Assembly: GCA_011389985.1 (NCBI GenBank)
Contig: JAABTH010000013.1
Coordinates: forward strand, 1-60,577
Length of the DNA: 60,577 nt
Source of the DNA: Bacillota bacterium
GTDB lineage: Bacteria > Bacillota > Dethiobacteria > DTU022
Direction: 5' to 3'
Both the position numbers and the translations under genes were made by a program. The notes beneath the pieces were generated by a model. It ran no database searches, was not told the origin of the DNA, and was given only the letters and a program-made list of their open reading frames with translations. This document shows, in pieces, positions 1-60,577 of the stretch (the stretch's first letter is position 1; each line of letters begins with the position of its first letter).

Positions 1-772
1 CATGATGAGCCAGAGAACGTCCGAATCGCTTTCGCTTAATTGTTTCGACAGCCATCAGTTCGATCGATCTTAAGCCCGGATCACCGGCATCATCTACAAG
101 CATTGATACATCAGCATCAAATTCTTCAGCAATATCAAAGATTATTTTAACATGTTCAGCAATGTCAGCATCCGTGTACTCGATCCAGGGAATACCACCC
201 GCCACATCAGCACCGATTTTCATGGCTTCCCTGACCAGGTCGGCTGCGCCGGGTTCCCGAACCAATCCATCCTGGGCAAAAGCTACCACTTGAATATCCA
301 CGATATCTTTAAATTCTTCACGAGCCTTAACGAGAGCTTTAACTCCTTCCAGGCGAGCTTTGCTGTCAACATCAGCCAGAGCCCGTATATGTGTGTTACC
401 ATAATAAGCAGCCAACGCCACCGCTTTTCGCACATTTTCAATAATCCACTTTTCATCGTACTTCTCTTTCACTTTCATCGCAAGCTCAATGCCTGTCATA
501 GCCTTACCCATTGATTTATCAGAACTCTGGTAAGATTTCATGGCCTCATCATCCATCATCATTAAAGTATATACTTTGCAAAGATGAAGGTGTGTATTTA
601 CATACGACTCTGTAACCAAATTACCTCCAGCATCTATTTCTGTAGTCGCTTCACTACAAACTTTATCCTCAATAGCAGCAATTTTACCATCCTTTACAGC
701 AATATCACAGAGTTTGCCAGTTTGACCGCGAAGCTGTGAATTGCGGATCAAAATATCGTATTTTTTTTGCAT
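1..772 (-). CDS. CodA-like amidohydrolase, N-terminal part (cut by window edge)
   Basis: The reading frame runs from ATG at 772 off the left edge, giving about 257 residues of the N-terminal part. A GGGAGAGG ribosome binding site precedes the start. The short beta-strand N-terminus (residues 1-50) is followed by the metal-binding signature NTHLHL (H61, H63). Further on come THIRALADVD, DIQVVAFAQDG and DDAGDPG, which match the cytosine deaminase / N-substituted amine deaminase branch of the amidohydrolase superfamily. These are cytosolic metal-dependent TIM-barrel enzymes that deaminate or hydrolyse cyclic amides. The C-terminal metal ligands lie outside the window, so the substrate cannot be assigned. 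Cytosine deaminase proper usually has RTHVDV where this protein has RALADV, so a different substrate is plausible. Confidence 0.8.
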   Translation of the reverse strand, partial: MQKKYDILIRNSQLRGQTGKLCDIAVKDGKIAAIEDKVCSEATTEIDAGGNLVTESYVNTHLHLCKVYTLMMMDDEAMKSYQSSDKSMGKAMTGIELAMKVKEKYDEKWIIENVRKAVALAAYYGNTHIRALADVDSKARLEGVKALVKAREEFKDIVDIQVVAFAQDGLVREPGAADLVREAMKIGADVAGGIPWIEYTDADIAEHVKIIFDIAEEFDADVSMLVDDAGDPGLRSIELMAVETIKRKRFGRSLAHH

Positions 773-1217
773 AGTATCCTCTCCCTTTTTACTGTTGTAA
801 AAAATAAAATAATAAATTGTCTCTAATGACCAGTAAGATTAGTTGATAGGTTTATTACCGCAGTTTCTCAATTAATTCCGAATCTTCCTATAGCTTAATT
901 TTCAACAGTGAAACCCGTAATTCCTTTGTGGTTTAATTATAAAGATTAAAATATATAATTGTATATAGTAACAATTTAAGCTGGTATTGTGTTTAGGAGT
1001 AATTCGATCTACCCTCGCTGTGTTTATTTATTATAGCATTTGAAACAGGAATCTAAAGGTTAATGACCCACGAAATTTAAAGTTAATTCTCTCGGAAATA
1101 ATAATTATTTTTTATCAGCTATATAATGAATTCCCATATGGGTTGAAAAAGAGCTCCCCTTTCGAAGGGAAACTCTTTTTCAACTTTATTATTATAAACT
1201 CAACCTAAAAACCTGTT
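773..1217. other. AT-rich intergenic stretch
   Basis: No convincing gene is visible in these 445 bases. It holds the upstream region of the amidohydrolase, a small dyad at 957-976 (AATTGT, 8-base spacer, ACAATT) that could be an operator, and the hairpin at 1142-1184. No clear -35/-10 pair could be fixed. Confidence 0.5.
1142..1184. terminator. Hairpin terminator after the DUF3096 gene
   Basis: A 12-base arm (GTTGAAAAAGAG) is repeated inverted at 1173-1184, with an inner CCCTTTCGAAGGG palindrome. It lies just downstream of the minus-strand gene ending at 1218. T-rich sequence follows on the plus side, so it could act in both directions. Confidence 0.6.
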
Positions 1218-1361
1218 TTATAAAGCCTGGATAATAGCCAATACACCTACGATTATAAGGTATATGCCAATAAGATAGTTAAGTATTTTAGGGAAAATCA
1301 TTACAATGATGCCAAATATAACGGTAATGACTCCTATCGCCAACCCGTTTGCCAGGATCAT
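1218..1361 (-). CDS. DUF3096 small membrane protein
   Basis: A 47-residue ORF starts at ATG 1361 behind an AAAGGAAG ribosome binding site. It is almost entirely hydrophobic: two short transmembrane stretches (about residues 5-23 and 27-46) separated by PKILNY. The pattern, with G-(hydrophobic)-F-G-I-(hydrophobic)-FP-(K)-LNY-(hydrophobic)-G-(hydrophobic)-G, fits the DUF3096 family of tiny bacterial membrane proteins of unknown role. It lies 55 bases downstream of the universal stress protein gene on the same strand and may share its transcript. The function is unknown. Confidence 0.65.
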   Translation of the reverse strand: MILANGLAIGVITVIFGIIVMIFPKILNYLIGIYLIIVGVLAIIQAL

Positions 1362-1416
1362 CTTTATAAACTTCCTTTCCCTTTAAAATTTTTTATACCA
1401 CATAAATTATTTCAGA

Positions 1417-1878
1417 TTATTTTACAACTGCTACTGTGCAATTCTCTGCTTCCTGAATCACTGCACTACTTATGCTCCCCAGAAAAGCCTTTTTCAAGCC
1501 TCCCAATCCTCTGCTGCCCATGATAATCATATCAAATCCTTCTTGAGAAGCCAGATTGACTATGGTATGGGCGGGATGTCCTTCCTCTAAGATTGCGCGT
1601 GCATTTACATTTCTATCTTTCATAAACTTTACGGCATCCTCCAGAATTCTTTTTCTGTCTTCTTTTTCTTCCTCAAGAAGTTTACATATATATTCATTAT
1701 CCTTTTCTGTTAAAGCATAATCCCTGCTGCCCCATGATGGAGCTTTTGGATCTAGTTTCGGCTCGTATACATGAATTAACGCTACCTCATTAACCTTACA
1801 CCCTTCGGCAATTACAGCTGCCTCTTCCAAAGCTTTCTTACTGTTATCCGAACCATCAGTGCAAACTAATATTTTCAT
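1417..1878 (-). CDS. Universal stress protein (UspA family)
   Basis: A cytosolic 153-residue protein with the full UspA fold. The N-terminal strand KILVCTDGSDNSKKALEEA carries the usual D-G-S, and the C-terminal nucleotide-binding signature GSRGLGGLKKAFLGSISSAV matches the G-(2x)-G-(9x)-G-(S/T) loop of ATP-binding members. Such proteins are induced under starvation, redox or energy stress, and ATP-binding members dimerise. It is monocistronic or paired with the DUF3096 gene downstream. The specific stress cannot be told from the sequence. Confidence 0.92.
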   Translation of the reverse strand: MKILVCTDGSDNSKKALEEAAVIAEGCKVNEVALIHVYEPKLDPKAPSWGSRDYALTEKDNEYICKLLEEEKEDRKRILEDAVKFMKDRNVNARAILEEGHPAHTIVNLASQEGFDMIIMGSRGLGGLKKAFLGSISSAVIQEAENCTVAVVK

Positions 1879-2049
1879 TTAAATCTCTCCTTTCGAGAAT
1901 TAAGTAATAGATCCAACCTTAGATTAATTATACCTTAAATATGAGAAATTTCATAATTTGCCTTACAAATCGCTGATATATTTTTTGCAATAAAATGAAG
2001 TACTCACTTTCGAGTGATTCAAATAAAAAGAAACACATAAAATGTACAT

Positions 2050-2084
2050 AAAAAAGTTTCAAAGATTTATAAAATCCCTGAAAC
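2050..2084 (-). terminator. Rho-independent terminator of the tRNA cluster
   Basis: Read on the minus strand, a 13-bp stem (5' arm at 2084-2072, 3' arm at 2068-2056, two G-U pairs, loop of three bases) is followed directly by six T residues (2055-2050). It lies 13 bases past the CCA end of tRNA-Val and ends the three-tRNA transcript. Confidence 0.85.
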
Positions 2085-2096
2085 CCTTTTGTTTGC

Positions 2097-2172
2097 TGGT
2101 GGGCGAAGAGGGGCTTGAACCCCCGACCCCCTGCTTGTAAGGCAGGTGCTCTCCCAGCTGAGCTATTCGCCC
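2097..2172 (-). tRNA. tRNA-Val (anticodon TAC)
   Basis: Full 76-base cloverleaf with encoded CCA (2097-2099). The acceptor arm GGGCGAA pairs with the 3' arm, the anticodon stem is CCTGC/GCAGG with loop CTTACAA, and the T arm has GGTTCAAGCCCC. Last gene of a three-tRNA cluster. Confidence 0.95.
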
Positions 2173-2180
2173 AGGTATAA

Positions 2181-2256
2181 TGGTGACCCCTAGGGGATTC
2201 GAACCCCTGTTGCCAGCTTGAAAGGCTGGTGTCCTAACCGATTAGACGAAGGGGCC
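2181..2256 (-). tRNA. tRNA-Glu (anticodon TTC)
   Basis: 76 bases with encoded CCA. The acceptor is GGCCCCT, the anticodon stem CCAGC/GCTGG has loop CTTTCAA, and the T loop GGTTCGAATCC is standard. Eight bases separate it from tRNA-Val. Confidence 0.95.
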
Positions 2257-2262
2257 AGAAAA

Positions 2263-2338
2263 TGGTGGGCCCACCAGGGCTCGAACCTGGGACCAACCGG
2301 TTATGAGCCGGTAGCTCTTCCAGCTGAGCTATGGGCCC
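2263..2338 (-). tRNA. tRNA with CAT anticodon (elongator Met, possibly Ile2)
   Basis: 76 bases with encoded CCA. The acceptor GGGCCCA pairs perfectly with TGGGCCC, and the anticodon stem ACCGG/CCGGT holds loop CTCATAA. It is not an initiator, since the acceptor end is paired. A CAT anticodon could be elongator Met or lysidine-modified Ile2. I favour Met from the acceptor sequence, but this needs the TilS identity elements to be scored. Confidence 0.9.
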
Positions 2339-2475
2339 CCGTCATCGTAAATGGCCTATTAAAAGAGCACTTATTTAACAGCTATATGAGTTTAACATAC
2401 CCTGCAGATTATTGTCAAGAACCTTAATAAAGGTTAAAATAAAAAAAGGTACGTTTACAACAGGAGGCTTATTCT

Positions 2476-3156
2476 ATGTACACAGTAGTTAAAGATTTTG
2501 ATTTTCAGCTTACGAAAGAAGACATTTTGAAAGGCCAGGGTATTGATCCAGGTCGTGCATCAGCCAGGCTTAGTGAAACTGCAGAGTCAGTTATAGATGA
2601 AACTCACTCTCTTATTGAACCTGCAGCGCTTTACACCATTGTAAATGTGACTGATTTTGAACATAAAAAAATCAGTTTTGAAGGCGGTTTTTTTGAAGGA
2701 TCTCTTGTAGCCAGGGCTCTGGCCGGTGCAGACCACCTGAATATCGCCCTCTGTACTATTGGTGAAACCCTGGAAAAACGCATTGAGGAAATGATGAACG
2801 AAGATCCTGTCAAAGCACTTGCTCTCGATGGCGCCGGTATAGCTGCCGTGAGCAAGGTTTCTCAGACTGTTGAAGATATAATCAGCTCTGAGGCCTGCAA
2901 CATGAAGTTGGATCTGGGTATGCGCGCTCAACCCGGACAGGAAGGCTGGCCAATTGAACAACAGCGTCAGGTATTTAAAGCCTTACCCGGCGAAATTATC
3001 GGGTTAAGACTGACTGAAAGCTGTCTGATGATTCCAAGAAAATCTGTTTCTTTTGTAATACCCCGGGGGAATAACCTGAATAACAGTTTTTCTCCCTGCG
3101 ATTTCTGCTCAAAAAGGAACCGCTGCGAATGGCGTAAAGATAAGCAGGCAGGGTAG
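2476..3156 (+). CDS. Vitamin B12-dependent methionine synthase activation-domain protein
   Basis: A 226-residue cytosolic protein that begins at ATG after a perfect AGGAGG. It resembles stand-alone proteins related to the reactivation domain of cobalamin-dependent methionine synthase: an N-terminal helical segment, a central ALCTIGETLEKRIEEM / ALALDGAGIAAVSKVSQTVED region, and RAQPGQEGWPIEQQRQVFKAL, typical of the SAM-binding activation fold. The C-terminus adds a cysteine cluster C-x2-C-x5-C (CDFCSKRNRC) that could bind metal or an Fe-S cluster. Such proteins occur in anaerobes next to corrinoid methyltransferases and are thought to reduce or reactivate the corrinoid. It is transcribed alone between oppositely oriented tRNAs and ends in TAG. 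A role with the trimethylamine methyltransferase at 16.4-17.9 kb is possible but inferred. Confidence 0.75.
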   Translation: MYTVVKDFDFQLTKEDILKGQGIDPGRASARLSETAESVIDETHSLIEPAALYTIVNVTDFEHKKISFEGGFFEGSLVARALAGADHLNIALCTIGETLEKRIEEMMNEDPVKALALDGAGIAAVSKVSQTVEDIISSEACNMKLDLGMRAQPGQEGWPIEQQRQVFKALPGEIIGLRLTESCLMIPRKSVSFVIPRGNNLNNSFSPCDFCSKRNRCEWRKDKQAG

Positions 3157-3225
3157 TGTATTAATAGAATAGCTTTTCTTTACCATCTAGTAATATTTAA
3201 GATCCGACTAAATAGGATCTTGTTA

Positions 3226-3266
3226 AAAAGGCAGTACTTCTGCCATGAAGTACTGCCTTTGATTTT
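3226..3266 (+). terminator. Terminator of the B12 activation-domain gene
   Basis: An 11-bp perfect stem, GGCAGTACTTC (3230-3240) with its complement at 3247-3257, has a six-base loop and a T-rich tail on the plus strand. Confidence 0.85.
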
Positions 3267-3267
3267 C

Positions 3268-3342
3268 TGGCTCCCCAGGCAGGACTCGAACCTGCAACCT
3301 ACCGGTTAACAGCCGGTCGCTCTGCCATTGAGCTACTGAGGA
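3268..3342 (-). tRNA. tRNA-Asn (anticodon GTT)
   Basis: 75 bases with discriminator G and encoded CCA. The acceptor TCCTCAG pairs with CTGGGGA, and the anticodon stem ACCGG/CCGGT has loop CTGTTAA. A single gene, separated from the other three tRNAs by the plus-strand gene. Confidence 0.94.
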
Positions 3343-3477
3343 GCATTACTGGCATTAGTATTATACTTAATGCAGCCTAACCCGTCAAGACTATTTGCCA
3401 TCACAAACAGTAATTATTTTAGGATTTCTTCGTAATTCTTCCGGGTTATCGGATGAAAAGATAAAACTACAGTCCAA

Positions 3478-3512
3478 AACAAAAAAAGAGGGGCGTGGTT
3501 TTCCATGCCCCC
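3478..3512 (-). terminator. Terminator of the dnaG-rpoD operon
   Basis: On the minus strand, GGGGCATGG pairs with CCACGCCCC (one A-C mismatch, loop of four A), followed by TCTTTTTTT. It sits 31 bases after the rpoD stop. Confidence 0.85.
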
Positions 3513-3542
3513 ATATTGTTTAGATCTGTAAAGAAGATGCTT

Positions 3543-4658
3543 TTACTCCAAATAATCGCGCAGTCGCTTGCTGCGCATTGGATGGCGAAGCTTACGCAGC
3601 GCTTTCGCTTCAATCTGGCGTATTCTTTCACGGGTTACCCCAAAAAACTGCCCTACTTCTTCAAGGGTACGTGAACGGCCATCATCAAGACCAAAACGAA
3701 GACGTAATACTTTCTCTTCCCTCGCCGACAGAGTATCAAGCACATCTTCAAGCTGCTCTTTGAGCAGTTCAAAAGCTGCGGCATCAGCAGGAGCTTGTGC
3801 TTCATGATCTTCAATAAAGTCGCCCAAGTGACTATCGTCTTCCTCGCCTATCGGGGTTTCTAAGGAAACCGGTTCCTGGGCAATTTTTAAGATCTCCCTG
3901 ACTCGATCTTCACTTATATTCATTTCCTGGGCAATTTCTTCCGGCATCGGTTCCCGGCCCAGTTCCTGCACCAACTGGCGCGATATGCGAATAAGCTTGT
4001 TTATAGTTTCAACCATATGCACCGGTATCCTGATTGTCCGAGCCTGATCAGCGATTGCCCTTGTAATCGCCTGGCGTATCCACCAGGTTGCATATGTGCT
4101 GAATTTATAACCTTTACGGTAGTCAAATTTTTCAACAGCCTTAATCAGACCCAGGTTGCCTTCCTGAATCAAGTCAAGAAAGAGCATACCCCGTCCCACA
4201 TATTTTTTAGCGATACTGACAACCAGTCGCAGATTAGCCTCAGCCAGTCGGCGACGGGCTTCTTCATTGTTCTGTTCGATCGCCTGAGCAAGTTCAATCT
4301 CTTCTTCAGAGGTAAGCAGAGGTATTTTCCCAATTTCTTTCAGGTACATTCGAACAGGATCATTAACCGTAACACTATCAGGGACTTTAGTAATATCAGC
4401 ACTTTCTGACTTGGAATCATCTTCATTATCGTCATCATCAGATGATTCCCTGACATCGGTTGCCGGATCATCTATAATATCTATGCCATACTGCGCAAGA
4501 CGATCATAGAAATTATCCAGAAACTCTACCGACAAGTCATATGGCTGCAGGGTTTCAATGATCTCTTTATAACTAAGTGACCCCTTACTCTTACCTCGTT
4601 CAACCAGCTCATGCTGTGCATCTTCAAGTGAAATTGTCTTTTCTATATCTTTAGCCAT
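3543..4658 (-). CDS. rpoD: Primary RNA polymerase sigma factor (SigA/RpoD)
   Basis: A 371-residue housekeeping sigma factor. Region 1.1 is at the N-terminus, followed by an acidic linker (about 65-88, rich in D and E), region 1.2 ([11 protein letters not shown]), region 2 with the -10 recognition helix [15 protein letters not shown], region 3 ([13 protein letters not shown]) and region 4 with [18 protein letters not shown] and the DNA-reading helix [20 protein letters not shown]. The length equals that of Bacillus SigA. Its ATG overlaps the end of dnaG by eight bases, the classic dnaG-sigA operon. It directs core RNA polymerase to the TTGACA/TATAAT promoters that are visible elsewhere in the window. 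Confidence 0.98.
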
Positions 4659-6486
4659 TGAAATCCCCTCCTTTTCCAGAACGGTAAGGGCTGCCGTCTT
4701 TATTCGTCAAGAGATCCTGATGCTCCCGTAACAGATTTTCTATTTCGTCATTTAAACCGCGATCTTCAAGTTCTTTAATTTTTTTCTTCAACTCTCTTTG
4801 CTGCCTGGCAGACCAAAGGCGTCGAAGATATTCTATTGAATCCTCAGCCATACGTTTCGCTACCCGGGGCTGCAGATCCTGCAAGGCTGGATCAGTCACT
4901 ACCATGGAAACAAGTCTGACCAGGTTATCATCCTCGAACCGGTTAAGCAGTTTCTCAGCTGTAACGACACCACCGGAATCATATAAGTTCCATATTTCAT
5001 CAAATATTATTTTCACCGGCGAACCTTTTATATAATCCGGCTTTATATCATTTCGCCCTTGTTCGGCTATTTCCTTGCTCTGAAGCATTAAAGATATTAA
5101 TATTTTTTCTGCAGGGCTAATTGCAATTGTCTCTACTTCGTCTGAAGAGTCCTTTTTTCTTTCTCCCCGGTATTTACTACCTCTGCGAATCTGTTTTTTA
5201 AGTTCATTGCGCAGAGCTGCTTCTTCTACTCCAAGCTCTTCCGCAGCCTTTTTCAGGTAGTAATCCTGTTCTACCTGGTTAACTGCTGCAACAAGAAAAG
5301 GCATCAGCTCTTCGATATACTTAACCCGGCCATTATCAGTATTTAGATCATAACGCTCTTTTAGTCGCTGAAGTCTATATTCAATCAATGGCACAGCATT
5401 TTCCAACAGGCTTTTAAACAAATCTGCTCCCTTTTCCCTGATCAGACTGTCAGGATCACTTCCCTGTGGCAGCTCGGCCACATGAACCAAACACCCTGTC
5501 GACTGAAGCACAACCAAGCCGCGCCAAGTAGCGGCCTCACCGGCACTGTCAGAATCATAGGCCGTAATAACTATATCAGACTGGTTGCGCAGTAACTTGC
5601 TCTGTTCAGTGGTTAAAGCGGTTCCAAGCGATGCAACAACATTCTTTATACCAGCCTGATAAGCTGAGATTACATCTGTATATCCTTCCATTACTACAGC
5701 TTTCTTAGATTTCCGGATCTCCCCGCGAGCGAAGTTAAGGCCATAAAGCATATTGCCTTTGCTAAATACTGCTGTTTCGGGCGAGTTAAGGTACTTGGGT
5801 CCACTATTTTTTTCATCATCAAAGGCACGACCGCCAAATCCCGTCACTTTACCGTTAATATTAAATATTGGAAATATTATTCTGCTGCGAAACCGGTCAT
5901 AGTAACCTTTTTCCCTGCCGGGCGATACAAGCCCTGCTTTAACCATTAGATCCGGCGTAGCGCCTTTTTTTTTGGCAAAATTAAAAAACCCGGTCCATTC
6001 TGCCGGAGCATAGCCCAACATAAACAGTTCTATAGTCTTCTCAGTAATTCCTCTTTTTAACAGGTAATCTAGCGCTTTTTTCCCTGAAGCTGTTTTACTT
6101 AAATGGTAAGCGTAATACCGCGCTGCCATCAGATTTAATTTATAAATATTTTCTTTTAACTGATCACGCTCTGGCCTTGCTGCCTGCTGCTCAGGGATTT
6201 TTACTCCGGCACGTCTGGCTAAAAATTTAGCAGCTTCAGGAAATGTTAGCTTTTCCATTTGCATAATCAAACTAAAAACATTGCCCGACGCTCCACAGCC
6301 AAAACAGTGGTAAAGCTGCTTTTCCGGAGAGACAGTAAAAGAAGGAGTCTTTTCATTATGAAAAGGACATAGACCAACCATATTCTTACCTCTGCGTTCA
6401 AGCTTAAGGTACTCCCCGACCAGGGCAACAAGGTCTGTGTGCTGTCTTATTTCATCAATTGTTTCTTCCGGAATTCCCTGCGACAT
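4651..6486 (-). CDS. dnaG: DNA primase DnaG
   Basis: 611 residues. An N-terminal CHC2 zinc-binding domain ([11 protein letters not shown] and [10 protein letters not shown], about residues 41-67) is followed by the RNA polymerase / TOPRIM domain ([12 protein letters not shown] and the acidic [12 protein letters not shown]) and a C-terminal helicase-binding region. The enzyme makes RNA primers for Okazaki fragments at the replication fork. It is the first gene of the dnaG-rpoD operon and overlaps rpoD by eight bases. The 300-base leader upstream carries a terminator/antiterminator pair (6508-6630), so expression of both genes may be set by attenuation. Confidence 0.98.
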
Positions 6487-6507
6487 TTTTAATACCTGTC
6501 CTTACAA

Positions 6508-6630
6508 AGATAACAAAACCCCATCTCGGTGAAGAGACGAGGTGATCCCAAGCAATTTTCATATGCAGACTGAATCGAGCTACCTAGACTGGATCTCCTC
6601 TGGCAAATAAGTCTGTTTGGGAATGCTTTA
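6508..6630 (-). promoter_or_regulatory. Attenuator-like leader upstream of dnaG-rpoD
   Basis: Read on the minus strand there is a terminator: CCTCGTCTC (6542-6534) pairs with GAGATGGGG (6527-6519), followed by TTTTGTTATC. The base of its 5' arm also belongs to a second helix. GAGGAGATCC (6600-6591) can pair with GGATCACCTC (6548-6539) with one mismatch, and forming this would break the terminator. Further pairings CAGACT/AGTCTG and CCCAA/TTGGG enclose the region. This is the layout of a riboswitch or protein-controlled attenuator. I do not recognise the class, and no T-box or GEMM consensus is present. Confidence 0.5.
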
Positions 6631-6716
6631 TTGTTTTATTCGACGAAGTGTCCTTCTTTCCTGCCTAATTTGTGACAGATGGTAAAAAACATACTAATTG
6701 AATAGGTTTAGTTGAA

Positions 6717-6760
6717 ATACTGTGTCCCCCGGCACGATCAAATACCGGGGGACACAGTAT
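6717..6760 (-). terminator. Long perfect hairpin after the GltD-MvhD gene
   Basis: A 16-bp perfect inverted repeat (ATACTGTGTCCCCCGG and its complement, 12-base loop) lies 28 bases past the stop at 6789. The trailing sequence on the minus strand is only weakly T-rich. It is probably a terminator and could also be a member of an intergenic palindrome family. Confidence 0.6.
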
Positions 6761-6788
6761 TAATTCAGCTGTTACTAATCCTGACTGC

Positions 6789-8852
6789 TTACTTTAATTT
6801 TTCAGCAGCTTCGGCAATAATCTGATCGAAATTACCAATCTCTTCACCGGCCAGTTCGGTATATGTAACACGTTCACGTTCCATGCCGAGTGCTTCGAGC
6901 AGATCGCAGGCATGACCAACTCGCTTTTCGGTCCAGTTAGCAATATCTTTATACTGGCAATTAAACTTCTCGCTTTCACTACAGCCTACCACTACAACAC
7001 CATCAACTCCTGATTCAAATGCCTTGAGCAAGTGAATTGAATTGAGCTTGCCAACACATGGGTAACGAACAACAGCAACATTCTTGTGCTCTTTATTAAC
7101 AAATTCAGGCATTGCAAAGGCACCGTACGCACAGGTTACTGCTAGCATAACCGGCTCACCGTTTCGCTTTGCCAGTACTTTCTCTACTTCAGGTTCAATT
7201 GAATTGATCGCGTTCTCAACATATGGAGCCCTGAATTTAATGGCGTAAACCGGACACGCACTGAGACAAAGGCCGCATGCCTGGCACTGTTCATGGCGAA
7301 TAGTAACTTTACCATCTTCATTAACAATTGGAACATCATAGGGGCAAATGCGAACACAGGTGAGACAGTGAACACAGAGTTCTTCGTCCTGACAGGCTCC
7401 GGCAGCACATGTGAGGCAGCGTCTCGCTTCGCGAATAGCTGTTTCAACATCATATCCGAGTTCAGCCTGTTTAAAATGACGCGCTCTTTCTTCCGGGCTC
7501 ATCATCGGAATCGCCAAACGTTCACATTTGTCTATTTCACCGGCTACCTTCTCATCAAGTTTATCGAGAACAGGCACTTCGGTAAGTTCAGCGCTGTCAA
7601 AGGGGACTCCTTCCAAATGCCGGGCTATAGCCTGGGCAGCTACACGGCCATTGCCCATTGCCTGAACCGCAGAACCCGGTCCCATCATCATTTCACCACA
7701 TCCGAAAACGCCTTTGCGGCTAGTGGTCATTGAACGTCCGTTGTATACAACCCTTCCCCGCTCATCTACATCAATTTCTCCGCGAACCGGTTCAGGATCT
7801 CCTCCCTGGCCGATCGCAAATATAACAATGTCTCCGGTCAGTACTTCTTTATTCTCTTCGTTCATCGTCGGATTGAATCGACCTTCATCATCAAAAACAC
7901 AGGAGCATTCAATTACTTCCAATCCGGTGATTTTACCATTATCCCTGAGAATAGCATTCGGACCCCAAGATGTATTAATCTCGACTCCTTCTTCTCTGGC
8001 TTCTTCAATTTCCCAAGCAAATGCCGGCATTTCATCATCACATTCGAGACAGGAAAGCTTTACTTTGCCGGCTCCGGCTCTGATAGCAGAACGGGCTACA
8101 TCCATAGCCACATTCCCGCCACCGATAACAACAACTGTAGGACTACCTTCAAATTTAAAACCTTCTCGCTTAACTGCTTTTAAAAAGGGCAGGGCGTTTA
8201 ATACTCCATCGCCTTCAGTTCCGGAAATATTCAATCCACGGCTGACAGGAAGCCCCATTGCCAGTAGTATGGCCTGGTATCCTTCTTTTTCAAGTTTTTC
8301 GATGGTGATATCTTTGCCAAGCTCTACCCCAAATTTAAAGTTAACACCCTGCTCAGCAATTTCTTCGACATCTTGATCTACGACTTTGTCAGGGAGTCGA
8401 TATAGGGGGATGTAATGACGAACAGCTCCGCCGGCTCTATCTTCACGATCAAAAACTGTTACATCTGCACCCATTCGAGCCAGATCATAAGCTGCAGTCA
8501 GTCCGGCCGGTCCTGCGCCAACAACAGCCACTTTTCCGCTTAATTTCGGTTCACCAACAGGAGGCTTAACTTTTGCCTTCCCATATTCGACCGCAAATCG
8601 TTTCAAAGCGCGAATAGACGGGGGCTTATCAACATCGTTGCGACGGCATTCGTCTTCACAATGGTGGGCACAAATTGTGCCACAGACAAATGGCAGGGGG
8701 TTAGTTTCCTTGATTACCGAAAGCGCCTCGTCAAAATCACCAGTAGCAATAGCAAGCAGGTAATCACGGCAACCCTGGTGCAGCGGACATGCCGACTGGC
8801 AGGGTGGATGGATATTCTCTAAAGCTAATTCATTTTTATCATGGTGGGTCAA
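6789..8852 (-). CDS. GltD-like flavin oxidoreductase fused to ferredoxin and MvhD domains
   Basis: 687 residues, TTG start behind AAGGAG. Domain order: (1) an N-terminal Fe-S domain of the glutamate synthase small-subunit type with CQSACPLHQGC and CGTICAHHCEDEC (about residues 18-69). (2) An FAD/NAD(P)H oxidoreductase, with FAD site VAVVGAGPAGLTAAYDL, second Rossmann VVVIGGGNVAMDVAR and a G-C-G-E FAD-end motif (about 108-415). (3) A 2[4Fe-4S] ferredoxin (CVHCLTCVRICPYD, CQACGLCLSACP; about 490-535). (4) A C-terminal MvhD/FlpD domain (about 560-665). MvhD-type domains pass electrons between hydrogenase or formate dehydrogenase modules and HdrA-like flavin in electron-bifurcating complexes. The usual CNWC of MvhD is degenerate here (CAYG). 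The likely role is cytosolic electron transfer or bifurcation between NAD(P)H, ferredoxin and an unknown partner. No partner subunit lies beside it. Confidence 0.8.
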   Translation of the reverse strand: MTHHDKNELALENIHPPCQSACPLHQGCRDYLLAIATGDFDEALSVIKETNPLPFVCGTICAHHCEDECRRNDVDKPPSIRALKRFAVEYGKAKVKPPVGEPKLSGKVAVVGAGPAGLTAAYDLARMGADVTVFDREDRAGGAVRHYIPLYRLPDKVVDQDVEEIAEQGVNFKFGVELGKDITIEKLEKEGYQAILLAMGLPVSRGLNISGTEGDGVLNALPFLKAVKREGFKFEGSPTVVVIGGGNVAMDVARSAIRAGAGKVKLSCLECDDEMPAFAWEIEEAREEGVEINTSWGPNAILRDNGKITGLEVIECSCVFDDEGRFNPTMNEENKEVLTGDIVIFAIGQGGDPEPVRGEIDVDERGRVVYNGRSMTTSRKGVFGCGEMMMGPGSAVQAMGNGRVAAQAIARHLEGVPFDSAELTEVPVLDKLDEKVAGEIDKCERLAIPMMSPEERARHFKQAELGYDVETAIREARRCLTCAAGACQDEELCVHCLTCVRICPYDVPIVNEDGKVTIRHEQCQACGLCLSACPVYAIKFRAPYVENAINSIEPEVEKVLAKRNGEPVMLAVTCAYGAFAMPEFVNKEHKNVAVVRYPCVGKLNSIHLLKAFESGVDGVVVVGCSESEKFNCQYKDIANWTEKRVGHACDLLEALGMERERVTYTELAGEEIGNFDQIIAEAAEKLK

Positions 8853-8958
8853 TTAGATCACTCCTTGCAACTATTTTAACTCATTTACTATTCGCCAAAA
8901 AAATCCTTTCTCCTGTTTATATGAACTGACAATTTGAAGATTAAATCTTTAAATTATT

Positions 8959-11607
8959 CTATCCCTGTAAAGCTGCCTTTGCAGCTGCAAGACGGGCTAT
9001 TGGCAGGCGATAGGGAGAACAACTTATATAATCCAAGCCTACTAAATTGAAAAATTCTATGGAAGCAGGGTTACCTCCATGCTCTCCGCATATACCCAGT
9101 TTCAGATTCGATCTTACTGAACGGCCCTTTTCGATAGCTATTTCAACCAGTTTACCGACACCCTCCCGATCTATTTCTGCAAAGGGATTACTTAAAAGTA
9201 TTTTACTTTGCAAATAGTATGGTAAAAATTTGCTTTCTGAATCATCCCGGCTATAACCCAGTGTTGTCTGGGTCAGATCATTTGTACCAAAGGAGAAGAA
9301 GGAAGCAACTTCAGCCAGTTGATCTGCAATTAGACAGGCCCGGGGCAACTCAATCATCGTGCCTACCAGGTATGAAATTTTCTTTCTCTTGTCGTTAAAA
9401 ATTTCTTCAGCTGTTTTTTCTACAAGCTGCTTCATCCTGACCATTTCTTCACGGTGACCTACAAGAGGTATCATAATTTCCGGTTGAAGTTTTTCTTCCG
9501 GCAGACCTTCTTCAAGTAGCTTCAAGATGGCAAGGAAAATTGCCTTGACCTGCATTTTGTATATTTCAGGATATACCAAACCGAGTCGGCAGCCGCGATG
9601 CCCCAGCATAGGGTTAAACTCAGAAAGTGATTGAACTTTATGCAAAAGCATCTCTTTTTCCCGCAGCAAACCAGGATCGCTATCTTCTCTTCTTAATTTA
9701 TCAACTTCAAGCAACAGTTCTTCCCGATCGGGAAGGAACTCATGGAGAGGCGGGTCGAGAAGACGAATCGTTACCGGAAAACCGGCCATTTCTTTAAATA
9801 TTCCCTCAAAATCACCCTGCTGCATAGGCAAAAGTTCACTTAAGGCTGCTTCCCGTTCAGATAGATCTGAAGCCAGGATCATCTTTTGCACTACAGGAAG
9901 CCTCTCGGCAGCCATAAACATATGCTCGGTCCGGCACAAACCTATTCCCTGTGCTCCCAGTTCAATCGCCCGGTGGGCATCATCGGGTGTGTCGGCATTA
10001 GCCCTGACTTTCAGGCGCCTGACTTCATCAGCCCAACTGATCAGCTCCCTAAACTCAGCCGTAAACTCAGGTTCAATCATCGGGACTTCACCTATAAAAA
10101 CACGGCCTGTTGTGCCGTCAATAGATATAACAACACCTTCTTTATATTCTTCACCCTTAATCGTAAAAAACCCTTTTGACATATTAATCTGCAGCTCTTC
10201 ACAACCAGATACACATGGTTTACCCATACCGCGGGCGACAACTGCAGCATGGCTGGTCATTCCTCCCCTGCTGGTCAGAATTCCCTGGGCAGCAATTATA
10301 CCATGAATATCATCAGGTGTAGTTTCCGGACGAACCAATAAAACCTGTTCGCCATTTTGTTCCATCTCCTTGGCTTTGTCTGAATCAAAAACTACTTTTC
10401 CGCTGGCAGCCCCGGGTGAAGCCGGCAAACCACGGGCTACATAATTATCTTTTGCTTCAGGATCTATGCGTCGGTGTAAAAGCTGTTCAAGCTGTTCAGG
10501 TTCAATCCTCTGCAGGGCTTCTTTTTTGCTGATCAGACCTTCCTTGACCATGTCTACAGCTATACAAACTGCAGCCGGGGCAGTACGTTTACCAGTACGG
10601 GTCTGAAGCATGTAAAGATTACCCTTTTCAATAGTAAACTCAATATCCTGCATATCCCGGTAATGCTCTTCAAGCTTATTGCAGGTTTGTAAAAACTGTT
10701 CGTAAACCTCCGGCATAGTATCTTTTAGCTCCGATATAGGGTGTGGTGTACGAATACCGGCTACGACATCTTCTCCCTGGGCATTCAGCAGATATTCACC
10801 GTATAATCCAGCTTCACCAGTTGACGGGTTGCGTGTAAATGCAACTCCCGTTCCACTATCTTCACTGAGATTGCCGAAAACCATAGTTTGAACATTTACA
10901 GCCGTTCCAAGGGTATCGGGAATACGGTTTGCTTTACGATAAACTACAGCACGGTTTGTGTTCCATGAATCAAAAACCGCTGCAATAGCTAAAAACAACT
11001 GTTCCTGCGGGTCTTCCGGAAAATCTTTGCCAGTTTCTTTGCGAACCAGATCGAGAAAATCAGTGGTGATTTTATCAAGATCAGCTTCATCAAGCTCTGC
11101 ATCAGTCCGTACTTTTTTTCGTTGTCTTGCTTCTGTCAAAATGTTTTCAAAAAGATGGTTTCCAACTTGCAAAACTACGTCGGCAAACATCTGAATAAAA
11201 CGACGGTAGCAATCAAGAGCAAAACGACGATTGCCTACTTCCCCTGCCAGATGCTCAACCGTAACCGGATTTAATCCAAGGTTCAATATGGTATCCATCA
11301 TTCCGGGCATTGAAATAACAGCACCCGAACGAACGGAAATTAACAGTGGCCGTTCGCTGCCAAAACCACGACCGACTTCATGCTCCAACTGCTGCAAGTG
11401 ATCCAATATTTCAGCCTTAAGTTCAGGCCACAGGCCTTCACTTTTACTCAGATACTGATTACAAGCCTCCGTAGTGATAATAAAGCCGGGAGGGACCGGT
11501 AATCCAATCCGGGCCATTTCAGCCAGGTTGGCACCTTTACCGCCCAGGAGACTTTTCATTGATTTATCGCCTTCGGCAAATGGATAGACGTATTGTCCAG
11601 TTTTCAA
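8959..11607 (-). CDS. ppdK: Pyruvate, phosphate dikinase
   Basis: 882 residues, close to the usual length. The N-terminal ATP-grasp nucleotide-binding domain (GGKGANLAEM, SVRSGAVISMPGMMDT) is followed by the swivelling phosphohistidine domain with catalytic His in GGMTSHAAVVARGMGKP, and the C-terminal PEP/pyruvate barrel (LGICGEHGG with the active-site Cys). It interconverts pyruvate + ATP + phosphate with PEP + AMP + pyrophosphate, in gluconeogenesis or PPi-linked glycolysis. The start is TTG, not ATG: TTG at 11607 overlaps the TGA of ppsR (TTGA) and has GGGGG upstream, so it is translationally coupled to its own regulator. It ends in TAG. Confidence 0.97.
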   Translation of the reverse strand: MKTGQYVYPFAEGDKSMKSLLGGKGANLAEMARIGLPVPPGFIITTEACNQYLSKSEGLWPELKAEILDHLQQLEHEVGRGFGSERPLLISVRSGAVISMPGMMDTILNLGLNPVTVEHLAGEVGNRRFALDCYRRFIQMFADVVLQVGNHLFENILTEARQRKKVRTDAELDEADLDKITTDFLDLVRKETGKDFPEDPQEQLFLAIAAVFDSWNTNRAVVYRKANRIPDTLGTAVNVQTMVFGNLSEDSGTGVAFTRNPSTGEAGLYGEYLLNAQGEDVVAGIRTPHPISELKDTMPEVYEQFLQTCNKLEEHYRDMQDIEFTIEKGNLYMLQTRTGKRTAPAAVCIAVDMVKEGLISKKEALQRIEPEQLEQLLHRRIDPEAKDNYVARGLPASPGAASGKVVFDSDKAKEMEQNGEQVLLVRPETTPDDIHGIIAAQGILTSRGGMTSHAAVVARGMGKPCVSGCEELQINMSKGFFTIKGEEYKEGVVISIDGTTGRVFIGEVPMIEPEFTAEFRELISWADEVRRLKVRANADTPDDAHRAIELGAQGIGLCRTEHMFMAAERLPVVQKMILASDLSEREAALSELLPMQQGDFEGIFKEMAGFPVTIRLLDPPLHEFLPDREELLLEVDKLRREDSDPGLLREKEMLLHKVQSLSEFNPMLGHRGCRLGLVYPEIYKMQVKAIFLAILKLLEEGLPEEKLQPEIMIPLVGHREEMVRMKQLVEKTAEEIFNDKRKKISYLVGTMIELPRACLIADQLAEVASFFSFGTNDLTQTTLGYSRDDSESKFLPYYLQSKILLSNPFAEIDREGVGKLVEIAIEKGRSVRSNLKLGICGEHGGNPASIEFFNLVGLDYISCSPYRLPIARLAAAKAALQG

Positions 11608-12428
11608 CTTCTTTGTCCCCCTTTAATTATCTGAATTATTCTATTGGCAACCTCTTCAACCGCCTTGTTGGACACATCAAATACAGTGCATCCAAGTTTT
11701 TTCATCACCCGACGAGCATATGTAAGTTCTTCTTCAATACGCTCAACATTAACATAATCGGCATCACTGCCTAAGCCAAGCGCTTTCAGGCGTTCCTGCC
11801 TTATTTCTCTCAACTGGCGTGGATGTATTATAAGACCGACAATTTTTTCCGGGGGAATCCAGTAAATCTCTTCAGGCAACTCAACTTCCGGAACAAGAGG
11901 CAGGTTGGCAACCATAATTCCCTGGTGAGCAAGATACATACTAAGCGGTGTTTTTGATGTACGGGAAATACCAATTAGGACGACTTCAGCGCTAAGCAAT
12001 CCGCGTGGATCTTTACCATCATCGTGCTTGACAGCAAATTCAACAGCAGCTACCCTACGGAAATACTGCTCATCGAGCTGACGCACCCTTCCGGGTTCCA
12101 TATAAGGCTCTTTGCATGTTACCCGGCTAAATGCTTCCATCAGTGACCCCAATATATCAGCGGTAGAAATAGCATGAACAGCAGCTTCTTCTTCCATTGC
12201 TTTGCGTAACTCAGGCACAACGAGCGTATATGCTATGATGGCATTGCATTCAATTGCTTCTTTGAATATTGCCCGGATTTGTTTTTTGTCATCAACAAAA
12301 GGAACTCTTCTCAAATCAACATTGCCCGAATCAAACTGGGAAGCAACAGCTTTAACCACAAATTCAGCGGTATCTCCGATTGAATCGGATACGATATAAA
12401 CAATCGGTTTTTCCGGAAGCTCTGCCAT
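11604..12428 (-). CDS. ppsR: Pyruvate phosphate dikinase regulatory protein (DUF299)
   Basis: 274 residues. The N-terminal VYIVSDSIGDTAEFV and the P-loop GISRTSKTPLSMYLA (about 153-167) identify the bifunctional ADP-dependent kinase / Pi-dependent pyrophosphorylase family. It switches PPDK off by phosphorylating the threonine next to the catalytic histidine, and on again by phosphorolysis. In the downstream ppdK the motif GGMTSHAAV has the matching threonine. Its TGA overlaps the TTG of ppdK, giving a two-gene unit. Confidence 0.96.
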   Translation of the reverse strand: MAELPEKPIVYIVSDSIGDTAEFVVKAVASQFDSGNVDLRRVPFVDDKKQIRAIFKEAIECNAIIAYTLVVPELRKAMEEEAAVHAISTADILGSLMEAFSRVTCKEPYMEPGRVRQLDEQYFRRVAAVEFAVKHDDGKDPRGLLSAEVVLIGISRTSKTPLSMYLAHQGIMVANLPLVPEVELPEEIYWIPPEKIVGLIIHPRQLREIRQERLKALGLGSDADYVNVERIEEELTYARRVMKKLGCTVFDVSNKAVEEVANRIIQIIKGGQRS

Positions 12429-12532
12429 TAATCAAATCTCCTTTAGTCGCTAATAATCCTTTTTAAAAAAGTGCCTGCCGAACAATATATACTATATCCG
12501 ACAGACATCTTCCTGCTTTTTAATGATTTGTT

Positions 12533-14611
12533 TTACGGTGACTGCAATTTGGAAAAATCAGCCATACGATTAAAGGTAGCCTTTAATGCAGCAAGCATGC
12601 TGAGCCTGTTATTTCTTAATTGATCATCATCAACCATTACCATCACATTATCAAAAAAATGATCGATGGGCTGTTTCAGAACCTGCAGTTTTTCAAGCCT
12701 CTGGTCGGGCTCCGATAAGCTTTTCAGAGAGTTTTCCACCGCCTGCAAAGTTCTGTAGAGTTCTTTTTCGGAAACATCTTCAAACATATTCTTATCAACA
12801 TACATCCCCGATGCATTTTGGGCGAGATTGGCAACCCGGTTATAAGCAGTTATCACTTCGTCAAGCAATGGGCCTTTCAGATAATCTTCAAGAGCTGAAG
12901 CCCTTTTAAATAACTCTGTTACAGACTCAAAAGGAACAGCCAGAACTGCTTCGATAACATCATGTTCAACTCCTTTTTCCTGGAGCAAAAAGCGTAGACG
13001 CTGCACCAGAAAGTCACGAAGAGTATCTCTTAGCTGTTCTGTTTTTTCCTTATCTATTTTAAGAGTCCCCGCCAGTATCTCCAGCGCTTTACCAATACAG
13101 TCCTCAAGAGAAAGGTTCAGTTCAAGACCGAGTAATATGGATACCGCTCCCTGGGCCTGGCGGCGTAAAGCGTAAGGATCCTGCGAACCAGTTGGTTGAA
13201 TGCCAACAGCAAAGCATCCAGCCAGAGTATCAAAACGATCGGCAAGTGAAACCAGGGCTCCTTCAATTGTTTTAGGCAATCTGTCCCCGGTAAATTTGGG
13301 CAGGTAATGCTCACCTATACCTACAGCGACCTCTTCACATTCTCCGCTTAACCTGGCATATTCACGTCCCATCACTCCCTGTAATTCAGGAAATTCTTTA
13401 ACCATGTTGGTGACCAAATCGGCTTTGCAGAGATGAGCAACACGTTTTGCTTTATCGATCTGCCCTGCATCAAGATCGAGCGCTTCACCAAATCGGCCTG
13501 TTAATTCTACCAGGCGAGCCCGCTTTTGATCTAAACTTCCCAATGATTCAAGAAAGATTACACTTTTTAGTTTTTCAACAAATTTTTCCAATGGTTCTTT
13601 ACGATCTTCGTTGAAAAAGAATCGTCCGTCAGCCAACCTTGCCTGCAGAACCTTTTCGTAACCTTTACGGATGTTCTGATTAAATCTGTTATTGCTAATA
13701 CCCACAAAATAGGGCATAAGCTTGCCACTTTCTTTACTTACTATGGGGAAATAACGTTGATGGTTTTGCATAGAAGTAATTGGCACTTCCTGGGGAAGAT
13801 CAAGATATGCAGCATCAAATGAACCCTCTACTGCAACCGGGTACTCAACCAGGTAAGTAACTTCATCAAGAAGATCCGGATCAATAAGCGCCTCTCCCCC
13901 TATTTCTTCGGCTTTGCGGTTAAGTTGTTCGCGTATCTGTTCACGGCGTATATTATGATCAACTACTACATTGCCATCATTCAGGCAGCGAAAATAATGA
14001 TCGATACTGTCGATCTCAAATGGACCGGGTGCAAGAAATCTGTGCCCATAAGTTAAATTACTTGAACTAATTCCGGCATAATTAAAATGAACCGGCTTAT
14101 TGTTGTACAGAGCAAGAAGCCAGCGAATAGGCCTGGCAAACCGTACTTCTTTTTTCTGCCAGTACATAGGCCGTGGAAATGAAAGTTTCTGGATTAATTT
14201 AGGTAGGAGATCCGGCAGAATATCTTCAGCAGTTCTACCTTTGGTTTCTTTGTCAATTACAATGTATAGCGCCTCATTAATTGTTTCTTCTCTTAACTGT
14301 GCTTTGGTTATATTATGCCCCTGCATAAAACCTTCAAGAGCTCTGGTCGGGTTCCCGTCTTCGTCATAAGCCCGGTTAACGGGAGGTCCTTTTACCTGCT
14401 CAAAAAGGTCAAGCTGCACCTGTTCAAGATTGCTAACCCTTATGACCAGGCGACGTGGTGTGCCCCAGGTTTCAATCTTGCTGTAATCCAAACGAGTTTC
14501 CGTTAGAAGAGCGGCAGCGCCTATTTTCATCTGTTCCATTGCTCCCGAGATGAAACGCGAGGGAATCTCTTCACAGCCAATTTCGAATAAAAGATCATGG
14601 GTTGCCGTCAT
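12533..14611 (-). CDS. glyS: Glycyl-tRNA synthetase beta subunit
   Basis: 692 residues, full length for the beta chain of bacterial alpha2beta2 GlyRS. The N-terminus [22 protein letters not shown] is diagnostic. A KGPP motif, the central HD-type domain and the C-terminal tRNA-binding DALR-like region follow. It supplies tRNA recognition to the catalytic alpha subunit. Its ATG overlaps the glyQ stop (ATGA), and both are under the T-box at 15.5-15.7 kb. Confidence 0.98.
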
Positions 14612-15489
14612 GATTGCGCCCCTCCTGTCAGCAGGGGATATCCGGCCGTTTCACGCTGTTTTAGATAAACCTCTGCACAGTGTTTTGCCAAAGTACGGAC
14701 GCGCCCGATATAGACTGCCCGTTCGGTAACACTGATCGCTCCCCGCGCCTCGAGATTGTTAAAAGCATGAGAACATTTTAAAATATAATCATATGCCGGA
14801 TAAACCAGGTTTAGCTCGAGCAAGCGTTTTGCTTCGGCTTCATAGCTATTAAATAGTTGAAATAGAAGGTCACGGTCAGCATAATCAAAACTGTAGCTGG
14901 ACTGCTCCCATTCAACCCTCTTGAAAACTTCGCCATAGGTAATATTACCTGTCCAGATTAAGTCAAATACGTTATCACAATCCTGAAGATACATGGCTAT
15001 ACGCTCAAGCCCATAAGTAAGTTCAACCGGTACTTGTTCAACATCATAGCCACCAACCTGTTGGAAATAGGTAAACTGGGTTATCTCCATTCCGTCGAGC
15101 CAGATTTCCCAGCCAAGGCCCCAGGCTCCTAAAGTAGGTGCTTCCCAGTTGTCTTCAACAAATCTGATATCATGCTCGAGAGGATTTAATCCCAGATAAG
15201 CAAGGCTATCAAGATATTGCTGCTGGATGTCAGGAGGTGTAGGCTTGATTATTACCTGGTATTGCGTATGCTGGTAAAGTCGGTTCGGGTTCTCACCGTA
15301 ACGCCCATCAGCCGGACGGCGTGATGGTTCTACATAAGCAACCGACCATGGTTCAGGGCCGAGCGATTTGAGGAAAGTAGCAGGGTTCATTGTACCTGCC
15401 CCTTTTTCCACATCATAAGGCTGCCAGATCAAGCATCCTCTTGAGGCCCAGTATTCCTGAAGTTTGATCATAATCATCTGTAACTCCAA
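14608..15489 (-). CDS. glyQ: Glycyl-tRNA synthetase alpha subunit
   Basis: 293 residues from TTG at 15489. Class II aminoacyl-tRNA synthetase motifs are clear: [45 protein letters not shown] and [13 protein letters not shown]. It activates glycine and forms alpha2beta2 with GlyS. The frame stays open upstream to an ATG at 15567, but that stretch overlaps the T-box antiterminator and terminator. TTG 15489 has GGGGG at a seven-base spacing and gives a length like Bacillus GlyQ (295), so I chose it. Confidence 0.97.
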
Positions 15490-15497
15490 ATATAATA

Positions 15498-15720
15498 CCC
15501 CCTTTATAAAAAAACCCATCCCTGGCTGATGTCGCCATAGGGACGGGACATATGCCCGCGGTTCCACCCTACTTGATCCTGCCGGGAGGCAGGACCCGCT
15601 TATTTTTATTTTAGCTCAGGAACGCCATTCACCGAACTCCCAGCCGGGCTTACACCATTCCCGGTTCGCTGGAAAAACAGGTTAATTCAGTTACTTCTTT
15701 CCTTCATTGCTTAATACTCT
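15498..15720 (-). promoter_or_regulatory. Glycine T-box riboswitch
   Basis: The T-box antiterminator sequence AGGGTGGAACCGCGGG lies at 15570-15555 (minus strand). It is followed by a terminator with arms CCCGTCCCT and AGGGATGGG and a run of seven T (about 15506-15545). Upstream, stem I has the usual GCGAACCGGGAATGG / AAGCCCGG elements, and a candidate glycine specifier GGC at 15626-15624 in TGAATGGCG. Uncharged tRNA-Gly should bind and allow read-through into glyQ-glyS. Confidence 0.93.
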
Positions 15721-15734
15721 ATTTGATTATAAGA

Positions 15735-15763
15735 ATACTAACAATTGAGCGCTTTATTGTCAA
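15735..15763 (-). promoter_or_regulatory. SigA promoter of glyQS
   Basis: TTGACA (15763-15758), exactly 17 bases, TAGTAT (15740-15735). Transcription would begin just before the T-box stem I. Confidence 0.85.
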
Positions 15764-15858
15764 GTATTTGGCAACCCGAATGGATTTATTAATTCAACCG
15801 CTGTTATGGCCACACCGGTTCAGAAAACCACACTCTAATTCTTCTAACAAGTCAATGG

Positions 15859-16326
15859 CTAAAAGAGTTTACTGATGTTGTCGACACATTTCTTTACTGT
15901 CTCCTCGCGTTTCTTCTCCGCCCAGACGACAATCTCAGTTCCGGCAACATGTGCCCCCTTGGCTTCGCAAGCTTTCTTCATCCTGGCAATTGAGCCAGTT
16001 CCTCCGGCCTGCAGAAGCGGAAGCTGTTTGGTTACATATATCGCTACTTTCTTTGCGGTTAAATCAGGCAGTTGCTCCATATAAACTTTCATAACCGGAT
16101 TCAGGGAAAAAGCCTGAACCGGTGCGCCAAAGATCAGGGCATCATAGCTGCCGGGGTCAGGAATATGCTTAAGTTTAAATTTCCCAGGCTGAGCCGGGGT
16201 ACTACCTGTGATAGTAATTTCATCAATAGAAGCAGTATGTCCGGAAGAATTTAATTTTTCCTGAATCTTTACGGCAACGCTTCTGGTGTTGCCAGTTTGA
16301 GAGTAGATAATTAAACCGATATGCAC
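15859..16326 (-). CDS. Flavodoxin
   Basis: 155 residues. The N-terminal FMN phosphate-binding loop is IYSQTGNTRSVA (T/S-x-T-G-x-T), followed by LIFGAPVQAFSLNPVMKVYMEQ and IYVTKQLPLLQAGGTGSIARMKKACEAKGA. It resembles flavodoxin-domain proteins of anaerobes rather than the classic long-chain electron carriers. Low-potential electron transfer in the cytosol is likely. It lies 89 bases downstream of mttB, with a hairpin between them. Flavodoxin is a plausible electron donor for corrinoid reactivation, but that link is inferred from position only. It ends in TAG. Confidence 0.85.
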   Translation of the reverse strand: MHIGLIIYSQTGNTRSVAVKIQEKLNSSGHTASIDEITITGSTPAQPGKFKLKHIPDPGSYDALIFGAPVQAFSLNPVMKVYMEQLPDLTAKKVAIYVTKQLPLLQAGGTGSIARMKKACEAKGAHVAGTEIVVWAEKKREETVKKCVDNISKLF

Positions 16327-16382
16327 AGTTTTCTCCTCCTCAAAATAATAATTTAACCAGGTACATAGCGAGGGTTAAATTA

Positions 16383-16407
16383 GGAGGAGGCCGCAATGTC
16401 CTCCTCC
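16383..16407 (-). terminator. Hairpin after mttB
   Basis: GGAGGAGG (16407-16400 on the minus strand) pairs with CCTCCTCC across a nine-base loop and is followed by TAATTT. It probably attenuates read-through from mttB into the flavodoxin gene. Confidence 0.6.
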
Positions 16408-16415
16408 CATACTTT

Positions 16416-17882
16416 TTAGGAGAACTCTTTCTCCGCTTCTGTTACAATATCCCGAAGTGTTTTTGCAACATCTTCAGCTAGTGGTTCCGGTTTGTGAGTA
16501 GCCAGTATCTCTCTGGCGAATTCATTACAGCGGGTATGCATATCTTTACCACCGCCATCTTTCCACACACCACGGGTATTGCGGTCGATCAGCTGACTCT
16601 GAGACTGATTCTGTTTGAAATTTTCAAAGGTATGTTGGTGAGTAACAAATTCGCCACCAATACCTACTTCTCTAATCACATCAACTGCCATGGACTGATC
16701 ATTAACAGGCACTCCGTCAAGCATACGCCTGATCATACGCACAAACTCATTATCGGCAACCAGTAAGCCAAAATCCATGGTCATTCCCAGCTCTACCATA
16801 CCAAGACCGTATATCATATTGGCACCTGCCAACGCTGCGGTCATAAGGGTCAGAGTCCGTTCCTGGCCGGCTTGAAGATCGCCCAGTTTACTGTCTGTCT
16901 ATGAACCGGCCAGAAAACTTGGTATCCTGTAACTCTTTGCCATTGAAGCAACACAAGCACCAAGCATAGCCATTTCCGGACAGCCTACTGTCGCTGTTCC
17001 ACGGCGCATTTCCATCATTGTGGTTGAACTGCCATATATATTTGGAGTACCTCGCTTTGTCAGCTGGCTTAAACATATACCGGCCAGAACTTCGGCATTA
17101 TGGGTTACCAGGGTGCCGGCCAGAGTTACCGGACTTGTGCCTCCGGCCAAAGCCATGGAAAGCACATTTACCGGAATTTCATGCCTGGCATAGGATATGA
17201 TAGTTTCACATGTTTCCCGGGCAAGAGACAATGGGCTCTGTGGGCAAACATCAGCAGAGATAATTGGTTTCCTGCGCAAATTTTCCTTGCCGCCTGCTAC
17301 CGCTGATGCCATTTCAATAATCAGTTCAGCCAAGCGGAAGTTAAACGGAGCTGTGCTGCAATGCTTGGTAGTATTCGAGATCATCGCTTCATAATTGTGC
17401 AAAGGGAAAATGGCCTGGTTTACATCTCTTGGTACTACCGGGCAATCGAGAATATCATATTGATCCAGATAGTCAACTAATTTTGATACATCCTCTGTGT
17501 CCTTTTTGGTTGAGTCGCGAATCGAGCCGTCTTCAAGATCTGCAACCTGCACGCCACAGCTGAAGTTACAAAAACCGACACGCTTACCTCCCATAACAAA
17601 ATCATGCTTCGGGTCGCGAGCCCCCAGGACAAAACTGGGTGGTGCGGAACGAATACAGTCTTCAACCACATGCGCAGGGAAATATACTGTACTGCTCGAT
17701 TTATCGACTGTGCATCCGCCACCGTGATAGATATCGAGGGCATCATCACTGTATACTTTTATACCGGTAAATTTCAAAACCTCGAGCGTGGCGTCATGAA
17801 TACGATCAACCGCCTCATCAGACATACAGCTAATGCCAAAGCCTTCAAACATGCTTTCACCCGCTGCTTTACTGCGTCTCAT
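16416..17882 (-). CDS. mttB: Trimethylamine methyltransferase MttB with in-frame TAG (pyrrolysine)
   Basis: One 489-codon gene interrupted by a single TAG at 16901-16899. The start ATG 17882 has a perfect AGGAGG seven bases upstream. Upstream of the TAG are hallmark MttB-family stretches (HDATLEVLKFTGIKV, FCNFSCGVQVADLEDG). The residues around the TAG read PSFLAGS-TAG-TDSKLGDLQAG, and the homology continues (ALAGANMIYGLG, MLDGVPVNDQSMAVDVIREVG). In methanogens this TAG is pyrrolysine (position 334 of about 495). Here it is codon 328 of 488 residues. MttB transfers a methyl group from trimethylamine to a corrinoid protein (MttC). The non-pyrrolysine family members act on glycine betaine and similar compounds. 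Scored as two ORFs (16899-17918 and 16416-16844), it would look like a broken gene. Neither the corrinoid protein nor pylTSBCD is in this window. Confidence 0.92.
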
Positions 17883-17907
17883 AAAAAAACCTCCTATCTC
17901 ATTATTG

Positions 17908-18112
17908 AATACAACCACCGAAGGGGCTAATAAAACACTCGACTTAACACAACCACCTTGATTGAGGGAGTACCGGCGCGCTCCTCCGTAAAACGCGACG
18001 AAACGACCGAAACAAAATCAGTAATTAAAGAGTCGAGGTGGACAAGCAGCCGGTCAATTAAATCACAATACTATCATAATTATAGCTCTAACACTAAATT
18101 AAAGATAGTATT
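17908..18112 (-). promoter_or_regulatory. mttB promoter and structured leader
   Basis: On the minus strand a TATAAT (18084-18079) sits inside a 9-bp perfect inverted repeat: AATACTATC (18112-18104) and GATAGTATT (18075-18067). This suggests an operator over the promoter. Downstream, CTCGAC near 18036 can pair with GTCGAG near 17940, closing a leader of about 100 nt. Two near-identical copies of GGTGGTTGTGTT / GGTGGTTGTATT lie at 17957-17946 and 17919-17908, the second close to the ribosome binding site. No cobalamin-box consensus was found. Function as a regulator is inferred. Confidence 0.45.
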
Positions 18113-18123
18113 TACAAAGAAAA

Positions 18124-18855
18124 CTATTCCGGCAATAGACGGCGCGTTTTAAGATCTCCTAAGTCTAAGTGGTAGGCAAAGAAAGAGGCAGTTAAACCGG
18201 CGAGCTCACTTTTTTGCTCTGCTCCGGCTCTTAGTTTAGTTACCTTGGCCATTGGAATTTCGATCAGGTGTTTTGCAAGGGCAAGGGTGCCTGCTGTAAT
18301 TTTTACTGCATCAGTAGCGCTACATCTGGAGCAGACCATACCCCCCTGCTTGGGGCTGAATAACAATGATACCTCGCAACCACAAACTGTGCAAAAATGC
18401 ATCTGCGGACTGTAGCCACCGCAATTGGCCAGCTTTAATTCAAAGGCCCGACAGAGCAAAGCATGGTCTACATCTCCACCAAGCAACTGCCATCCATCCA
18501 GCAATAACTGGAACATTTCAGGACAGGATTCTTCACCGCTATTGAAGCGATCGGTTAACTCGGCCAGGTAGAGCCCATAAGGGTAAAGATCTGGATTATC
18601 ACGAAACCAGTTAAACCGCTCAATAGGATCAAGAGATGTAACGATTGGCCAGGTGCGACCGCGATGAAAGGTAAAACGACCGTGAGCAAATATATCTACC
18701 CCGGCTGCCAATTTACTTTTTGTTTTGCGGGCGCCGCGGGCCACCGCTTCAAATTTACCTTCTTCCCTGGTAAGCAGGGTTACTATACGGTCAGCTTCAC
18801 CGAGGACACGTGTTCGAATAATCAAGCCTTCCGCAGCAAAAATCCGTTCCTTCAA
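18124..18855 (-). CDS. recO: DNA repair protein RecO
   Basis: 243 residues. An N-terminal OB fold (EGLIIRTRVLGEADRIVTLLTREEGKFEAVARGARK) is followed by a helical domain and a zinc-binding cluster CTVCGC...CSRC (about 172-196). RecO loads RecA with RecR in gap repair. It lies in the conserved era-recO-glyQ order, although mttB and the flavodoxin now separate recO from glyQ. The start is TTG (18855), and its ribosome binding site lies inside a palindromic repeat. It ends in TAG. Confidence 0.95.
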   Translation of the reverse strand: MKERIFAAEGLIIRTRVLGEADRIVTLLTREEGKFEAVARGARKTKSKLAAGVDIFAHGRFTFHRGRTWPIVTSLDPIERFNWFRDNPDLYPYGLYLAELTDRFNSGEESCPEMFQLLLDGWQLLGGDVDHALLCRAFELKLANCGGYSPQMHFCTVCGCEVSLLFSPKQGGMVCSRCSATDAVKITAGTLALAKHLIEIPMAKVTKLRAGAEQKSELAGLTASFFAYHLDLGDLKTRRLLPE

Positions 18856-18860
18856 TGCTA

Positions 18861-18898
18861 CCCCTCACCCCGACCCTCTCCCCCAGGGGGAGAGAGAG
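18861..18898. repeat. Palindromic intergenic repeat, copy 1
   Basis: CACCCCGACCCTCTCCCCC followed by AGGGGGAGAG forms a GC-rich hairpin unlike the surrounding AT-richer DNA. The same core CACCCCGACCCTC starts a similar palindrome at 36883. On the minus strand it provides the G-rich ribosome binding site of recO. Confidence 0.7.
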
Positions 18899-19023
18899 TT
18901 TTTTATTTGCATTTATTAACACTCTTCTCCTAATATCAAGGAGGGAAAAAGCTTTTATTAACTTTCGCCTATTCCTTTTAAGCGAGGGAGAGGGAGTTAA
19001 TTATTTACTCTGCAACCATCAGT

Positions 19024-19914
19024 CTATCGCAGGTGATAACCTAAACGGCGCAGCTCTTCTTCCCGGTTACGCCAGTCTTTCTTTACCTTTACCCGTATAT
19101 CAAGGAAAATATGCTGTCCAAAAAGAGCCTCAAGCTCTCTGCGTGCCTTGGTTCCAGCTTCTTTCAGAAGCATGCCGCCTTTGCCGACGATAATGCCAAC
19201 CTGCGACTTACGCTCAACATAAATTTCAGCACGTATATCAAGAATATCACCGTTTTCGCGCGGCCTCATTTCCTCAATTACCACTGCTATTGAAAAAGGT
19301 ATTTCCTGGCGCGTGAGCATGATTACTTTTTCTCTGATTATTTCAGAAGCCACAAATCGCTCAGGTTGATCCGTTACCATATCCGGAGGGTAAAATTGTG
19401 GTCCTTCAGGCATGAGATTGCGAACAGCCTCGATAAATGCTTCAAAATCTTTCTGGGTTAAAGCTGAGAGCAAAAAATATTCCTTAAAATCACAAAGTTT
19501 GCCGTAAGTTTCCTTACGCAGGGCAAGTTTGTCCTTAGAAACAATATCTATTTTATTCAGTATTAAAAATTTCGGGCTGTTTACAGTTTCCAGTATCTCG
19601 GCTATGTAGCGGTCACCCGTACCTGGAGCTTCACTAGCATCTGCAAGAAAACAGACCAGATCAACTTCCTGCATAGCTGCGCGTGCCACCTGCACCATGC
19701 TGTCGCCAAGCTTATGTTTAGGCTTGTGTAAACCGGGAGTATCGATAAATACGATCTGGTAGTCGGGCCTTGTCAGCACAGCGCGAATCTGGTTTCGGGT
19801 TGTCTGGGGGCGATCGGTAGTTATTGCCACTTTCTCACCCACAAGGGCATTTAACAGGGTTGATTTGCCCACATTTGGGCGACCAATAAGGGCGATAAAT
19901 CCTGAACGATGCAT
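19024..19914 (-). CDS. era: GTPase Era
   Basis: 296 residues. The G domain has G1 GRPNVGKST, the effector-loop TTRNQ, G3 DTPGLHKP and G4 NKID. It is followed by a C-terminal KH RNA-binding domain with GKGGMLLKEAGTKARRELEALFG. Era binds the 3' end of 16S rRNA during 30S assembly. It is preceded by AAGGAATGTT and lies between the cytidine deaminase fusion and recO. It ends in TAG. Confidence 0.98.
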   Translation of the reverse strand: MHRSGFIALIGRPNVGKSTLLNALVGEKVAITTDRPQTTRNQIRAVLTRPDYQIVFIDTPGLHKPKHKLGDSMVQVARAAMQEVDLVCFLADASEAPGTGDRYIAEILETVNSPKFLILNKIDIVSKDKLALRKETYGKLCDFKEYFLLSALTQKDFEAFIEAVRNLMPEGPQFYPPDMVTDQPERFVASEIIREKVIMLTRQEIPFSIAVVIEEMRPRENGDILDIRAEIYVERKSQVGIIVGKGGMLLKEAGTKARRELEALFGQHIFLDIRVKVKKDWRNREEELRRLGYHLR

Positions 19915-19928
19915 AACATTCCTTCCAT

Positions 19929-20756
19929 TTATTTATTTCGGTAATCTGTTTTAATATCAAGAACAGGAGTGCCGTTGATGAGATCCAGTCCCTTTACTGT
20001 CAGGACATTCTTATCAACACTTACGAGATCGACCACTGATTGGGCAATGGCATTTGGCCTGAGGGGAGCCCGGCAAGCAAATACACCGTATACTTCATTG
20101 TCCCGACCGCATCGTTTGTCCTTTAGCTTATAACCTCCTGCTTCATGCAAATGGGCGATAACTATTATTTTTTCCTCCTCATCGAGTCGGTATAAACCTT
20201 CTTCCATTTCCGGATCAATAATAATGGTAGAGAGCAGCTCTTTGTAGTTGGCAGGGATAGTTTGCGGCGCCTTGTAACCGTTTATAACATAGCCAACGGG
20301 ATTAAAAAATACCGGTAAACGCCACAGTGCTTCATTAATTTCCATATCGATATTATCGGGGTTTTCACCCCATCTTTCAGAACCAAATGGCATCGCCAAA
20401 AGTTCAAGCAACGGTATACTGATAATTTCTTTCTCAAGGTTTCCCATTGCCACCTCAATATCGCCGGCCAATTCCCAAAGAACCTGTCGGCAAGCGCCAC
20501 ACGGGCTTGGCGGCGGGGAGCAATCGGCAGCGACAGCAATACCCTTAAACTTTCTGTAGCCTGCATTAACGGCATTCCAGATTGCGGTCCGTTCCGCGCA
20601 CACAGTCATACCATAAGAAGCGTTTTCAATATTAACCCCGGTAAATATTGCGCCATCTTCTGTTAGTAGAGCGGCACCTACAAGAAATTTTGAGTAGGGC
20701 GCGTAAGCCCGGGTTCTCGCTGCACGGGCAGCCTTCATTAACGTTTCACTTCTCAT
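19929..20756 (-). CDS. Cytidine deaminase fused to a TrmO/TsaA-like domain
   Basis: 275 residues from ATG 20756 (GAGGTG upstream). Residues about 1-125 are cytidine deaminase: the zinc ligand/proton shuttle CAERTAIWNA and PCGACRQVLWEL, with FLVGAALLTEDGAIFTGVNIENASYG. Residues about 148-275 match the UPF0066/TsaA (TrmO) family: NPVGYVING, then GVFACRAPLRPNAIAQSVVDLV and LTVKGLDLINGTPVLDIK. TrmO is a SAM-dependent N6-methyltransferase of t6A37 in tRNA. The first half occupies the normal cdd position upstream of era. Here, therefore, a pyrimidine-salvage enzyme is joined to a tRNA-modification-type domain in one open frame with no sign of frameshift. Confidence 0.85.
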   Translation of the reverse strand: MRSETLMKAARAARTRAYAPYSKFLVGAALLTEDGAIFTGVNIENASYGMTVCAERTAIWNAVNAGYRKFKGIAVAADCSPPPSPCGACRQVLWELAGDIEVAMGNLEKEIISIPLLELLAMPFGSERWGENPDNIDMEINEALWRLPVFFNPVGYVINGYKAPQTIPANYKELLSTIIIDPEMEEGLYRLDEEEKIIVIAHLHEAGGYKLKDKRCGRDNEVYGVFACRAPLRPNAIAQSVVDLVSVDKNVLTVKGLDLINGTPVLDIKTDYRNK

Positions 20757-20774
20757 CAAAACACCTCATCTGGA

Positions 20775-21830
20775 TTATTCACTACGCAAATATGCGGGTA
20801 ACTTGATAAAACCGGAATAATTTACTTCAAATGTGAGTCCTCTTCTGGCCTCAAGCTCATTGGTGATAATCTTAAGTCCACTGATTAACAACTCAGGTTC
20901 GCCAATAGCTTCTATTACCACCGGGTTGGTTGCCACCTGGTGGTAATTAACCATAATCAGGGGACCGGTGCAGCGGATTGAGCTTGTCGTTATTAACCGT
21001 TCACCGCCAACACTTATTCCTTTAGCCCCTGCACTGAACAGTTCATTAACAATATCACGAATATCGGCATCATGAGCGATTGAACTGCTACCCTGAGCTT
21101 CCTCTGCGTCATATACATATAAAGTTATTCCCGGCCCAACCATTTCCGCAAATCCAGCCTGGACCCTGATCTCATGCAGCCTTAAACGTGCTGAATTCAA
21201 GTCATCCGTTAAGGCTCGCATCTGTTCCTCAACGGTTTGGGGTACAAGTAATCGTGCTTCACCGTTTTCAATTTCGATATCGATATTTTGGTTGCTATGA
21301 TAACTTCCTGAAGTAAACATGTTATTGAGCCTCTGAAGAGTGTTAGTTTCAAGAAGCTGATCTGGAAGAACCGTGATTCTTTCATCGGCAATTCTTATAA
21401 AAAGATAAACCTTTTCGTCTGTTTCAATCACCCGGGCATCATTGCTGACCGCATCCAATACTCGCTCTTTTAACCTGATGTCGGCCGACTCAAAAATAAT
21501 ATCCTGCAATTTCCTGCCCTGGTTTAATATTACTTGGATTAGCTCATCACTGTTCACAGCAAGATCGAGCGCGTAATTGTATTCGGCCAGAGCATCTCTG
21601 ACTTCAAAAACATCGTGAACGCCTAAATCAGTGGCAAGACGGTAACTGTAATCTGAGATATCCCTTGCCAGTTCCTGCTTATAGGCCAACAAAGAATCTG
21701 CCCTGTATGCCCGATTAAAAAAGATGTAATAGCCTAATCCTAGCAAAAATGTATTGATAATAAGAACAAAAAGAATCAATATGAGAAATCTATTGTTCAA
21801 TAAAAGCTTACCTTCTGGTTTGTCAGACAT
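20775..21830 (-). CDS. Membrane-anchored DUF881 protein
   Basis: 351 residues. An N-terminal transmembrane helix (about 13-36) is followed by a long extracytoplasmic region, a coiled-coil-like stretch (TVEEQMRALTDDLNSARLRLHEIR, about 207-230) and a C-terminal DUF881 domain (GITLYVYDAE, ADIRDIVNELFSAGAKGISVGGERL, VVIEAIGEPELL). DUF881 proteins in Firmicutes (YlxW/YlxX type) sit near cell-division genes, but here the gene is inside the phoH-era cluster. The middle of the protein has no recognised domain. Function unknown. Confidence 0.75.
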   Translation of the reverse strand: MSDKPEGKLLLNNRFLILILFVLIINTFLLGLGYYIFFNRAYRADSLLAYKQELARDISDYSYRLATDLGVHDVFEVRDALAEYNYALDLAVNSDELIQVILNQGRKLQDIIFESADIRLKERVLDAVSNDARVIETDEKVYLFIRIADERITVLPDQLLETNTLQRLNNMFTSGSYHSNQNIDIEIENGEARLLVPQTVEEQMRALTDDLNSARLRLHEIRVQAGFAEMVGPGITLYVYDAEEAQGSSSIAHDADIRDIVNELFSAGAKGISVGGERLITTSSIRCTGPLIMVNYHQVATNPVVIEAIGEPELLISGLKIITNELEARRGLTFEVNYSGFIKLPAYLRSE

Positions 21831-21865
21831 TGTTAACTAACCTCCAGTAATAGAGGTAAAATATA

Positions 21866-22240
21866 TTAGCCGAAAAGAAAGGAGCTGACCAACTGCCATA
21901 AGGGCGGTCCGAGGATCAAAATACCGACTATGACAGCAAAAAAAGAGGTAAGCAAAACGGCGCCGGCAGCTACATCTTTCGAACCCTTGGCCAACTCATT
22001 GCGCTCTTTGCTAAAAAGATCAATTGCTTTCTCAATTGCGGTATTGAAAGCTTCAGCTACAATTACGAAGGTTATGGCTACCAGTAAAAACAGTATTCCT
22101 GCCTGAGGGACTCGAAGCAGTAAAGCTAAGATAATAACCACAACACCGACTAAAGTATGAATAATCATATTACGCTGGGTTTTAAAGCAATAGGAAAGAC
22201 CAATGTAAGCATTTTTAAGGCTAATCAGTACGTTATTCAT
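21866..22240 (-). CDS. dgkA: Diacylglycerol/undecaprenol kinase
   Basis: 124 residues from ATG 22240. The start overlaps the end of ybeY and has AGGGGAGA upstream. Three transmembrane segments and the catalytic signature VAEAFNTAIEKAIDL (E-x-x-N-T-A-x-E) are present. In Gram-positives this small integral enzyme phosphorylates undecaprenol, recycling the lipid carrier for wall synthesis. It lies in the conserved phoH-ybeY-dgkA order. Confidence 0.94.
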   Translation of the reverse strand: MNNVLISLKNAYIGLSYCFKTQRNMIIHTLVGVVVIILALLLRVPQAGILFLLVAITFVIVAEAFNTAIEKAIDLFSKERNELAKGSKDVAAGAVLLTSFFAVIVGILILGPPLWQLVSSFLFG

Positions 22241-22712
22241 TCCTGTCTCCCCTGGCAATAATCTGATCATATAATGAAATCAAAGAATTTTCTTTTTCAC
22301 GCATCTTCTCTGTTTCTAAATCTTCATTATGATCATAACCCATAAGGTGCAGCATACCATGAATGGCTAATATAGCTATTTCTCTTTCGAGATTATGACC
22401 GACTTCTACTGCCTGTTTTTCTGCCCGATCAATCGATATGAAGATATCCCCAAAAGCAAAATCGGTTTCTTCATAATCTGTCTTTGATTCACCTTCAACA
22501 TAGCTAAATGATAATACATCAGTGGGAACATTCTTTGACCTGTACTTGTGGTTTAAATCCTGCAGCATTTTGTCATCGCCTATGATCAGGTTCACTTCTC
22601 CTGAACCAAGATTGTTCTCCTGCAATATTTTCTCAAGAAATAAACCCATCTCTTGTAAGAAATTCTCCGTCAGGATATGATTATCAAAGGTTAATTCTAT
22701 TGTTACGCTCAC
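22233..22712 (-). CDS. ybeY: Endoribonuclease YbeY
   Basis: 159 residues, with the metal-binding signature HGMLHLMGYDHNED (H-G-x-L-H-L-x-G-Y-D-H) near residue 118, and NVPTDVLSFSY before it. YbeY acts in 16S rRNA 3'-end maturation and ribosome quality control. It is translationally coupled at both ends: 4-base overlap with the 7TM-HD gene and 8-base overlap with dgkA. Confidence 0.97.
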   Translation of the reverse strand: MSVTIELTFDNHILTENFLQEMGLFLEKILQENNLGSGEVNLIIGDDKMLQDLNHKYRSKNVPTDVLSFSYVEGESKTDYEETDFAFGDIFISIDRAEKQAVEVGHNLEREIAILAIHGMLHLMGYDHNEDLETEKMREKENSLISLYDQIIARGDRNE

Positions 22713-24823
22713 CTGCTAACAGGACTCCTTTCCAGCTCCGCCTTCAAATCTTTTTCGGGATACTCTATTCGCGAATGGTAGATACCCGACATTATATAAA
22801 CAAATGATTCTGCGATACGATCGAGCTCTTTTAGAGTTAAGTCACACTGATCTAGCTGACCATCGTCAAGTTTTTCTTTAATCATACGCCTGATCATTGT
22901 TTCAACCCTGTTACTCGTAGGTTTTGAAAGAGAACGTACACCGGCTTCAACTGCGTCGGCAAGCATAATAATAGCTGCTTCTTTAGTCTGCGGTTTTGGT
23001 CCTTCGTAACGGAATTTATCCGCAGAAACTTCTTCCCGGCAGCTGTTATTTTCAACAGCCTTCTGGTAGAAAAAGGAGATCATACTTGTGCCATGGTGTT
23101 GAATGGCAATGTCAAGAATAGCTTCAGGCAAACGATGTTTCAAGCCAAGTTCAACCCCGTCTTTCGGATGAGAGCCGATAATCAGAGCGCTTAAATTAGG
23201 TGAAAGTTTTGAGTGCGGATTTTCACCGGAAAGTTGGTTTTCTGAAAAGAAATACGGTCGTTTTAGTTTGCCGATATCGTGGTAATAAGCGCCAACCCTG
23301 GTCAGCAGAGAATCAGCCTGGACAGATTCCGCAGCCGATTCAGCCAGATTTGATACCATCATACTGTGATAATAAGTACCAGGCGCTTTCATTAGCAGCT
23401 CTTTCAGCAATGGGTGGTTTGGATTTGACAGTTCTAAAAGTGTAATCGCGGTTGTGACCCCAAAAAGACTTTCCAGAAACGGCAGAAGACCAATTGCAAC
23501 AACTGAAGAAAAAATACCGCTTCCAATACCTGCTAAAAGGCTGTAGCCTAAACCAACCAGTGAATTATACTCCAAGTTAAAAATGCCTAAAAATAGATAA
23601 ATAGCAAGAATTACAACTGCATTTGTTGCCGCAACATAAAACCCAGCCCGGGCTAAATCACTTCTCTGGCTAAGCCTGGTGACTGCATAGATAGAAACAA
23701 GCCCCCCCAGGAAGGCAATCAGTACGTAAGAAAACTCACCGCCGGTAATTAATCCGACCATTAAAGCAAGGGCCATGTTGTTGATCAGCGCAAGTTTATA
23801 ACCGAAAATAACCGTGATTAAAATAACCCCTGTTGCTACAGGAATAAGGTAACCGGAAAAATAAGTGGTGGCAATAGCCAGGATAAGCGTAATTATAAAA
23901 ACTAATCCCATTAAAAGCATAAGCTTGGGGCTGTTAAAAACAGCGGTAACAAATATTGACATATATATGCCGACCAAGACAAAAACCACCACGAGTAGCA
24001 AAAATAGTCCCATATAACCTGCATAGTCGGCTTGCTGGCCCCTGATTAAACCAAGATCAGTCAGTTGGTTCATCTGCTGCTCGGTTACAGGTTCGCCCTC
24101 ACTGATAATTAGCGTATTCCTCAATATTATGACCGGTTCAACCTGGCGCCGGGCAAGTTCACGGTTTTCCTCAGTAGCCAGGGCGTTATAAGTCATGTTT
24201 TGTTCTACCAGAGATCTTACAAAAGACTCTGAAACCCTTTTCAAATCTGCATTGAAAGGATAAAGCGCAATCTCCTGGGTTAATCGCCGCCTTGCCAGGT
24301 CTACCTCTTCTTCTTTGATGCCCTGTTCAAATATTTCACTGACAGAATTATTAAGGCGTCCCTGCAGGTCTCTAATTGTTACGCTGTCGGTAAGTAATGC
24401 AGAAACAGTTCCAGAGGGAAGTTCATCAGTAACCAGCGCTTTTAGCAGTTCTATTTTTTCATCGCGCTCAAGTTCTTCATTATCATTAACTTCAAGAACC
24501 GTGTCAAAAAATGAATTGATTTGACTAAGCGCATTCTCTAAAACCGAAGGATCGTAATCATAAACTTCCGGTAAGGAATTAGCAGCCTGTTCCCTGAGCT
24601 GTTCAGTTGCATACTCATCTACAGCATCACGGGGAGCATATATAGTTCTCGGGCTTGGCCTGCCTACGGTTATGTCAAAACGGGCAGGCATGCTGACAAT
24701 AGCAAGCAGGGTATAAATAGTCACAAAAAGAGCAACAACCAGCACAAGCTTTTGCAGGCGCTTGTTTTCCTTAAAAGAGATTGAACGATTGAAAAGATCA
24801 GCGAGTATTATTCTTTTCTTCAT
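22709..24823 (-). CDS. 7TM-HD family phosphodiesterase (PgpH/YqfF type)
   Basis: 704 residues from ATG 24823, chosen because AAAGGA precedes it. The frame is open further up. An N-terminal membrane helix and a large extracytoplasmic 7TM-HD region are followed by seven transmembrane segments (about 268-470) and a cytosolic HD phosphohydrolase domain (YYHDIGK, HHGTSMISFFYQKA, ADAVEAGVRSL). Listeria PgpH, of this family, degrades c-di-AMP. The same role is likely but not shown. It follows phoH with overlap, as in Bacillus yqfF. Confidence 0.92.
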   Translation of the reverse strand: MKKRIILADLFNRSISFKENKRLQKLVLVVALFVTIYTLLAIVSMPARFDITVGRPSPRTIYAPRDAVDEYATEQLREQAANSLPEVYDYDPSVLENALSQINSFFDTVLEVNDNEELERDEKIELLKALVTDELPSGTVSALLTDSVTIRDLQGRLNNSVSEIFEQGIKEEEVDLARRRLTQEIALYPFNADLKRVSESFVRSLVEQNMTYNALATEENRELARRQVEPVIILRNTLIISEGEPVTEQQMNQLTDLGLIRGQQADYAGYMGLFLLLVVVFVLVGIYMSIFVTAVFNSPKLMLLMGLVFIITLILAIATTYFSGYLIPVATGVILITVIFGYKLALINNMALALMVGLITGGEFSYVLIAFLGGLVSIYAVTRLSQRSDLARAGFYVAATNAVVILAIYLFLGIFNLEYNSLVGLGYSLLAGIGSGIFSSVVAIGLLPFLESLFGVTTAITLLELSNPNHPLLKELLMKAPGTYYHSMMVSNLAESAAESVQADSLLTRVGAYYHDIGKLKRPYFFSENQLSGENPHSKLSPNLSALIIGSHPKDGVELGLKHRLPEAILDIAIQHHGTSMISFFYQKAVENNSCREEVSADKFRYEGPKPQTKEAAIIMLADAVEAGVRSLSKPTSNRVETMIRRMIKEKLDDGQLDQCDLTLKELDRIAESFVYIMSGIYHSRIEYPEKDLKAELERSPVSR

Positions 24824-25802
24824 CTCTTTTCCTTTCCCTGGAAGTCTCGTAAATTTCATACGCTTTAATTATGCTCTGAACAAGCGGATGTCTTACCACA
24901 TCTTTTTCTGTCATGTAAACAAGGGCAATTCCCTCCACCTCTGCAAGTATACGGGAAGCCTCTTCTAAACCGGAATAACGACCACGGGGCAAGTCAATCT
25001 GGGTAATATCACCGGTAATAACTGCTTTAGAACCAAATCCGAGACGGGTTAAAAACATTTTCATCTGTTCAGAGGTAGAATTCTGCCCCTCATCAAGAAT
25101 AACAAAAGAATCGTCAAGTGTACGTCCACGCATATAAGCGAGAGGCGCAATTTCAATAATGCCCTTCTCACGGTACTTTTGGAAGGTTTCAATGCCCAGC
25201 AAATCATAAAGGCCGTCATAAATCGGACGCAGATAAGGATCTACCTTTTCCTGAAAATCTCCGGGCAAAAACCCAAGATGTTCCCCGGCTTCAACTGCAG
25301 GTCTGGTTAATATAAGGCGCTGAACCTGTTTTGTTTTTAAAGCATCTACCGCCATGGCCAATGCCAAATAGGTTTTTCCAGTTCCCGCCGGTCCAATTGA
25401 AAGAACAATATCATGACAGCGTATCGCTTCCAGGTAACGCTTCTGACCTAAAGTTTTCGGACGAATCTGCTTCCCCCGGGGGGTAACCAAAACCAGATCG
25501 CTAAAAAGTGTGCGAATAAGGTCCACCTCACCCTGCCTGGTCAGTTTTAAGGCATATTCAAATTCTCTGTCAGTTAAAAGGTGCCCTTTTCTTATATGAG
25601 CCAAGAGCTCCTGAAACATCAGGTAAATCTTTTCCACATCTTCCTGAGTGCCTTCTATTATGATTTCGTGGCCCTTAGGGATTAGACGCACGTCAAATTT
25701 TTCTTCTATAAGGCTGAAATGGCGATCATGCTTACCAAGAAGCTGAACAGATTCATCGCCACCGGTCAGTATGACGGACCGACAGTTATTTTTATCGACC
25801 AA
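24798..25802 (-). CDS. phoH: PhoH-like ATPase
   Basis: 334 residues, TTG start. An N-terminal KH-like domain (about 1-90) precedes the PhoH RecA-like ATPase with Walker A SIGPAGTGKTYLAL, Walker B FVILDEGQN and VITGDITQIDLP. Members of this family are RNA-associated ATPases/helicases, commonly next to ybeY. It lies upstream of and overlaps the 7TM-HD gene. Confidence 0.95.
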   Translation of the reverse strand: MVDKNNCRSVILTGGDESVQLLGKHDRHFSLIEEKFDVRLIPKGHEIIIEGTQEDVEKIYLMFQELLAHIRKGHLLTDREFEYALKLTRQGEVDLIRTLFSDLVLVTPRGKQIRPKTLGQKRYLEAIRCHDIVLSIGPAGTGKTYLALAMAVDALKTKQVQRLILTRPAVEAGEHLGFLPGDFQEKVDPYLRPIYDGLYDLLGIETFQKYREKGIIEIAPLAYMRGRTLDDSFVILDEGQNSTSEQMKMFLTRLGFGSKAVITGDITQIDLPRGRYSGLEEASRILAEVEGIALVYMTEKDVVRHPLVQSIIKAYEIYETSRERKRDEEKNNTR

Positions 25803-25831
25803 TAAGTTCCTGGCTCCTTTCTAAAGTAATT

Positions 25832-26281
25832 TTACTTATATCTTCTATCTTTATTCCGTATGGTGACAGGTGGCTGCAGCACTTCATGAAAAATAAAAGC
25901 AGACAGCAGCGAGTTTTTTTCGGACAATACAGTTCGAATGCCTGCCTCAGGTGCTTGCTTACTGTAAATTGATTTTTTTACCGGTTTTGCTTCAATACTT
26001 CTAGCCGGAACTATTTCAGTTACAGGATCCCGTTCATAGCTGTAATCATCTTCGGCAATATCTTCATAGGTATCTATCGTGACAACTGCTTCAGTTGAAT
26101 TATCATCAAATAATTCTTCATCAGCCCATATCTTGATCTTACTTTCAGGCTGAATTGCCCGGTTTTCAAAGGAAGGCCGGCTTTCCCCTGCGGAATTCCT
26201 GCCGCCACGTATCGCTTTAATTACAGTATTAATTACGTTATAAGCGATAATAATCAATATCAGTGGAATAAAACTCTCCAT
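25832..26281 (-). CDS. Uncharacterised membrane-anchored protein
   Basis: 149 residues. One N-terminal membrane helix (about 4-20, MESFIPLILIIIAYNVI), a basic patch, then an acidic low-complexity middle (many D and E, 50-90) and a conserved-looking tail LLSAFIFHEVLQPPVT, where FIF-x-E-(V/I)-L-x-PP suggests a short docking motif. It occupies the place of yqfC-yqfD between floA and phoH and is only 13 bases from floA, so it is probably co-transcribed and possibly membrane-microdomain related. I do not recognise a named family. Confidence 0.6.
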   Translation of the reverse strand: MESFIPLILIIIAYNVINTVIKAIRGGRNSAGESRPSFENRAIQPESKIKIWADEELFDDNSTEAVVTIDTYEDIAEDDYSYERDPVTEIVPARSIEAKPVKKSIYSKQAPEAGIRTVLSEKNSLLSAFIFHEVLQPPVTIRNKDRRYK

Positions 26282-26294
26282 GTTTTAACACCCT

Positions 26295-27287
26295 TTATTT
26301 ATCAAGATCGTCCTGTTGTTCCTGCTGGCTCAGTTTACTGATACTGCTGCGCATATCTGTATCAGCCATAACATTCTTTAACTGATAATAATCCATTACA
26401 CCCAAGTTGCCATCGCGTAAAGCCTGGGACAGAGCCCTGGGTACCTCAGCCTCAGCTTCAACTACTTTTGCCTTCATTTCCTGCACAGCAGCGATCATTT
26501 CCTGCTCTCTTGCAACAGCCATTGCCCTGCGCTCTTCAGCTTTGGCCTGAGCGATACGTTTATCGGCTTCAGCCTGATCAGTCTGGAGCTGCGCGCCGAT
26601 ATTCTTGCCGACATCAACGTCGGCGACATCGATCGATAATATTTCATAAGCAGTCCCTGAGTCAAGCCCCTTCGCCAGCACTGTGTTGGAAATTTTATCC
26701 GGATTCTCCAGCACAAGCTTATGGTTATCAGATGAACCGATGGTTGTAACTATCCCTTCACCAACTCTGGCGATGATAGTCTCTTCACCAGCACCCCCAA
26801 CCAAACGGTCTATATTTGCCCTAACTGTAACCTTGGCCCGGGCTTTAACCTCAATACCATCCTTGGCAACGGCCGCCACCACGGGTGTTTCAATTACCTT
26901 TGGATTAACGCTCATCTGCACAGCCTGAAGCACGTCCCGGCCAGCCAGATCAATCGCAGCTGCCCTTTCGAACTGCAGAGGTATTTCGGCACGCTGGGCG
27001 GCGATAAGGGCGTTTACGACCCGGTCTACATTACCGCCGGCCAAAAAATGTCCTTCAAGCTTGTTTACATTCAGGTCAAGCCCGGCCTTGGTTGCCTTAA
27101 TCAGAGGATTAACAATTTTAACAGGGGCTACACGTCTGAGACGCATACCGATTAAGGCAAAAATACCAACTGGCACTCTTGCAGCCAGTGCAGAAATCCA
27201 GAGACCGATGGGAACAAAACTTAAAATTACGGCCAGGAATAGAATAATCAGGCCGACAAAAATCAACAGGGTAATGAGTTCTGGCAT
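26295..27287 (-). CDS. floA: Flotillin-like protein FloA
   Basis: 330 residues. An N-terminal hydrophobic hairpin (about 4-30) anchors the protein in the membrane. It is followed by an SPFH-like core ([41 protein letters not shown]) and a coiled-coil region rich in A/E/K ([18 protein letters not shown]). FloA organises functional membrane microdomains in Gram-positives. It is downstream of nfeD, the usual partner. Confidence 0.95.
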
Positions 27288-27322
27288 TTAAATAACCTCC
27301 TAGTTTGTAAAACTTTTTGATT

Positions 27323-28639
27323 TTAATCTATTCTGCGCACAATAACACGCACTCCTTCGACACGATCAACAACCAATTTTTCTCCGGCGGGAATAAAAAC
27401 GCCGTCACTAACCACATCAATACGGCGCCCATCGATTTCAGCCGCCCCAGAGGGGCGAAGGACTGTAATCGCTTTCCCTTCGAGGCCGATTAACTGCTTT
27501 TGATCGGTGGGAGCAACATAACCAAGATCAGCACTCTCTTCTTCTGATAATATAATATGACGCAGGGCTCCCCGCCTGGCAAAGAAACGAAAAGCAAAAA
27601 ATGAAAAGATGCCAGCCAAGATAAATGATATCAGAAGCATGATCATCCCGGTTTGAATTGAAACCGCAGCCAGGACAATCGACACCAGGGTTGAAATTAA
27701 TCCGGATATCCCAAAAATGCCAAAACCCGGCATAAAAGCCTCAACCAGCATCAGGGCAATGCCAAAAACAAAAAGGATAAGCACCCAGTACTCAGCCATG
27801 CCGGCTGCAATATTACCGCCGAAGTAAAGAGCAAATGCCGCCATGCTGAGTATTCCGGCTGCCCCAAAGCCTGAAGAAATAATCTCCAGGATCAGTCCGC
27901 CAATACCAATCATCAAAAGAATTGTTCCAATAAAGGGATTGGTTGTCCAACTGACAAGTGTATCGCTGACCCGCGATTCGACAATATGCCATTCAGCATC
28001 GGTAAGGTTTATTTCCTGAAGCAATTCCGACCTGTTTTCCACAGTTCCTTCGCTATAACCGACATCAAGAGCTTCAGCTGCTGTCAGGGTAAGCAAAACC
28101 CCTTCCTGAACCAGGCCGTCGATCACAATTTCCCGGCGAACCATAGCCGAAGCAACCTGAGGATCACGACCCTGTCTCTCGGCCATACCGGCCATTTCCT
28201 TTTCCCAGAAAGAAAGCTCCTTTTCATCAACTTCACCAACTCCGAGATAACGCGGTTCGGCGGCGCCAATTGTGCTTCCCGGCATCATGTATATAGCATC
28301 GGCAGAAAGGGCGAGATATGCTCCTGCCGAAATGGCATTTGGATTAACATAGGCAATGATAGGCTTTCCAAACTCATCCATCAGGCGGCGTATCGTCTCA
28401 GCGGAAATGATATAGCCACCGGGTGTATCGAGTTCTATTATAACAGTATCAGCATTCATACGTCCGGCTTCCGCCAATGCATAGCTGAAATAACTTGCTG
28501 TTCCCGGATCGATTGTGCCGTTAATTTCAATTACCGCAACAACCTGGTCATTTTCAGCGCTAATAGTAAATGGAACATAGAGTGCCAAACCAAATATTAA
28601 ACAAGCCAACCAAAAAAACAATCTATTTTGCCTGGACAA
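27323..28639 (-). CDS. NfeD family membrane serine protease-like protein
   Basis: 438 residues, TTG start behind AAGGAG. A signal peptide or membrane anchor (about 8-28) precedes a ClpP-class protease domain with ELDTPGGYIIS and the nucleophile region NPNAISAGAYLAL plus GSTIGAAEP. Four to five transmembrane segments follow (about 235-355), and a C-terminal OB-fold NfeD domain (LIGLEGKAITVLRPSGAAEIDGRRIDVVSDG). This is the long NfeD form paired with flotillins (here floA, 35 bases downstream). It is probably a membrane quality-control protease. Confidence 0.93.
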   Translation of the reverse strand: MSRQNRLFFWLACLIFGLALYVPFTISAENDQVVAVIEINGTIDPGTASYFSYALAEAGRMNADTVIIELDTPGGYIISAETIRRLMDEFGKPIIAYVNPNAISAGAYLALSADAIYMMPGSTIGAAEPRYLGVGEVDEKELSFWEKEMAGMAERQGRDPQVASAMVRREIVIDGLVQEGVLLTLTAAEALDVGYSEGTVENRSELLQEINLTDAEWHIVESRVSDTLVSWTTNPFIGTILLMIGIGGLILEIISSGFGAAGILSMAAFALYFGGNIAAGMAEYWVLILFVFGIALMLVEAFMPGFGIFGISGLISTLVSIVLAAVSIQTGMIMLLISFILAGIFSFFAFRFFARRGALRHIILSEEESADLGYVAPTDQKQLIGLEGKAITVLRPSGAAEIDGRRIDVVSDGVFIPAGEKLVVDRVEGVRVIVRRID

Positions 28640-28659
28640 ATTATATGCTCTCCTTATTT

Positions 28660-28688
28660 AAAAGCCCAGCCTTGTGGGCCGGGCTTTT
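28660..28688 (-). terminator. Terminator after the yqeY-like gene
   Basis: AAAAGCCC pairs with GGGCTTTT around a partly paired GC-rich centre. It overlaps the stop codon at 28687 and separates rpsU-yqeY from nfeD-floA. Confidence 0.7.
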
Positions 28689-29139
28689 ATTTTAATCTAT
28701 TTTCGACTATTTGTCGTGCCAGGGCCCCATCAGCCCTGCCTTTTATGCGAGGCATGAGAAGACTCATTACCCTGCCCATGTCCCGTTTAGTTTCTGCTCC
28801 TGCTTCAGTAATAACTTCGCAAATAATTTCCTGCAAATCCTGTTCGGAAAGTTGTTCCGGCAGGTATTTTTTCAGAATAACAATCTCTTTGTTAAGATCA
28901 TCAACAAGATCCTGACGCCCAGATCTTTCATAATCAATTAGAGATTCCTTCCTTCTTTTTACTTCACGGGTCAGAATTGCCAGCTCTTCTTCTGCATCAA
29001 GAGGACTTTTCTTGGCTATAGCGCCGTTTTGCAGTTCAGCCCGCAGCATTCTAATTACTGTTAAGCGAAAACGATCTTTAGCTTTCGATGCCTCTTTCTG
29101 ATCTTCAAAGAGCTTTTCAGCTAAAGTCTGCTCAGGCAT
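28687..29139 (-). CDS. YqeY / GatB-tail-like protein
   Basis: 150 residues, all-helical, matching the YqeY family: LFEDQKEASKAKDRFRLTVIRMLRAELQ, REVKRRKESLIDYERSGRQDLV, and the QLSEQDLQEIICEVI / GRVMSLLMPRIKGRADG tail that resembles the tRNA-binding tail of GatB. It follows rpsU by 25 bases, as in many Firmicutes. The physiological role is not established, and tRNA-dependent amidation has been suggested from the homology. Confidence 0.93.
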   Translation of the reverse strand: MPEQTLAEKLFEDQKEASKAKDRFRLTVIRMLRAELQNGAIAKKSPLDAEEELAILTREVKRRKESLIDYERSGRQDLVDDLNKEIVILKKYLPEQLSEQDLQEIICEVITEAGAETKRDMGRVMSLLMPRIKGRADGALARQIVENRLK

Positions 29140-29164
29140 AAGCAGCGCACCCCCATCTTAAAGC

Positions 29165-29338
29165 TTAGCGGCGCCTTTTACGCGCAGCCTCAGCCTTTTT
29201 CTTACGGCGCACACTTGGTTTTTCATAATGCTCACGCCGCCGTGCTTCAGATAAAACCCCTGAACGGGCACACTGTTTTTTAAATCTTTTTAGAGCCTTA
29301 TCCAAGGTCTCATTTTTACCAATTTTAACTTCAGCCAT
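29165..29338 (-). CDS. rpsU: 30S ribosomal protein S21
   Basis: 57 residues from ATG 29338, which has GGGGGGAAG just upstream. A longer frame to 29365 lacks a good site. The sequence [20 protein letters not shown], with the conserved C-x-R-S-G and the basic tail [15 protein letters not shown], is typical. S21 helps expose the anti-Shine-Dalgarno sequence during initiation. Confidence 0.98.
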
Positions 29339-29393
29339 AATTCTTCCCCCCTCTCCAAAAACCATTAAACCAGGGACTTACTTTGTAAACGGA

Positions 29394-29756
29394 TTAAACT
29401 CCTCTGCCCTTGGCTATGGTTTGCAGCAAAGGTCTTCCTCCCAGGAGGTGGAGGTGAAGATGAAAAACAATCTGCCCGGCATCAGGACCTGTATTAATAA
29501 CTAATCTGTAGCCTTTTTTATCCAGTTTAAAAGCCCTGGCAATTTCATTGGCAACAAGATGTAGGCGACCCATCAGCTCGGCATCTTCTTTTTCAAGATC
29601 CAACAGGGTTGGGATATGTTTACGCGGAACGATCAAAATATGAACGGGAGCAGCCGGGTTGATATCCTTGAAAGCAACAACCTGATCATCTTCATAAACG
29701 ATATCGGCATCAAGCTCTTTGTTTATAATTTTACAAAATATACATTCAGCAGACAT
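29394..29756 (-). CDS. HIT family nucleotide hydrolase (HinT-like)
   Basis: 120 residues, with an N-terminal CIFCKI zinc-associated motif, PVHILIVPRKHI and the histidine triad HLHLHLLGG near the C-terminus. Such small enzymes hydrolyse nucleoside phosphoramidates. Preceded by AGGAGGAATAG. A TATAAT-like -10 lies on the minus strand near 29777-29782 without a clear -35. Divergent from the selenouridine synthase gene. Confidence 0.96.
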   Translation of the reverse strand: MSAECIFCKIINKELDADIVYEDDQVVAFKDINPAAPVHILIVPRKHIPTLLDLEKEDAELMGRLHLVANEIARAFKLDKKGYRLVINTGPDAGQIVFHLHLHLLGGRPLLQTIAKGRGV

Positions 29757-29882
29757 ATCTATTCCTCCTGAGCGGTATTATAACACAGCAGTTAACCGTT
29801 GAGAAGTAAACAGCAATTATAAATATTTACGATGATCTTACTTCGCTATAAATGCGCTTATTACCTCTAAAACTAAAAAGTT

Positions 29883-29911
29883 TTTACACAGATCATACAA
29901 TCCGTTATAAT
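29883..29911 (+). promoter_or_regulatory. SigA promoter of the selenouridine synthase operon
   Basis: TTTACA (29883-29888), a 17-base spacer and a perfect TATAAT (29906-29911), 41 bases ahead of the ATG. Confidence 0.8.
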
Positions 29912-29952
29912 TAGTAATAAGTCTTTATAATGGAAATGAGGTTGGAGCGCTT

Positions 29953-30993
29953 ATGGAAATAGAGATTGAAGATGCCCTCATGCGTTCTGATCTGCTATTT
30001 ATAGACATTCGTTCACCGGGTGAATATAAAGAATCGTCTATACCGGGTTCTGTCAATATTCCTTTATTCAATGACCGGGAATACCGACGTTTAGGCATTT
30101 TATATCACAAACAGGGTGAGCATGATGCCAGAAAAGCTGCGCTCAATATTGTTGCGCCTAAACTTCCTCTGCTTGTTGATTCAATAACAGAAGTGTGCGG
30201 AGATAAAATACCAGTGCTCTACTGCAGCCGTGGTGGTATGCGCAGCCTTAGCCTTTACCAGGTTCTTTCCTTAACAGGTATCACTGTTCTGAGGCTTAAG
30301 CAGGGCTATAAAGCCTACCGCCGCTTTGTCAGGAAAAAACTGGCCGCCTATGAGCTGAAAAGCAAATTGATAGTACTCTATGGTCTGACCGGGGTAGGTA
30401 AAACAGCGCTTTTAAAAATGTTATTCACTTCGGAAATACCGGTAATTGACCTTGAAGGCCTGGCCAGACACCGCGGTTCTGTCTTTGGAGCAGTCGGCCC
30501 TGAAGCGCCCCGCTCACAAAAAGACTTTGACGCACTGCTGCTGCAGCAGCTTGACATTTTATCTGAAGAACCTTATCTAATAATAGAAGGTGAGGGGCGA
30601 AAAATAGGTAATGTCTACCTTCCGGTTTTTTTGGTCGAAGCGATGAAAATGGGTTACCAGGTTCTGTTAACTGCCCCGCTTGAAACCAGGGTAGAACGCA
30701 TTATCGGAGATTACAGCCCCGAACTGCTTTCAGATCGCAGTCTTGAAGAGCTGAAAAATGCTCTCGGGTTATTACGCCGTCGGCTAGGCCATAAAAAAGT
30801 TGATACACTGCTCAAATTAATTGATGAAGGTGAATACCGTTCTGTAACAGAAATACTCTGTACCGACTATTATGATCATTATTACAGTGATTCCCGGCCT
30901 GAATCGGCAGACTTTGATAAAAGGATCGACGCTACCGATCTAAACAAAGCTGCCAGAGAAATTGAAATACTAGTCAGTAACCTGACAAATTAA
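29953..30993 (+). CDS. mnmH: tRNA 2-selenouridine synthase
   Basis: 346 residues. An N-terminal rhodanese domain with DIRSPGEYKESSIPGSVNIPLF and the catalytic loop LYCSRGGMRS (Cys at about 92) is followed by a P-loop domain with Walker A LYGLTGVGKTALL. The arrangement is that of MnmH/SelU (YbbB), which replaces sulfur of 2-thiouridine at tRNA position 34 with selenium from selenophosphate. This implies SelD activity in the cell and supports the selenocysteine reading of the gene at 53.2 kb. It is the first gene of a plus-strand group with the YlbF-like and HAD genes. Confidence 0.93.
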   Translation: MEIEIEDALMRSDLLFIDIRSPGEYKESSIPGSVNIPLFNDREYRRLGILYHKQGEHDARKAALNIVAPKLPLLVDSITEVCGDKIPVLYCSRGGMRSLSLYQVLSLTGITVLRLKQGYKAYRRFVRKKLAAYELKSKLIVLYGLTGVGKTALLKMLFTSEIPVIDLEGLARHRGSVFGAVGPEAPRSQKDFDALLLQQLDILSEEPYLIIEGEGRKIGNVYLPVFLVEAMKMGYQVLLTAPLETRVERIIGDYSPELLSDRSLEELKNALGLLRRRLGHKKVDTLLKLIDEGEYRSVTEILCTDYYDHYYSDSRPESADFDKRIDATDLNKAAREIEILVSNLTN

Positions 30994-31012
30994 AAGACAG
31001 GAGTGATCTTTA

Positions 31013-31396
31013 ATGAACCCACATGATGCCACACACGCACTGGCTAAATCACTGCGCGAATCGGCCGATTTCAAGGAGCTCAAAGATGCCCAGGCAGCAT
31101 TGAAAGCCGACCAGCCGTCCCGTGGCATGCTGCTTGATTTCAGGAAAGAACAACTTGAAATACAAAAACAACAGCTTTCCGGAGTTGAAGTTGCCCCGGA
31201 ACGGGAAGAAAAACTGGAAAAGCTTTATGAAGTAATTAATATGAATAATACTATTAAACGCTTTTTACAGGCTGAGTACAGAGTTGCAGTGCTGTTAAGA
31301 GATATCCATAAGATAATCGGAGATGCTACTGAAGAAATCATTGATTCGGAACTGATGGCCCTGCCGGAAGATAACGCCGATCCTAACGAAGAATGA
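31013..31396 (+). CDS. YlbF/YmcA family protein
   Basis: 127 residues, mostly helical, resembling the DUF964 family: N-terminal ATHALAKSLRESADFKELKDAQAAL, then a basic helix and FLQAEYRVAVLLRDIHKIIGDATEEI. In Bacillus YlbF, YmcA and YaaT form the Y-complex, which affects RNase Y. Whether this copy does so is unknown. It overlaps the HAD gene by ATGA. Confidence 0.82.
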   Translation: MNPHDATHALAKSLRESADFKELKDAQAALKADQPSRGMLLDFRKEQLEIQKQQLSGVEVAPEREEKLEKLYEVINMNNTIKRFLQAEYRVAVLLRDIHKIIGDATEEIIDSELMALPEDNADPNEE

Positions 31397-32106
31397 TAAG
31401 GAACAGATACGACGCAATTCTAATTGATCTGGACGGAACTCTCATCGATATTGACCTGAATAAGTTTATTCCGGCTTATGTAAGTACCCTGGCAGGCAGG
31501 TTTAAAGATTTCATTGAAAGTGATGCATTTATCGCCCATCTCTTTGGAGCTACAACCGTTATGGTCGAAAATGATGACCCGCAAAAACTAAACAGCGATG
31601 TATTCTATGAAGATTTCTGCCGGCGCATCGGCTATGAATACGGAGAAATAAAACATCTAATCGACGACTTTTACAGGCACGATTTTCCACAATTAAGATG
31701 TTGGGGTAATAAATTGTCGCATTCAGGGGCAGTTGTTAATGCCGTGAAGGAAAAGAAACTGCCTCTTGTTCTGGCCACGAATCCCATATTCCCGCCCGAA
31801 GCTGTATACCAACGACTTGGCTGGGCTGAACTTTCTAGAGACCAGTTTAAATTTATTACAACAATGGAGAATATGCACTATTGCAAACCAAACCCAAATT
31901 ATTACCTTGAAATAGCCGAAAAAATTAATTGCCAGCCTGACCGTTGCCTGATGGCGGGAAATGACACGCTTGAAGATTTAGCTGCCGCTGAAGCAGGTAT
32001 GGAAACTTTCCTGGTTGAAGATTACATCCTGCATCGAAAAGATCACAAGCCAATTTATGATCACAGGGGTAGTCTAAAATACCTGGCGGAATTTTTAAAA
32101 CAATGA
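31393..32106 (+). CDS. HAD-superfamily phosphatase
   Basis: 237 residues with HAD motif I DLDGTLIDID, motif II in VLATNP and motif III/IV as KPNPNYYLEIAEKI plus MAGNDTLEDLAAAEAGM. The helical cap after motif I places it in the phosphoglycolate phosphatase-like class. The substrate is unknown. Translationally coupled to the YlbF-like gene. Confidence 0.88.
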   Translation: MIRNRYDAILIDLDGTLIDIDLNKFIPAYVSTLAGRFKDFIESDAFIAHLFGATTVMVENDDPQKLNSDVFYEDFCRRIGYEYGEIKHLIDDFYRHDFPQLRCWGNKLSHSGAVVNAVKEKKLPLVLATNPIFPPEAVYQRLGWAELSRDQFKFITTMENMHYCKPNPNYYLEIAEKINCQPDRCLMAGNDTLEDLAAAEAGMETFLVEDYILHRKDHKPIYDHRGSLKYLAEFLKQ

Positions 32107-32204
32107 GAGTTTGGATAGATACAAAATTAATGATTTACTGCGGAAAAACATTATCCAGACTTCTTAAACATCGTGGCCGGCTGCAAATACTATCACCGCA
32201 ATGA
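32103..32204 (+). other. Possible 33-residue coupled small ORF
   Basis: An ATG overlaps the HAD stop (ATGA) and opens a 33-codon frame ending in TGA. The middle (KLMIYCGKTLSRLLKHRGR) resembles the N-terminal leader of MurT-type Mur ligases (AGK-x-LSRLL-x-RGG), so it could be a degraded remnant or simply chance. No independent ribosome binding site is visible. Confidence 0.2.
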
Positions 32205-32244
32205 TAATAACTTTATAGTTCAATAAGATTGAAGGTGAAGAGCT

Positions 32245-33309
32245 GTGATGAAAATATTCAGGCAGTCACACAAGGCCGGATTACCACCCGGGACATTAAT
32301 CCATGCCGGAGATTTGAAAAGCAAAACCAGCCTGATAACTTTCTGTAAATATGGTGACACGATTTACCGGGAGGAAAAAACAGACGACCTTGATAAGATT
32401 AACAGCCTTTTAAGGGAACCGGCTCCGGTAACATGGGTTAATATTGACGGATTGGGACGGATAGATCTGCTAAGCGAAATAGGCTCTTATTACAAACTAC
32501 ATCATCTCACTCTTGAAGATATCCTTAATACAGAACAGCGGCCCCGTCAGGAAGCTTATGAAAATTATACTTATATTATTTGCAGAGCACTTGTATTTAA
32601 TGAAAATAATGGTGATATCGAATCGGAGCAGGTCAGCCTGATTATTGGGAGCAACTATGTGATTTCTGTCAGTGAGCGAGAAACCGATCTTTTTAAAGCG
32701 ATGCGGAAACGGATTGAAGCCAATAAGGGTTCTGTTCGCAAACAGAGCCCGGATTACCTGGCTTATGCCCTACTGGACATTATAGTAGATCAGTATTATA
32801 TTGTAATTGAAAAAGCCGGTGAGCGACTAGAAACGCTAGAGGAAGAAATACTCGCAGAAGCAGACGAAAGTACACTGCAGGGTGTCCATCGTTTAAGGCG
32901 TAACATGATCAGTATGCGACAGGCAGTGTGGCCGCTTCGGGAGGCCCTCGTCGGCCTGGAACAGTCAGAATCGGTTTTTGATCAACCCTCAGTGGCTCTG
33001 CACCTTCGTGATGTCTATTCACATGTTGTCCAAATAATAGATACAGTGGACATTTACAGGGAAATGCTTTCAGGGCTTATTGAAATATATCTTTCCAGCG
33101 TTAACAACAAGCTAAACGAAGTGATGAAAATTTTTACTATTTTTGCCGCCATTTTTATCCCTTTAACGCTCATCTCCGGTATTTATGGAATGAATTTTGT
33201 ATTTATGCCAGAGTTGAACTGGCTCTACGGATACCCCTTTGCCTTAAGTTTAATGGCAGCAGTTGCCGTAGTAATGCTGCTTTATTTTAAACGGAAAAAA
33301 TGGTTATAA
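32245..33309 (+). CDS. corA: CorA family magnesium/cobalt transporter
   Basis: 354 residues. A large N-terminal cytosolic domain with VTWVNIDGL and LTLEDILNTEQRPRQEAY precedes two C-terminal transmembrane helices with the pore signature YGMNFVFMPEL (GMN) between them, and a basic KRKKWL tail. CorA forms pentameric Mg2+ channels in the membrane. It is monocistronic, 139 bases after the HAD gene. Confidence 0.95.
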   Translation: MMKIFRQSHKAGLPPGTLIHAGDLKSKTSLITFCKYGDTIYREEKTDDLDKINSLLREPAPVTWVNIDGLGRIDLLSEIGSYYKLHHLTLEDILNTEQRPRQEAYENYTYIICRALVFNENNGDIESEQVSLIIGSNYVISVSERETDLFKAMRKRIEANKGSVRKQSPDYLAYALLDIIVDQYYIVIEKAGERLETLEEEILAEADESTLQGVHRLRRNMISMRQAVWPLREALVGLEQSESVFDQPSVALHLRDVYSHVVQIIDTVDIYREMLSGLIEIYLSSVNNKLNEVMKIFTIFAAIFIPLTLISGIYGMNFVFMPELNWLYGYPFALSLMAAVAVVMLLYFKRKKWL

Positions 33310-33494
33310 TCACTGGCTATTTAAAGCTTCTGTTAATTCACTCAAAAATTGATTTTATTAATGCAATTACCTCGATATCAGACAGAATCTCGGACGAATC
33401 ACCTTTCTGTAAGCCATAGTTACCAAAATAAGAGTGATTCAGATCTTCTATTTCAAAGATTCTTGAAATAAAAAATGATATCTTTCATTATTTT

Positions 33495-34808
33495 TTATCG
33501 GCGCACATGCTCAGCCAGCATTCCAGAACCTGATTCTTTAAGCAAACGGGCCTTTATTTCCCGGCCCCGCCAATGAAGCCCTTTTATTTCCGAGGAAATT
33601 TTTACCCTGATGTAGTTGGGAGTAAACCCTTCGCCATATTCATAAGGGACCACTTTCTCAACGAGCACAGGTTGAACTGTACCGATAAACTGCTTCTGGT
33701 ATTCAGAAGAAAGCGTTTCACCCAGTTTAATCATCTCTTTGCTGCGCTCATCTTTGATTTCATTGGGTAGGTGGCCGGGTAGTGAGGCTGCACGAGTTCC
33801 CGGCCTTGATGAATACTTGAAAACATGAAGGCGGCTGAAGCCAACATCACTGATCAGTTTCATGCTGCGGCGGTGATGTTTCTCCGTTTCTCCGGGAAAA
33901 CCAACTATAACATCGGTGCTCAACGCAAGCCCCGGTATCTCTTGTTTTAGCCACTTGGCCAGGTAGAGGTATTCAATTGGTTCATAATGGCGGTTCATCT
34001 TTCGCAACATTTCACCGTCTCCGCTCTGCAGGGGTATGTGCAGGTGAGGGCAAACTATTTTAGACTCAACAATCGCTTCAACCAATTCGGGAGTTATGTC
34101 CGATGGTTCAAGCGAACTTAACCGCAAACGCAGCAGATTGGGTGTGATTTCCATCTGCCTGATCAATGAAGCCAGGGTGACTGCTTCGAGATCAGCCCCG
34201 TAAAGCCCAAGGTGAATACCGGTGAGAACAATTTCCCGGCAACCCGACTCTACCAGGCTACGAACACGGAGTAAAACCTGATCGGGATTAAGGCTGCGCA
34301 GAGGACCCCTGACCTTTGGAATAATACAGTAAGAACATTTCTGGTTACAGCCCTCCTGGATTTTTAAAAAACCCCTGGTTCGGCCTCTGCGGCGAACAGG
34401 GGGAAGAATTTCAAATCTGTCATCTTTCCCATGATCTTTAACAAGATCGAGAACCGAGCCCCGTTCTATTTTGTCAATTATACCGGGAAGGTTTTCTCTT
34501 TCCCGGTTGCCGATAATAAGATCAACCTGTTCCATCTCTTTAATCTTTTCAGGCTCACCCTGGGCATAGCAGCCTGTGGCAACAATAACCGCTTCAGGAG
34601 AACGCTTGCGGGCACGACGTATCGCTTTTCTCGATTTATGATCACTTAATCCTGTTACAGTGCAGGTATTGATTACGTAAACGTCGGCATAGTCCTCAAA
34701 GTCAACAATACGATAACCTCTTTGTTCAAAGAGGGTTTGCAGCGATTCAGTTTCGCAATAGTTTACTTTGCACCCAAGTGTATAAAAAGCAACCTTTTTT
34801 TTCAACAA
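33495..34808 (-). CDS. mtaB: tRNA t6A37 methylthiotransferase MtaB
   Basis: 437 residues: an N-terminal UPF0004 Fe-S domain (FYTLGCKVNYCETE, INTCTVT, ATGCYAQ), a radical-SAM domain with CNQKCSYCIIP, and a C-terminal TRAM domain. MtaB converts t6A37 to ms2t6A37 in tRNA-Lys. The paired lead NYCETES separates it from MiaB. Starts with TTG; either of two consecutive TTG codons could be used. It follows rsmE in the classic dnaJ-(prmA)-rsmE-mtaB order. Confidence 0.95.
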   Translation of the reverse strand: MLKKKVAFYTLGCKVNYCETESLQTLFEQRGYRIVDFEDYADVYVINTCTVTGLSDHKSRKAIRRARKRSPEAVIVATGCYAQGEPEKIKEMEQVDLIIGNRERENLPGIIDKIERGSVLDLVKDHGKDDRFEILPPVRRRGRTRGFLKIQEGCNQKCSYCIIPKVRGPLRSLNPDQVLLRVRSLVESGCREIVLTGIHLGLYGADLEAVTLASLIRQMEITPNLLRLRLSSLEPSDITPELVEAIVESKIVCPHLHIPLQSGDGEMLRKMNRHYEPIEYLYLAKWLKQEIPGLALSTDVIVGFPGETEKHHRRSMKLISDVGFSRLHVFKYSSRPGTRAASLPGHLPNEIKDERSKEMIKLGETLSSEYQKQFIGTVQPVLVEKVVPYEYGEGFTPNYIRVKISSEIKGLHWRGREIKARLLKESGSGMLAEHVRR

Positions 34809-34823
34809 TAAACCCCTTTATCT

Positions 34824-35561
34824 CTAAAGATCTCCCCAGGCAGACTGAACCAGGGCAATAACCGCAATTGCAGCAGTTTCACTGCGAAGAATTCGCGGAC
34901 CGAGATGCACTGTAACTGAACCTGCCTTGTTCATTAGTTCTATTTCTCTTTCAGCTAACCCTCCCTCAGGGCCAATTATTATCGTAACAGCACCACTTAC
35001 GGGATGGGGTTGTTTCAAGTGGCTGCTCAATGCAACAGTTCTTTCATCTTCCCAGGGAGTAACCAGAGTTTCCGCTTCAACCTGCCGGACAAATTTATCC
35101 AACTTGATAATATCTTTAACAACAGGTATAAATGCCCTTCTGCACTGGGCTGCAGCAGAACGCGCAATAACGCGCCAGCGTTCTATTCTTTTTACTTCCT
35201 GCTGCTTGCTGCGGTGAGGTATGCTGCGTTCTGTTAAAAGAGGTTGAATACAGGTAACGCCAAGTTCAACAGCCTGCCTGATAATTAAATCAAACTTGTC
35301 ACCCTTAACCAGACCCTGTGCTAATGTAATCTTCAGAGGAGATTCGGCCGGGGAGAGTTTTTCACCAAGCTCTAACATGACCTCATTGGAGGAAGATGTG
35401 ACTACAATACCTTTATGAACATTTCCAAGACCGTCTGAAACAGCAACTACTTCATTTTTTTTCAGGCGCAGCACCCTGTAAGCGTGGTTAATATCCTCAT
35501 CTTTTAGAGATACCACCAACCCTGAATCAAGTAATTCATTCTCAATGAAAAAATAATGCAT
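34824..35561 (-). CDS. rsmE: 16S rRNA (uracil1498-N3)-methyltransferase
   Basis: 245 residues, SPOUT fold. The C-terminal knot has VTIIIGPEGGLAEREIELMNKAG and LGPRILRSETAAIAVIALVQ, with KLSPAESPLKITLAQGLVKGDKFD in the centre. It methylates U1498 of 16S rRNA. PrmA, which usually precedes rsmE, is absent between dnaJ and rsmE here. Ends in TAG. Confidence 0.95.
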   Translation of the reverse strand: MHYFFIENELLDSGLVVSLKDEDINHAYRVLRLKKNEVVAVSDGLGNVHKGIVVTSSSNEVMLELGEKLSPAESPLKITLAQGLVKGDKFDLIIRQAVELGVTCIQPLLTERSIPHRSKQQEVKRIERWRVIARSAAAQCRRAFIPVVKDIIKLDKFVRQVEAETLVTPWEDERTVALSSHLKQPHPVSGAVTIIIGPEGGLAEREIELMNKAGSVTVHLGPRILRSETAAIAVIALVQSAWGDL

Positions 35562-35632
35562 AGATTTCTCCTTTTAACAGTTCAAAGGGTATTTCCGCTA
35601 AATATATTTTTTGGGTTATTATATAATAAAGA

Positions 35633-35650
35633 GGCACGGATTACCGTGCC
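35633..35650 (-). terminator. Hairpin after dnaJ
   Basis: GGCACGG pairs with CCGTGCC across a four-base loop, followed on the minus strand by TCTTTATTATAT. Probable end of the hrcA-grpE-dnaK-dnaJ transcript, 49 bases past the dnaJ stop. Confidence 0.65.
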
Positions 35651-35698
35651 CGGGAATAATCAACAATACAGGAGCTGATAAATCTTAATGATTTACGT

Positions 35699-36841
35699 TT
35701 ATGCTCCACTGATAGCATCTTTTACTTTGTTTAAAAAACCTTTATGCTCTAAGCCAACTTCTTCACCGCTAATTTCTGCCAGTTCGGCCAGCAGCTCTTT
35801 TTGCTTCTGATTAAGCTTTTTGGGAACAACTACTCTTACCGTAACCCGTAAATCCCCTTTACCTGATCTTTGTAAATGAGGCATTCCGTGACCCCTCAGC
35901 CTGAATGTGGTTCCATGCTGAGTTCCCTCTGGTACTCGCAATGATGCAGCTTCATCGAGCGTAGGCACTTCTATTTCGATACCCAAAGCAGCCTGACTAA
36001 TGCTAATTGGTATATCCATCAGTAGATCGCTGCCCTTACGTTTAAACTGCTTATGCGGCTTGATCCTGATTACGATATAAAGATCGCCGGGTGGGCCTCC
36101 CCTTAATCCTGCTTCACCCTCACCACTTACCCGCAATTTATGGCCGTCATCAATTCCGGGTGGGATTTTAATATCAAGCTTTCTCTCCCTGACAACACGC
36201 CCCTGACCACTACAGGTCGGGCAGGGTTCTTTAACTACCTTGCCCTCGCCACGGCAGGCTACACATGGTTGAGAACTCATGAAGCGGCCAAATGGAGTAT
36301 TTCTGGTTACCTGCTGTTGGCCGGTACCACCACAGGCAGAGCAAGTCTCGGGACTGGTTCCCGCTTTAGCCCTGGTGCCCTTACATTCGGAACAGGTTTC
36401 AGTTCTTGGTATTTTTATGTTTTTATCGCCACCGGTATATGCTTCTTCCAGGGTGATTTCAAGATCATATCTTAGGTGATTGCCCTGTTCAGGGCCGGGC
36501 CGACGCCTTCTTCCACCCATACCTCCGAAAAACTGCTCGAAGATATCATCAATTCCGCCAAAGCCACCGCTAAAACCGCCGCTGCTGAAACCGTCAAAAC
36601 CGCCAGATCCACCGTTGAAACCAGCCTGGTGGCCAAAACGGTCGTACTGATCACGTTTCTGTGGATTGCTTAATATATCGTAAGCTTCTTTTACCTCTGT
36701 AAATTTTTTCTCGGTCTCGGTATCATCTTTGTTGAAATCGGGATGGTACTGCCTGGCCAGGCGCCGGTAAGCTTTTTTAATTTCTTCTACAGACGCACCG
36801 CGATCAAGACCTAATACTTCATAGTAATCTCTTTTACTCAT
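35699..36841 (-). CDS. dnaJ: Chaperone protein DnaJ
   Basis: 380 residues. The J domain has the HPD motif ([15 protein letters not shown]). A G/F-rich linker follows (about 72-110), then a zinc domain of four CxxCxGxG-type repeats ([31 protein letters not shown]) and the substrate-binding C-terminal domains. Cochaperone of DnaK. A 129-base spacer with a palindromic repeat separates it from dnaK. Confidence 0.98.
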
Positions 36842-36882
36842 AAATTTAGATCAGTCCTCTTAAAAACATTTTATAAACATTT

Positions 36883-36930
36883 CACCCCCACCCCGACCCT
36901 CCCCCCTCAAGGGGGAGGGGGAAGAGGGTG
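36883..36930. repeat. Palindromic intergenic repeat, copy 2
   Basis: CACCCCGACCCTCCCCCC followed, after TCAA, by GGGGGAGGGGG. It shares the core CACCCCGACCCTC with the repeat at 18861-18898. It lies between dnaK and dnaJ and could act as an mRNA processing or stabilising hairpin. Confidence 0.7.
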
Positions 36931-36970
36931 TTTTCCCTCACCTTTATGATAGAGAAGAAAGTAAGCTCTT

Positions 36971-38833
36971 TTAACTTTCCTTTTTCTCCTCTTCCGCCTC
37001 ATCCTCCTGCACATCGTAATCGGCATCAACTACATTTTCTGCATCTTCACCGCCTGCGGCCTGACCAGCCTCGCCACCTTCGGATCCACCTTCTGCAGAC
37101 TTAGCCTGCTCGTATAGTTTAGATGAAAGTTCATGCATGTAACTGTTCACCTTTTCAGTTGCTTCTTTGATCTTGTCAAGGTCTTCACCCTTGGCTGCCT
37201 CGCGAAGCTCTTCTGCAGCCTTCTTAACTTCTTCAGCTTTATCTGTTTCAATTTTATCGCCAAGATCTTTCAGCGCTTTTTCTGCACTATAAGCAAGGGT
37301 ATCAGCCTGATTACGGGCTTCAGCAAGCTCTCGCCGTTTTCGGTCATCTTCAGCATGCTTCTCGGCATCATTAACCATTTCATCAATCTGATCTTTTTCC
37401 AAACCGCTTGAAGCTGTAATTGTTATTTTCTGTTCACGGTTGGTAGCGAGATCTTTTGCCGAAACATTAACAATACCATTGGCATCAATGTTGAAGCTGA
37501 CTTCGATCTGAGGAACTCCACGCGGTGCCGGCGGTATACCGTCAAGCATGAAGCGTCCCATGGTTTTATTATCAGAAGCCATTGCTCTTTCGCCCTGCAG
37601 AATGTGAATTTCAACACTGGTCTGGTTATCAGCCGCTGTAGAAAAAATCTGCTTTTTCTCTGTCGGAATGGTTGTATTTCGCTCGATAATCTTGGTAAAA
37701 ACACCACCTAGTGTTTCGATCCCCAGTGAAAGTGGGGTAACATCGAGCAATAGCACATCTTTTGCTTCCCCGCTAAGGACAGCCGCCTGATATGCAGCAC
37801 CCATGGCTACCACTTCATCGGGGTTAACGCCCTTGTGTGGCTCTTTCCCAAGAAGCTTGCGGATTGCCTCCTGAACTGCCGGAATACGGGTAGAACCGCC
37901 GACCAGAATAATACGATCAACTTCTTCAGAAGTCAAACCTGCATCAGAAAGCGCTTGCTTAGTCGGTCCTATTGTTTTTTCAACAAGATCAGCTGTCAAT
38001 TCATCAAATTTTGCCCTGGTCAGGGGTACGTTAAGATGTTTAGGCCCATCCTGCGTAGCTGTAATAAAGGGCAGGTTAATATCTGTGCTTGTCACGGAAG
38101 ATAGTTCAACTTTGGCTTTTTCAGCAGCTTCACTTAAACGCTGTAAAGCCATTCGGTCTGTCCGCAGATCAATACCCTGATCTTTCTTAAATTCTTCGGC
38201 TATATAGTCAACTATACGCTGATCAAAGTCATCGCCACCGAGTCGGTTGTTGCCGCTGGTCGCCTTAACTTCAACTACATCATCACCCAGTTCAAGTACC
38301 GATACGTCAAATGTCCCCCCTCCGAGGTCAAAAACAAGTATTTTTTGATCACCTTTTTTATCCAGACCATAGGCCAGGGCAGCTGCAGTAGGTTCGTTAA
38401 TGATACGAAGAACCTCCAGACCTGCTATAGTACCGGCATCTTTTGTAGCCTGACGCTGACTGTCGGTAAAATACGCCGGTACTGTAATAACCGCCTGGGT
38501 AATGTTCTCTCCGAGGAAAGCTTCGGCGTCAGTTTTCAGTTTTTGCAAAACCATAGCCGATATCTCCTGTGGGGTATATTCTTTATCGTCAATTTTAACC
38601 TTGTGGTTGGTCCCCATTTCACGTTTAATTGAAGCAATAGTCCGGTCCGGGTTCGTAATAGCCTGGCGCTTGGCCACCTGACCGACCAGGCGCTGGTTAT
38701 CCTTTGTAAACGCAACCACTGAAGGGGTCAACCTGCTTCCTTCGGCGTTGGCGATAATTTCCGGTTCACTGCCCATCAAGGCAGCGATTACTGAGTTTGT
38801 TGTTCCCAAATCAATTCCTACAACTTTTCCCAT
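36971..38833 (-). CDS. dnaK: Chaperone protein DnaK (Hsp70)
   Basis: 620 residues. ATPase domain signatures [28 protein letters not shown] and [14 protein letters not shown] are present, then the linker and substrate-binding domain ([14 protein letters not shown]) and a helical lid ending in an acidic tail ([11 protein letters not shown]). It lacks the segment missing from Gram-positive Hsp70s. Transcribed from the CIRCE-controlled promoter upstream of hrcA. Confidence 0.99.
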
Positions 38834-38870
38834 TTTAACTCCTCCTCTATTGTCCTTAATAAGTAACTAC

Positions 38871-39473
38871 CTAATCTTTACATACTTTAACCATCGAAGG
38901 GCGCAAAACCCTTTGCCGATGGCGATATCCTTTTTGAAGCTCTTCTAAAACTGTACCCGGTTCATTACTGTCACTGTCAACTTGCATTACTGCATGATGA
39001 CAATTTGGATCAAAAGGTTCGCCTACAGCATCAATTAAGCTTACACCTTCCTGCTCAAGAATCTGCAGCAACTGTTTGCGAATCATTTCCTGCCCTTCTA
39101 TGTAAGCTTTAGGAATACTATCGTCAGAGCGGGCTGATTCCAAACTTCTTTCAATATTATCCAATACGGGAAGCAGCCGACAGAGAAATTGATGAAGAGC
39201 ATATTCTCTTGCTTCTGCCTGCTCAATTTTACTGATTCGGCGCAGGTTTTCCAGATCGGCCTGCTTGCGCTTCAGGCTCTCTAGAATCTCTTCTTTTTCC
39301 TGCAACCACAATTGTTCGGCTTTTTCCAGCTCCGTCAATTCTTCCTTATCTTCCACTGCTTCTGCTGCCTCTGCTGCTTCTGTTGCCGTTTCTTTTTCCA
39401 GATCGTGATCTTTTTTTTCCACTTTGTTATCTCCGTTTTTTCTATTATTCTTTCTGTTTTGGCTATTCATCAT
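38871..39473 (-). CDS. grpE: Nucleotide exchange factor GrpE
   Basis: 200 residues from ATG 39473, chosen because AAGGTGG precedes it. A charged, disordered N-terminus (rich in K, E and A, to about residue 55) and a long coiled coil (EKEEILESLKRKQADLENLRR) are followed by the beta-domain with HHAVMQVDSDSNEPGTVLEELQKGY. Releases ADP from DnaK. Ends in TAG. Confidence 0.96.
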   Translation of the reverse strand: MMNSQNRKNNRKNGDNKVEKKDHDLEKETATEAAEAAEAVEDKEELTELEKAEQLWLQEKEEILESLKRKQADLENLRRISKIEQAEAREYALHQFLCRLLPVLDNIERSLESARSDDSIPKAYIEGQEMIRKQLLQILEQEGVSLIDAVGEPFDPNCHHAVMQVDSDSNEPGTVLEELQKGYRHRQRVLRPSMVKVCKD

Positions 39474-39509
39474 AACAACCACCTTCTTGTGTCCGAGCAA
39501 TTGATCAGG

Positions 39510-40544
39510 TCATGAGCTTAAGCTCTGGTTAAGATTGTCTACCAGGCGGCGTATCACGCTAATTACACGGCTGTAATCCATCCTGGTCGGACCAAGCACT
39601 CCGAGTGTACCTAGCGTTTTATCATGGATTTTATAGGTTCCGGTGATCAGGGTACATTCCTGGATATCACTAAATTCATTTTCGCCACCGATTCTGATTA
39701 CTATATCATCGTCACTTGAGCTTTCTTCAAGAATTTTAAACAACAAAGGTTCCTGTTCAAAAAGATTTAACATCCGTCTGATCTTGTCAACATCTTTAAA
39801 TTCGGGCTGATTTAAGATGTTGGTCGTTCCACCTAAAAAGACCCGAATTTGCTTTTCTTCTTTCAGGCTCTCTTCCAGCAAAATAAATGCCTGTTCCAGG
39901 ATTTCGAGACGCTTGAAAAGATCGCGCTTGAGCTCATTAATTAATGAAGTTGTAACCTGGTCAATTGTCAAACCATAAAGTTTCTGGTTAATATATGAAA
40001 CTACCTGGTGAAGTTCAGCCTGGCTTAATTGTTGTTTCATATCGATAACCTTATTTTTTATAAAGCCTGTATCGGTAATCAAAACAACCAGTCCACGGGT
40101 TTCATCAAGCGGCAGTATACGCATCTGACGAAAAGCGCTTTTTTTGAACTGGGGACCCATGATTAAAGAGGTCTGGTTGGTAGCAGAGGAAAGAACACGG
40201 GCAGAATTAAATATAATTTGCTCAATTTCCCGCATTTTCTCGGTACTTAGTGAACTGCTCAAAGCTATCTCGTCAGCATCGCTGAGATCTTCAAGATCCA
40301 TAAGGTTGTCAACATAAAAACGATATCCACGCTGTGAAGGGATCCTTCCGGCTGAGGTGTGTGGCTGAGCAAGGTATCCCAATTCCTCAAGATCGGCCAT
40401 TTCATTTCTGATAGTTGCCGAACTCAAACCCATCCGGGATGAACGGGCAACTGTTCGCGAACCAACCGGTTCAGCGGTTTTAATATAATTAATCACTACA
40501 GCTCTTAATATATGCTGTTTTCGTTCGCTTAATAGCACAGTCAT
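39510..40544 (-). CDS. hrcA: Heat-inducible transcription repressor HrcA
   Basis: 344 residues. An N-terminal winged helix (ERKQHILRAVVINYIKTAEPVGSRTVA, SSATIRNEMADLEELGYLAQPHTSAGRIPS) precedes the GAF-like dimerisation domain ending ALGVLGPTRMDYSRVI. HrcA binds CIRCE; its own gene is first in the operon, with the operator at 40569-40595. GroE normally modulates its activity. Confidence 0.97.
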   Translation of the reverse strand: MTVLLSERKQHILRAVVINYIKTAEPVGSRTVARSSRMGLSSATIRNEMADLEELGYLAQPHTSAGRIPSQRGYRFYVDNLMDLEDLSDADEIALSSSLSTEKMREIEQIIFNSARVLSSATNQTSLIMGPQFKKSAFRQMRILPLDETRGLVVLITDTGFIKNKVIDMKQQLSQAELHQVVSYINQKLYGLTIDQVTTSLINELKRDLFKRLEILEQAFILLEESLKEEKQIRVFLGGTTNILNQPEFKDVDKIRRMLNLFEQEPLLFKILEESSSDDDIVIRIGGENEFSDIQECTLITGTYKIHDKTLGTLGVLGPTRMDYSRVISVIRRLVDNLNQSLSS

Positions 40545-40568
40545 ATTATGTCCCCCCGTTACTGCACT

Positions 40569-40595
40569 TTAGCACTCTGAATGCAAGAGTGCTAA
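40569..40595. promoter_or_regulatory. CIRCE operator
   Basis: Perfect match to the consensus: TTAGCACTC, nine bases, GAGTGCTAA. It lies 25 bases upstream of hrcA and just after the promoter. HrcA binding here should repress the hrcA-grpE-dnaK-dnaJ operon. Confidence 0.98.
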
Positions 40596-40605
40596 AGCTA
40601 CATAA

Positions 40606-40635
40606 AAAATATCATTCAACAGGGGTGTTTGTCAA
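40606..40635 (-). promoter_or_regulatory. SigA promoter of the hrcA operon
   Basis: TTGACA (40635-40630), 18-base spacer, TATTTT (40611-40606), placed so that CIRCE covers the start of transcription. Confidence 0.75.
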
Positions 40636-40676
40636 GCTGATCAAAACAAATAATCAAAGATTTCTCTGACTGATAT

Positions 40677-41048
40677 TTAAATACCATTTTCTTTACGATA
40701 ATTTTCAATAGCATTGTGAAGAGCATCTGCGGCCAAATTTGAGCAGTGAAGCTTTAGAGGCGGCAAACCGCCAAGCTCATCAGCAACATCCTGGTTGGTT
40801 ATTTCCATCGCTTCATCCAATGTTTTTCCCTTGACCATCTCGGTTAGCATACTGCTGCTGGCAATAGCAGCGCCGCAACCAAAGGTTTGGAAACTGACAT
40901 CTTCAATCCTGCCATCTTCTACTTTTAAGTATAGCGTCATTGTGTCGCCGCATTTGAAACTGCCCGTTTCACCTACCGCATCAGGATTTTCCAGTTCACC
41001 AACATTGCGCGGATTGCTGAAGTGATCTATTACTTTTTCATTATACAT
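40677..41048 (-). CDS. nifU: Fe-S cluster scaffold (IscU/NifU N-domain type)
   Basis: 123 residues with the three cluster cysteines of U-type scaffolds: [20 protein letters not shown] and [11 protein letters not shown]. The conserved Asp follows the first Cys. Clusters are assembled here with sulfur from the adjacent cysteine desulfurase (nifS) before transfer. It is 21 bases after nifS in the iscR-nifS-nifU unit typical of Clostridia. Confidence 0.95.
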
Positions 41049-41069
41049 TGATTATATATGCACCTCTCC

Positions 41070-42239
41070 TTAAATGGCTTTCGGTTTATATGTAGGCGAT
41101 ATGCGACGAAGTTTGTCGACTATCAGGGGAATAATTTCTAAAACATAGTCAATATCGTTATTAGAATTCCCGTAACCAAGACTAAAACGGATTGAACCAT
41201 GGGCGGTATGATGATCAAGGCCGATCGCCGAAAGAACATGGGATGGATCAAGCGAGCCTGACGAACATGCTGATCCACTGGAAGCGGCGACTCCCTGAAG
41301 ATCAAGGCTCAAAAGTATCGATTCTCCCTCTATATGTTCAAAGCTGACATTAACATTGCCGGGAAGCCTTTCCTCTGGGTGCCCATTCAGAATAACTTCG
41401 TCTATTTTGAGCAGGCCGGAAATCAGGCGATCTCTTAATTGACTCAGCTTTTCGCTTTTTTCTTCCATACCGGTTGAAGTAAGCTCCAAAGCCCGCGACA
41501 TACCAATAATACCCGGAACATTTTCTGTGCCGGGGCGTATTTTTCTTTCCTGTCCGCCACCGATATAAATAGGATTAATCCTGACCCCCTTGCGCACGTA
41601 AAGTGCGCCTACACCTTTGGGACCGTTAAATTTATGGGCTGAAAGTGACAGAAAGTCAACTTTTATTTTGCTTAGATCCAGTGGAAGCTGACCGACAACT
41701 TGAACGGCATCAGTGTGAAACAATATTTTATGCTCGGCAGCGATGGATCCAATTTCTTTAATAGGCTGCAGAGTCCCTATTTCATTATTAGCAGCCATAA
41801 TTGAAATGATAAAAGTATCGGGCTGAATTGCCTCTTTTACCGTCTGAGGATCTACCCTTCCATATTTATCTACAGGAAGATAAGTAACCGGATGGCCTTC
41901 TTTTTCAAGGTCGCGGCAAACATCCAGAACAGCATGGTGTTCAATAGAGGAAGTGATAATATGACCTTTGGTTCCTTTTTTTTTGGCCGTTCCCCGTAGA
42001 GCTATATTATTTGACTCTGTGCCTCCTGAGGTAAATATAATTTCTTTAGCCTCAGCGCCCAAAATTTCGGCAATTTTTTCACGCGCAGTTTCCAACTCCC
42101 TGCGCACAGCCCTCCCCTGGGCATGCAGGCTTGAAGGATTGCCATAATGTTCCCTGTAGAAGGGTAACATCGCTTCTAAGACCTCTTCTCTTACCGGTGT
42201 TGTTGCACCATGATCCATATAAACCTGCCGACTTTTCAT
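41070..42239 (-). CDS. nifS: Cysteine desulfurase (NifS/IscS)
   Basis: 389 residues. A PLP fold with ligand Lys in SLSAHKFNGPKGVGALYV and the mobile catalytic Cys loop SSGSACSSGSLDPSHVL of group I desulfurases. N-terminal YMDHGATTPVREEVLEAM. Supplies persulfide sulfur for clusters, and often for thio-modified tRNA. It starts three bases after the iscR stop. Confidence 0.97.
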   Translation of the reverse strand: MKSRQVYMDHGATTPVREEVLEAMLPFYREHYGNPSSLHAQGRAVRRELETAREKIAEILGAEAKEIIFTSGGTESNNIALRGTAKKKGTKGHIITSSIEHHAVLDVCRDLEKEGHPVTYLPVDKYGRVDPQTVKEAIQPDTFIISIMAANNEIGTLQPIKEIGSIAAEHKILFHTDAVQVVGQLPLDLSKIKVDFLSLSAHKFNGPKGVGALYVRKGVRINPIYIGGGQERKIRPGTENVPGIIGMSRALELTSTGMEEKSEKLSQLRDRLISGLLKIDEVILNGHPEERLPGNVNVSFEHIEGESILLSLDLQGVAASSGSACSSGSLDPSHVLSAIGLDHHTAHGSIRFSLGYGNSNNDIDYVLEIIPLIVDKLRRISPTYKPKAI

Positions 42240-42242
42240 TGT

Positions 42243-42686
42243 TTATACCTCCCCTACTGTTGTCTTGTATGCCGGCCCGAAATCAATTAGTTCATTCAGG
42301 GTTACTTCATCTAAAACATCATTGATTTTATCACGCAATTTTTCCCATACCTGCCTGGTAAGACATGCTTCTTTGCGGTGACAGCAGGCATCTGTATTGC
42401 TCTCGGAAAGACAGTTAACCGGAGTAATCGGCCCTTCCACAGCCCTTACTATATCACCGACCTTTATTTTATCGGGTGATACGGCAAGAGCATATCCACC
42501 CCTTGAACCACGAACGCTGGTGATTAACCCGGCTTTTCTTAGATCAGGGAATATCTGTTCAAGAAATTTAAGGGAGATTTCTTCCTGCTCGGCAACTTCA
42601 CGAAGCGGCAGAGGTTCACTGCCATAGTGAAACGCCAAAACTGCCATCGCTCTTACGCCGTATTCAACTTTTGCGGAAAGTCTCAA
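42243..42686 (-). CDS. iscR: Rrf2 family regulator (IscR-like)
   Basis: 147 residues: an N-terminal winged helix (LSAKVEYGVRAMAVLA, SLKFLEQIFPDLRKAGLI, GSRGGYAL) and a C-terminal cysteine group (CLSESNTDACCHRKEACL) likely to hold an Fe-S cluster. By analogy with IscR it would repress the operon when clusters are sufficient. A palindrome (42712-42728) just downstream of the promoter is the probable binding site. Confidence 0.92.
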   Translation of the reverse strand: MRLSAKVEYGVRAMAVLAFHYGSEPLPLREVAEQEEISLKFLEQIFPDLRKAGLITSVRGSRGGYALAVSPDKIKVGDIVRAVEGPITPVNCLSESNTDACCHRKEACLTRQVWEKLRDKINDVLDEVTLNELIDFGPAYKTTVGEV

Positions 42687-42711
42687 TAGAATAACCTCTA
42701 ATCATTTAATT

Positions 42712-42770
42712 CCGACTAATTAAGTCGGGTATTACAGGAAAAGAATAGCACCAGATCAAAACGATGTCAA
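42712..42770 (-). promoter_or_regulatory. iscR-nifS-nifU promoter with Rrf2-type operator
   Basis: TTGACA (42770-42765), 17 bases, TATTCT (42747-42742). The palindrome CCGAC-TAATTAA-GTCGG lies at 42712-42728, starting about seven bases after the expected transcription start. This is a good position for autorepression by IscR. Confidence 0.82.
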
Positions 42771-42796
42771 CCTTATATCAATAGAAAATGTGAATA

Positions 42797-42821
42797 AAAT
42801 AAAAACCGGCGGGAGCCGGTT
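42797..42821 (-). terminator. Terminator of the cold-shock gene
   Basis: AACCGGC pairs with GCCGGTT (loop of four), followed on the minus strand by TTTATTTTATT. 42 bases past the cspA-like stop. Confidence 0.88.
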
Positions 42822-42862
42822 ATAAAATCAAACATTTCTTTTAAAAATTAAATAATTCATAA

Positions 42863-43060
42863 TTAGATCTTGATCACATTTGCAGCCTGTGGACCCCGGT
42901 TGCCTTCGACAATCTCGAACTCCACTTCCTGGCCTTCTTCTAAAGTTTTAAAACCTTCTTCCTGAATTTCAGAGTAATGCACAAAAACATCTTTACCTTC
43001 CTCAACCTCTATAAAGCCGTACCCCTTTTCGGGGTTGAACCACTTAACCTTACCTTGCAT
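42863..43060 (-). CDS. Cold-shock domain protein
   Basis: 65 residues, one cold-shock domain with RNP1 KGYGFIEV and RNP2 VFVHYSEI. The N-terminal [14 protein letters not shown] is canonical. Binds single-stranded RNA/DNA as a chaperone. Monocistronic with its own terminator. Confidence 0.97.
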
Positions 43061-43278
43061 TAACCCTTAACCTCCTGAACCGCCCATAAAAGAGGGCACA
43101 ATATTTTCTAAAGATTAACACAATCAATTTTAAATTGCAAGGTATTCGGGGAATTTACGGGGAATTTTCAATGAGTTACAAGGGTATAAAAAGATTGTAA
43201 TTCTTCAAACATGATATAATCAGGAAAATCTCTGATGTCTGCCAAAAGCTGGTCATAATAACCTCAGGAGGCGATAAT

Positions 43279-43653
43279 TTGAACTTTCAAGTTGGAGTCG
43301 ATCTGGTTTCGATCAAAAGAATAGAGCAATTATTAAATAAATATCCTGACCGTTTTATGGGCAGGATATTATCTGAAAATGAAAAGAAAATATTTATTGT
43401 TAAGGGTGCACGAACAGAAACACTTGCCGCTGCCTTTGCTGCCAAGGAGGCTGTTCTAAAAGCGCTCGGATGCGGCATTGGCCCGGCGGCACTGGATGAA
43501 GTTGAAGTGCTTTCCCTTGCAGGTAAACAGCCTTTAGCAAAACTTCACGGAGCTGCAGCACGTATCGCTAAAGAGAAAAATATTAAGGGAATATCCATAT
43601 CGATGACCCATGAGCAGCCCTTTGCCTGCGCAATTGCAGCAGCTTATCAATAA
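43279..43653 (+). CDS. acpS: Holo-[acyl-carrier-protein] synthase
   Basis: 124 residues, TTG start at 43279 with AGGAGG seven bases upstream. VGVDLVSIKRIEQLL and FAAKEAVLKALG are the Mg2+/CoA-binding motifs of AcpS, and the C-terminus SISMTHEQPFACAIA is conserved. Transfers 4'-phosphopantetheine to ACP. Divergent from the cold-shock gene and convergent with the aconitase gene (17-base gap). Confidence 0.96.
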   Translation: MNFQVGVDLVSIKRIEQLLNKYPDRFMGRILSENEKKIFIVKGARTETLAAAFAAKEAVLKALGCGIGPAALDEVEVLSLAGKQPLAKLHGAAARIAKEKNIKGISISMTHEQPFACAIAAAYQ

Positions 43654-43670
43654 TAACCTGGACTGTCTTC

Positions 43671-45599
43671 TTATTTGATATTTTTATCCCGGGTGTAATT
43701 AAGCAAACCACCGGCCTTTACAATTGCCAGCTGCCGTGATGTTAAGCCGTGACAAGCAATGATCTTTTTATTATTCTTCTTCATACAAACAGTAATACTT
43801 TCTTTTTCGAGTTGATGATGCAGATCTTCAATGATTAGCTCATCATCTGTTGACAGGAAATCATAATCAGTTTCATTTGAAAAAATGAGTGGTAAAATAC
43901 CAAAGTTAACCAAATTAGCCCGGTGAATCCTGGCAAATGATTTTGCTAAAACCATCTTGATGCCAAGATACATCGGGGCAAGGGCAGCATGTTCTCTACT
44001 GGAACCCTGGCCATAATTTTCACCTGCCACGATTAAACCGCCCCCTGACTTACGGGCACGCTCGGAAAATTCTTGATCAAGAGGTGCAAACACATACTCA
44101 CTCAGAGCCTCAATATTTGATCTTAAAGGCAACACCTTTGAACCACCGGGCATGATATGGTCTGTAGTTATATTGTCTCCTGCAATCAGCAAAACCTGAA
44201 GGTCTAATTTATCAGGAAGTTTCTGGTTAACAGGTAGTGGTTTAATATTAGGTCCCCGTATAATATCAACGTTTTTTCCATCTTGCGGCGGAGCAATGAT
44301 CATCCTGTCGTCTATCACAGGATCAGGAACTTCATCCATTGACGGAAACTCGCCCAGTTCACGCGGGTCGAAAAGAATACCCTTCAGGGCGGCAGCCGCC
44401 GCGACTGCAGGTCCGGCAAGATATATTTGTGCATCAGCAGTACCGCTGCGACCTTGAAAGTTGCGGTTGAATGTTCTCACTGAAACTCCTCCTGAAGAAG
44501 GAGCCTGCCCCATACCGATACAGGGCCCACAGGCCGTTTCAAGAATACGTGCCCCGGAAGAAATCAGGCTTTCGATTATACCTTCGCGGGCCAGACTCAG
44601 ATATACCTGCCGGGAACCGGGAGCAACTACCAGGCTTACATCGGGATGGACAACCTGACCTTTCATTATTTCTGCAAGCAACCTCAGATCGTGATATGAT
44701 CCGTTGGTGCAACTGCCGACTGCAACCTGATTTACCCTTACCTGTTTGAATTCAGAAACAGGTTTAACAGCGTCAGGGCTGTGCGGGGCAGCAGCCATCG
44801 GCTCGAGCAAAGTAAGATCAATTGTTATTTCTTCATCATAAACAGCATCGGGATCTGCTTCAAGACTTCGCCACTCTTTTCCCCGACCCTGACTAATCAG
44901 GTACTTACGGGTGACTTCATCACTGGGAAATAAAGACGATGTTGCTCCCAGCTCGGCACCCATATTAGTTATTGTCGCCCGTTCGGGTATCGATAAACCG
45001 GCAAGTCCAGGTCCGCTGTATTCAACTATTTTCCCAACCCCGCCCTTAACAGTTAACCTGCGCAATATCTCAAGAATAATATCTTTAGCGCCTGTCCATG
45101 GTGCAAGTGAGCCGATCAGGTTTACTTTTATAATTTCAGGAGCATTGAGATAAAAAAGGCCGCCACCCATAGCGACGGCTACATCCAAACCGCCTGCGCC
45201 AATGCCGAGCATGCCCAGACCACCCGCTGTGGGGGTATGGCTGTCTGAACCAAGCAAAGTTTTACCAGGTGCGCCAAACCGCTCAAGATGCACCTGGTGA
45301 CATATGCCGTTACCCGGTCTTGAAAACCAAACCCCAAATCGGGCCGCTACTGACTGAAGATAACGGTGATCATCTGCATTTTCAAATCCGTTTTGTAAAG
45401 TATTATGATCTACATAACTAACTGAAAGTTCCGTTCTTACTTTATCTGCACCAAGCGCTTCAAACTGCAGGTATGCCATCGTTCCTGTAGCATCCTGAGT
45501 CAGGGTCTGGTCGATTCGTATGCCTATCTCACTTCCCTTATCAAGATATCCTTCAACCAGGTGATCCTTGAGAATTTTATGAGCAATGCTGTCAGCCAT
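43671..45599 (-). CDS. acnA: Aconitate hydratase
   Basis: 642 residues, the short single-chain form common in anaerobes. Cluster ligands are in VGSCTNGSYHDL and ACGPCIGMGQ. GSDSHTPTAGGLGMLGIGAGG is in the core, and the swivelling domain has AGENYGQGSSREHAALAP. Interconverts citrate and isocitrate in the cytosol. It is alone, with no other TCA gene nearby. Confidence 0.94.
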   Translation of the reverse strand: MADSIAHKILKDHLVEGYLDKGSEIGIRIDQTLTQDATGTMAYLQFEALGADKVRTELSVSYVDHNTLQNGFENADDHRYLQSVAARFGVWFSRPGNGICHQVHLERFGAPGKTLLGSDSHTPTAGGLGMLGIGAGGLDVAVAMGGGLFYLNAPEIIKVNLIGSLAPWTGAKDIILEILRRLTVKGGVGKIVEYSGPGLAGLSIPERATITNMGAELGATSSLFPSDEVTRKYLISQGRGKEWRSLEADPDAVYDEEITIDLTLLEPMAAAPHSPDAVKPVSEFKQVRVNQVAVGSCTNGSYHDLRLLAEIMKGQVVHPDVSLVVAPGSRQVYLSLAREGIIESLISSGARILETACGPCIGMGQAPSSGGVSVRTFNRNFQGRSGTADAQIYLAGPAVAAAAALKGILFDPRELGEFPSMDEVPDPVIDDRMIIAPPQDGKNVDIIRGPNIKPLPVNQKLPDKLDLQVLLIAGDNITTDHIMPGGSKVLPLRSNIEALSEYVFAPLDQEFSERARKSGGGLIVAGENYGQGSSREHAALAPMYLGIKMVLAKSFARIHRANLVNFGILPLIFSNETDYDFLSTDDELIIEDLHHQLEKESITVCMKKNNKKIIACHGLTSRQLAIVKAGGLLNYTRDKNIK

Positions 45600-45626
45600 C
45601 TATTATCAACCTCCATTCAGTAAACC

Positions 45627-46784
45627 CTAATGTAATATTTGTGTTTTACGCATTACCAATAAACCGGCCACAGGAAAAACCATAACCAGGGCGCAAAGTA
45701 TGAAAATTGCAGTAAAATCAAACCAACTTAGTAGGACACCAAAAACTACCGAACCTACAACAATACCAAGATCAAACGCAGTTGTAAAAGTAGCCATACC
45801 TACCCCACGCTCTACAACGGGCAACCGGTCTGCAGCCAAAGCCATTACCGACGAATGCGCCGAGCCAAAGCCAATACCAAGAATAATCGCACTCAATAAT
45901 AATTCCCGGGCAGAATAAGAAAAAGCAATTAATATCATGGCTGCCGCTGCAATCATCAGTCCCGGCAGGTAAACTTTTGGTCGCCCAAAACGATCGGAGA
46001 GTTTCCCGGCCAGAGGTCGTGAAATAACTGTAGTTAAAGCAAAAATTGTAAAAAAATAACCAACGGCATATATTTCGCGATTTTCACCAAACAGAGGCAG
46101 GAATGTAAGGATAGCCCCGAGATTAAAGGTCATACAAAAGATTATCAGGGAAGGGACTAAAACTTTTCGTGAAAATAATAAAGGTTTTTCAGCCACCGCT
46201 TCCTGCATTTCCGGCTCGCGAACAAGAGAGCCGAATAATAGCGCCAGCAAGGCTCCCATAGACGTAACCATAAAAAGAACTACGTAATTTCCGGATGTTG
46301 CTATACGCATATGTTCACTGATCAGTGGAGCTAAGGCAAGTGATATTGGCGGCGCTATTCCCATTATACCTAAAACTTCACCCCGTTTTGCCGGCGGAGC
46401 AAGATCCAGGGTAAGTGTGTTAAAAGAAAGCAGGAAAGCACCCCAGCCAAAACCCTGTACTGCCCTGATTATAAAAAGCATTGGTAGTGATGGCAAAAAA
46501 AGAAGGGCAATTCCGGCAGCAGCATAGAGAACAATACCGATGATCAAAAGTTTTTTTCTACCGCTGCGATTAATGTTTCGGCCCTGGAGAGGGCGCAAAA
46601 TAATTGAGCAAAAGGTAAACAAGCCCATTAACATACCTACCGCCGTTTCTCCGCCACCGGTATCAAGCACATAAAAAGGCAATACGGGTATAAAAAAATC
46701 AACAGCTGTAAACATTAAAAAAACAGACCCGAAAAGGACCATAAAATTTATATTTAGAAATTTATCGCTGCTTTTACCTGGCAT
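45627..46784 (-). CDS. MFS transporter
   Basis: 385 residues with 12 predicted membrane segments. Signature loops GRNINRSGRKKLLI (2-3) and GKLSDRFGRPKVYLP (8-9) are those of the major facilitator superfamily, in the drug:H+ antiporter-like group. It is 27 bases upstream of the aconitase gene on the same strand, so export or uptake of a tricarboxylate is possible, but the substrate cannot be read from the sequence. Confidence 0.88.
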   Translation of the reverse strand: MPGKSSDKFLNINFMVLFGSVFLMFTAVDFFIPVLPFYVLDTGGGETAVGMLMGLFTFCSIILRPLQGRNINRSGRKKLLIIGIVLYAAAGIALLFLPSLPMLFIIRAVQGFGWGAFLLSFNTLTLDLAPPAKRGEVLGIMGIAPPISLALAPLISEHMRIATSGNYVVLFMVTSMGALLALLFGSLVREPEMQEAVAEKPLLFSRKVLVPSLIIFCMTFNLGAILTFLPLFGENREIYAVGYFFTIFALTTVISRPLAGKLSDRFGRPKVYLPGLMIAAAAMILIAFSYSARELLLSAIILGIGFGSAHSSVMALAADRLPVVERGVGMATFTTAFDLGIVVGSVVFGVLLSWFDFTAIFILCALVMVFPVAGLLVMRKTQILH

Positions 46785-46811
46785 TTAATCTCCATCTTAC
46801 CTGATTAATAA

Positions 46812-48026
46812 TTAATAACGCCCTAAAAAGCGATTCATAAGGGTGTAACCCTCTGCTATCAGACGTCCGGCTCTTGCTGCGCTCGCCTCATTGTAACTCT
46901 GTTCACGGCTGCCTTTTTTGTGATTACTACGGTATATTATATAAGGAACCGGCTCGCTGGTATGAGTGCCAAGCGACAGTGGAGTGGCATGATCTGTAAC
47001 TAAGAGCATACTGAAATCAGTTTGTCTTTCTTCAAAGCTGCTGCGGATTACCTTAACAACCTTTTCGTCTATAAGTTCTATTGCTTTAACCTTATTCTCA
47101 GCTTCAAACCGGTGCGAACATTCATCGGGGGCTTCTATATGAAGGTAGACAAAATCGTGCCCACGTTTAAAGGCATCAAGAGCAGCAGCTACCTTTCCTT
47201 CATAGTTTGTATCGATATCTCCTGTAGCGCCTTCAACATCAATACTTTCGAGTCCGGCAAAGAGCCCTATTCCTTTGATTAAATCAACAGCAGAAATTAC
47301 AGCTCCTGAGATACCATATTTTTCTTTAAACGATGGCAATAAAGGTTTTTTCCCCTCACCCCAGATCCAGATCGAATTAGCGGGATTCAATCCTTTTTCT
47401 CTTCTCTTAAGATTTATAGGATGTTTATCAAGAATTTGATAGCTCTTTTCCATCAGCTCAAGCAGAGTAGCAGCACTATTACCGGATGGTAGATAAGGCT
47501 TAATGTCGCGGCCGCTGATGTCATGAGGAGGAGTTAAAAGCCACTGGTCCGAAACACCAGTCCATACAATAAGGTGCCGGTAACGAAAACCGGCATAAAA
47601 TTTTATATACTCATTTTCAAGCTCAGTTCTTAAAGCGCCAATAAGCTCTTTTGATTCTTCTGTTGAAATTTCTCCGGAACAATAGTCAATCATCTTTTTC
47701 TCTGAATATGGTTCGTTTTTTGAAAGTGTGACAAGGTTGCATCGAAAAGAAATATCTGCAGGGTTAAGATCTATTCCCATGCTAACCGCTTCGAAGGGCG
47801 AGCGACCCGTATAATATTTTAGCGGGTCATAACCTATAACAGAAAGGTTTGCCGTATCACTGCCTGGAGGATACCCCTCCGGAATGGTCTGAACCAGGCC
47901 AAGTTCTCCTGCTGATGCTAAACTATCAAAATTTGGTGTATGGGCATATTCAAGCGCCGTTTGACCTTTAAATCTTTCAATTGGATAGTCGGCCATACCA
48001 TCGCCTAAAACAACTATATACTTCAA
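46812..48026 (-). CDS. apgM: Cofactor-independent phosphoglycerate mutase (ApgM type)
   Basis: 404 residues from TTG 48026: AAGGAG lies about 12 bases before it and the protein then begins LKYIVVLGDGMADYPI as in the family. An ATG at 48047 is in frame but has no ribosome binding site. Archaeal-type alkaline-phosphatase-fold iPGM: GYPPGSDTANLSVIGYDP and HIEAPDECSHRFE with metal ligands, and TDHATPLSLGTHTSEPVPY. Interconverts 3- and 2-phosphoglycerate. An alternative in some bacteria is homoserine kinase-like activity (ThrB2). The divergent neighbour is thrC, so a threonine role should be kept in mind. Confidence 0.88.
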   Translation of the reverse strand: MKYIVVLGDGMADYPIERFKGQTALEYAHTPNFDSLASAGELGLVQTIPEGYPPGSDTANLSVIGYDPLKYYTGRSPFEAVSMGIDLNPADISFRCNLVTLSKNEPYSEKKMIDYCSGEISTEESKELIGALRTELENEYIKFYAGFRYRHLIVWTGVSDQWLLTPPHDISGRDIKPYLPSGNSAATLLELMEKSYQILDKHPINLKRREKGLNPANSIWIWGEGKKPLLPSFKEKYGISGAVISAVDLIKGIGLFAGLESIDVEGATGDIDTNYEGKVAAALDAFKRGHDFVYLHIEAPDECSHRFEAENKVKAIELIDEKVVKVIRSSFEERQTDFSMLLVTDHATPLSLGTHTSEPVPYIIYRSNHKKGSREQSYNEASAARAGRLIAEGYTLMNRFLGRY

Positions 48027-48093
48027 ATTTAATTCACGCTCCTTCATGATTACTGCCGGATATTATGGAGGAATCGATCGCTGCCGTGAACTG

Positions 48094-48122
48094 AAAATAA
48101 CCTGTTCCCTTTTATTTGTCAA
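48094..48122 (-). promoter_or_regulatory. SigA promoter of apgM
   Basis: TTGACA (48122-48117), 17 bases, TATTTT (48099-48094). On the other strand a TATAAT at 48205-48210 may serve thrC, without a clear -35. Confidence 0.75.
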
Positions 48123-48248
48123 GTTCAAAACTAGCAGGGATAAAGGATTTATGCTGTCTCTGGAAGAATTTATTTTATTAGATCAAGTGCATCTTTGCGA
48201 TTTATATAATAAACTATTGCTTGTGAAAGACCAGAAAGGGGTTAACAG

Positions 48249-49739
48249 ATGCAATACTACAGCACCAGGGGAAATACTGCCAAAGTTAGTTCGGCAGAAG
48301 CAATAATAAAAGGGCTGGCGCCTGATGGGGGCCTTTTTGTGCCTGCTGAAAGACCGGGAATTTTTGACATTGCCACCCTTCCTGACAGCAGTTATCATGA
48401 ACTGGCCAATCATATTTTTAAAATATTTCTTTCTGACTTTACAGAAGAAGAAATTGAAGCTGCGGTAAAAAATGCATATACTCCTACCGTTTTCGATCAC
48501 CCTGAAATAACCCCTCTTTATCAGGTTGCTGAAAAAGAACACATCCTGGAACTCTGGCACGGACCAACATACGCTTTTAAGGACATTGCTCTGCAGATTC
48601 TACCCCACCTTTTAAAAAAGGCATTAAATAAAACAGGGGAAGACAATGAAATCGTGATTCTTACTGCAACATCAGGAGATACAGGCAAATCAGCTCTCGA
48701 AGGCTTCAGGGATATACCTGGCATTAGAATTATTGTCTACTTTCCAGAAAAAGGAGTCAGTGAAATACAAAAGCTGCAAATGACCACACAGGAAGGCAAT
48801 AATGTCAGTGTTGCCGCCGTAAAAGGCAATTTTGATGACGCTCAGCGCGGGGTCAAGGAAATCTTCAATGATCCTATTTTTGGAGACAAGCTTGCTGCGA
48901 GAGGTTTCAGGCTCTCTTCTGCAAACTCCATAAACTGGGGGCGTCTACTGCCGCAGATAGTTTATTACTTCTGGGCTTACCTGCGCTTAGTAAAACAAAA
49001 CAAGATCGTTAAAGGCGATAAGGTTAACTTTATCGTGCCAACCGGTAACTTTGGAAATATTTTGGCAGGTTATTACGCCTGCACGCTTGGTCTGCCTGTC
49101 AACCGCCTGATCTGCGCTTCCAATCAGAATAATATTTTGACCGATTTCATAAATTCAGGGCTCTACGACAGTGGCAGAAAATTATTTCTCACAATATCAC
49201 CCTCAATGGATATATTAATATCCAGCAACCTTGAAAGGCTGCTTTTTGAGCTTACCGAACATGATTCAGAAGTAATTGAGGGCTGGATGGAAGAGCTAAA
49301 AACAAAAGGAAGTTACCGCGTTGATAAGTTTACCCTGAACAAGATTCAGAACCTTTTTTATGCCGGATATGCCGATGACAGCAAAACACTTGCTACGATC
49401 AAATCGGTTTACAACGATAATAAATATCTCGTTGATACCCATACGGCAGTAGGTAAAGCTGTTTTAAACAAGTATCTCTCAGAAAATAACGATAACTGTC
49501 ACAATATAATTCTCTCAACAGCAAGCCCCTATAAGTTTGCCTCAAGTGTCATGAAAGCGCTGCGCAGCATTCCGGAAAAGGAATCTGAACTGGAAGTTTT
49601 AAATAAGCTGGCCCGAATAACAGGAACTACAATTCCGAAGAATCTGGCCTGCCTGGGCAGCAAAAAAATAATGCACAAGCAGGTGATCACGCATGATACA
49701 ATGCGTGATCACCTGCTTAATACATTGGCTATCAGCTAA
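48249..49739 (+). CDS. thrC: Threonine synthase
   Basis: 496 residues, starting 7 bases after AAAGGGG. N-terminal MQYYSTRGN, PLP lysine in TYAFKDIALQ, phosphate-binding ATSGDTGKSAL and NSINWGRLLPQIVYY mark the longer ThrC class. Converts O-phosphohomoserine to threonine. Its last codons contain an 18-bp perfect inverted repeat, and the stop is three bases from the end of the convergent operon. Divergent from apgM, which resembles ThrB2-type homoserine kinases. Confidence 0.96.
   Translation: MQYYSTRGNTAKVSSAEAIIKGLAPDGGLFVPAERPGIFDIATLPDSSYHELANHIFKIFLSDFTEEEIEAAVKNAYTPTVFDHPEITPLYQVAEKEHILELWHGPTYAFKDIALQILPHLLKKALNKTGEDNEIVILTATSGDTGKSALEGFRDIPGIRIIVYFPEKGVSEIQKLQMTTQEGNNVSVAAVKGNFDDAQRGVKEIFNDPIFGDKLAARGFRLSSANSINWGRLLPQIVYYFWAYLRLVKQNKIVKGDKVNFIVPTGNFGNILAGYYACTLGLPVNRLICASNQNNILTDFINSGLYDSGRKLFLTISPSMDILISSNLERLLFELTEHDSEVIEGWMEELKTKGSYRVDKFTLNKIQNLFYAGYADDSKTLATIKSVYNDNKYLVDTHTAVGKAVLNKYLSENNDNCHNIILSTASPYKFASSVMKALRSIPEKESELEVLNKLARITGTTIPKNLACLGSKKIMHKQVITHDTMRDHLLNTLAIS
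49677..49718 (-). terminator. Hairpin inside the thrC 3' end, likely terminator of the opposite operon
   Basis: An 18-bp perfect stem (AAGCAGGTGATCACGCAT, six-base loop, exact complement) lies wholly in thrC coding sequence. On the minus strand it is followed by GTGCATTATTTTTTT, a T-rich tail, and lies 25 bases beyond the stop of the gene at 49743. It fits a terminator for that operon encoded within thrC. Confidence 0.65.
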
Positions 49740-49742
49740 TTA

Positions 49743-51110
49743 TTATTCTTTTTCTGGATCATCTGCTTCCTCAGCAGCCGGCAGCATTACCGAAGCTTCA
49801 GGCTTTATTGTCCCGAACCGTGTAACCAGGACGGCGCCGACAGCAAGGACAAAAAGAGCCAGTGTTACTAGACCGCCCAGGATGGGAACCATACCGACAA
49901 GGCCGAGAATCAAAACACCAAGGGCTATTGCACCGAGCGGATTTGCTGACTTTGACGAGGCGGCGGCAATAATCTTGTCACCAATTAAAAGGGCAATACC
50001 GGAGTAGCCGAGGATTACCACTGCAGCAAGAAAGATTATTTCTACTATAATGAGTGGGATACCGATAATTGTTATAGCCAGCAGTACCATTAATGGAACT
50101 GAGAGCACGGCCACCAATATACCCCAGCCAATTACAGGTCCGGGCTTGTTGGGCACAGCCGCTCCGGCAGCTTTGACTTGTTTCGGGAAAAGAGTGTAGG
50201 TTAAAGCCGCCAGGGCAAACAAGATCAACATGTTAATAATTCCGCGGGCAGTATTGCCGTAAAAATTCATGAATGGAGACCTGTAAAAGCTCCAGTCCCT
50301 GTTCATATGCGGAGCAAAGTTAACGCTGCGGAAACCACGATTTACTTCATTTACAATCCTTTCAGCGATGTTATCTACAAAATCGCTGTCAACACCTTCG
50401 AAGCTGTAACCGTTATCACCTTCAACCTCTTCGAGCTCGGCAAAAGTAAGTTCTTCGCCAACTTCTACTGTACCAACCATGGCTGTATCAGCTTTCTTGA
50501 CCATGCCCCGCGCAACAGAGATACGACCTGATACTATGGCATTGGGGCCAAGCTCGACTAGACCCTGTTCAAGAGTAACATCACCTTCTACTACGCCGGT
50601 AATAATAATATTACCGCCCTTACTATTTACATCACCGGCCACAGTACCGGTAATATTCAGTTCACCAAAACCGGAACCGATATCGCCACCAACAGAGCCG
50701 CCAATTCTGGCTGAACCAAGGTCAGAATCTACATTTCCGCCTACAGAACCGTCAATAATAACTTCGCCCATTCTCGTTTTAATGTTACCGCTGACATTAC
50801 CGGTTATCAGTACCTGGCCCATGTTGGTTTCAACATTGCCGTTTACATCTCCATCGATAGTCACCTGACCCATGTTGCTGTTTACATTACCGTTTATTAC
50901 ACCCATAACATCAAGTTCGCCAATATTTAAAGTCACATCACCATTTACAGTGGTTCCCCGGGGAATATCCAAATCACCTACAGCCTTATTTATATCTTCA
51001 TTAATGACTGTGCCGTTTTGAGCGTAAACCTGTCCTGCAAATAACAACAACACTATAAAAAACAGCAAAACAACAACAAATAATATATTATTAGTATTTT
51101 TCTTAAACAT
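49743..51110 (-). CDS. Secreted/membrane protein with bactofilin-like beta-helix
   Basis: 455 residues. A signal peptide (about 1-30, ending VYAQ) precedes a repetitive region (about 45-200) of 17-18-residue turns, e.g. GQVTIDGDVNGNVETNM and GEVIIDGSVGGNVDSDL. This is a right-handed beta-helix like bactofilins or polymer-forming cytoskeletal proteins, but outside the membrane. After an acidic linker come about four membrane helices (290-430) and a short charged tail. It is third in an ECF sigma / anti-sigma / effector operon (7-base overlap with the anti-sigma gene). Envelope-stress role is inferred. Confidence 0.72.
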   Translation of the reverse strand: MFKKNTNNILFVVVLLFFIVLLLFAGQVYAQNGTVINEDINKAVGDLDIPRGTTVNGDVTLNIGELDVMGVINGNVNSNMGQVTIDGDVNGNVETNMGQVLITGNVSGNIKTRMGEVIIDGSVGGNVDSDLGSARIGGSVGGDIGSGFGELNITGTVAGDVNSKGGNIIITGVVEGDVTLEQGLVELGPNAIVSGRISVARGMVKKADTAMVGTVEVGEELTFAELEEVEGDNGYSFEGVDSDFVDNIAERIVNEVNRGFRSVNFAPHMNRDWSFYRSPFMNFYGNTARGIINMLILFALAALTYTLFPKQVKAAGAAVPNKPGPVIGWGILVAVLSVPLMVLLAITIIGIPLIIVEIIFLAAVVILGYSGIALLIGDKIIAAASSKSANPLGAIALGVLILGLVGMVPILGGLVTLALFVLAVGAVLVTRFGTIKPEASVMLPAAEEADDPEKE

Positions 51111-51582
51111 TTATCTGTCCCTCCACATTTCTTAGCATATTTAGAATTAAAACTTCAAGGGCAACCAGAGCGGCTAATCCGATAATAACCCCTGTAGGAC
51201 CAACAATATGGCTGATATAAAGCAGGTCAATAAACGCATCTATTAAATAACTGATCTGGCGGGTGATGCCAACTGACAACCACCACTGAAGATAACCGGG
51301 ATTCGTCAGGTAGGCACTGAAAATAGCCAGAGTAAAGATCACTGCGGCAGCCATAGCCGCAGGAAAAGGTTGGGGAGATAACTTTTCATTTAAACGCCCG
51401 AGAAATTCAGCCGGGAGTTTTACTGTGCTGCCAAGGTTATCCGCCGGTGTGAAGGCATCTTTCATTTCGCTGTGAATCTGGCAGCATCTTGGGCAGCTCT
51501 GAAGGTGATCTATTATCTGGATATCTGTTTCTTCACCGTCGATAACTGCCTGGATTGTAAGTTTGTCCGGACATTGAATCAT
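51103..51582 (-). CDS. Zinc-finger anti-sigma factor (membrane)
   Basis: 159 residues. The N-terminal zf-HC2 / ZAS-type motif H-x3-C-x2-C (HLQSCPRCCQIH, about 25-36) and two membrane helices (about 75-95 and 128-152) fit an anti-sigma factor that holds the ECF sigma at the membrane. It is four bases from the sigma gene and overlaps the beta-helix gene, a typical cognate arrangement. Confidence 0.85.
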   Translation of the reverse strand: MIQCPDKLTIQAVIDGEETDIQIIDHLQSCPRCCQIHSEMKDAFTPADNLGSTVKLPAEFLGRLNEKLSPQPFPAAMAAAVIFTLAIFSAYLTNPGYLQWWLSVGITRQISYLIDAFIDLLYISHIVGPTGVIIGLAALVALEVLILNMLRNVEGQINV

Positions 51583-51585
51583 ATA

Positions 51586-52086
51586 TTACACATTCCCCTT
51601 CTCAAGTAGATCCCTTAAAAGAAACCTTCCCCGGTAAAGCCTGTTTTTAACCAGGCTCATTTGAAGATCAAGGGTCTTACAAATTTCTTCATAACTCATT
51701 TCACCGACATGCTTGAGCAAAATTACTTCCCGGTATTTCTGCGGCAGACTATCTAATGCAAGAGCCAGCTCCTTTTCACTTTCTTTTTTAAAATAAATAT
51801 TCTCGGGACTGCTTGCAGTCATCTGGCTAAACCCTTCGAGGCTTTCCACAGGAGTTTCCCTGTTATCCCGCAGCCAGTTACGACATAAGTTGGTTGCTAT
51901 TTTAAACAACCAGGGACCTGCGTCTTTATCTTGATCAAAACGGTTCAGATTTTTATAGGCCCGCAGAAAAGTTTCCTGGGTTAAATCTTCAGCCTGGCCA
52001 CGATCACCAGTGTAGCGAAGCGCCAGGCGGTAGATTTTATCACCATAAGTTTTAACCATATCCTGCAGTAAATCTTGCAACTTCAC
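51586..52086 (-). CDS. ECF RNA polymerase sigma factor
   Basis: 166 residues, GTG start. Sigma region 2 (YRLALRYTGDRGQAEDLTQETFLRAYKNL, GPWLFKIATNLCRNWLRD) and region 4 (LPQKYREVILLKHVGEMSYEEICKTL) are present and region 3 is missing, as in ECF factors. First gene of a three-gene unit with its anti-sigma factor and a beta-helix membrane protein. The signal is unknown. Confidence 0.93.
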   Translation of the reverse strand: MKLQDLLQDMVKTYGDKIYRLALRYTGDRGQAEDLTQETFLRAYKNLNRFDQDKDAGPWLFKIATNLCRNWLRDNRETPVESLEGFSQMTASSPENIYFKKESEKELALALDSLPQKYREVILLKHVGEMSYEEICKTLDLQMSLVKNRLYRGRFLLRDLLEKGNV

Positions 52087-52148
52087 ACCACCAGTTCAGC
52101 TTCCATATATTAATACACAGGTTTAAGCAAATAGTCTGATCGTTTATC

Positions 52149-52182
52149 AAAAAAATTTTAACCCGGCTAAGAAGCCGGGTTA
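52149..52182 (-). terminator. Terminator of the glutaredoxin-FTR-epimerase group
   Basis: AACCCGGCT pairs with AGCCGGGTT (loop of four). On the minus strand it is followed by AAAATTTTTTT. It separates the epimerase-like gene from the ECF operon. Confidence 0.85.
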
Positions 52183-52224
52183 GTAATAGTTTAAAATGAG
52201 ATCGGTGGGAAGAAAAGAAAACGA

Positions 52225-53166
52225 TCAAAATCTGGCTTCACCAACAGAAGTAATCTCAACCCGGCTGTGAGAAAAAACAGCAGACACGGCCTGATTATTT
52301 TCAATCTTCATCTCCAGGGTGGTCAGATCCGGACCGCCCAGTTCTATTCCGCCGCCTGATTCAATGTCAAGACTATGCCAGCCATTTTCACCAGCTGAAA
52401 TCTGTTCAAGTTCACCGGCAGCCAACACGGCAAGGCCAAGAGCAACCGAGCCAGTACCACAGGATGGCTCAAAAAACTCATCCTGCACGTAGTGAGGGAA
52501 AACTACCCTCATATTTCCTTTTCGCTCAGGATTCCAATCATAGACAGCAACATTGGGTTCTATCTCTCCTGTTTCACTCATAAACTGATGCTGTATGTTA
52601 AGTAACGCTTCACGTGTTTTCCCGTTCCAGCTGTTGAAATCAGCAAAGGGATAAACCTTTCTAAAAATATCGGCATTTATGACAAGAAATTTTCCGGCAC
52701 GCAGCACCTCGAGCTCATTGATAGTCATTTTACCGACACCATGTTCGTAGCACTCTGTCACAAAACACTCCATGTTGGTTCGAATTTTTTTAGCTTTACC
52801 ATTCTCGAAATTGATACTAAGTGAAGTGGGTCCACAATCGGTATGAAGGACAACATTTGCAGGTGAAGCTGCTTTGCTTAAACCAAAAAGATCTCCCAGA
52901 TCTGTTTCAACCAGGGCGGCGCCCAGAACCTGGGTAAAACCACCGCAGGCACTGATAAAACAGGGCACTGTCGGCTCAGCAATTTTTACTTCTATTTGTC
53001 CCGGTTTCCCAGTTGCATAAAGAATTCCTGCTTCATGAGCATATAGATAATTTGCGCCCATTAATTTAACCGCTGTTTCCAATTCACGGCCTACCGGAAC
53101 CTGGTCACCATGCAACAAAATGATCAGGTTGCCGCCCATATGACCGCGAACAAAATCAAGTTTCAT
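52225..53166 (-). CDS. DapF-like cofactor-independent epimerase
   Basis: 313 residues from ATG 53166 (ACGAGG upstream). The two-lobed diaminopimelate epimerase/proline racemase fold is visible by its paired cysteines: SACGGFTQVLGAAL in lobe 1 and FEPSCGTGSVALGLAV in lobe 2. The usual DapF signature N-x-x-G-N-x-x-R-C is not met, so it is not standard DapF. The substrate is unknown. It lies 49 bases after the redox gene pair and shares their terminator, but a functional link is only positional. Confidence 0.7.
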   Translation of the reverse strand: MKLDFVRGHMGGNLIILLHGDQVPVGRELETAVKLMGANYLYAHEAGILYATGKPGQIEVKIAEPTVPCFISACGGFTQVLGAALVETDLGDLFGLSKAASPANVVLHTDCGPTSLSINFENGKAKKIRTNMECFVTECYEHGVGKMTINELEVLRAGKFLVINADIFRKVYPFADFNSWNGKTREALLNIQHQFMSETGEIEPNVAVYDWNPERKGNMRVVFPHYVQDEFFEPSCGTGSVALGLAVLAAGELEQISAGENGWHSLDIESGGGIELGGPDLTTLEMKIENNQAVSAVFSHSRVEITSVGEARF

Positions 53167-53202
53167 TATCTGTATACCTCGTTTCACTAGTTTAAACTGT
53201 TG

Positions 53203-53241
53203 AAAGGGTGAAACTCACCCCTTAAGGTGAAATAGATTTCA
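53203..53241 (-). promoter_or_regulatory. Candidate bacterial SECIS element
   Basis: On the minus strand the TGA (53241-53239) is followed after 15 bases by a 9-bp stem: AAGGGGTGA (53223-53215), loop GTT (53214-53212), TCACCCTTT (53211-53203), one G-U pair. The apical loop starts 24 bases after the TGA and begins with G, which fits the distance and loop rule for bacterial SECIS hairpins. The terminator alternative is weak because CAACAG, not a T run, follows. Confidence 0.7.
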
Positions 53242-53613
53242 GTAACAATGTCCCATTTTTTTAACATCATTCATTCTGGTTGGAAGGCAGGGGCAGACAT
53301 TTTCAGGGATATTTTCAAAACGGCAGGGACAGTAAAAATCACCGTAAAGATTATTTTTCCCAATTAATCCTTCTATAACCAATTCTTTGTCTTCATTAAA
53401 GGTATAATTCCGCAGCCGGGCATAATTTTCCACCCTGTTTCGGACTTCGATTTCAGGATCCTGGGCAAACCGGGTAGCATTTACCTCTGGTTCAATAGAA
53501 GTAATTTCAAGCTCAGCTCCGCAAACAGTACAGATTACAACCTGGTTTTTTGCAACTTCACCCCGGTAAATAAAAGGAACCCGGCAAACTTCACAATATA
53601 TTTTATGCTTCAT
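53215..53613 (-). CDS. Ferredoxin:thioredoxin reductase catalytic subunit, probable selenoprotein (in-frame TGA)
   Basis: 132 residues if TGA at 53241-53239 is read as selenocysteine, 124 if it is a stop. An N-terminal zinc ribbon (C7-x2-C10, C28-x2-C31) is followed by an FTR beta domain with ELVIEGLIGKNN, then C95-P-C97, C107-P-C109 and C123-Y-TGA. FTR enzymes have CPC ... CPC ... CxC. Four Cys bind the 4Fe-4S cluster, and the second Cys of the first and last motifs form the active disulfide. The TGA falls exactly on that last Cys, and the next residues N-L-F match the family's x-L-F. Translation would end eight codons later at TGA 53217-53215. The start overlaps the glutaredoxin gene by 11 bases. 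It should pass ferredoxin electrons to a thioredoxin or glutaredoxin partner in the cytosol. Confidence 0.85.
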
Positions 53614-53851
53614 CCTTTAATGCCTCTTCAATTTCTTCCTGTTTGAAACCTCTGATAACTTTTTCACCTACCACAGTAACCGGAAAAGCCCTATGCCCAG
53701 TCAGTTTTTCCACTTCTGCAAGGGCTTGCTTCTGTTCTTCGCCCTGGGCGAGGTCAACTTCAATAACATCGAACTGCACATTTTTTTCATCTAAGAATTT
53801 TTTTACTTTTTTACACCACGGACATGTACTTAAGGAATAAACCTTTATCAT
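53603..53851 (-). CDS. Glutaredoxin-like protein (CPWC)
   Basis: 82 residues with active site STCPWCKKVKKFL (C10, C13) and the cis-Pro loop AFPVTVVGEKVIRGFKQEEI. Small NrdH/glutaredoxin-like redoxins of anaerobes take electrons from FTR or thioredoxin reductase. Coupling to the FTR gene (overlap) makes it the likely partner. AAGGAGAG precedes the ATG. Confidence 0.93.
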   Translation of the reverse strand: MIKVYSLSTCPWCKKVKKFLDEKNVQFDVIEVDLAQGEEQKQALAEVEKLTGHRAFPVTVVGEKVIRGFKQEEIEEALKDEA

Positions 53852-53872
53852 AATAACGCTCTCCTTATATGT

Positions 53873-55468
53873 TTATTTCGGACCGGAAACCTTCAACCCA
53901 AAATCAACAAAACGTGCCGTTTCAAAGATTCCCAAATCCATTACTTTTTGCATAGTTTCAGGACTGATTTTATTATCAACCTGCATGGACATTATCGCTT
54001 TTCCTCCAATAGATTTACGCCCGAGTTGCATGGAGGCAATATTTACCTTTTCACTACCCAGCAATGTTCCGAGCTTGCCGACAACCCCGGGTAGATCAAG
54101 GTGAGTGGTCATCAGTGTATAGGTAGCGGGTACTATTTCGATGTTAAATTCATCAATTCTGACAAGGCGTATCTCATTATTGAGCAGGGTTCCGGAAATA
54201 AAGTGTTCTTCACTGCCGGCGCGTCCCTTCATCGTTATCAGGGTGCTGTAATTCTTAACCTCAGTAGTTGAAATTTCACGGACTTCAATACCCCTGGCCT
54301 TGGCAATGTATGGTGCATTAACCCAGTTCACTCCGTCACCAACAATATGTTGCATAAACCCGATTAAACAGGAAATAGTTAACGGAGCTAACTGCAGAGA
54401 AGCAATCTCTCCACTATAAGTAAGTTCAATTTCATCAACTTTTCCGCCAAACATCTGCAGATAAAAGCTACCCATTACTTTCATTAAGGGCAGATACGGT
54501 TCAAGGGCAGCTTTAGCTTCCGGCATGAGGGCAGGCACATTAACAGCTGACACAATCGATTCGCCCTGCAGAGCTTTTATGACCTGTTCAGCAACCTGCA
54601 AGGCTACATTTGTCTGTGCTTCCCTGGTAAGTGCACCCAGATGAGGCGTAACTATAACATTATCAAGTTTTAAAAGATCACAGTTTACCGGAGGTTCCTC
54701 TTCAAATACATCAAGAGCAGCACCGGCTACTTTACCTTCCTGCAAGGCTTTAAATAGTGCATCTTCATCAACCAGGCCACCACGGGCACAGTTAATAATT
54801 CTGACACCGGGTTTCATCATCGACAGCTCTTTTTCACCGATAAGATGATGCGTTGATGACCCCATAGGCAGGTGCAATGTAATAAAATCGGCTTCTTTAA
54901 GCAAATCTTCGAATAATACCATTTCCACTCCTACTTTTTCAGCTTGTTCAGCCGAAACGTAAGGATCATAAGTGATAATTTTCATACCCATTGCCCTGGC
55001 ACGTTTGGCAACTTCGGTGCCTATTCTGCCCATGCCAACGATACCTAAAGTTTTTTTATTCAATTCAACCCCTGTAAACGCCGACCGATTCCACTCACCT
55101 TTCTTAACTGAAGAATCTGCCAAGGCAATGTTACGGGCCAGTGAAATGAGCATGGCAAAAGCATGTTCCGCAGTAGATATTGTATTTCCATGTGGAGCGT
55201 TAAGAACAATTATTCCCTTTTCGGTTGCCTTATCGACATCAATATTGTCAACTCCAACACCGGCTCTACCGATTACTTTAAGTTTTTTGCCCGCCTCAAT
55301 AACCTCTGCTGTAACTTTTGAACGACTGCGAACAACCAGGGCATCATAAGCTCCAATTTCGGCAACCAATTCGTCAGGAGTAATATTCGGTTTCAAATCT
55401 ACTTCGCTATGCTCTTTCAGTTTGCTAAGTCCTTCATCTGAAAGTGCATCGCTTACCAATACTTTCAA
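53873..55468 (-). CDS. serA: D-3-phosphoglycerate dehydrogenase
   Basis: 531 residues, TTG start with GGAGGTG. N-terminal MKVLVSDALSDEGLSKL, NAD site GIVGMGRIGTEVAKRA, catalytic R/E/H (NCARGGLVDEDAL, VTPHLGALTREAQ), then the intervening ASB domain and a C-terminal ACT domain (THLDLPGVVGKLGTLLGSEKVNIASM), so this is the long, serine-regulated form. First step of serine synthesis. Confidence 0.97.
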   Translation of the reverse strand: MKVLVSDALSDEGLSKLKEHSEVDLKPNITPDELVAEIGAYDALVVRSRSKVTAEVIEAGKKLKVIGRAGVGVDNIDVDKATEKGIIVLNAPHGNTISTAEHAFAMLISLARNIALADSSVKKGEWNRSAFTGVELNKKTLGIVGMGRIGTEVAKRARAMGMKIITYDPYVSAEQAEKVGVEMVLFEDLLKEADFITLHLPMGSSTHHLIGEKELSMMKPGVRIINCARGGLVDEDALFKALQEGKVAGAALDVFEEEPPVNCDLLKLDNVIVTPHLGALTREAQTNVALQVAEQVIKALQGESIVSAVNVPALMPEAKAALEPYLPLMKVMGSFYLQMFGGKVDEIELTYSGEIASLQLAPLTISCLIGFMQHIVGDGVNWVNAPYIAKARGIEVREISTTEVKNYSTLITMKGRAGSEEHFISGTLLNNEIRLVRIDEFNIEIVPATYTLMTTHLDLPGVVGKLGTLLGSEKVNIASMQLGRKSIGGKAIMSMQVDNKISPETMQKVMDLGIFETARFVDFGLKVSGPK

Positions 55469-55590
55469 AAAAAAACACCTCCGGTATGTATTTCATAGAT
55501 GCGAAAATTCCTGTCATCAATATATCACAAATAAAGGTTAACTCCAATAAGTTTGGCCTGTATACCTGCTTTTTCAACGTTCCAGGAAGA

Positions 55591-55905
55591 TTATTCCTCC
55601 TTTTGTTCTCTCCTGGCTACAGCAAAAGGTTTTGTCTGCGCATTCAAAGTCAGGCCTTTCTCCTTAAAAAACCAGATCGTTACCATATCACTATCCAGGT
55701 TGTCCAGTTCTAAAAAAATATCAAGCAGCTGTTCATCTGTAGCCGCAGGACTAACCGCTATCCTGAATGAAGAACTTTTAACATTGCCTGTATTTAAATC
55801 TGAACGCGATATAAGATCATAAGTGACAAGGCCATCAGCCTGCCTTCTGGGGCCACAACCGGCCAGTAAAAAAAATATAAGTATTAATATTAGAAAGAAT
55901 TTCAG
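55591..55905 (-). CDS. Small lipoprotein, no standard start codon
   Basis: A 104-codon open frame opens after a TAA at 55914-55912. The only usable start is CTG 55905, so automated callers miss it. It begins LKFFLILILIFFLLAGCG, a perfect lipoprotein signal with lipobox LAGC (Cys17), followed by ADGLVTYDLISRSDLN and a soluble C-terminal part (SSSFRIAVSPAATDEQLLDIFLELDN) that ends KQEE-like. GAAGAG about 11 bases before the CTG is a weak ribosome binding site. It is surface-exposed if expressed. Alternatively the true start has been lost by a small deletion. No family recognised. Confidence 0.5.
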   Translation of the reverse strand: MKFFLILILIFFLLAGCGPRRQADGLVTYDLISRSDLNTGNVKSSSFRIAVSPAATDEQLLDIFLELDNLDSDMVTIWFFKEKGLTLNAQTKPFAVARREQKEE

Positions 55906-56068
55906 AAAATCTTAATCTCTTCACTTATCAAGCCACCTTTTGATCAAAACTTTCAAATTCATTCAAATTCATTTTGTAGGAATAAGCATCTACGTAGTTA
56001 TTAAGATCATACTCAGAGAAAATAAATAAGTCAAACACAAAAGAAGGAGACACCAGACAAAGGGACGG

Positions 56069-57187
56069 TCAGAGCTGTATTGCGCCTTCGGCACAAAGTT
56101 CCTGGCAGCAGTAGCAGCGGATGCATTCATATTGATCAATATCAGGGATTGAGCCTTCAAAAGATATTATCTGCAGGGGGCAATTTTCAACGCAGGCACC
56201 GCAACCGGTGCAAAGCTCACCATCTATAGCAGGATAGGGTCTGCGGGCATATAACATATTTCTAAACCAGGCCAGCGGAAAATTGGCCAGAAGCTTACTT
56301 ACCTTTCCGGCTGCGACAACTCCACGATCGAAATTCTTGATGCGATAATCATCAATTAGCTGATCGTTAAGGTTAATGTCATCAAGAACAGAACCGGGCA
56401 GCTTAAGCGCCCTGGCAACCGCTACAGTTGACACCTGCTCGGGCATAAATCCGGTAATCTCTGCTGCAACAGCATCAAGCGCAAACGGATTACCCGAGGC
56501 CAAAAGAATTCCTGTCTGACGGGCTTTGCCTCGCCGGGGGCCTACGCCTTCCATTGCAACAACCGCATCAATGATAGAAAAAGCTGGTTTAACCGCCAGG
56601 CATATATCAACTACAAGTCTGGAAAAATCAAGCGGTAAAGGATGCTCCATATGAAAACGTTTTTTATGTTTACCGGGGATGCAGCCATATACGTTCTTAA
56701 CAGCAGCAGTTAAACCGGTTAAAGAGTGGGTTTTCATTTTGGCCAGGTTTATGATTAAATCAACCTGGTTTAATTCTGCCGCCAGGGGAATTATTCTTTC
56801 TTCAGTGCCGTTTACTTTAACTTCGCTCACAGCATTTAGTAAGAGCATTTTCGATCCTGTATCTTCCATAACTTTCTTGTAACCCGCTGCCTGGTGTGCT
56901 TTTTCCTGGCTATCACTACCGGGACTATCACCAATATAAGCTATGCCGCCTGCTTCAATAACAAGTTCAGCTATTATTTTAACTACTAAAGGGTGGGTTG
57001 TGACTGCTTCGGCAGGCGAAGCTGCAGCCAGCAGGTTTGGTTTTAGGAGTACTTTCTGGCCGGAAGATACCAGAGCATTTATACCGCCAAAAGGGGCAAG
57101 CAACTGCAACAAAGCATTTCGTAATTCATCATACTGGTAACGGCTGCAGCGGGTTATGGAAACAAGAGCTTTATCTGAATTAACCAT
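56069..57187 (-). CDS. DUF362 protein with C-terminal 2[4Fe-4S] ferredoxin
   Basis: 372 residues. DUF362 core features KVLLKPNLLAAASPAEAVTTHP, YIGDSPGSDSQEKAHQAAGY, LINLAKMKTHSLTGLTAAVKNVYGCIPG and the C-terminal CTGCGACVENCP and CIRCYCCQELC ferredoxin motifs. These proteins are common in anaerobes; their role in electron transfer or iron-sulfur chemistry is not well defined. No operon partner is evident. Confidence 0.85.
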   Translation of the reverse strand: MVNSDKALVSITRCSRYQYDELRNALLQLLAPFGGINALVSSGQKVLLKPNLLAAASPAEAVTTHPLVVKIIAELVIEAGGIAYIGDSPGSDSQEKAHQAAGYKKVMEDTGSKMLLLNAVSEVKVNGTEERIIPLAAELNQVDLIINLAKMKTHSLTGLTAAVKNVYGCIPGKHKKRFHMEHPLPLDFSRLVVDICLAVKPAFSIIDAVVAMEGVGPRRGKARQTGILLASGNPFALDAVAAEITGFMPEQVSTVAVARALKLPGSVLDDINLNDQLIDDYRIKNFDRGVVAAGKVSKLLANFPLAWFRNMLYARRPYPAIDGELCTGCGACVENCPLQIISFEGSIPDIDQYECIRCYCCQELCAEGAIQL

Positions 57188-57249
57188 TACTATAAAATCA
57201 TCTCCCGGGGAGAATTATACTGCGTACTAATAAATCAAATTATCATTTA

Positions 57250-57930
57250 TCAGGGCATATTTTTTTCAACATAAACAGTAAGCTTGCTTAAGAAATTTAC
57301 ATAACTTCCAAGTTCGTTATCATACCAGCCAAATATTTTAGCATGGGCCACTGGTATATTAATATCACAGGAGGACTGAACCCCACATTCAATTAATGTT
57401 CCCGAATCAACCGGAATAAAACCGGTTCTGGTATGTGTTTCAACTCCCTCAATCACGATTGCTGCAGGATAACCGACCAAGTCTGAAGAAACATTTTGCC
57501 TGTCACTATAAACAACCATGCCTTTCTGAGCACCACCTGCTGCCTTTTTATAGATCTCATTTATCAAATTACGAGTCAACATCGGTTCTCCCGTTTTTTC
57601 CAGTTTTGTCTTGAAAGTAACATTGAGCATGATCAGGGATGAAGTACTGGTGGGAATACGGACAGAATCAGCCATGAATCCGATCCTTCTAATTTCAGGT
57701 AGAATCTCTTCCAGGGCACGCGCAGCACCTGTGGTTGTTAAAATAATATTATTAAAAACAGATCTGGTTTTACGCAGGTCGGCTGCTCCGCTTTTCGGAA
57801 CAGTATCGAGAATATTCTGGTTGTTCGTTGCGGCATGAACAGTTGACATTGATGCCGTCACGATATGCGCCGTTTCCCTGGTTTCAGCCAGGTTAACTTC
57901 AAGCGCTCTTGATTTGAATCCCGACTCCAT
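57250..57930 (-). CDS. GAPDH catalytic-domain-only protein (lacks NAD domain and catalytic Cys)
   Basis: 226 residues, aligned to residues about 165-333 of glyceraldehyde-3-phosphate dehydrogenase. STVHAATNNQNILD matches the TTIHAYTNDQNILD motif with its catalytic His, LTTTGAARALEEILPEI and SVRIPTSTSSL follow, and the C-terminus has GWYDNELGSYVNFL. The Rossmann NAD domain and the SCTTNC cysteine are absent; the protein starts with MESGFKSRALEVNLAETRE. It has its own GGGGTGA ribosome binding site and a TATACT -10-like box, and nothing upstream looks like a lost GAPDH half. It is either a degenerate gene or a repurposed GAPDH fragment. No NAD-dependent activity is expected. Confidence 0.7.
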   Translation of the reverse strand: MESGFKSRALEVNLAETRETAHIVTASMSTVHAATNNQNILDTVPKSGAADLRKTRSVFNNIILTTTGAARALEEILPEIRRIGFMADSVRIPTSTSSLIMLNVTFKTKLEKTGEPMLTRNLINEIYKKAAGGAQKGMVVYSDRQNVSSDLVGYPAAIVIEGVETHTRTGFIPVDSGTLIECGVQSSCDINIPVAHAKIFGWYDNELGSYVNFLSKLTVYVEKNMP

Positions 57931-58026
57931 CGTTTCACCCCAAAATTTATATCCTGCTAATTACAGTATAACATTTACATCCCGGGTTTGCCGTTTGTTT
58001 AGGAATTGTCTCAGTTTATAAACTGA

Positions 58027-58755
58027 CTAGATAATCAGTGCTGCTGCTTCCCGATCAACAATCACAGTAACATTCCTGTGAAGCTGAAGCAGGGAGGCGG
58101 GAACGGCTGTGGTCAACCTGCCGCTTAAAGTTTGTTTTATAGCCTCTGATTTACCAGTTCCCGAGGCAAGAAGAACTATTTTTTCTGCATGCATTATAGT
58201 GCCCATTCCCATTGTAACTGCTTCACGCGGAACCTGATCAGGCGATTTAAAAAAGCGACTATTCGCTTCTATTGTTTTATCAGCAAGCTTAACAAGGTGA
58301 GTATTAACGCTCAACGCTTCCGCAGGTTCGTTAAAACCGATATGCCCGTTTGCCCCGATTCCCAGGATCTGGAGACCGATGCCACCGGCTTTACTAATTT
58401 TCATCTCATATTCGTAACATTCTTTATAAAGATCATTCGAACAACCGGTCGGAATATTGATATTTTCCTGGCTGATGTTGACATGATCGAATAAATGTCT
58501 TTTCATATAATAATAGTAGCTTTGGGGATGTTCAGGCTTAAGGGAAACGTATTCATCGAGATTAAAAGTTATCACATTTTTAAAATCTAGATTACCGGCC
58601 TTAAACTGCTTAACCAGTTCAGCATACATACCTTCCGGTGTAGAACCTGTCGCCAGACCAAGAACCAGGCTCTTACAGTTATTAATTTCTTTTGTTACCA
58701 TAGATGCTGCGAGCCTGCTCAGTTCCAGGTAGTTTTCAACAATTTTTACAATCAA
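58027..58755 (-). CDS. nagB: Glucosamine-6-phosphate deaminase
   Basis: 242 residues, TTG start. VLGLATGSTPEGMYAELVK, FNLDEYVSLKPEHPQSYYYYM, ILGIGANGHIGFNEP are canonical. Converts glucosamine-6-P to fructose-6-P + ammonia. It lies 21 bases after a nucleotidyltransferase-like gene. The nagA deacetylase is not in view. Ends in TAG. Confidence 0.97.
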   Translation of the reverse strand: MIVKIVENYLELSRLAASMVTKEINNCKSLVLGLATGSTPEGMYAELVKQFKAGNLDFKNVITFNLDEYVSLKPEHPQSYYYYMKRHLFDHVNISQENINIPTGCSNDLYKECYEYEMKISKAGGIGLQILGIGANGHIGFNEPAEALSVNTHLVKLADKTIEANSRFFKSPDQVPREAVTMGMGTIMHAEKIVLLASGTGKSEAIKQTLSGRLTTAVPASLLQLHRNVTVIVDREAAALII

Positions 58756-58776
58756 AATTTCTCATCCTTTCATTTT

Positions 58777-59682
58777 TTAGAAGATCTCTTCTTTCTCTTC
58801 AGTTGTATAAAAAAGAGCCATCAGCCTAGCGTTATCATTCTTCTCGTCTGCTTCGAGCAGAGAACGTTCGGCTTTTATTCTGTCCTTAGCCGCTTTTTCG
58901 CCCAGGGAATTTATAATTACAGGAATGCCAGCTGCATCCACCATTTTCTTAATTTGTTCAAAAAGCAAACGACTGCCGTACAGATAAATACCTTCATCGA
59001 GGATTTTTGAAGCAACCATCATTTTAAAATCATCAAACTGCAGCTGCCTGCTTACTGTTGGCAAATCTTTTATGATGTAGTCGAGTTCTTCTTTTAAAGC
59101 CGGGTTCATCAACAAATTATACTTTTCACGGTAGAAAAGATCATCTAGCTCTTCAAGTATTCCGGGCGGCAAATTATCAGTTACACAAATAATATCAAGA
59201 TCCGAACCCTTAACCAGTTCGCCGGTAGAAGATTCCGGCCTTGGTTCGGAATGAGCCATGTTAAATACAACATCACCGGCAATAATAAAACAAGAATTTT
59301 CGAGAATAAAATCCCGCTTTTGATGGCTGTCAACCAAACGACTAACCGATTCACGGGCAAGTTCTATTTTTTTTCTGCTGATAGATGTGATTTCAGAAGT
59401 AAGGTTTTCTGCCATAGAATTGATAAGCTTGCCCTGACCGGGCAATCCGACAATGGTATAATTTAGAAATTCACGCATTATTGAAGGTGAAAGACGGGCA
59501 AAACCCTCTACCTTTGCATCAAGACGCAAATACCTTTTGCCTACAATCTTATTTAAGATAGAATTTGACCCGGCAGATATTTTCCAGGCATGAAAAGTAT
59601 CTAAGCCGCATATTTTGGCAAAATCTTTACCAATTAACGGTCCGGAATGTTCAAGAACAGTTAAAACCCTGTTCAAGATCAT
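58777..59682 (-). CDS. Nucleotidyltransferase-like protein with N-terminal helical domain
   Basis: 301 residues from ATG 59682, behind TTGGAG. A first helical region (about 1-90) resembles a winged helix but is unassigned. The centre carries FIIAGDVVFNMAHSEPRP and KGSDLDIICV, where GSDLD fits the G-S-x-D of pol beta-type nucleotidyltransferases, and the C-terminal part is helical. It overlaps the beta-helix gene by TAATG and precedes nagB, so an amino-sugar or envelope role is plausible. No named family recognised. Confidence 0.55.
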   Translation of the reverse strand: MILNRVLTVLEHSGPLIGKDFAKICGLDTFHAWKISAGSNSILNKIVGKRYLRLDAKVEGFARLSPSIMREFLNYTIVGLPGQGKLINSMAENLTSEITSISRKKIELARESVSRLVDSHQKRDFILENSCFIIAGDVVFNMAHSEPRPESSTGELVKGSDLDIICVTDNLPPGILEELDDLFYREKYNLLMNPALKEELDYIIKDLPTVSRQLQFDDFKMMVASKILDEGIYLYGSRLLFEQIKKMVDAAGIPVIINSLGEKAAKDRIKAERSLLEADEKNDNARLMALFYTTEEKEEIF

Positions 59683-60500
59683 TACTGACACTCCAAATTT
59701 ATCAGGTCATGGCTCTGTCTCACCTTGACAATAGTATCCGGAGGGTAATAGCCACGGGCAAGGCTATTGGGATAGAGAAGTACATTTCTCCCCAACAAGG
59801 TCCCAGGCGCAGTCACACTGTTACAGCCAGTTTCGACCCCATCACCTATGATAGCGCCAAATTTGCGTAGACCGGTTTCATAGTTTTTCCCATCAACTTT
59901 CAGAACTACTTTTGAGTCTGTCACCTTCAGGTTGGCCAGCTTTGTGCCGGCTCCAAGGTTAACACGACCCAGAATGCTGTCACCTATATATGCAAAGTGG
60001 CCGGCTTTACTTCCACCAAGCATAACTGAAGTCTTGATTTCGGTAGTATGCCCAACCACACAGTCATTGCCAATTAATACTTCGCCGCGAATATAGGCAC
60101 CGTGTCTCACCTCCGTGTTATTCCCCAGATATGCCGGACCTTTAATCAGGGCGGTAGGCTCTATAACTGTATTTTCACCAATATAAACTTCATCATCCAT
60201 AATATAAGCGCCGGCGTAAACAATGCTCGCTCCTTCGAGAACCTCACCTTTCATCACTACGACTGGTTTTTTACCGGAATGGTCCAGATCGAACCCTTCA
60301 GTAATAACCTCACCCCTGAAGATGACAGTATTTTTTCCGATAAAGTGATTTCCTCTTCTTAATGTTTTTACATTAGGCTGAAGGATTTCATTCAGATATG
60401 TCTTGATACTCTTTAGTCCCTCCCAGACATATTCTGTCCCATCAAATAAAGAAGTAAATTGATTTTCTGTAAGATTAAAAAAGTTGTCCGCATTAAGCAT
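59682..60500 (-). CDS. Left-handed beta-helix protein (GlmU C-domain-like)
   Basis: 272 residues with GGGAGG seven bases before the ATG. Multiple hexapeptide turns (IGKNTVIF, IGENTVIEPTALIKGPAYLGNNTEVRHG, IGNDCVVGHTTEIK, HFAYIGDSILGRVNLGAGTKLAN) form a left-handed beta-helix. The C-terminal GAIIGDGVETGCNSVTAPGTLLGRN resembles the acetyltransferase half of GlmU. The pyrophosphorylase half is missing. Such proteins occur as sugar-nucleotide O/N-acetyltransferase-related enzymes. It is grouped with the nucleotidyltransferase-like gene and nagB. Confidence 0.82.
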   Translation of the reverse strand: MLNADNFFNLTENQFTSLFDGTEYVWEGLKSIKTYLNEILQPNVKTLRRGNHFIGKNTVIFRGEVITEGFDLDHSGKKPVVVMKGEVLEGASIVYAGAYIMDDEVYIGENTVIEPTALIKGPAYLGNNTEVRHGAYIRGEVLIGNDCVVGHTTEIKTSVMLGGSKAGHFAYIGDSILGRVNLGAGTKLANLKVTDSKVVLKVDGKNYETGLRKFGAIIGDGVETGCNSVTAPGTLLGRNVLLYPNSLARGYYPPDTIVKVRQSHDLINLECQ

Positions 60501-60535
60501 AGAAAAACCTCCCAGTCAAAATAGATAAAGGTTAC

Positions 60536-60577
60536 TTAGATAAGGTAGTCGAAAGCCAGTCGGGCAAATACCGCCGG
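60536..60577 (-). CDS. C-terminal end of a gene cut by the window edge
   Basis: The last 13 codons read PAVFARLAFDYLI followed by TAA, in frame to the edge. It lies 35 bases upstream of the beta-helix gene on the same strand, so it probably belongs to the same operon. The family cannot be told from 13 residues. Confidence 0.4.
   Translation of the reverse strand, partial: PAVFARLAFDYLI

Follow-up and report, generated by a model that had tools for sequence, protein, structure and literature searches.

In 2008, two marine reads of the Global Ocean Sampling (GOS) led to the prediction of a form of the ferredoxin:thioredoxin reductase (FTR) catalytic subunit that contains selenocysteine (Sec), and one of these reads carried two Sec residues (Zhang & Gladyshev, PMC2398784); reviews of 2022 and 2026 list Sec-FTR with the motif C-x-U. 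An earlier note on the locus described here had guessed that a selenoprotein FTR would be new; this was too strong, as such a protein had been predicted in 2008 (PMC2398784) and modelled as NF041072 (FtrB_double_U, NCBIfam). The locus lies in a window of 60,577 nucleotides from a Bacillota bacterium, the window being the whole stretch of DNA that was analysed. The family to which it belongs resembles the GOS/NF041072 proteins in being an FTR catalytic subunit with a predicted Sec at a redox-active Cys, but the NF041072 form is marine and has two Sec, whereas the window family has a single Sec, a LysW-like Zn-ribbon and a glutaredoxin (Grx) gene upstream, and occurs in Bacillota. Four of its members scored 23-28 bits against NF041072 (23 for the window protein), compared to an equivalog cut-off of 160, and Sec at both redox-active positions, a trait of that model, was absent: position 97 is Cys in all 31 family genes that carry the UGA.

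Several Cys enzymes of known structure are also close. The best match in both sequence and fold is 7pwe from Desulfotalea psychrophila, in which Grx and FTR are joined in one chain; it differs in having Cys in place of Sec (aligned CYC) and in being fused, the window having two genes. The ferredoxin disulfide reductase of Methanosarcina acetivorans (4tpu) likewise has the three C-x-C motifs, together with an extra metal-binding domain rich in Cys, but it is a Cys enzyme whose rubredoxin-like part is C-terminal, whereas the LysW-like ribbon of the window protein is N-terminal. The FTR catalytic chain of chloroplasts and cyanobacteria (1dj7, 2pu9, 2puk) displays the same CPC / CPC / CxC motifs and the same fold, yet this Cys enzyme works with a separate variable subunit and reduces thioredoxins in photosynthesis. 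A search of the open literature, with subscription papers and supplementary tables outside its scope, found no single-Sec FTR with a Zn-ribbon from Bacillota. Judged by its sequences, the window family is a distinct version of the Sec-FTR already predicted; with it the selenoprotein FTR moves from a prediction on few marine sequences to a conserved family of wide occurrence, some relatives being found in named strains.

The FTR-like gene and its protein

The gene (53215-53613, minus strand) was assigned by its match to PF02943 (45.6 bits in a profile search, cut-off 22) and by alignment of its homologues, and is read as encoding a ferredoxin:disulfide reductase-like protein of 132 residues with one Sec at position 125. 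From the start at 53613, the minus-strand reading frame contains C95-P-C97, C107-P-C109 and C123-Y-TGA(53241-53239)-N-L-F-H-L-K-G-TGA(53217-53215). The motif layout described in the earlier note, with the TGA exactly at the last active-site Cys and N-L-F kept after it, was borne out by both the reading of the frame and the alignment. In the CPC/CPC/CxC pattern, the four cluster Cys and the two redox-active positions are invariant across the family, Sec replacing the last Cys. A family profile aligned the last C-x-C with that of the FTR structures 7pwe, 4tpu and 7bzk, and the TGA thus occupies the place of the last Cys of FTR. In FTR this Cys is the member of the redox-active pair that is turned towards the [4Fe-4S] cluster.

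Residues 7-42 (53488-53596, minus strand) form a putative N-terminal LysW-like Zn-ribbon with Cys 7, 10, 28 and 31; the match to PF21344, 24.5 bits, lies below the cut-off of 27. The cysteines of the ribbon are conserved among the homologues, and structural matches of the protein to LysW rank below those to FTR. An AlphaFold model, built with Cys for Sec and with the [4Fe-4S] cluster omitted, had a pLDDT of 95.4, and Foldseek gave it a probability of 1.00 to 7pwe, 7bzk, 2pu9 and 1dj7; the best of the PDB matches, 7pwe, is a natural glutaredoxin/ferredoxin disulfide reductase fusion.

Conservation of the in-frame TGA and the hairpin behind it

A scan of genome contigs yielded 41 FTR loci, most of them from metagenome-assembled genomes (MAGs), and addition of the window copy (L017) brought the set to 42 genes. 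The codon for residue 125, the cluster-proximal active-site position (53239-53241, minus strand), is TGA in 31 of these genes and TGC or TGT, encoding Cys, in 11 more distant ones; the 30 genomes other than the host that carry the UGA form are mostly Bacillota. A search of the phylum added two further TGA-type genes and several Cys-type genes. The codon of Cys97 is TGC or TGT in all 31 UGA-type genes.

Standard annotation would read the TGA as an ordinary stop, and under table 11 the frame does close there; the protein would then end at GHCY, its last active-site Cys lost. An ordinary stop would be expected to drift to TAA or TAG, but neither was found at this codon in any of the 31 UGA-bearing genes, while the true stop eight codons further on varies (TGA, TAG or TAA). 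In all 31, the frame continues past the UGA with N/G-L-F, and the downstream codons keep their amino acids and vary at third positions: in the six codons after the TGA there are 53 synonymous and 36 non-synonymous cells (sequences counted, not independent events), compared to a ratio of 9:45 predicted for single changes from the commonest codon. Close relatives ending naturally at GHCY had been named as a finding that would speak against Sec; instead, homology extends beyond the TGA. As the hairpin described below also covaries, and is missing from the Cys genes, we regard termination at this codon as very improbable. As far as comparison of sequences can tell, the UGA almost certainly directs the insertion of Sec at the reaction centre of a disulfide reductase driven by ferredoxin, and standard annotation would truncate such genes, hiding the active site.

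In a tree of 50 FTR proteins, which has many open forks and long branches, five changes between Sec and Cys were counted, at least two of them forced by supported branches. A Sec-FTR near that of Desulfotomaculum copahuensis was also seen in a MAG labelled Deltaproteobacteria (L044:3001-3390), through either transfer or a binning error.

The 9-bp hairpin with loop GTT that the earlier note had placed 15 bases after the TGA is present at 53203-53223 (minus strand), with the sequence AAGGGGUGA-GUU-UCACCCUUU; its stem starts exactly 15 nt past the first TGA, and the distance from UGA to loop is 24 nt. Published criteria for bacterial SECIS elements (PMC13188914) are a loop of 3-9 nt, a stem of 4-16 bp, a G in the first two loop positions, a distance of 16-37 nt from the UGA and an MFE of -7.5 kcal/mol or lower. 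When the hairpin was checked against them, every value fell within the limits: a loop of 3 nt (GUU), a stem of 9 bp, a distance of 24 nt and -11.8 kcal/mol for a 44-nt stretch. The fold of the single sequence was modestly better than that of shuffled versions (z -1.9), and a search of Rfam at the hairpin returned no family over threshold.

Each gene was scanned separately for a loop of 3-4 nt on a stem of 6 bp or more, with a G in the first two loop positions and a distance of 23-24 nt from the TGA. Such a hairpin was found in 31 of 31 UGA-type genes (stems of 6-10 bp), compared to none of the 11 Cys-type genes; by the same definition, it follows 10 of the 2427 TGA triplets in the window. Covariation was seen in seven of the eight stem pairs, in which both partners had changed; such double changes amounted to 26 cells, where shuffling gave 8.4 on average, and the register of the stem scored better than any slid version. 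These counts understate the pairing, because the gapless MAFFT alignment misregisters members with a 4-nt loop; the scan of single genes at fixed spacing took its place.

The hairpin might also be an intrinsic terminator or another 3' element, the UGA being passed by plain read-through or decoded as another amino acid. Some Cys homologues from Atribacteria (L051, L054 and L056) indeed have long hairpins just after FTR that are terminator-like and not SECIS-like. In the window, however, no T run follows the hairpin, and a conserved gene lies directly downstream of FTR in many loci. The 23-24 nt spacing from the UGA and the G within the first two loop positions are fixed in all 31 genes, although a terminator needs neither, and the Sec machinery tracks the UGA form (see below). 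It is highly unlikely that the hairpin serves such a function in place of that of a SECIS.

The 5' arm of the SECIS ends with the stop codon, and its loop and 3' arm lie past it. Since bacterial SECIS elements are placed within coding regions (PMC13188914), this is a small departure, expected because Sec sits so near the end of the gene. The stop itself, a second TGA eight codons after Sec and inside the 5' arm (53215-53217, minus strand) that the earlier note had passed over, is identified as genuine by the variation of the homologous codon, which among the 31 UGA-type genes is TGA in 21, TAA in five, TAG in three and CAG in two; the eight TAG/TAA members are distant, and the two with CAG end seven codons later. 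If both UGAs were read as Sec, a longer protein with two such residues would be made, and the presence of the second TGA in 21 of 31 loci, followed by codons (GTT TCA) that look partly conserved, could be taken to favour this. The chance of it is nevertheless very slim: distant members show TAA, TAG or CAG at the position, the apparent conservation after it is that of the SECIS 3' arm, the frames soon reach further stops, and in the window no nucleotide separates the second UGA from the loop, a spacing (0 nt) outside the 16-37 nt range. A UGA for Sec and a UGA for termination, paired on one SECIS, constitute a natural test of how the position of the SECIS sets the meaning of a UGA.

A sequencing or assembly error, by which TGA would stand for TGC or TGT, has a practically negligible probability, for although the window comes from a fragmented assembly of 45 contigs, 30 other genomes, obtained independently in many studies, carry the same TGA, among them the two named strains Desulfotomaculum copahuensis and Pelotomaculum propionicicum, and the alignment proposed as a check shows it conserved in 31 genes with Cys in 11 relatives.

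Selenium genes of the host and related genomes

Four genes, selA, selB, selC and selD, had been suggested as the machinery to look for in the host genome, and all of them were found over their cut-offs: selD (377 bits), selB (396 bits) and selA (598 bits) are clustered on one contig (C41:85207-89582), and selC (72.5 bits) lies on another. The host selD has an in-frame TGA of its own, TASAG-U-AAKIG (L061, minus strand, about 2402-2400), and SelD is itself predicted to be a selenoprotein; Sec decoding would thus be expected in this host in any case. A second selenium-using gene, the tRNA 2-selenouridine synthase (selU/ybbB) already recognized in the earlier note, lies within the window at 29995-30906 on the plus strand (TIGR03167, 305 bits, cut-off 219.75).

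In the phylum, selB is over its cut-off in 263 of 398 genomes, and its co-occurrence with FTR was for this reason uninformative as a test. Instead, the genomes that contain the 41 FTR loci were searched for selC, and for selA only where selC was missed. By this procedure, selC was detected in 26 of the 30 other UGA-type genomes and selA in the remaining four; two of the 11 Cys-type genomes have both selC and selA, and nine have neither. The presence of Sec machinery was thereby associated with the UGA form with a Fisher p of 1.6e-7, a value that ignores shared ancestry.

Glutaredoxin linkage and proposed mechanism

The gene upstream of FTR (53603-53851, minus strand) encodes a glutaredoxin-like protein with the motif CPWC (PF00462, 58.8 bits), and its stop overlaps the FTR start; a match to TIGR02196 (YruB-like) of 73.8 bits is below that cut-off. 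As determined by tblastn, 41 of the 42 main-set loci, Sec and Cys forms alike, and the five phylum loci tested have a Grx homologue immediately upstream of FTR. The exception is L048 of Pelotomaculum propionicicum (L048:1-760), in which other sequence, containing a short repeat, TAACTTAGGTACCCGGTACC, stands in place of the FTR start and the Grx neighbour, owing to rearrangement or misassembly. In L040 a frameshift, which is probably an error of assembly, interrupts the frame of the upstream Grx. When Sec was sought in the neighbouring Grx of ten loci, no UGA was found, and the motif was CPWC wherever the start was readable. The adjacency of the two genes, and the fusion of their counterparts in 7pwe, suggest that the CPWC Grx is likely the electron acceptor, or substrate, of the FTR; other disulfide proteins could also serve as substrates.

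We consider it very probable that the product of the gene is a ferredoxin-dependent disulfide reductase, composed of an FTR domain and an N-terminal Zn-ribbon, in which UGA 125 is translated as Sec by means of the SECIS, the second UGA is the stop, and Cys97 and Sec125 form a pair. Conservation of the Sec codon, covariation of the SECIS, the Sec machinery, homology to FTR and linkage to Grx were obtained by analysis; the chemistry, what each residue does and how electrons pass between Grx and FTR may be pictured as follows. Codon 125 would be decoded by SelB and tRNA-Sec, directed by the SECIS loop 24 nt downstream, and the ribosome would add seven residues after Sec before stopping at the second UGA, inside the stem of the SECIS. 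The [4Fe-4S] cluster of the protein would be held by Cys95, 107, 109 and 123, and through it ferredoxin electrons would be delivered singly. The redox-active pair would be Cys97 and Sec125, with a selenenyl-sulfide replacing the disulfide of FTR; Sec125, adjoining the cluster, would act as the resolving, cluster-facing partner, and Cys97 would attack the substrate disulfide, most likely that of the CPWC glutaredoxin encoded just upstream. As the earlier note proposed, Sec at this position might lower the redox potential of the pair and hasten reduction of the Grx.

The family probably represents a selenoprotein subfamily not catalogued before, a ferredoxin:glutaredoxin reductase of anaerobic Bacillota with one Sec and a fused Zn-ribbon. 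Its selenolate could ligate the cluster during catalysis, and its SECIS is split by the stop codon, in most members a second UGA, which would leave two UGAs, eight codons apart, to be read differently. Selenium would then be placed next to the iron-sulfur cluster of an enzyme with well-studied one-electron intermediates, and the Sec and Cys forms are for this reason directly comparable.

Just after FTR in the window, on the same strand, lies an open reading frame of 320 residues (52228-53187, minus strand), which had no Pfam or NCBIfam match and whose CGTGS-type motifs recall DapF or proline racemase; its counterpart adjoins the Sec-FTR gene in many relatives.
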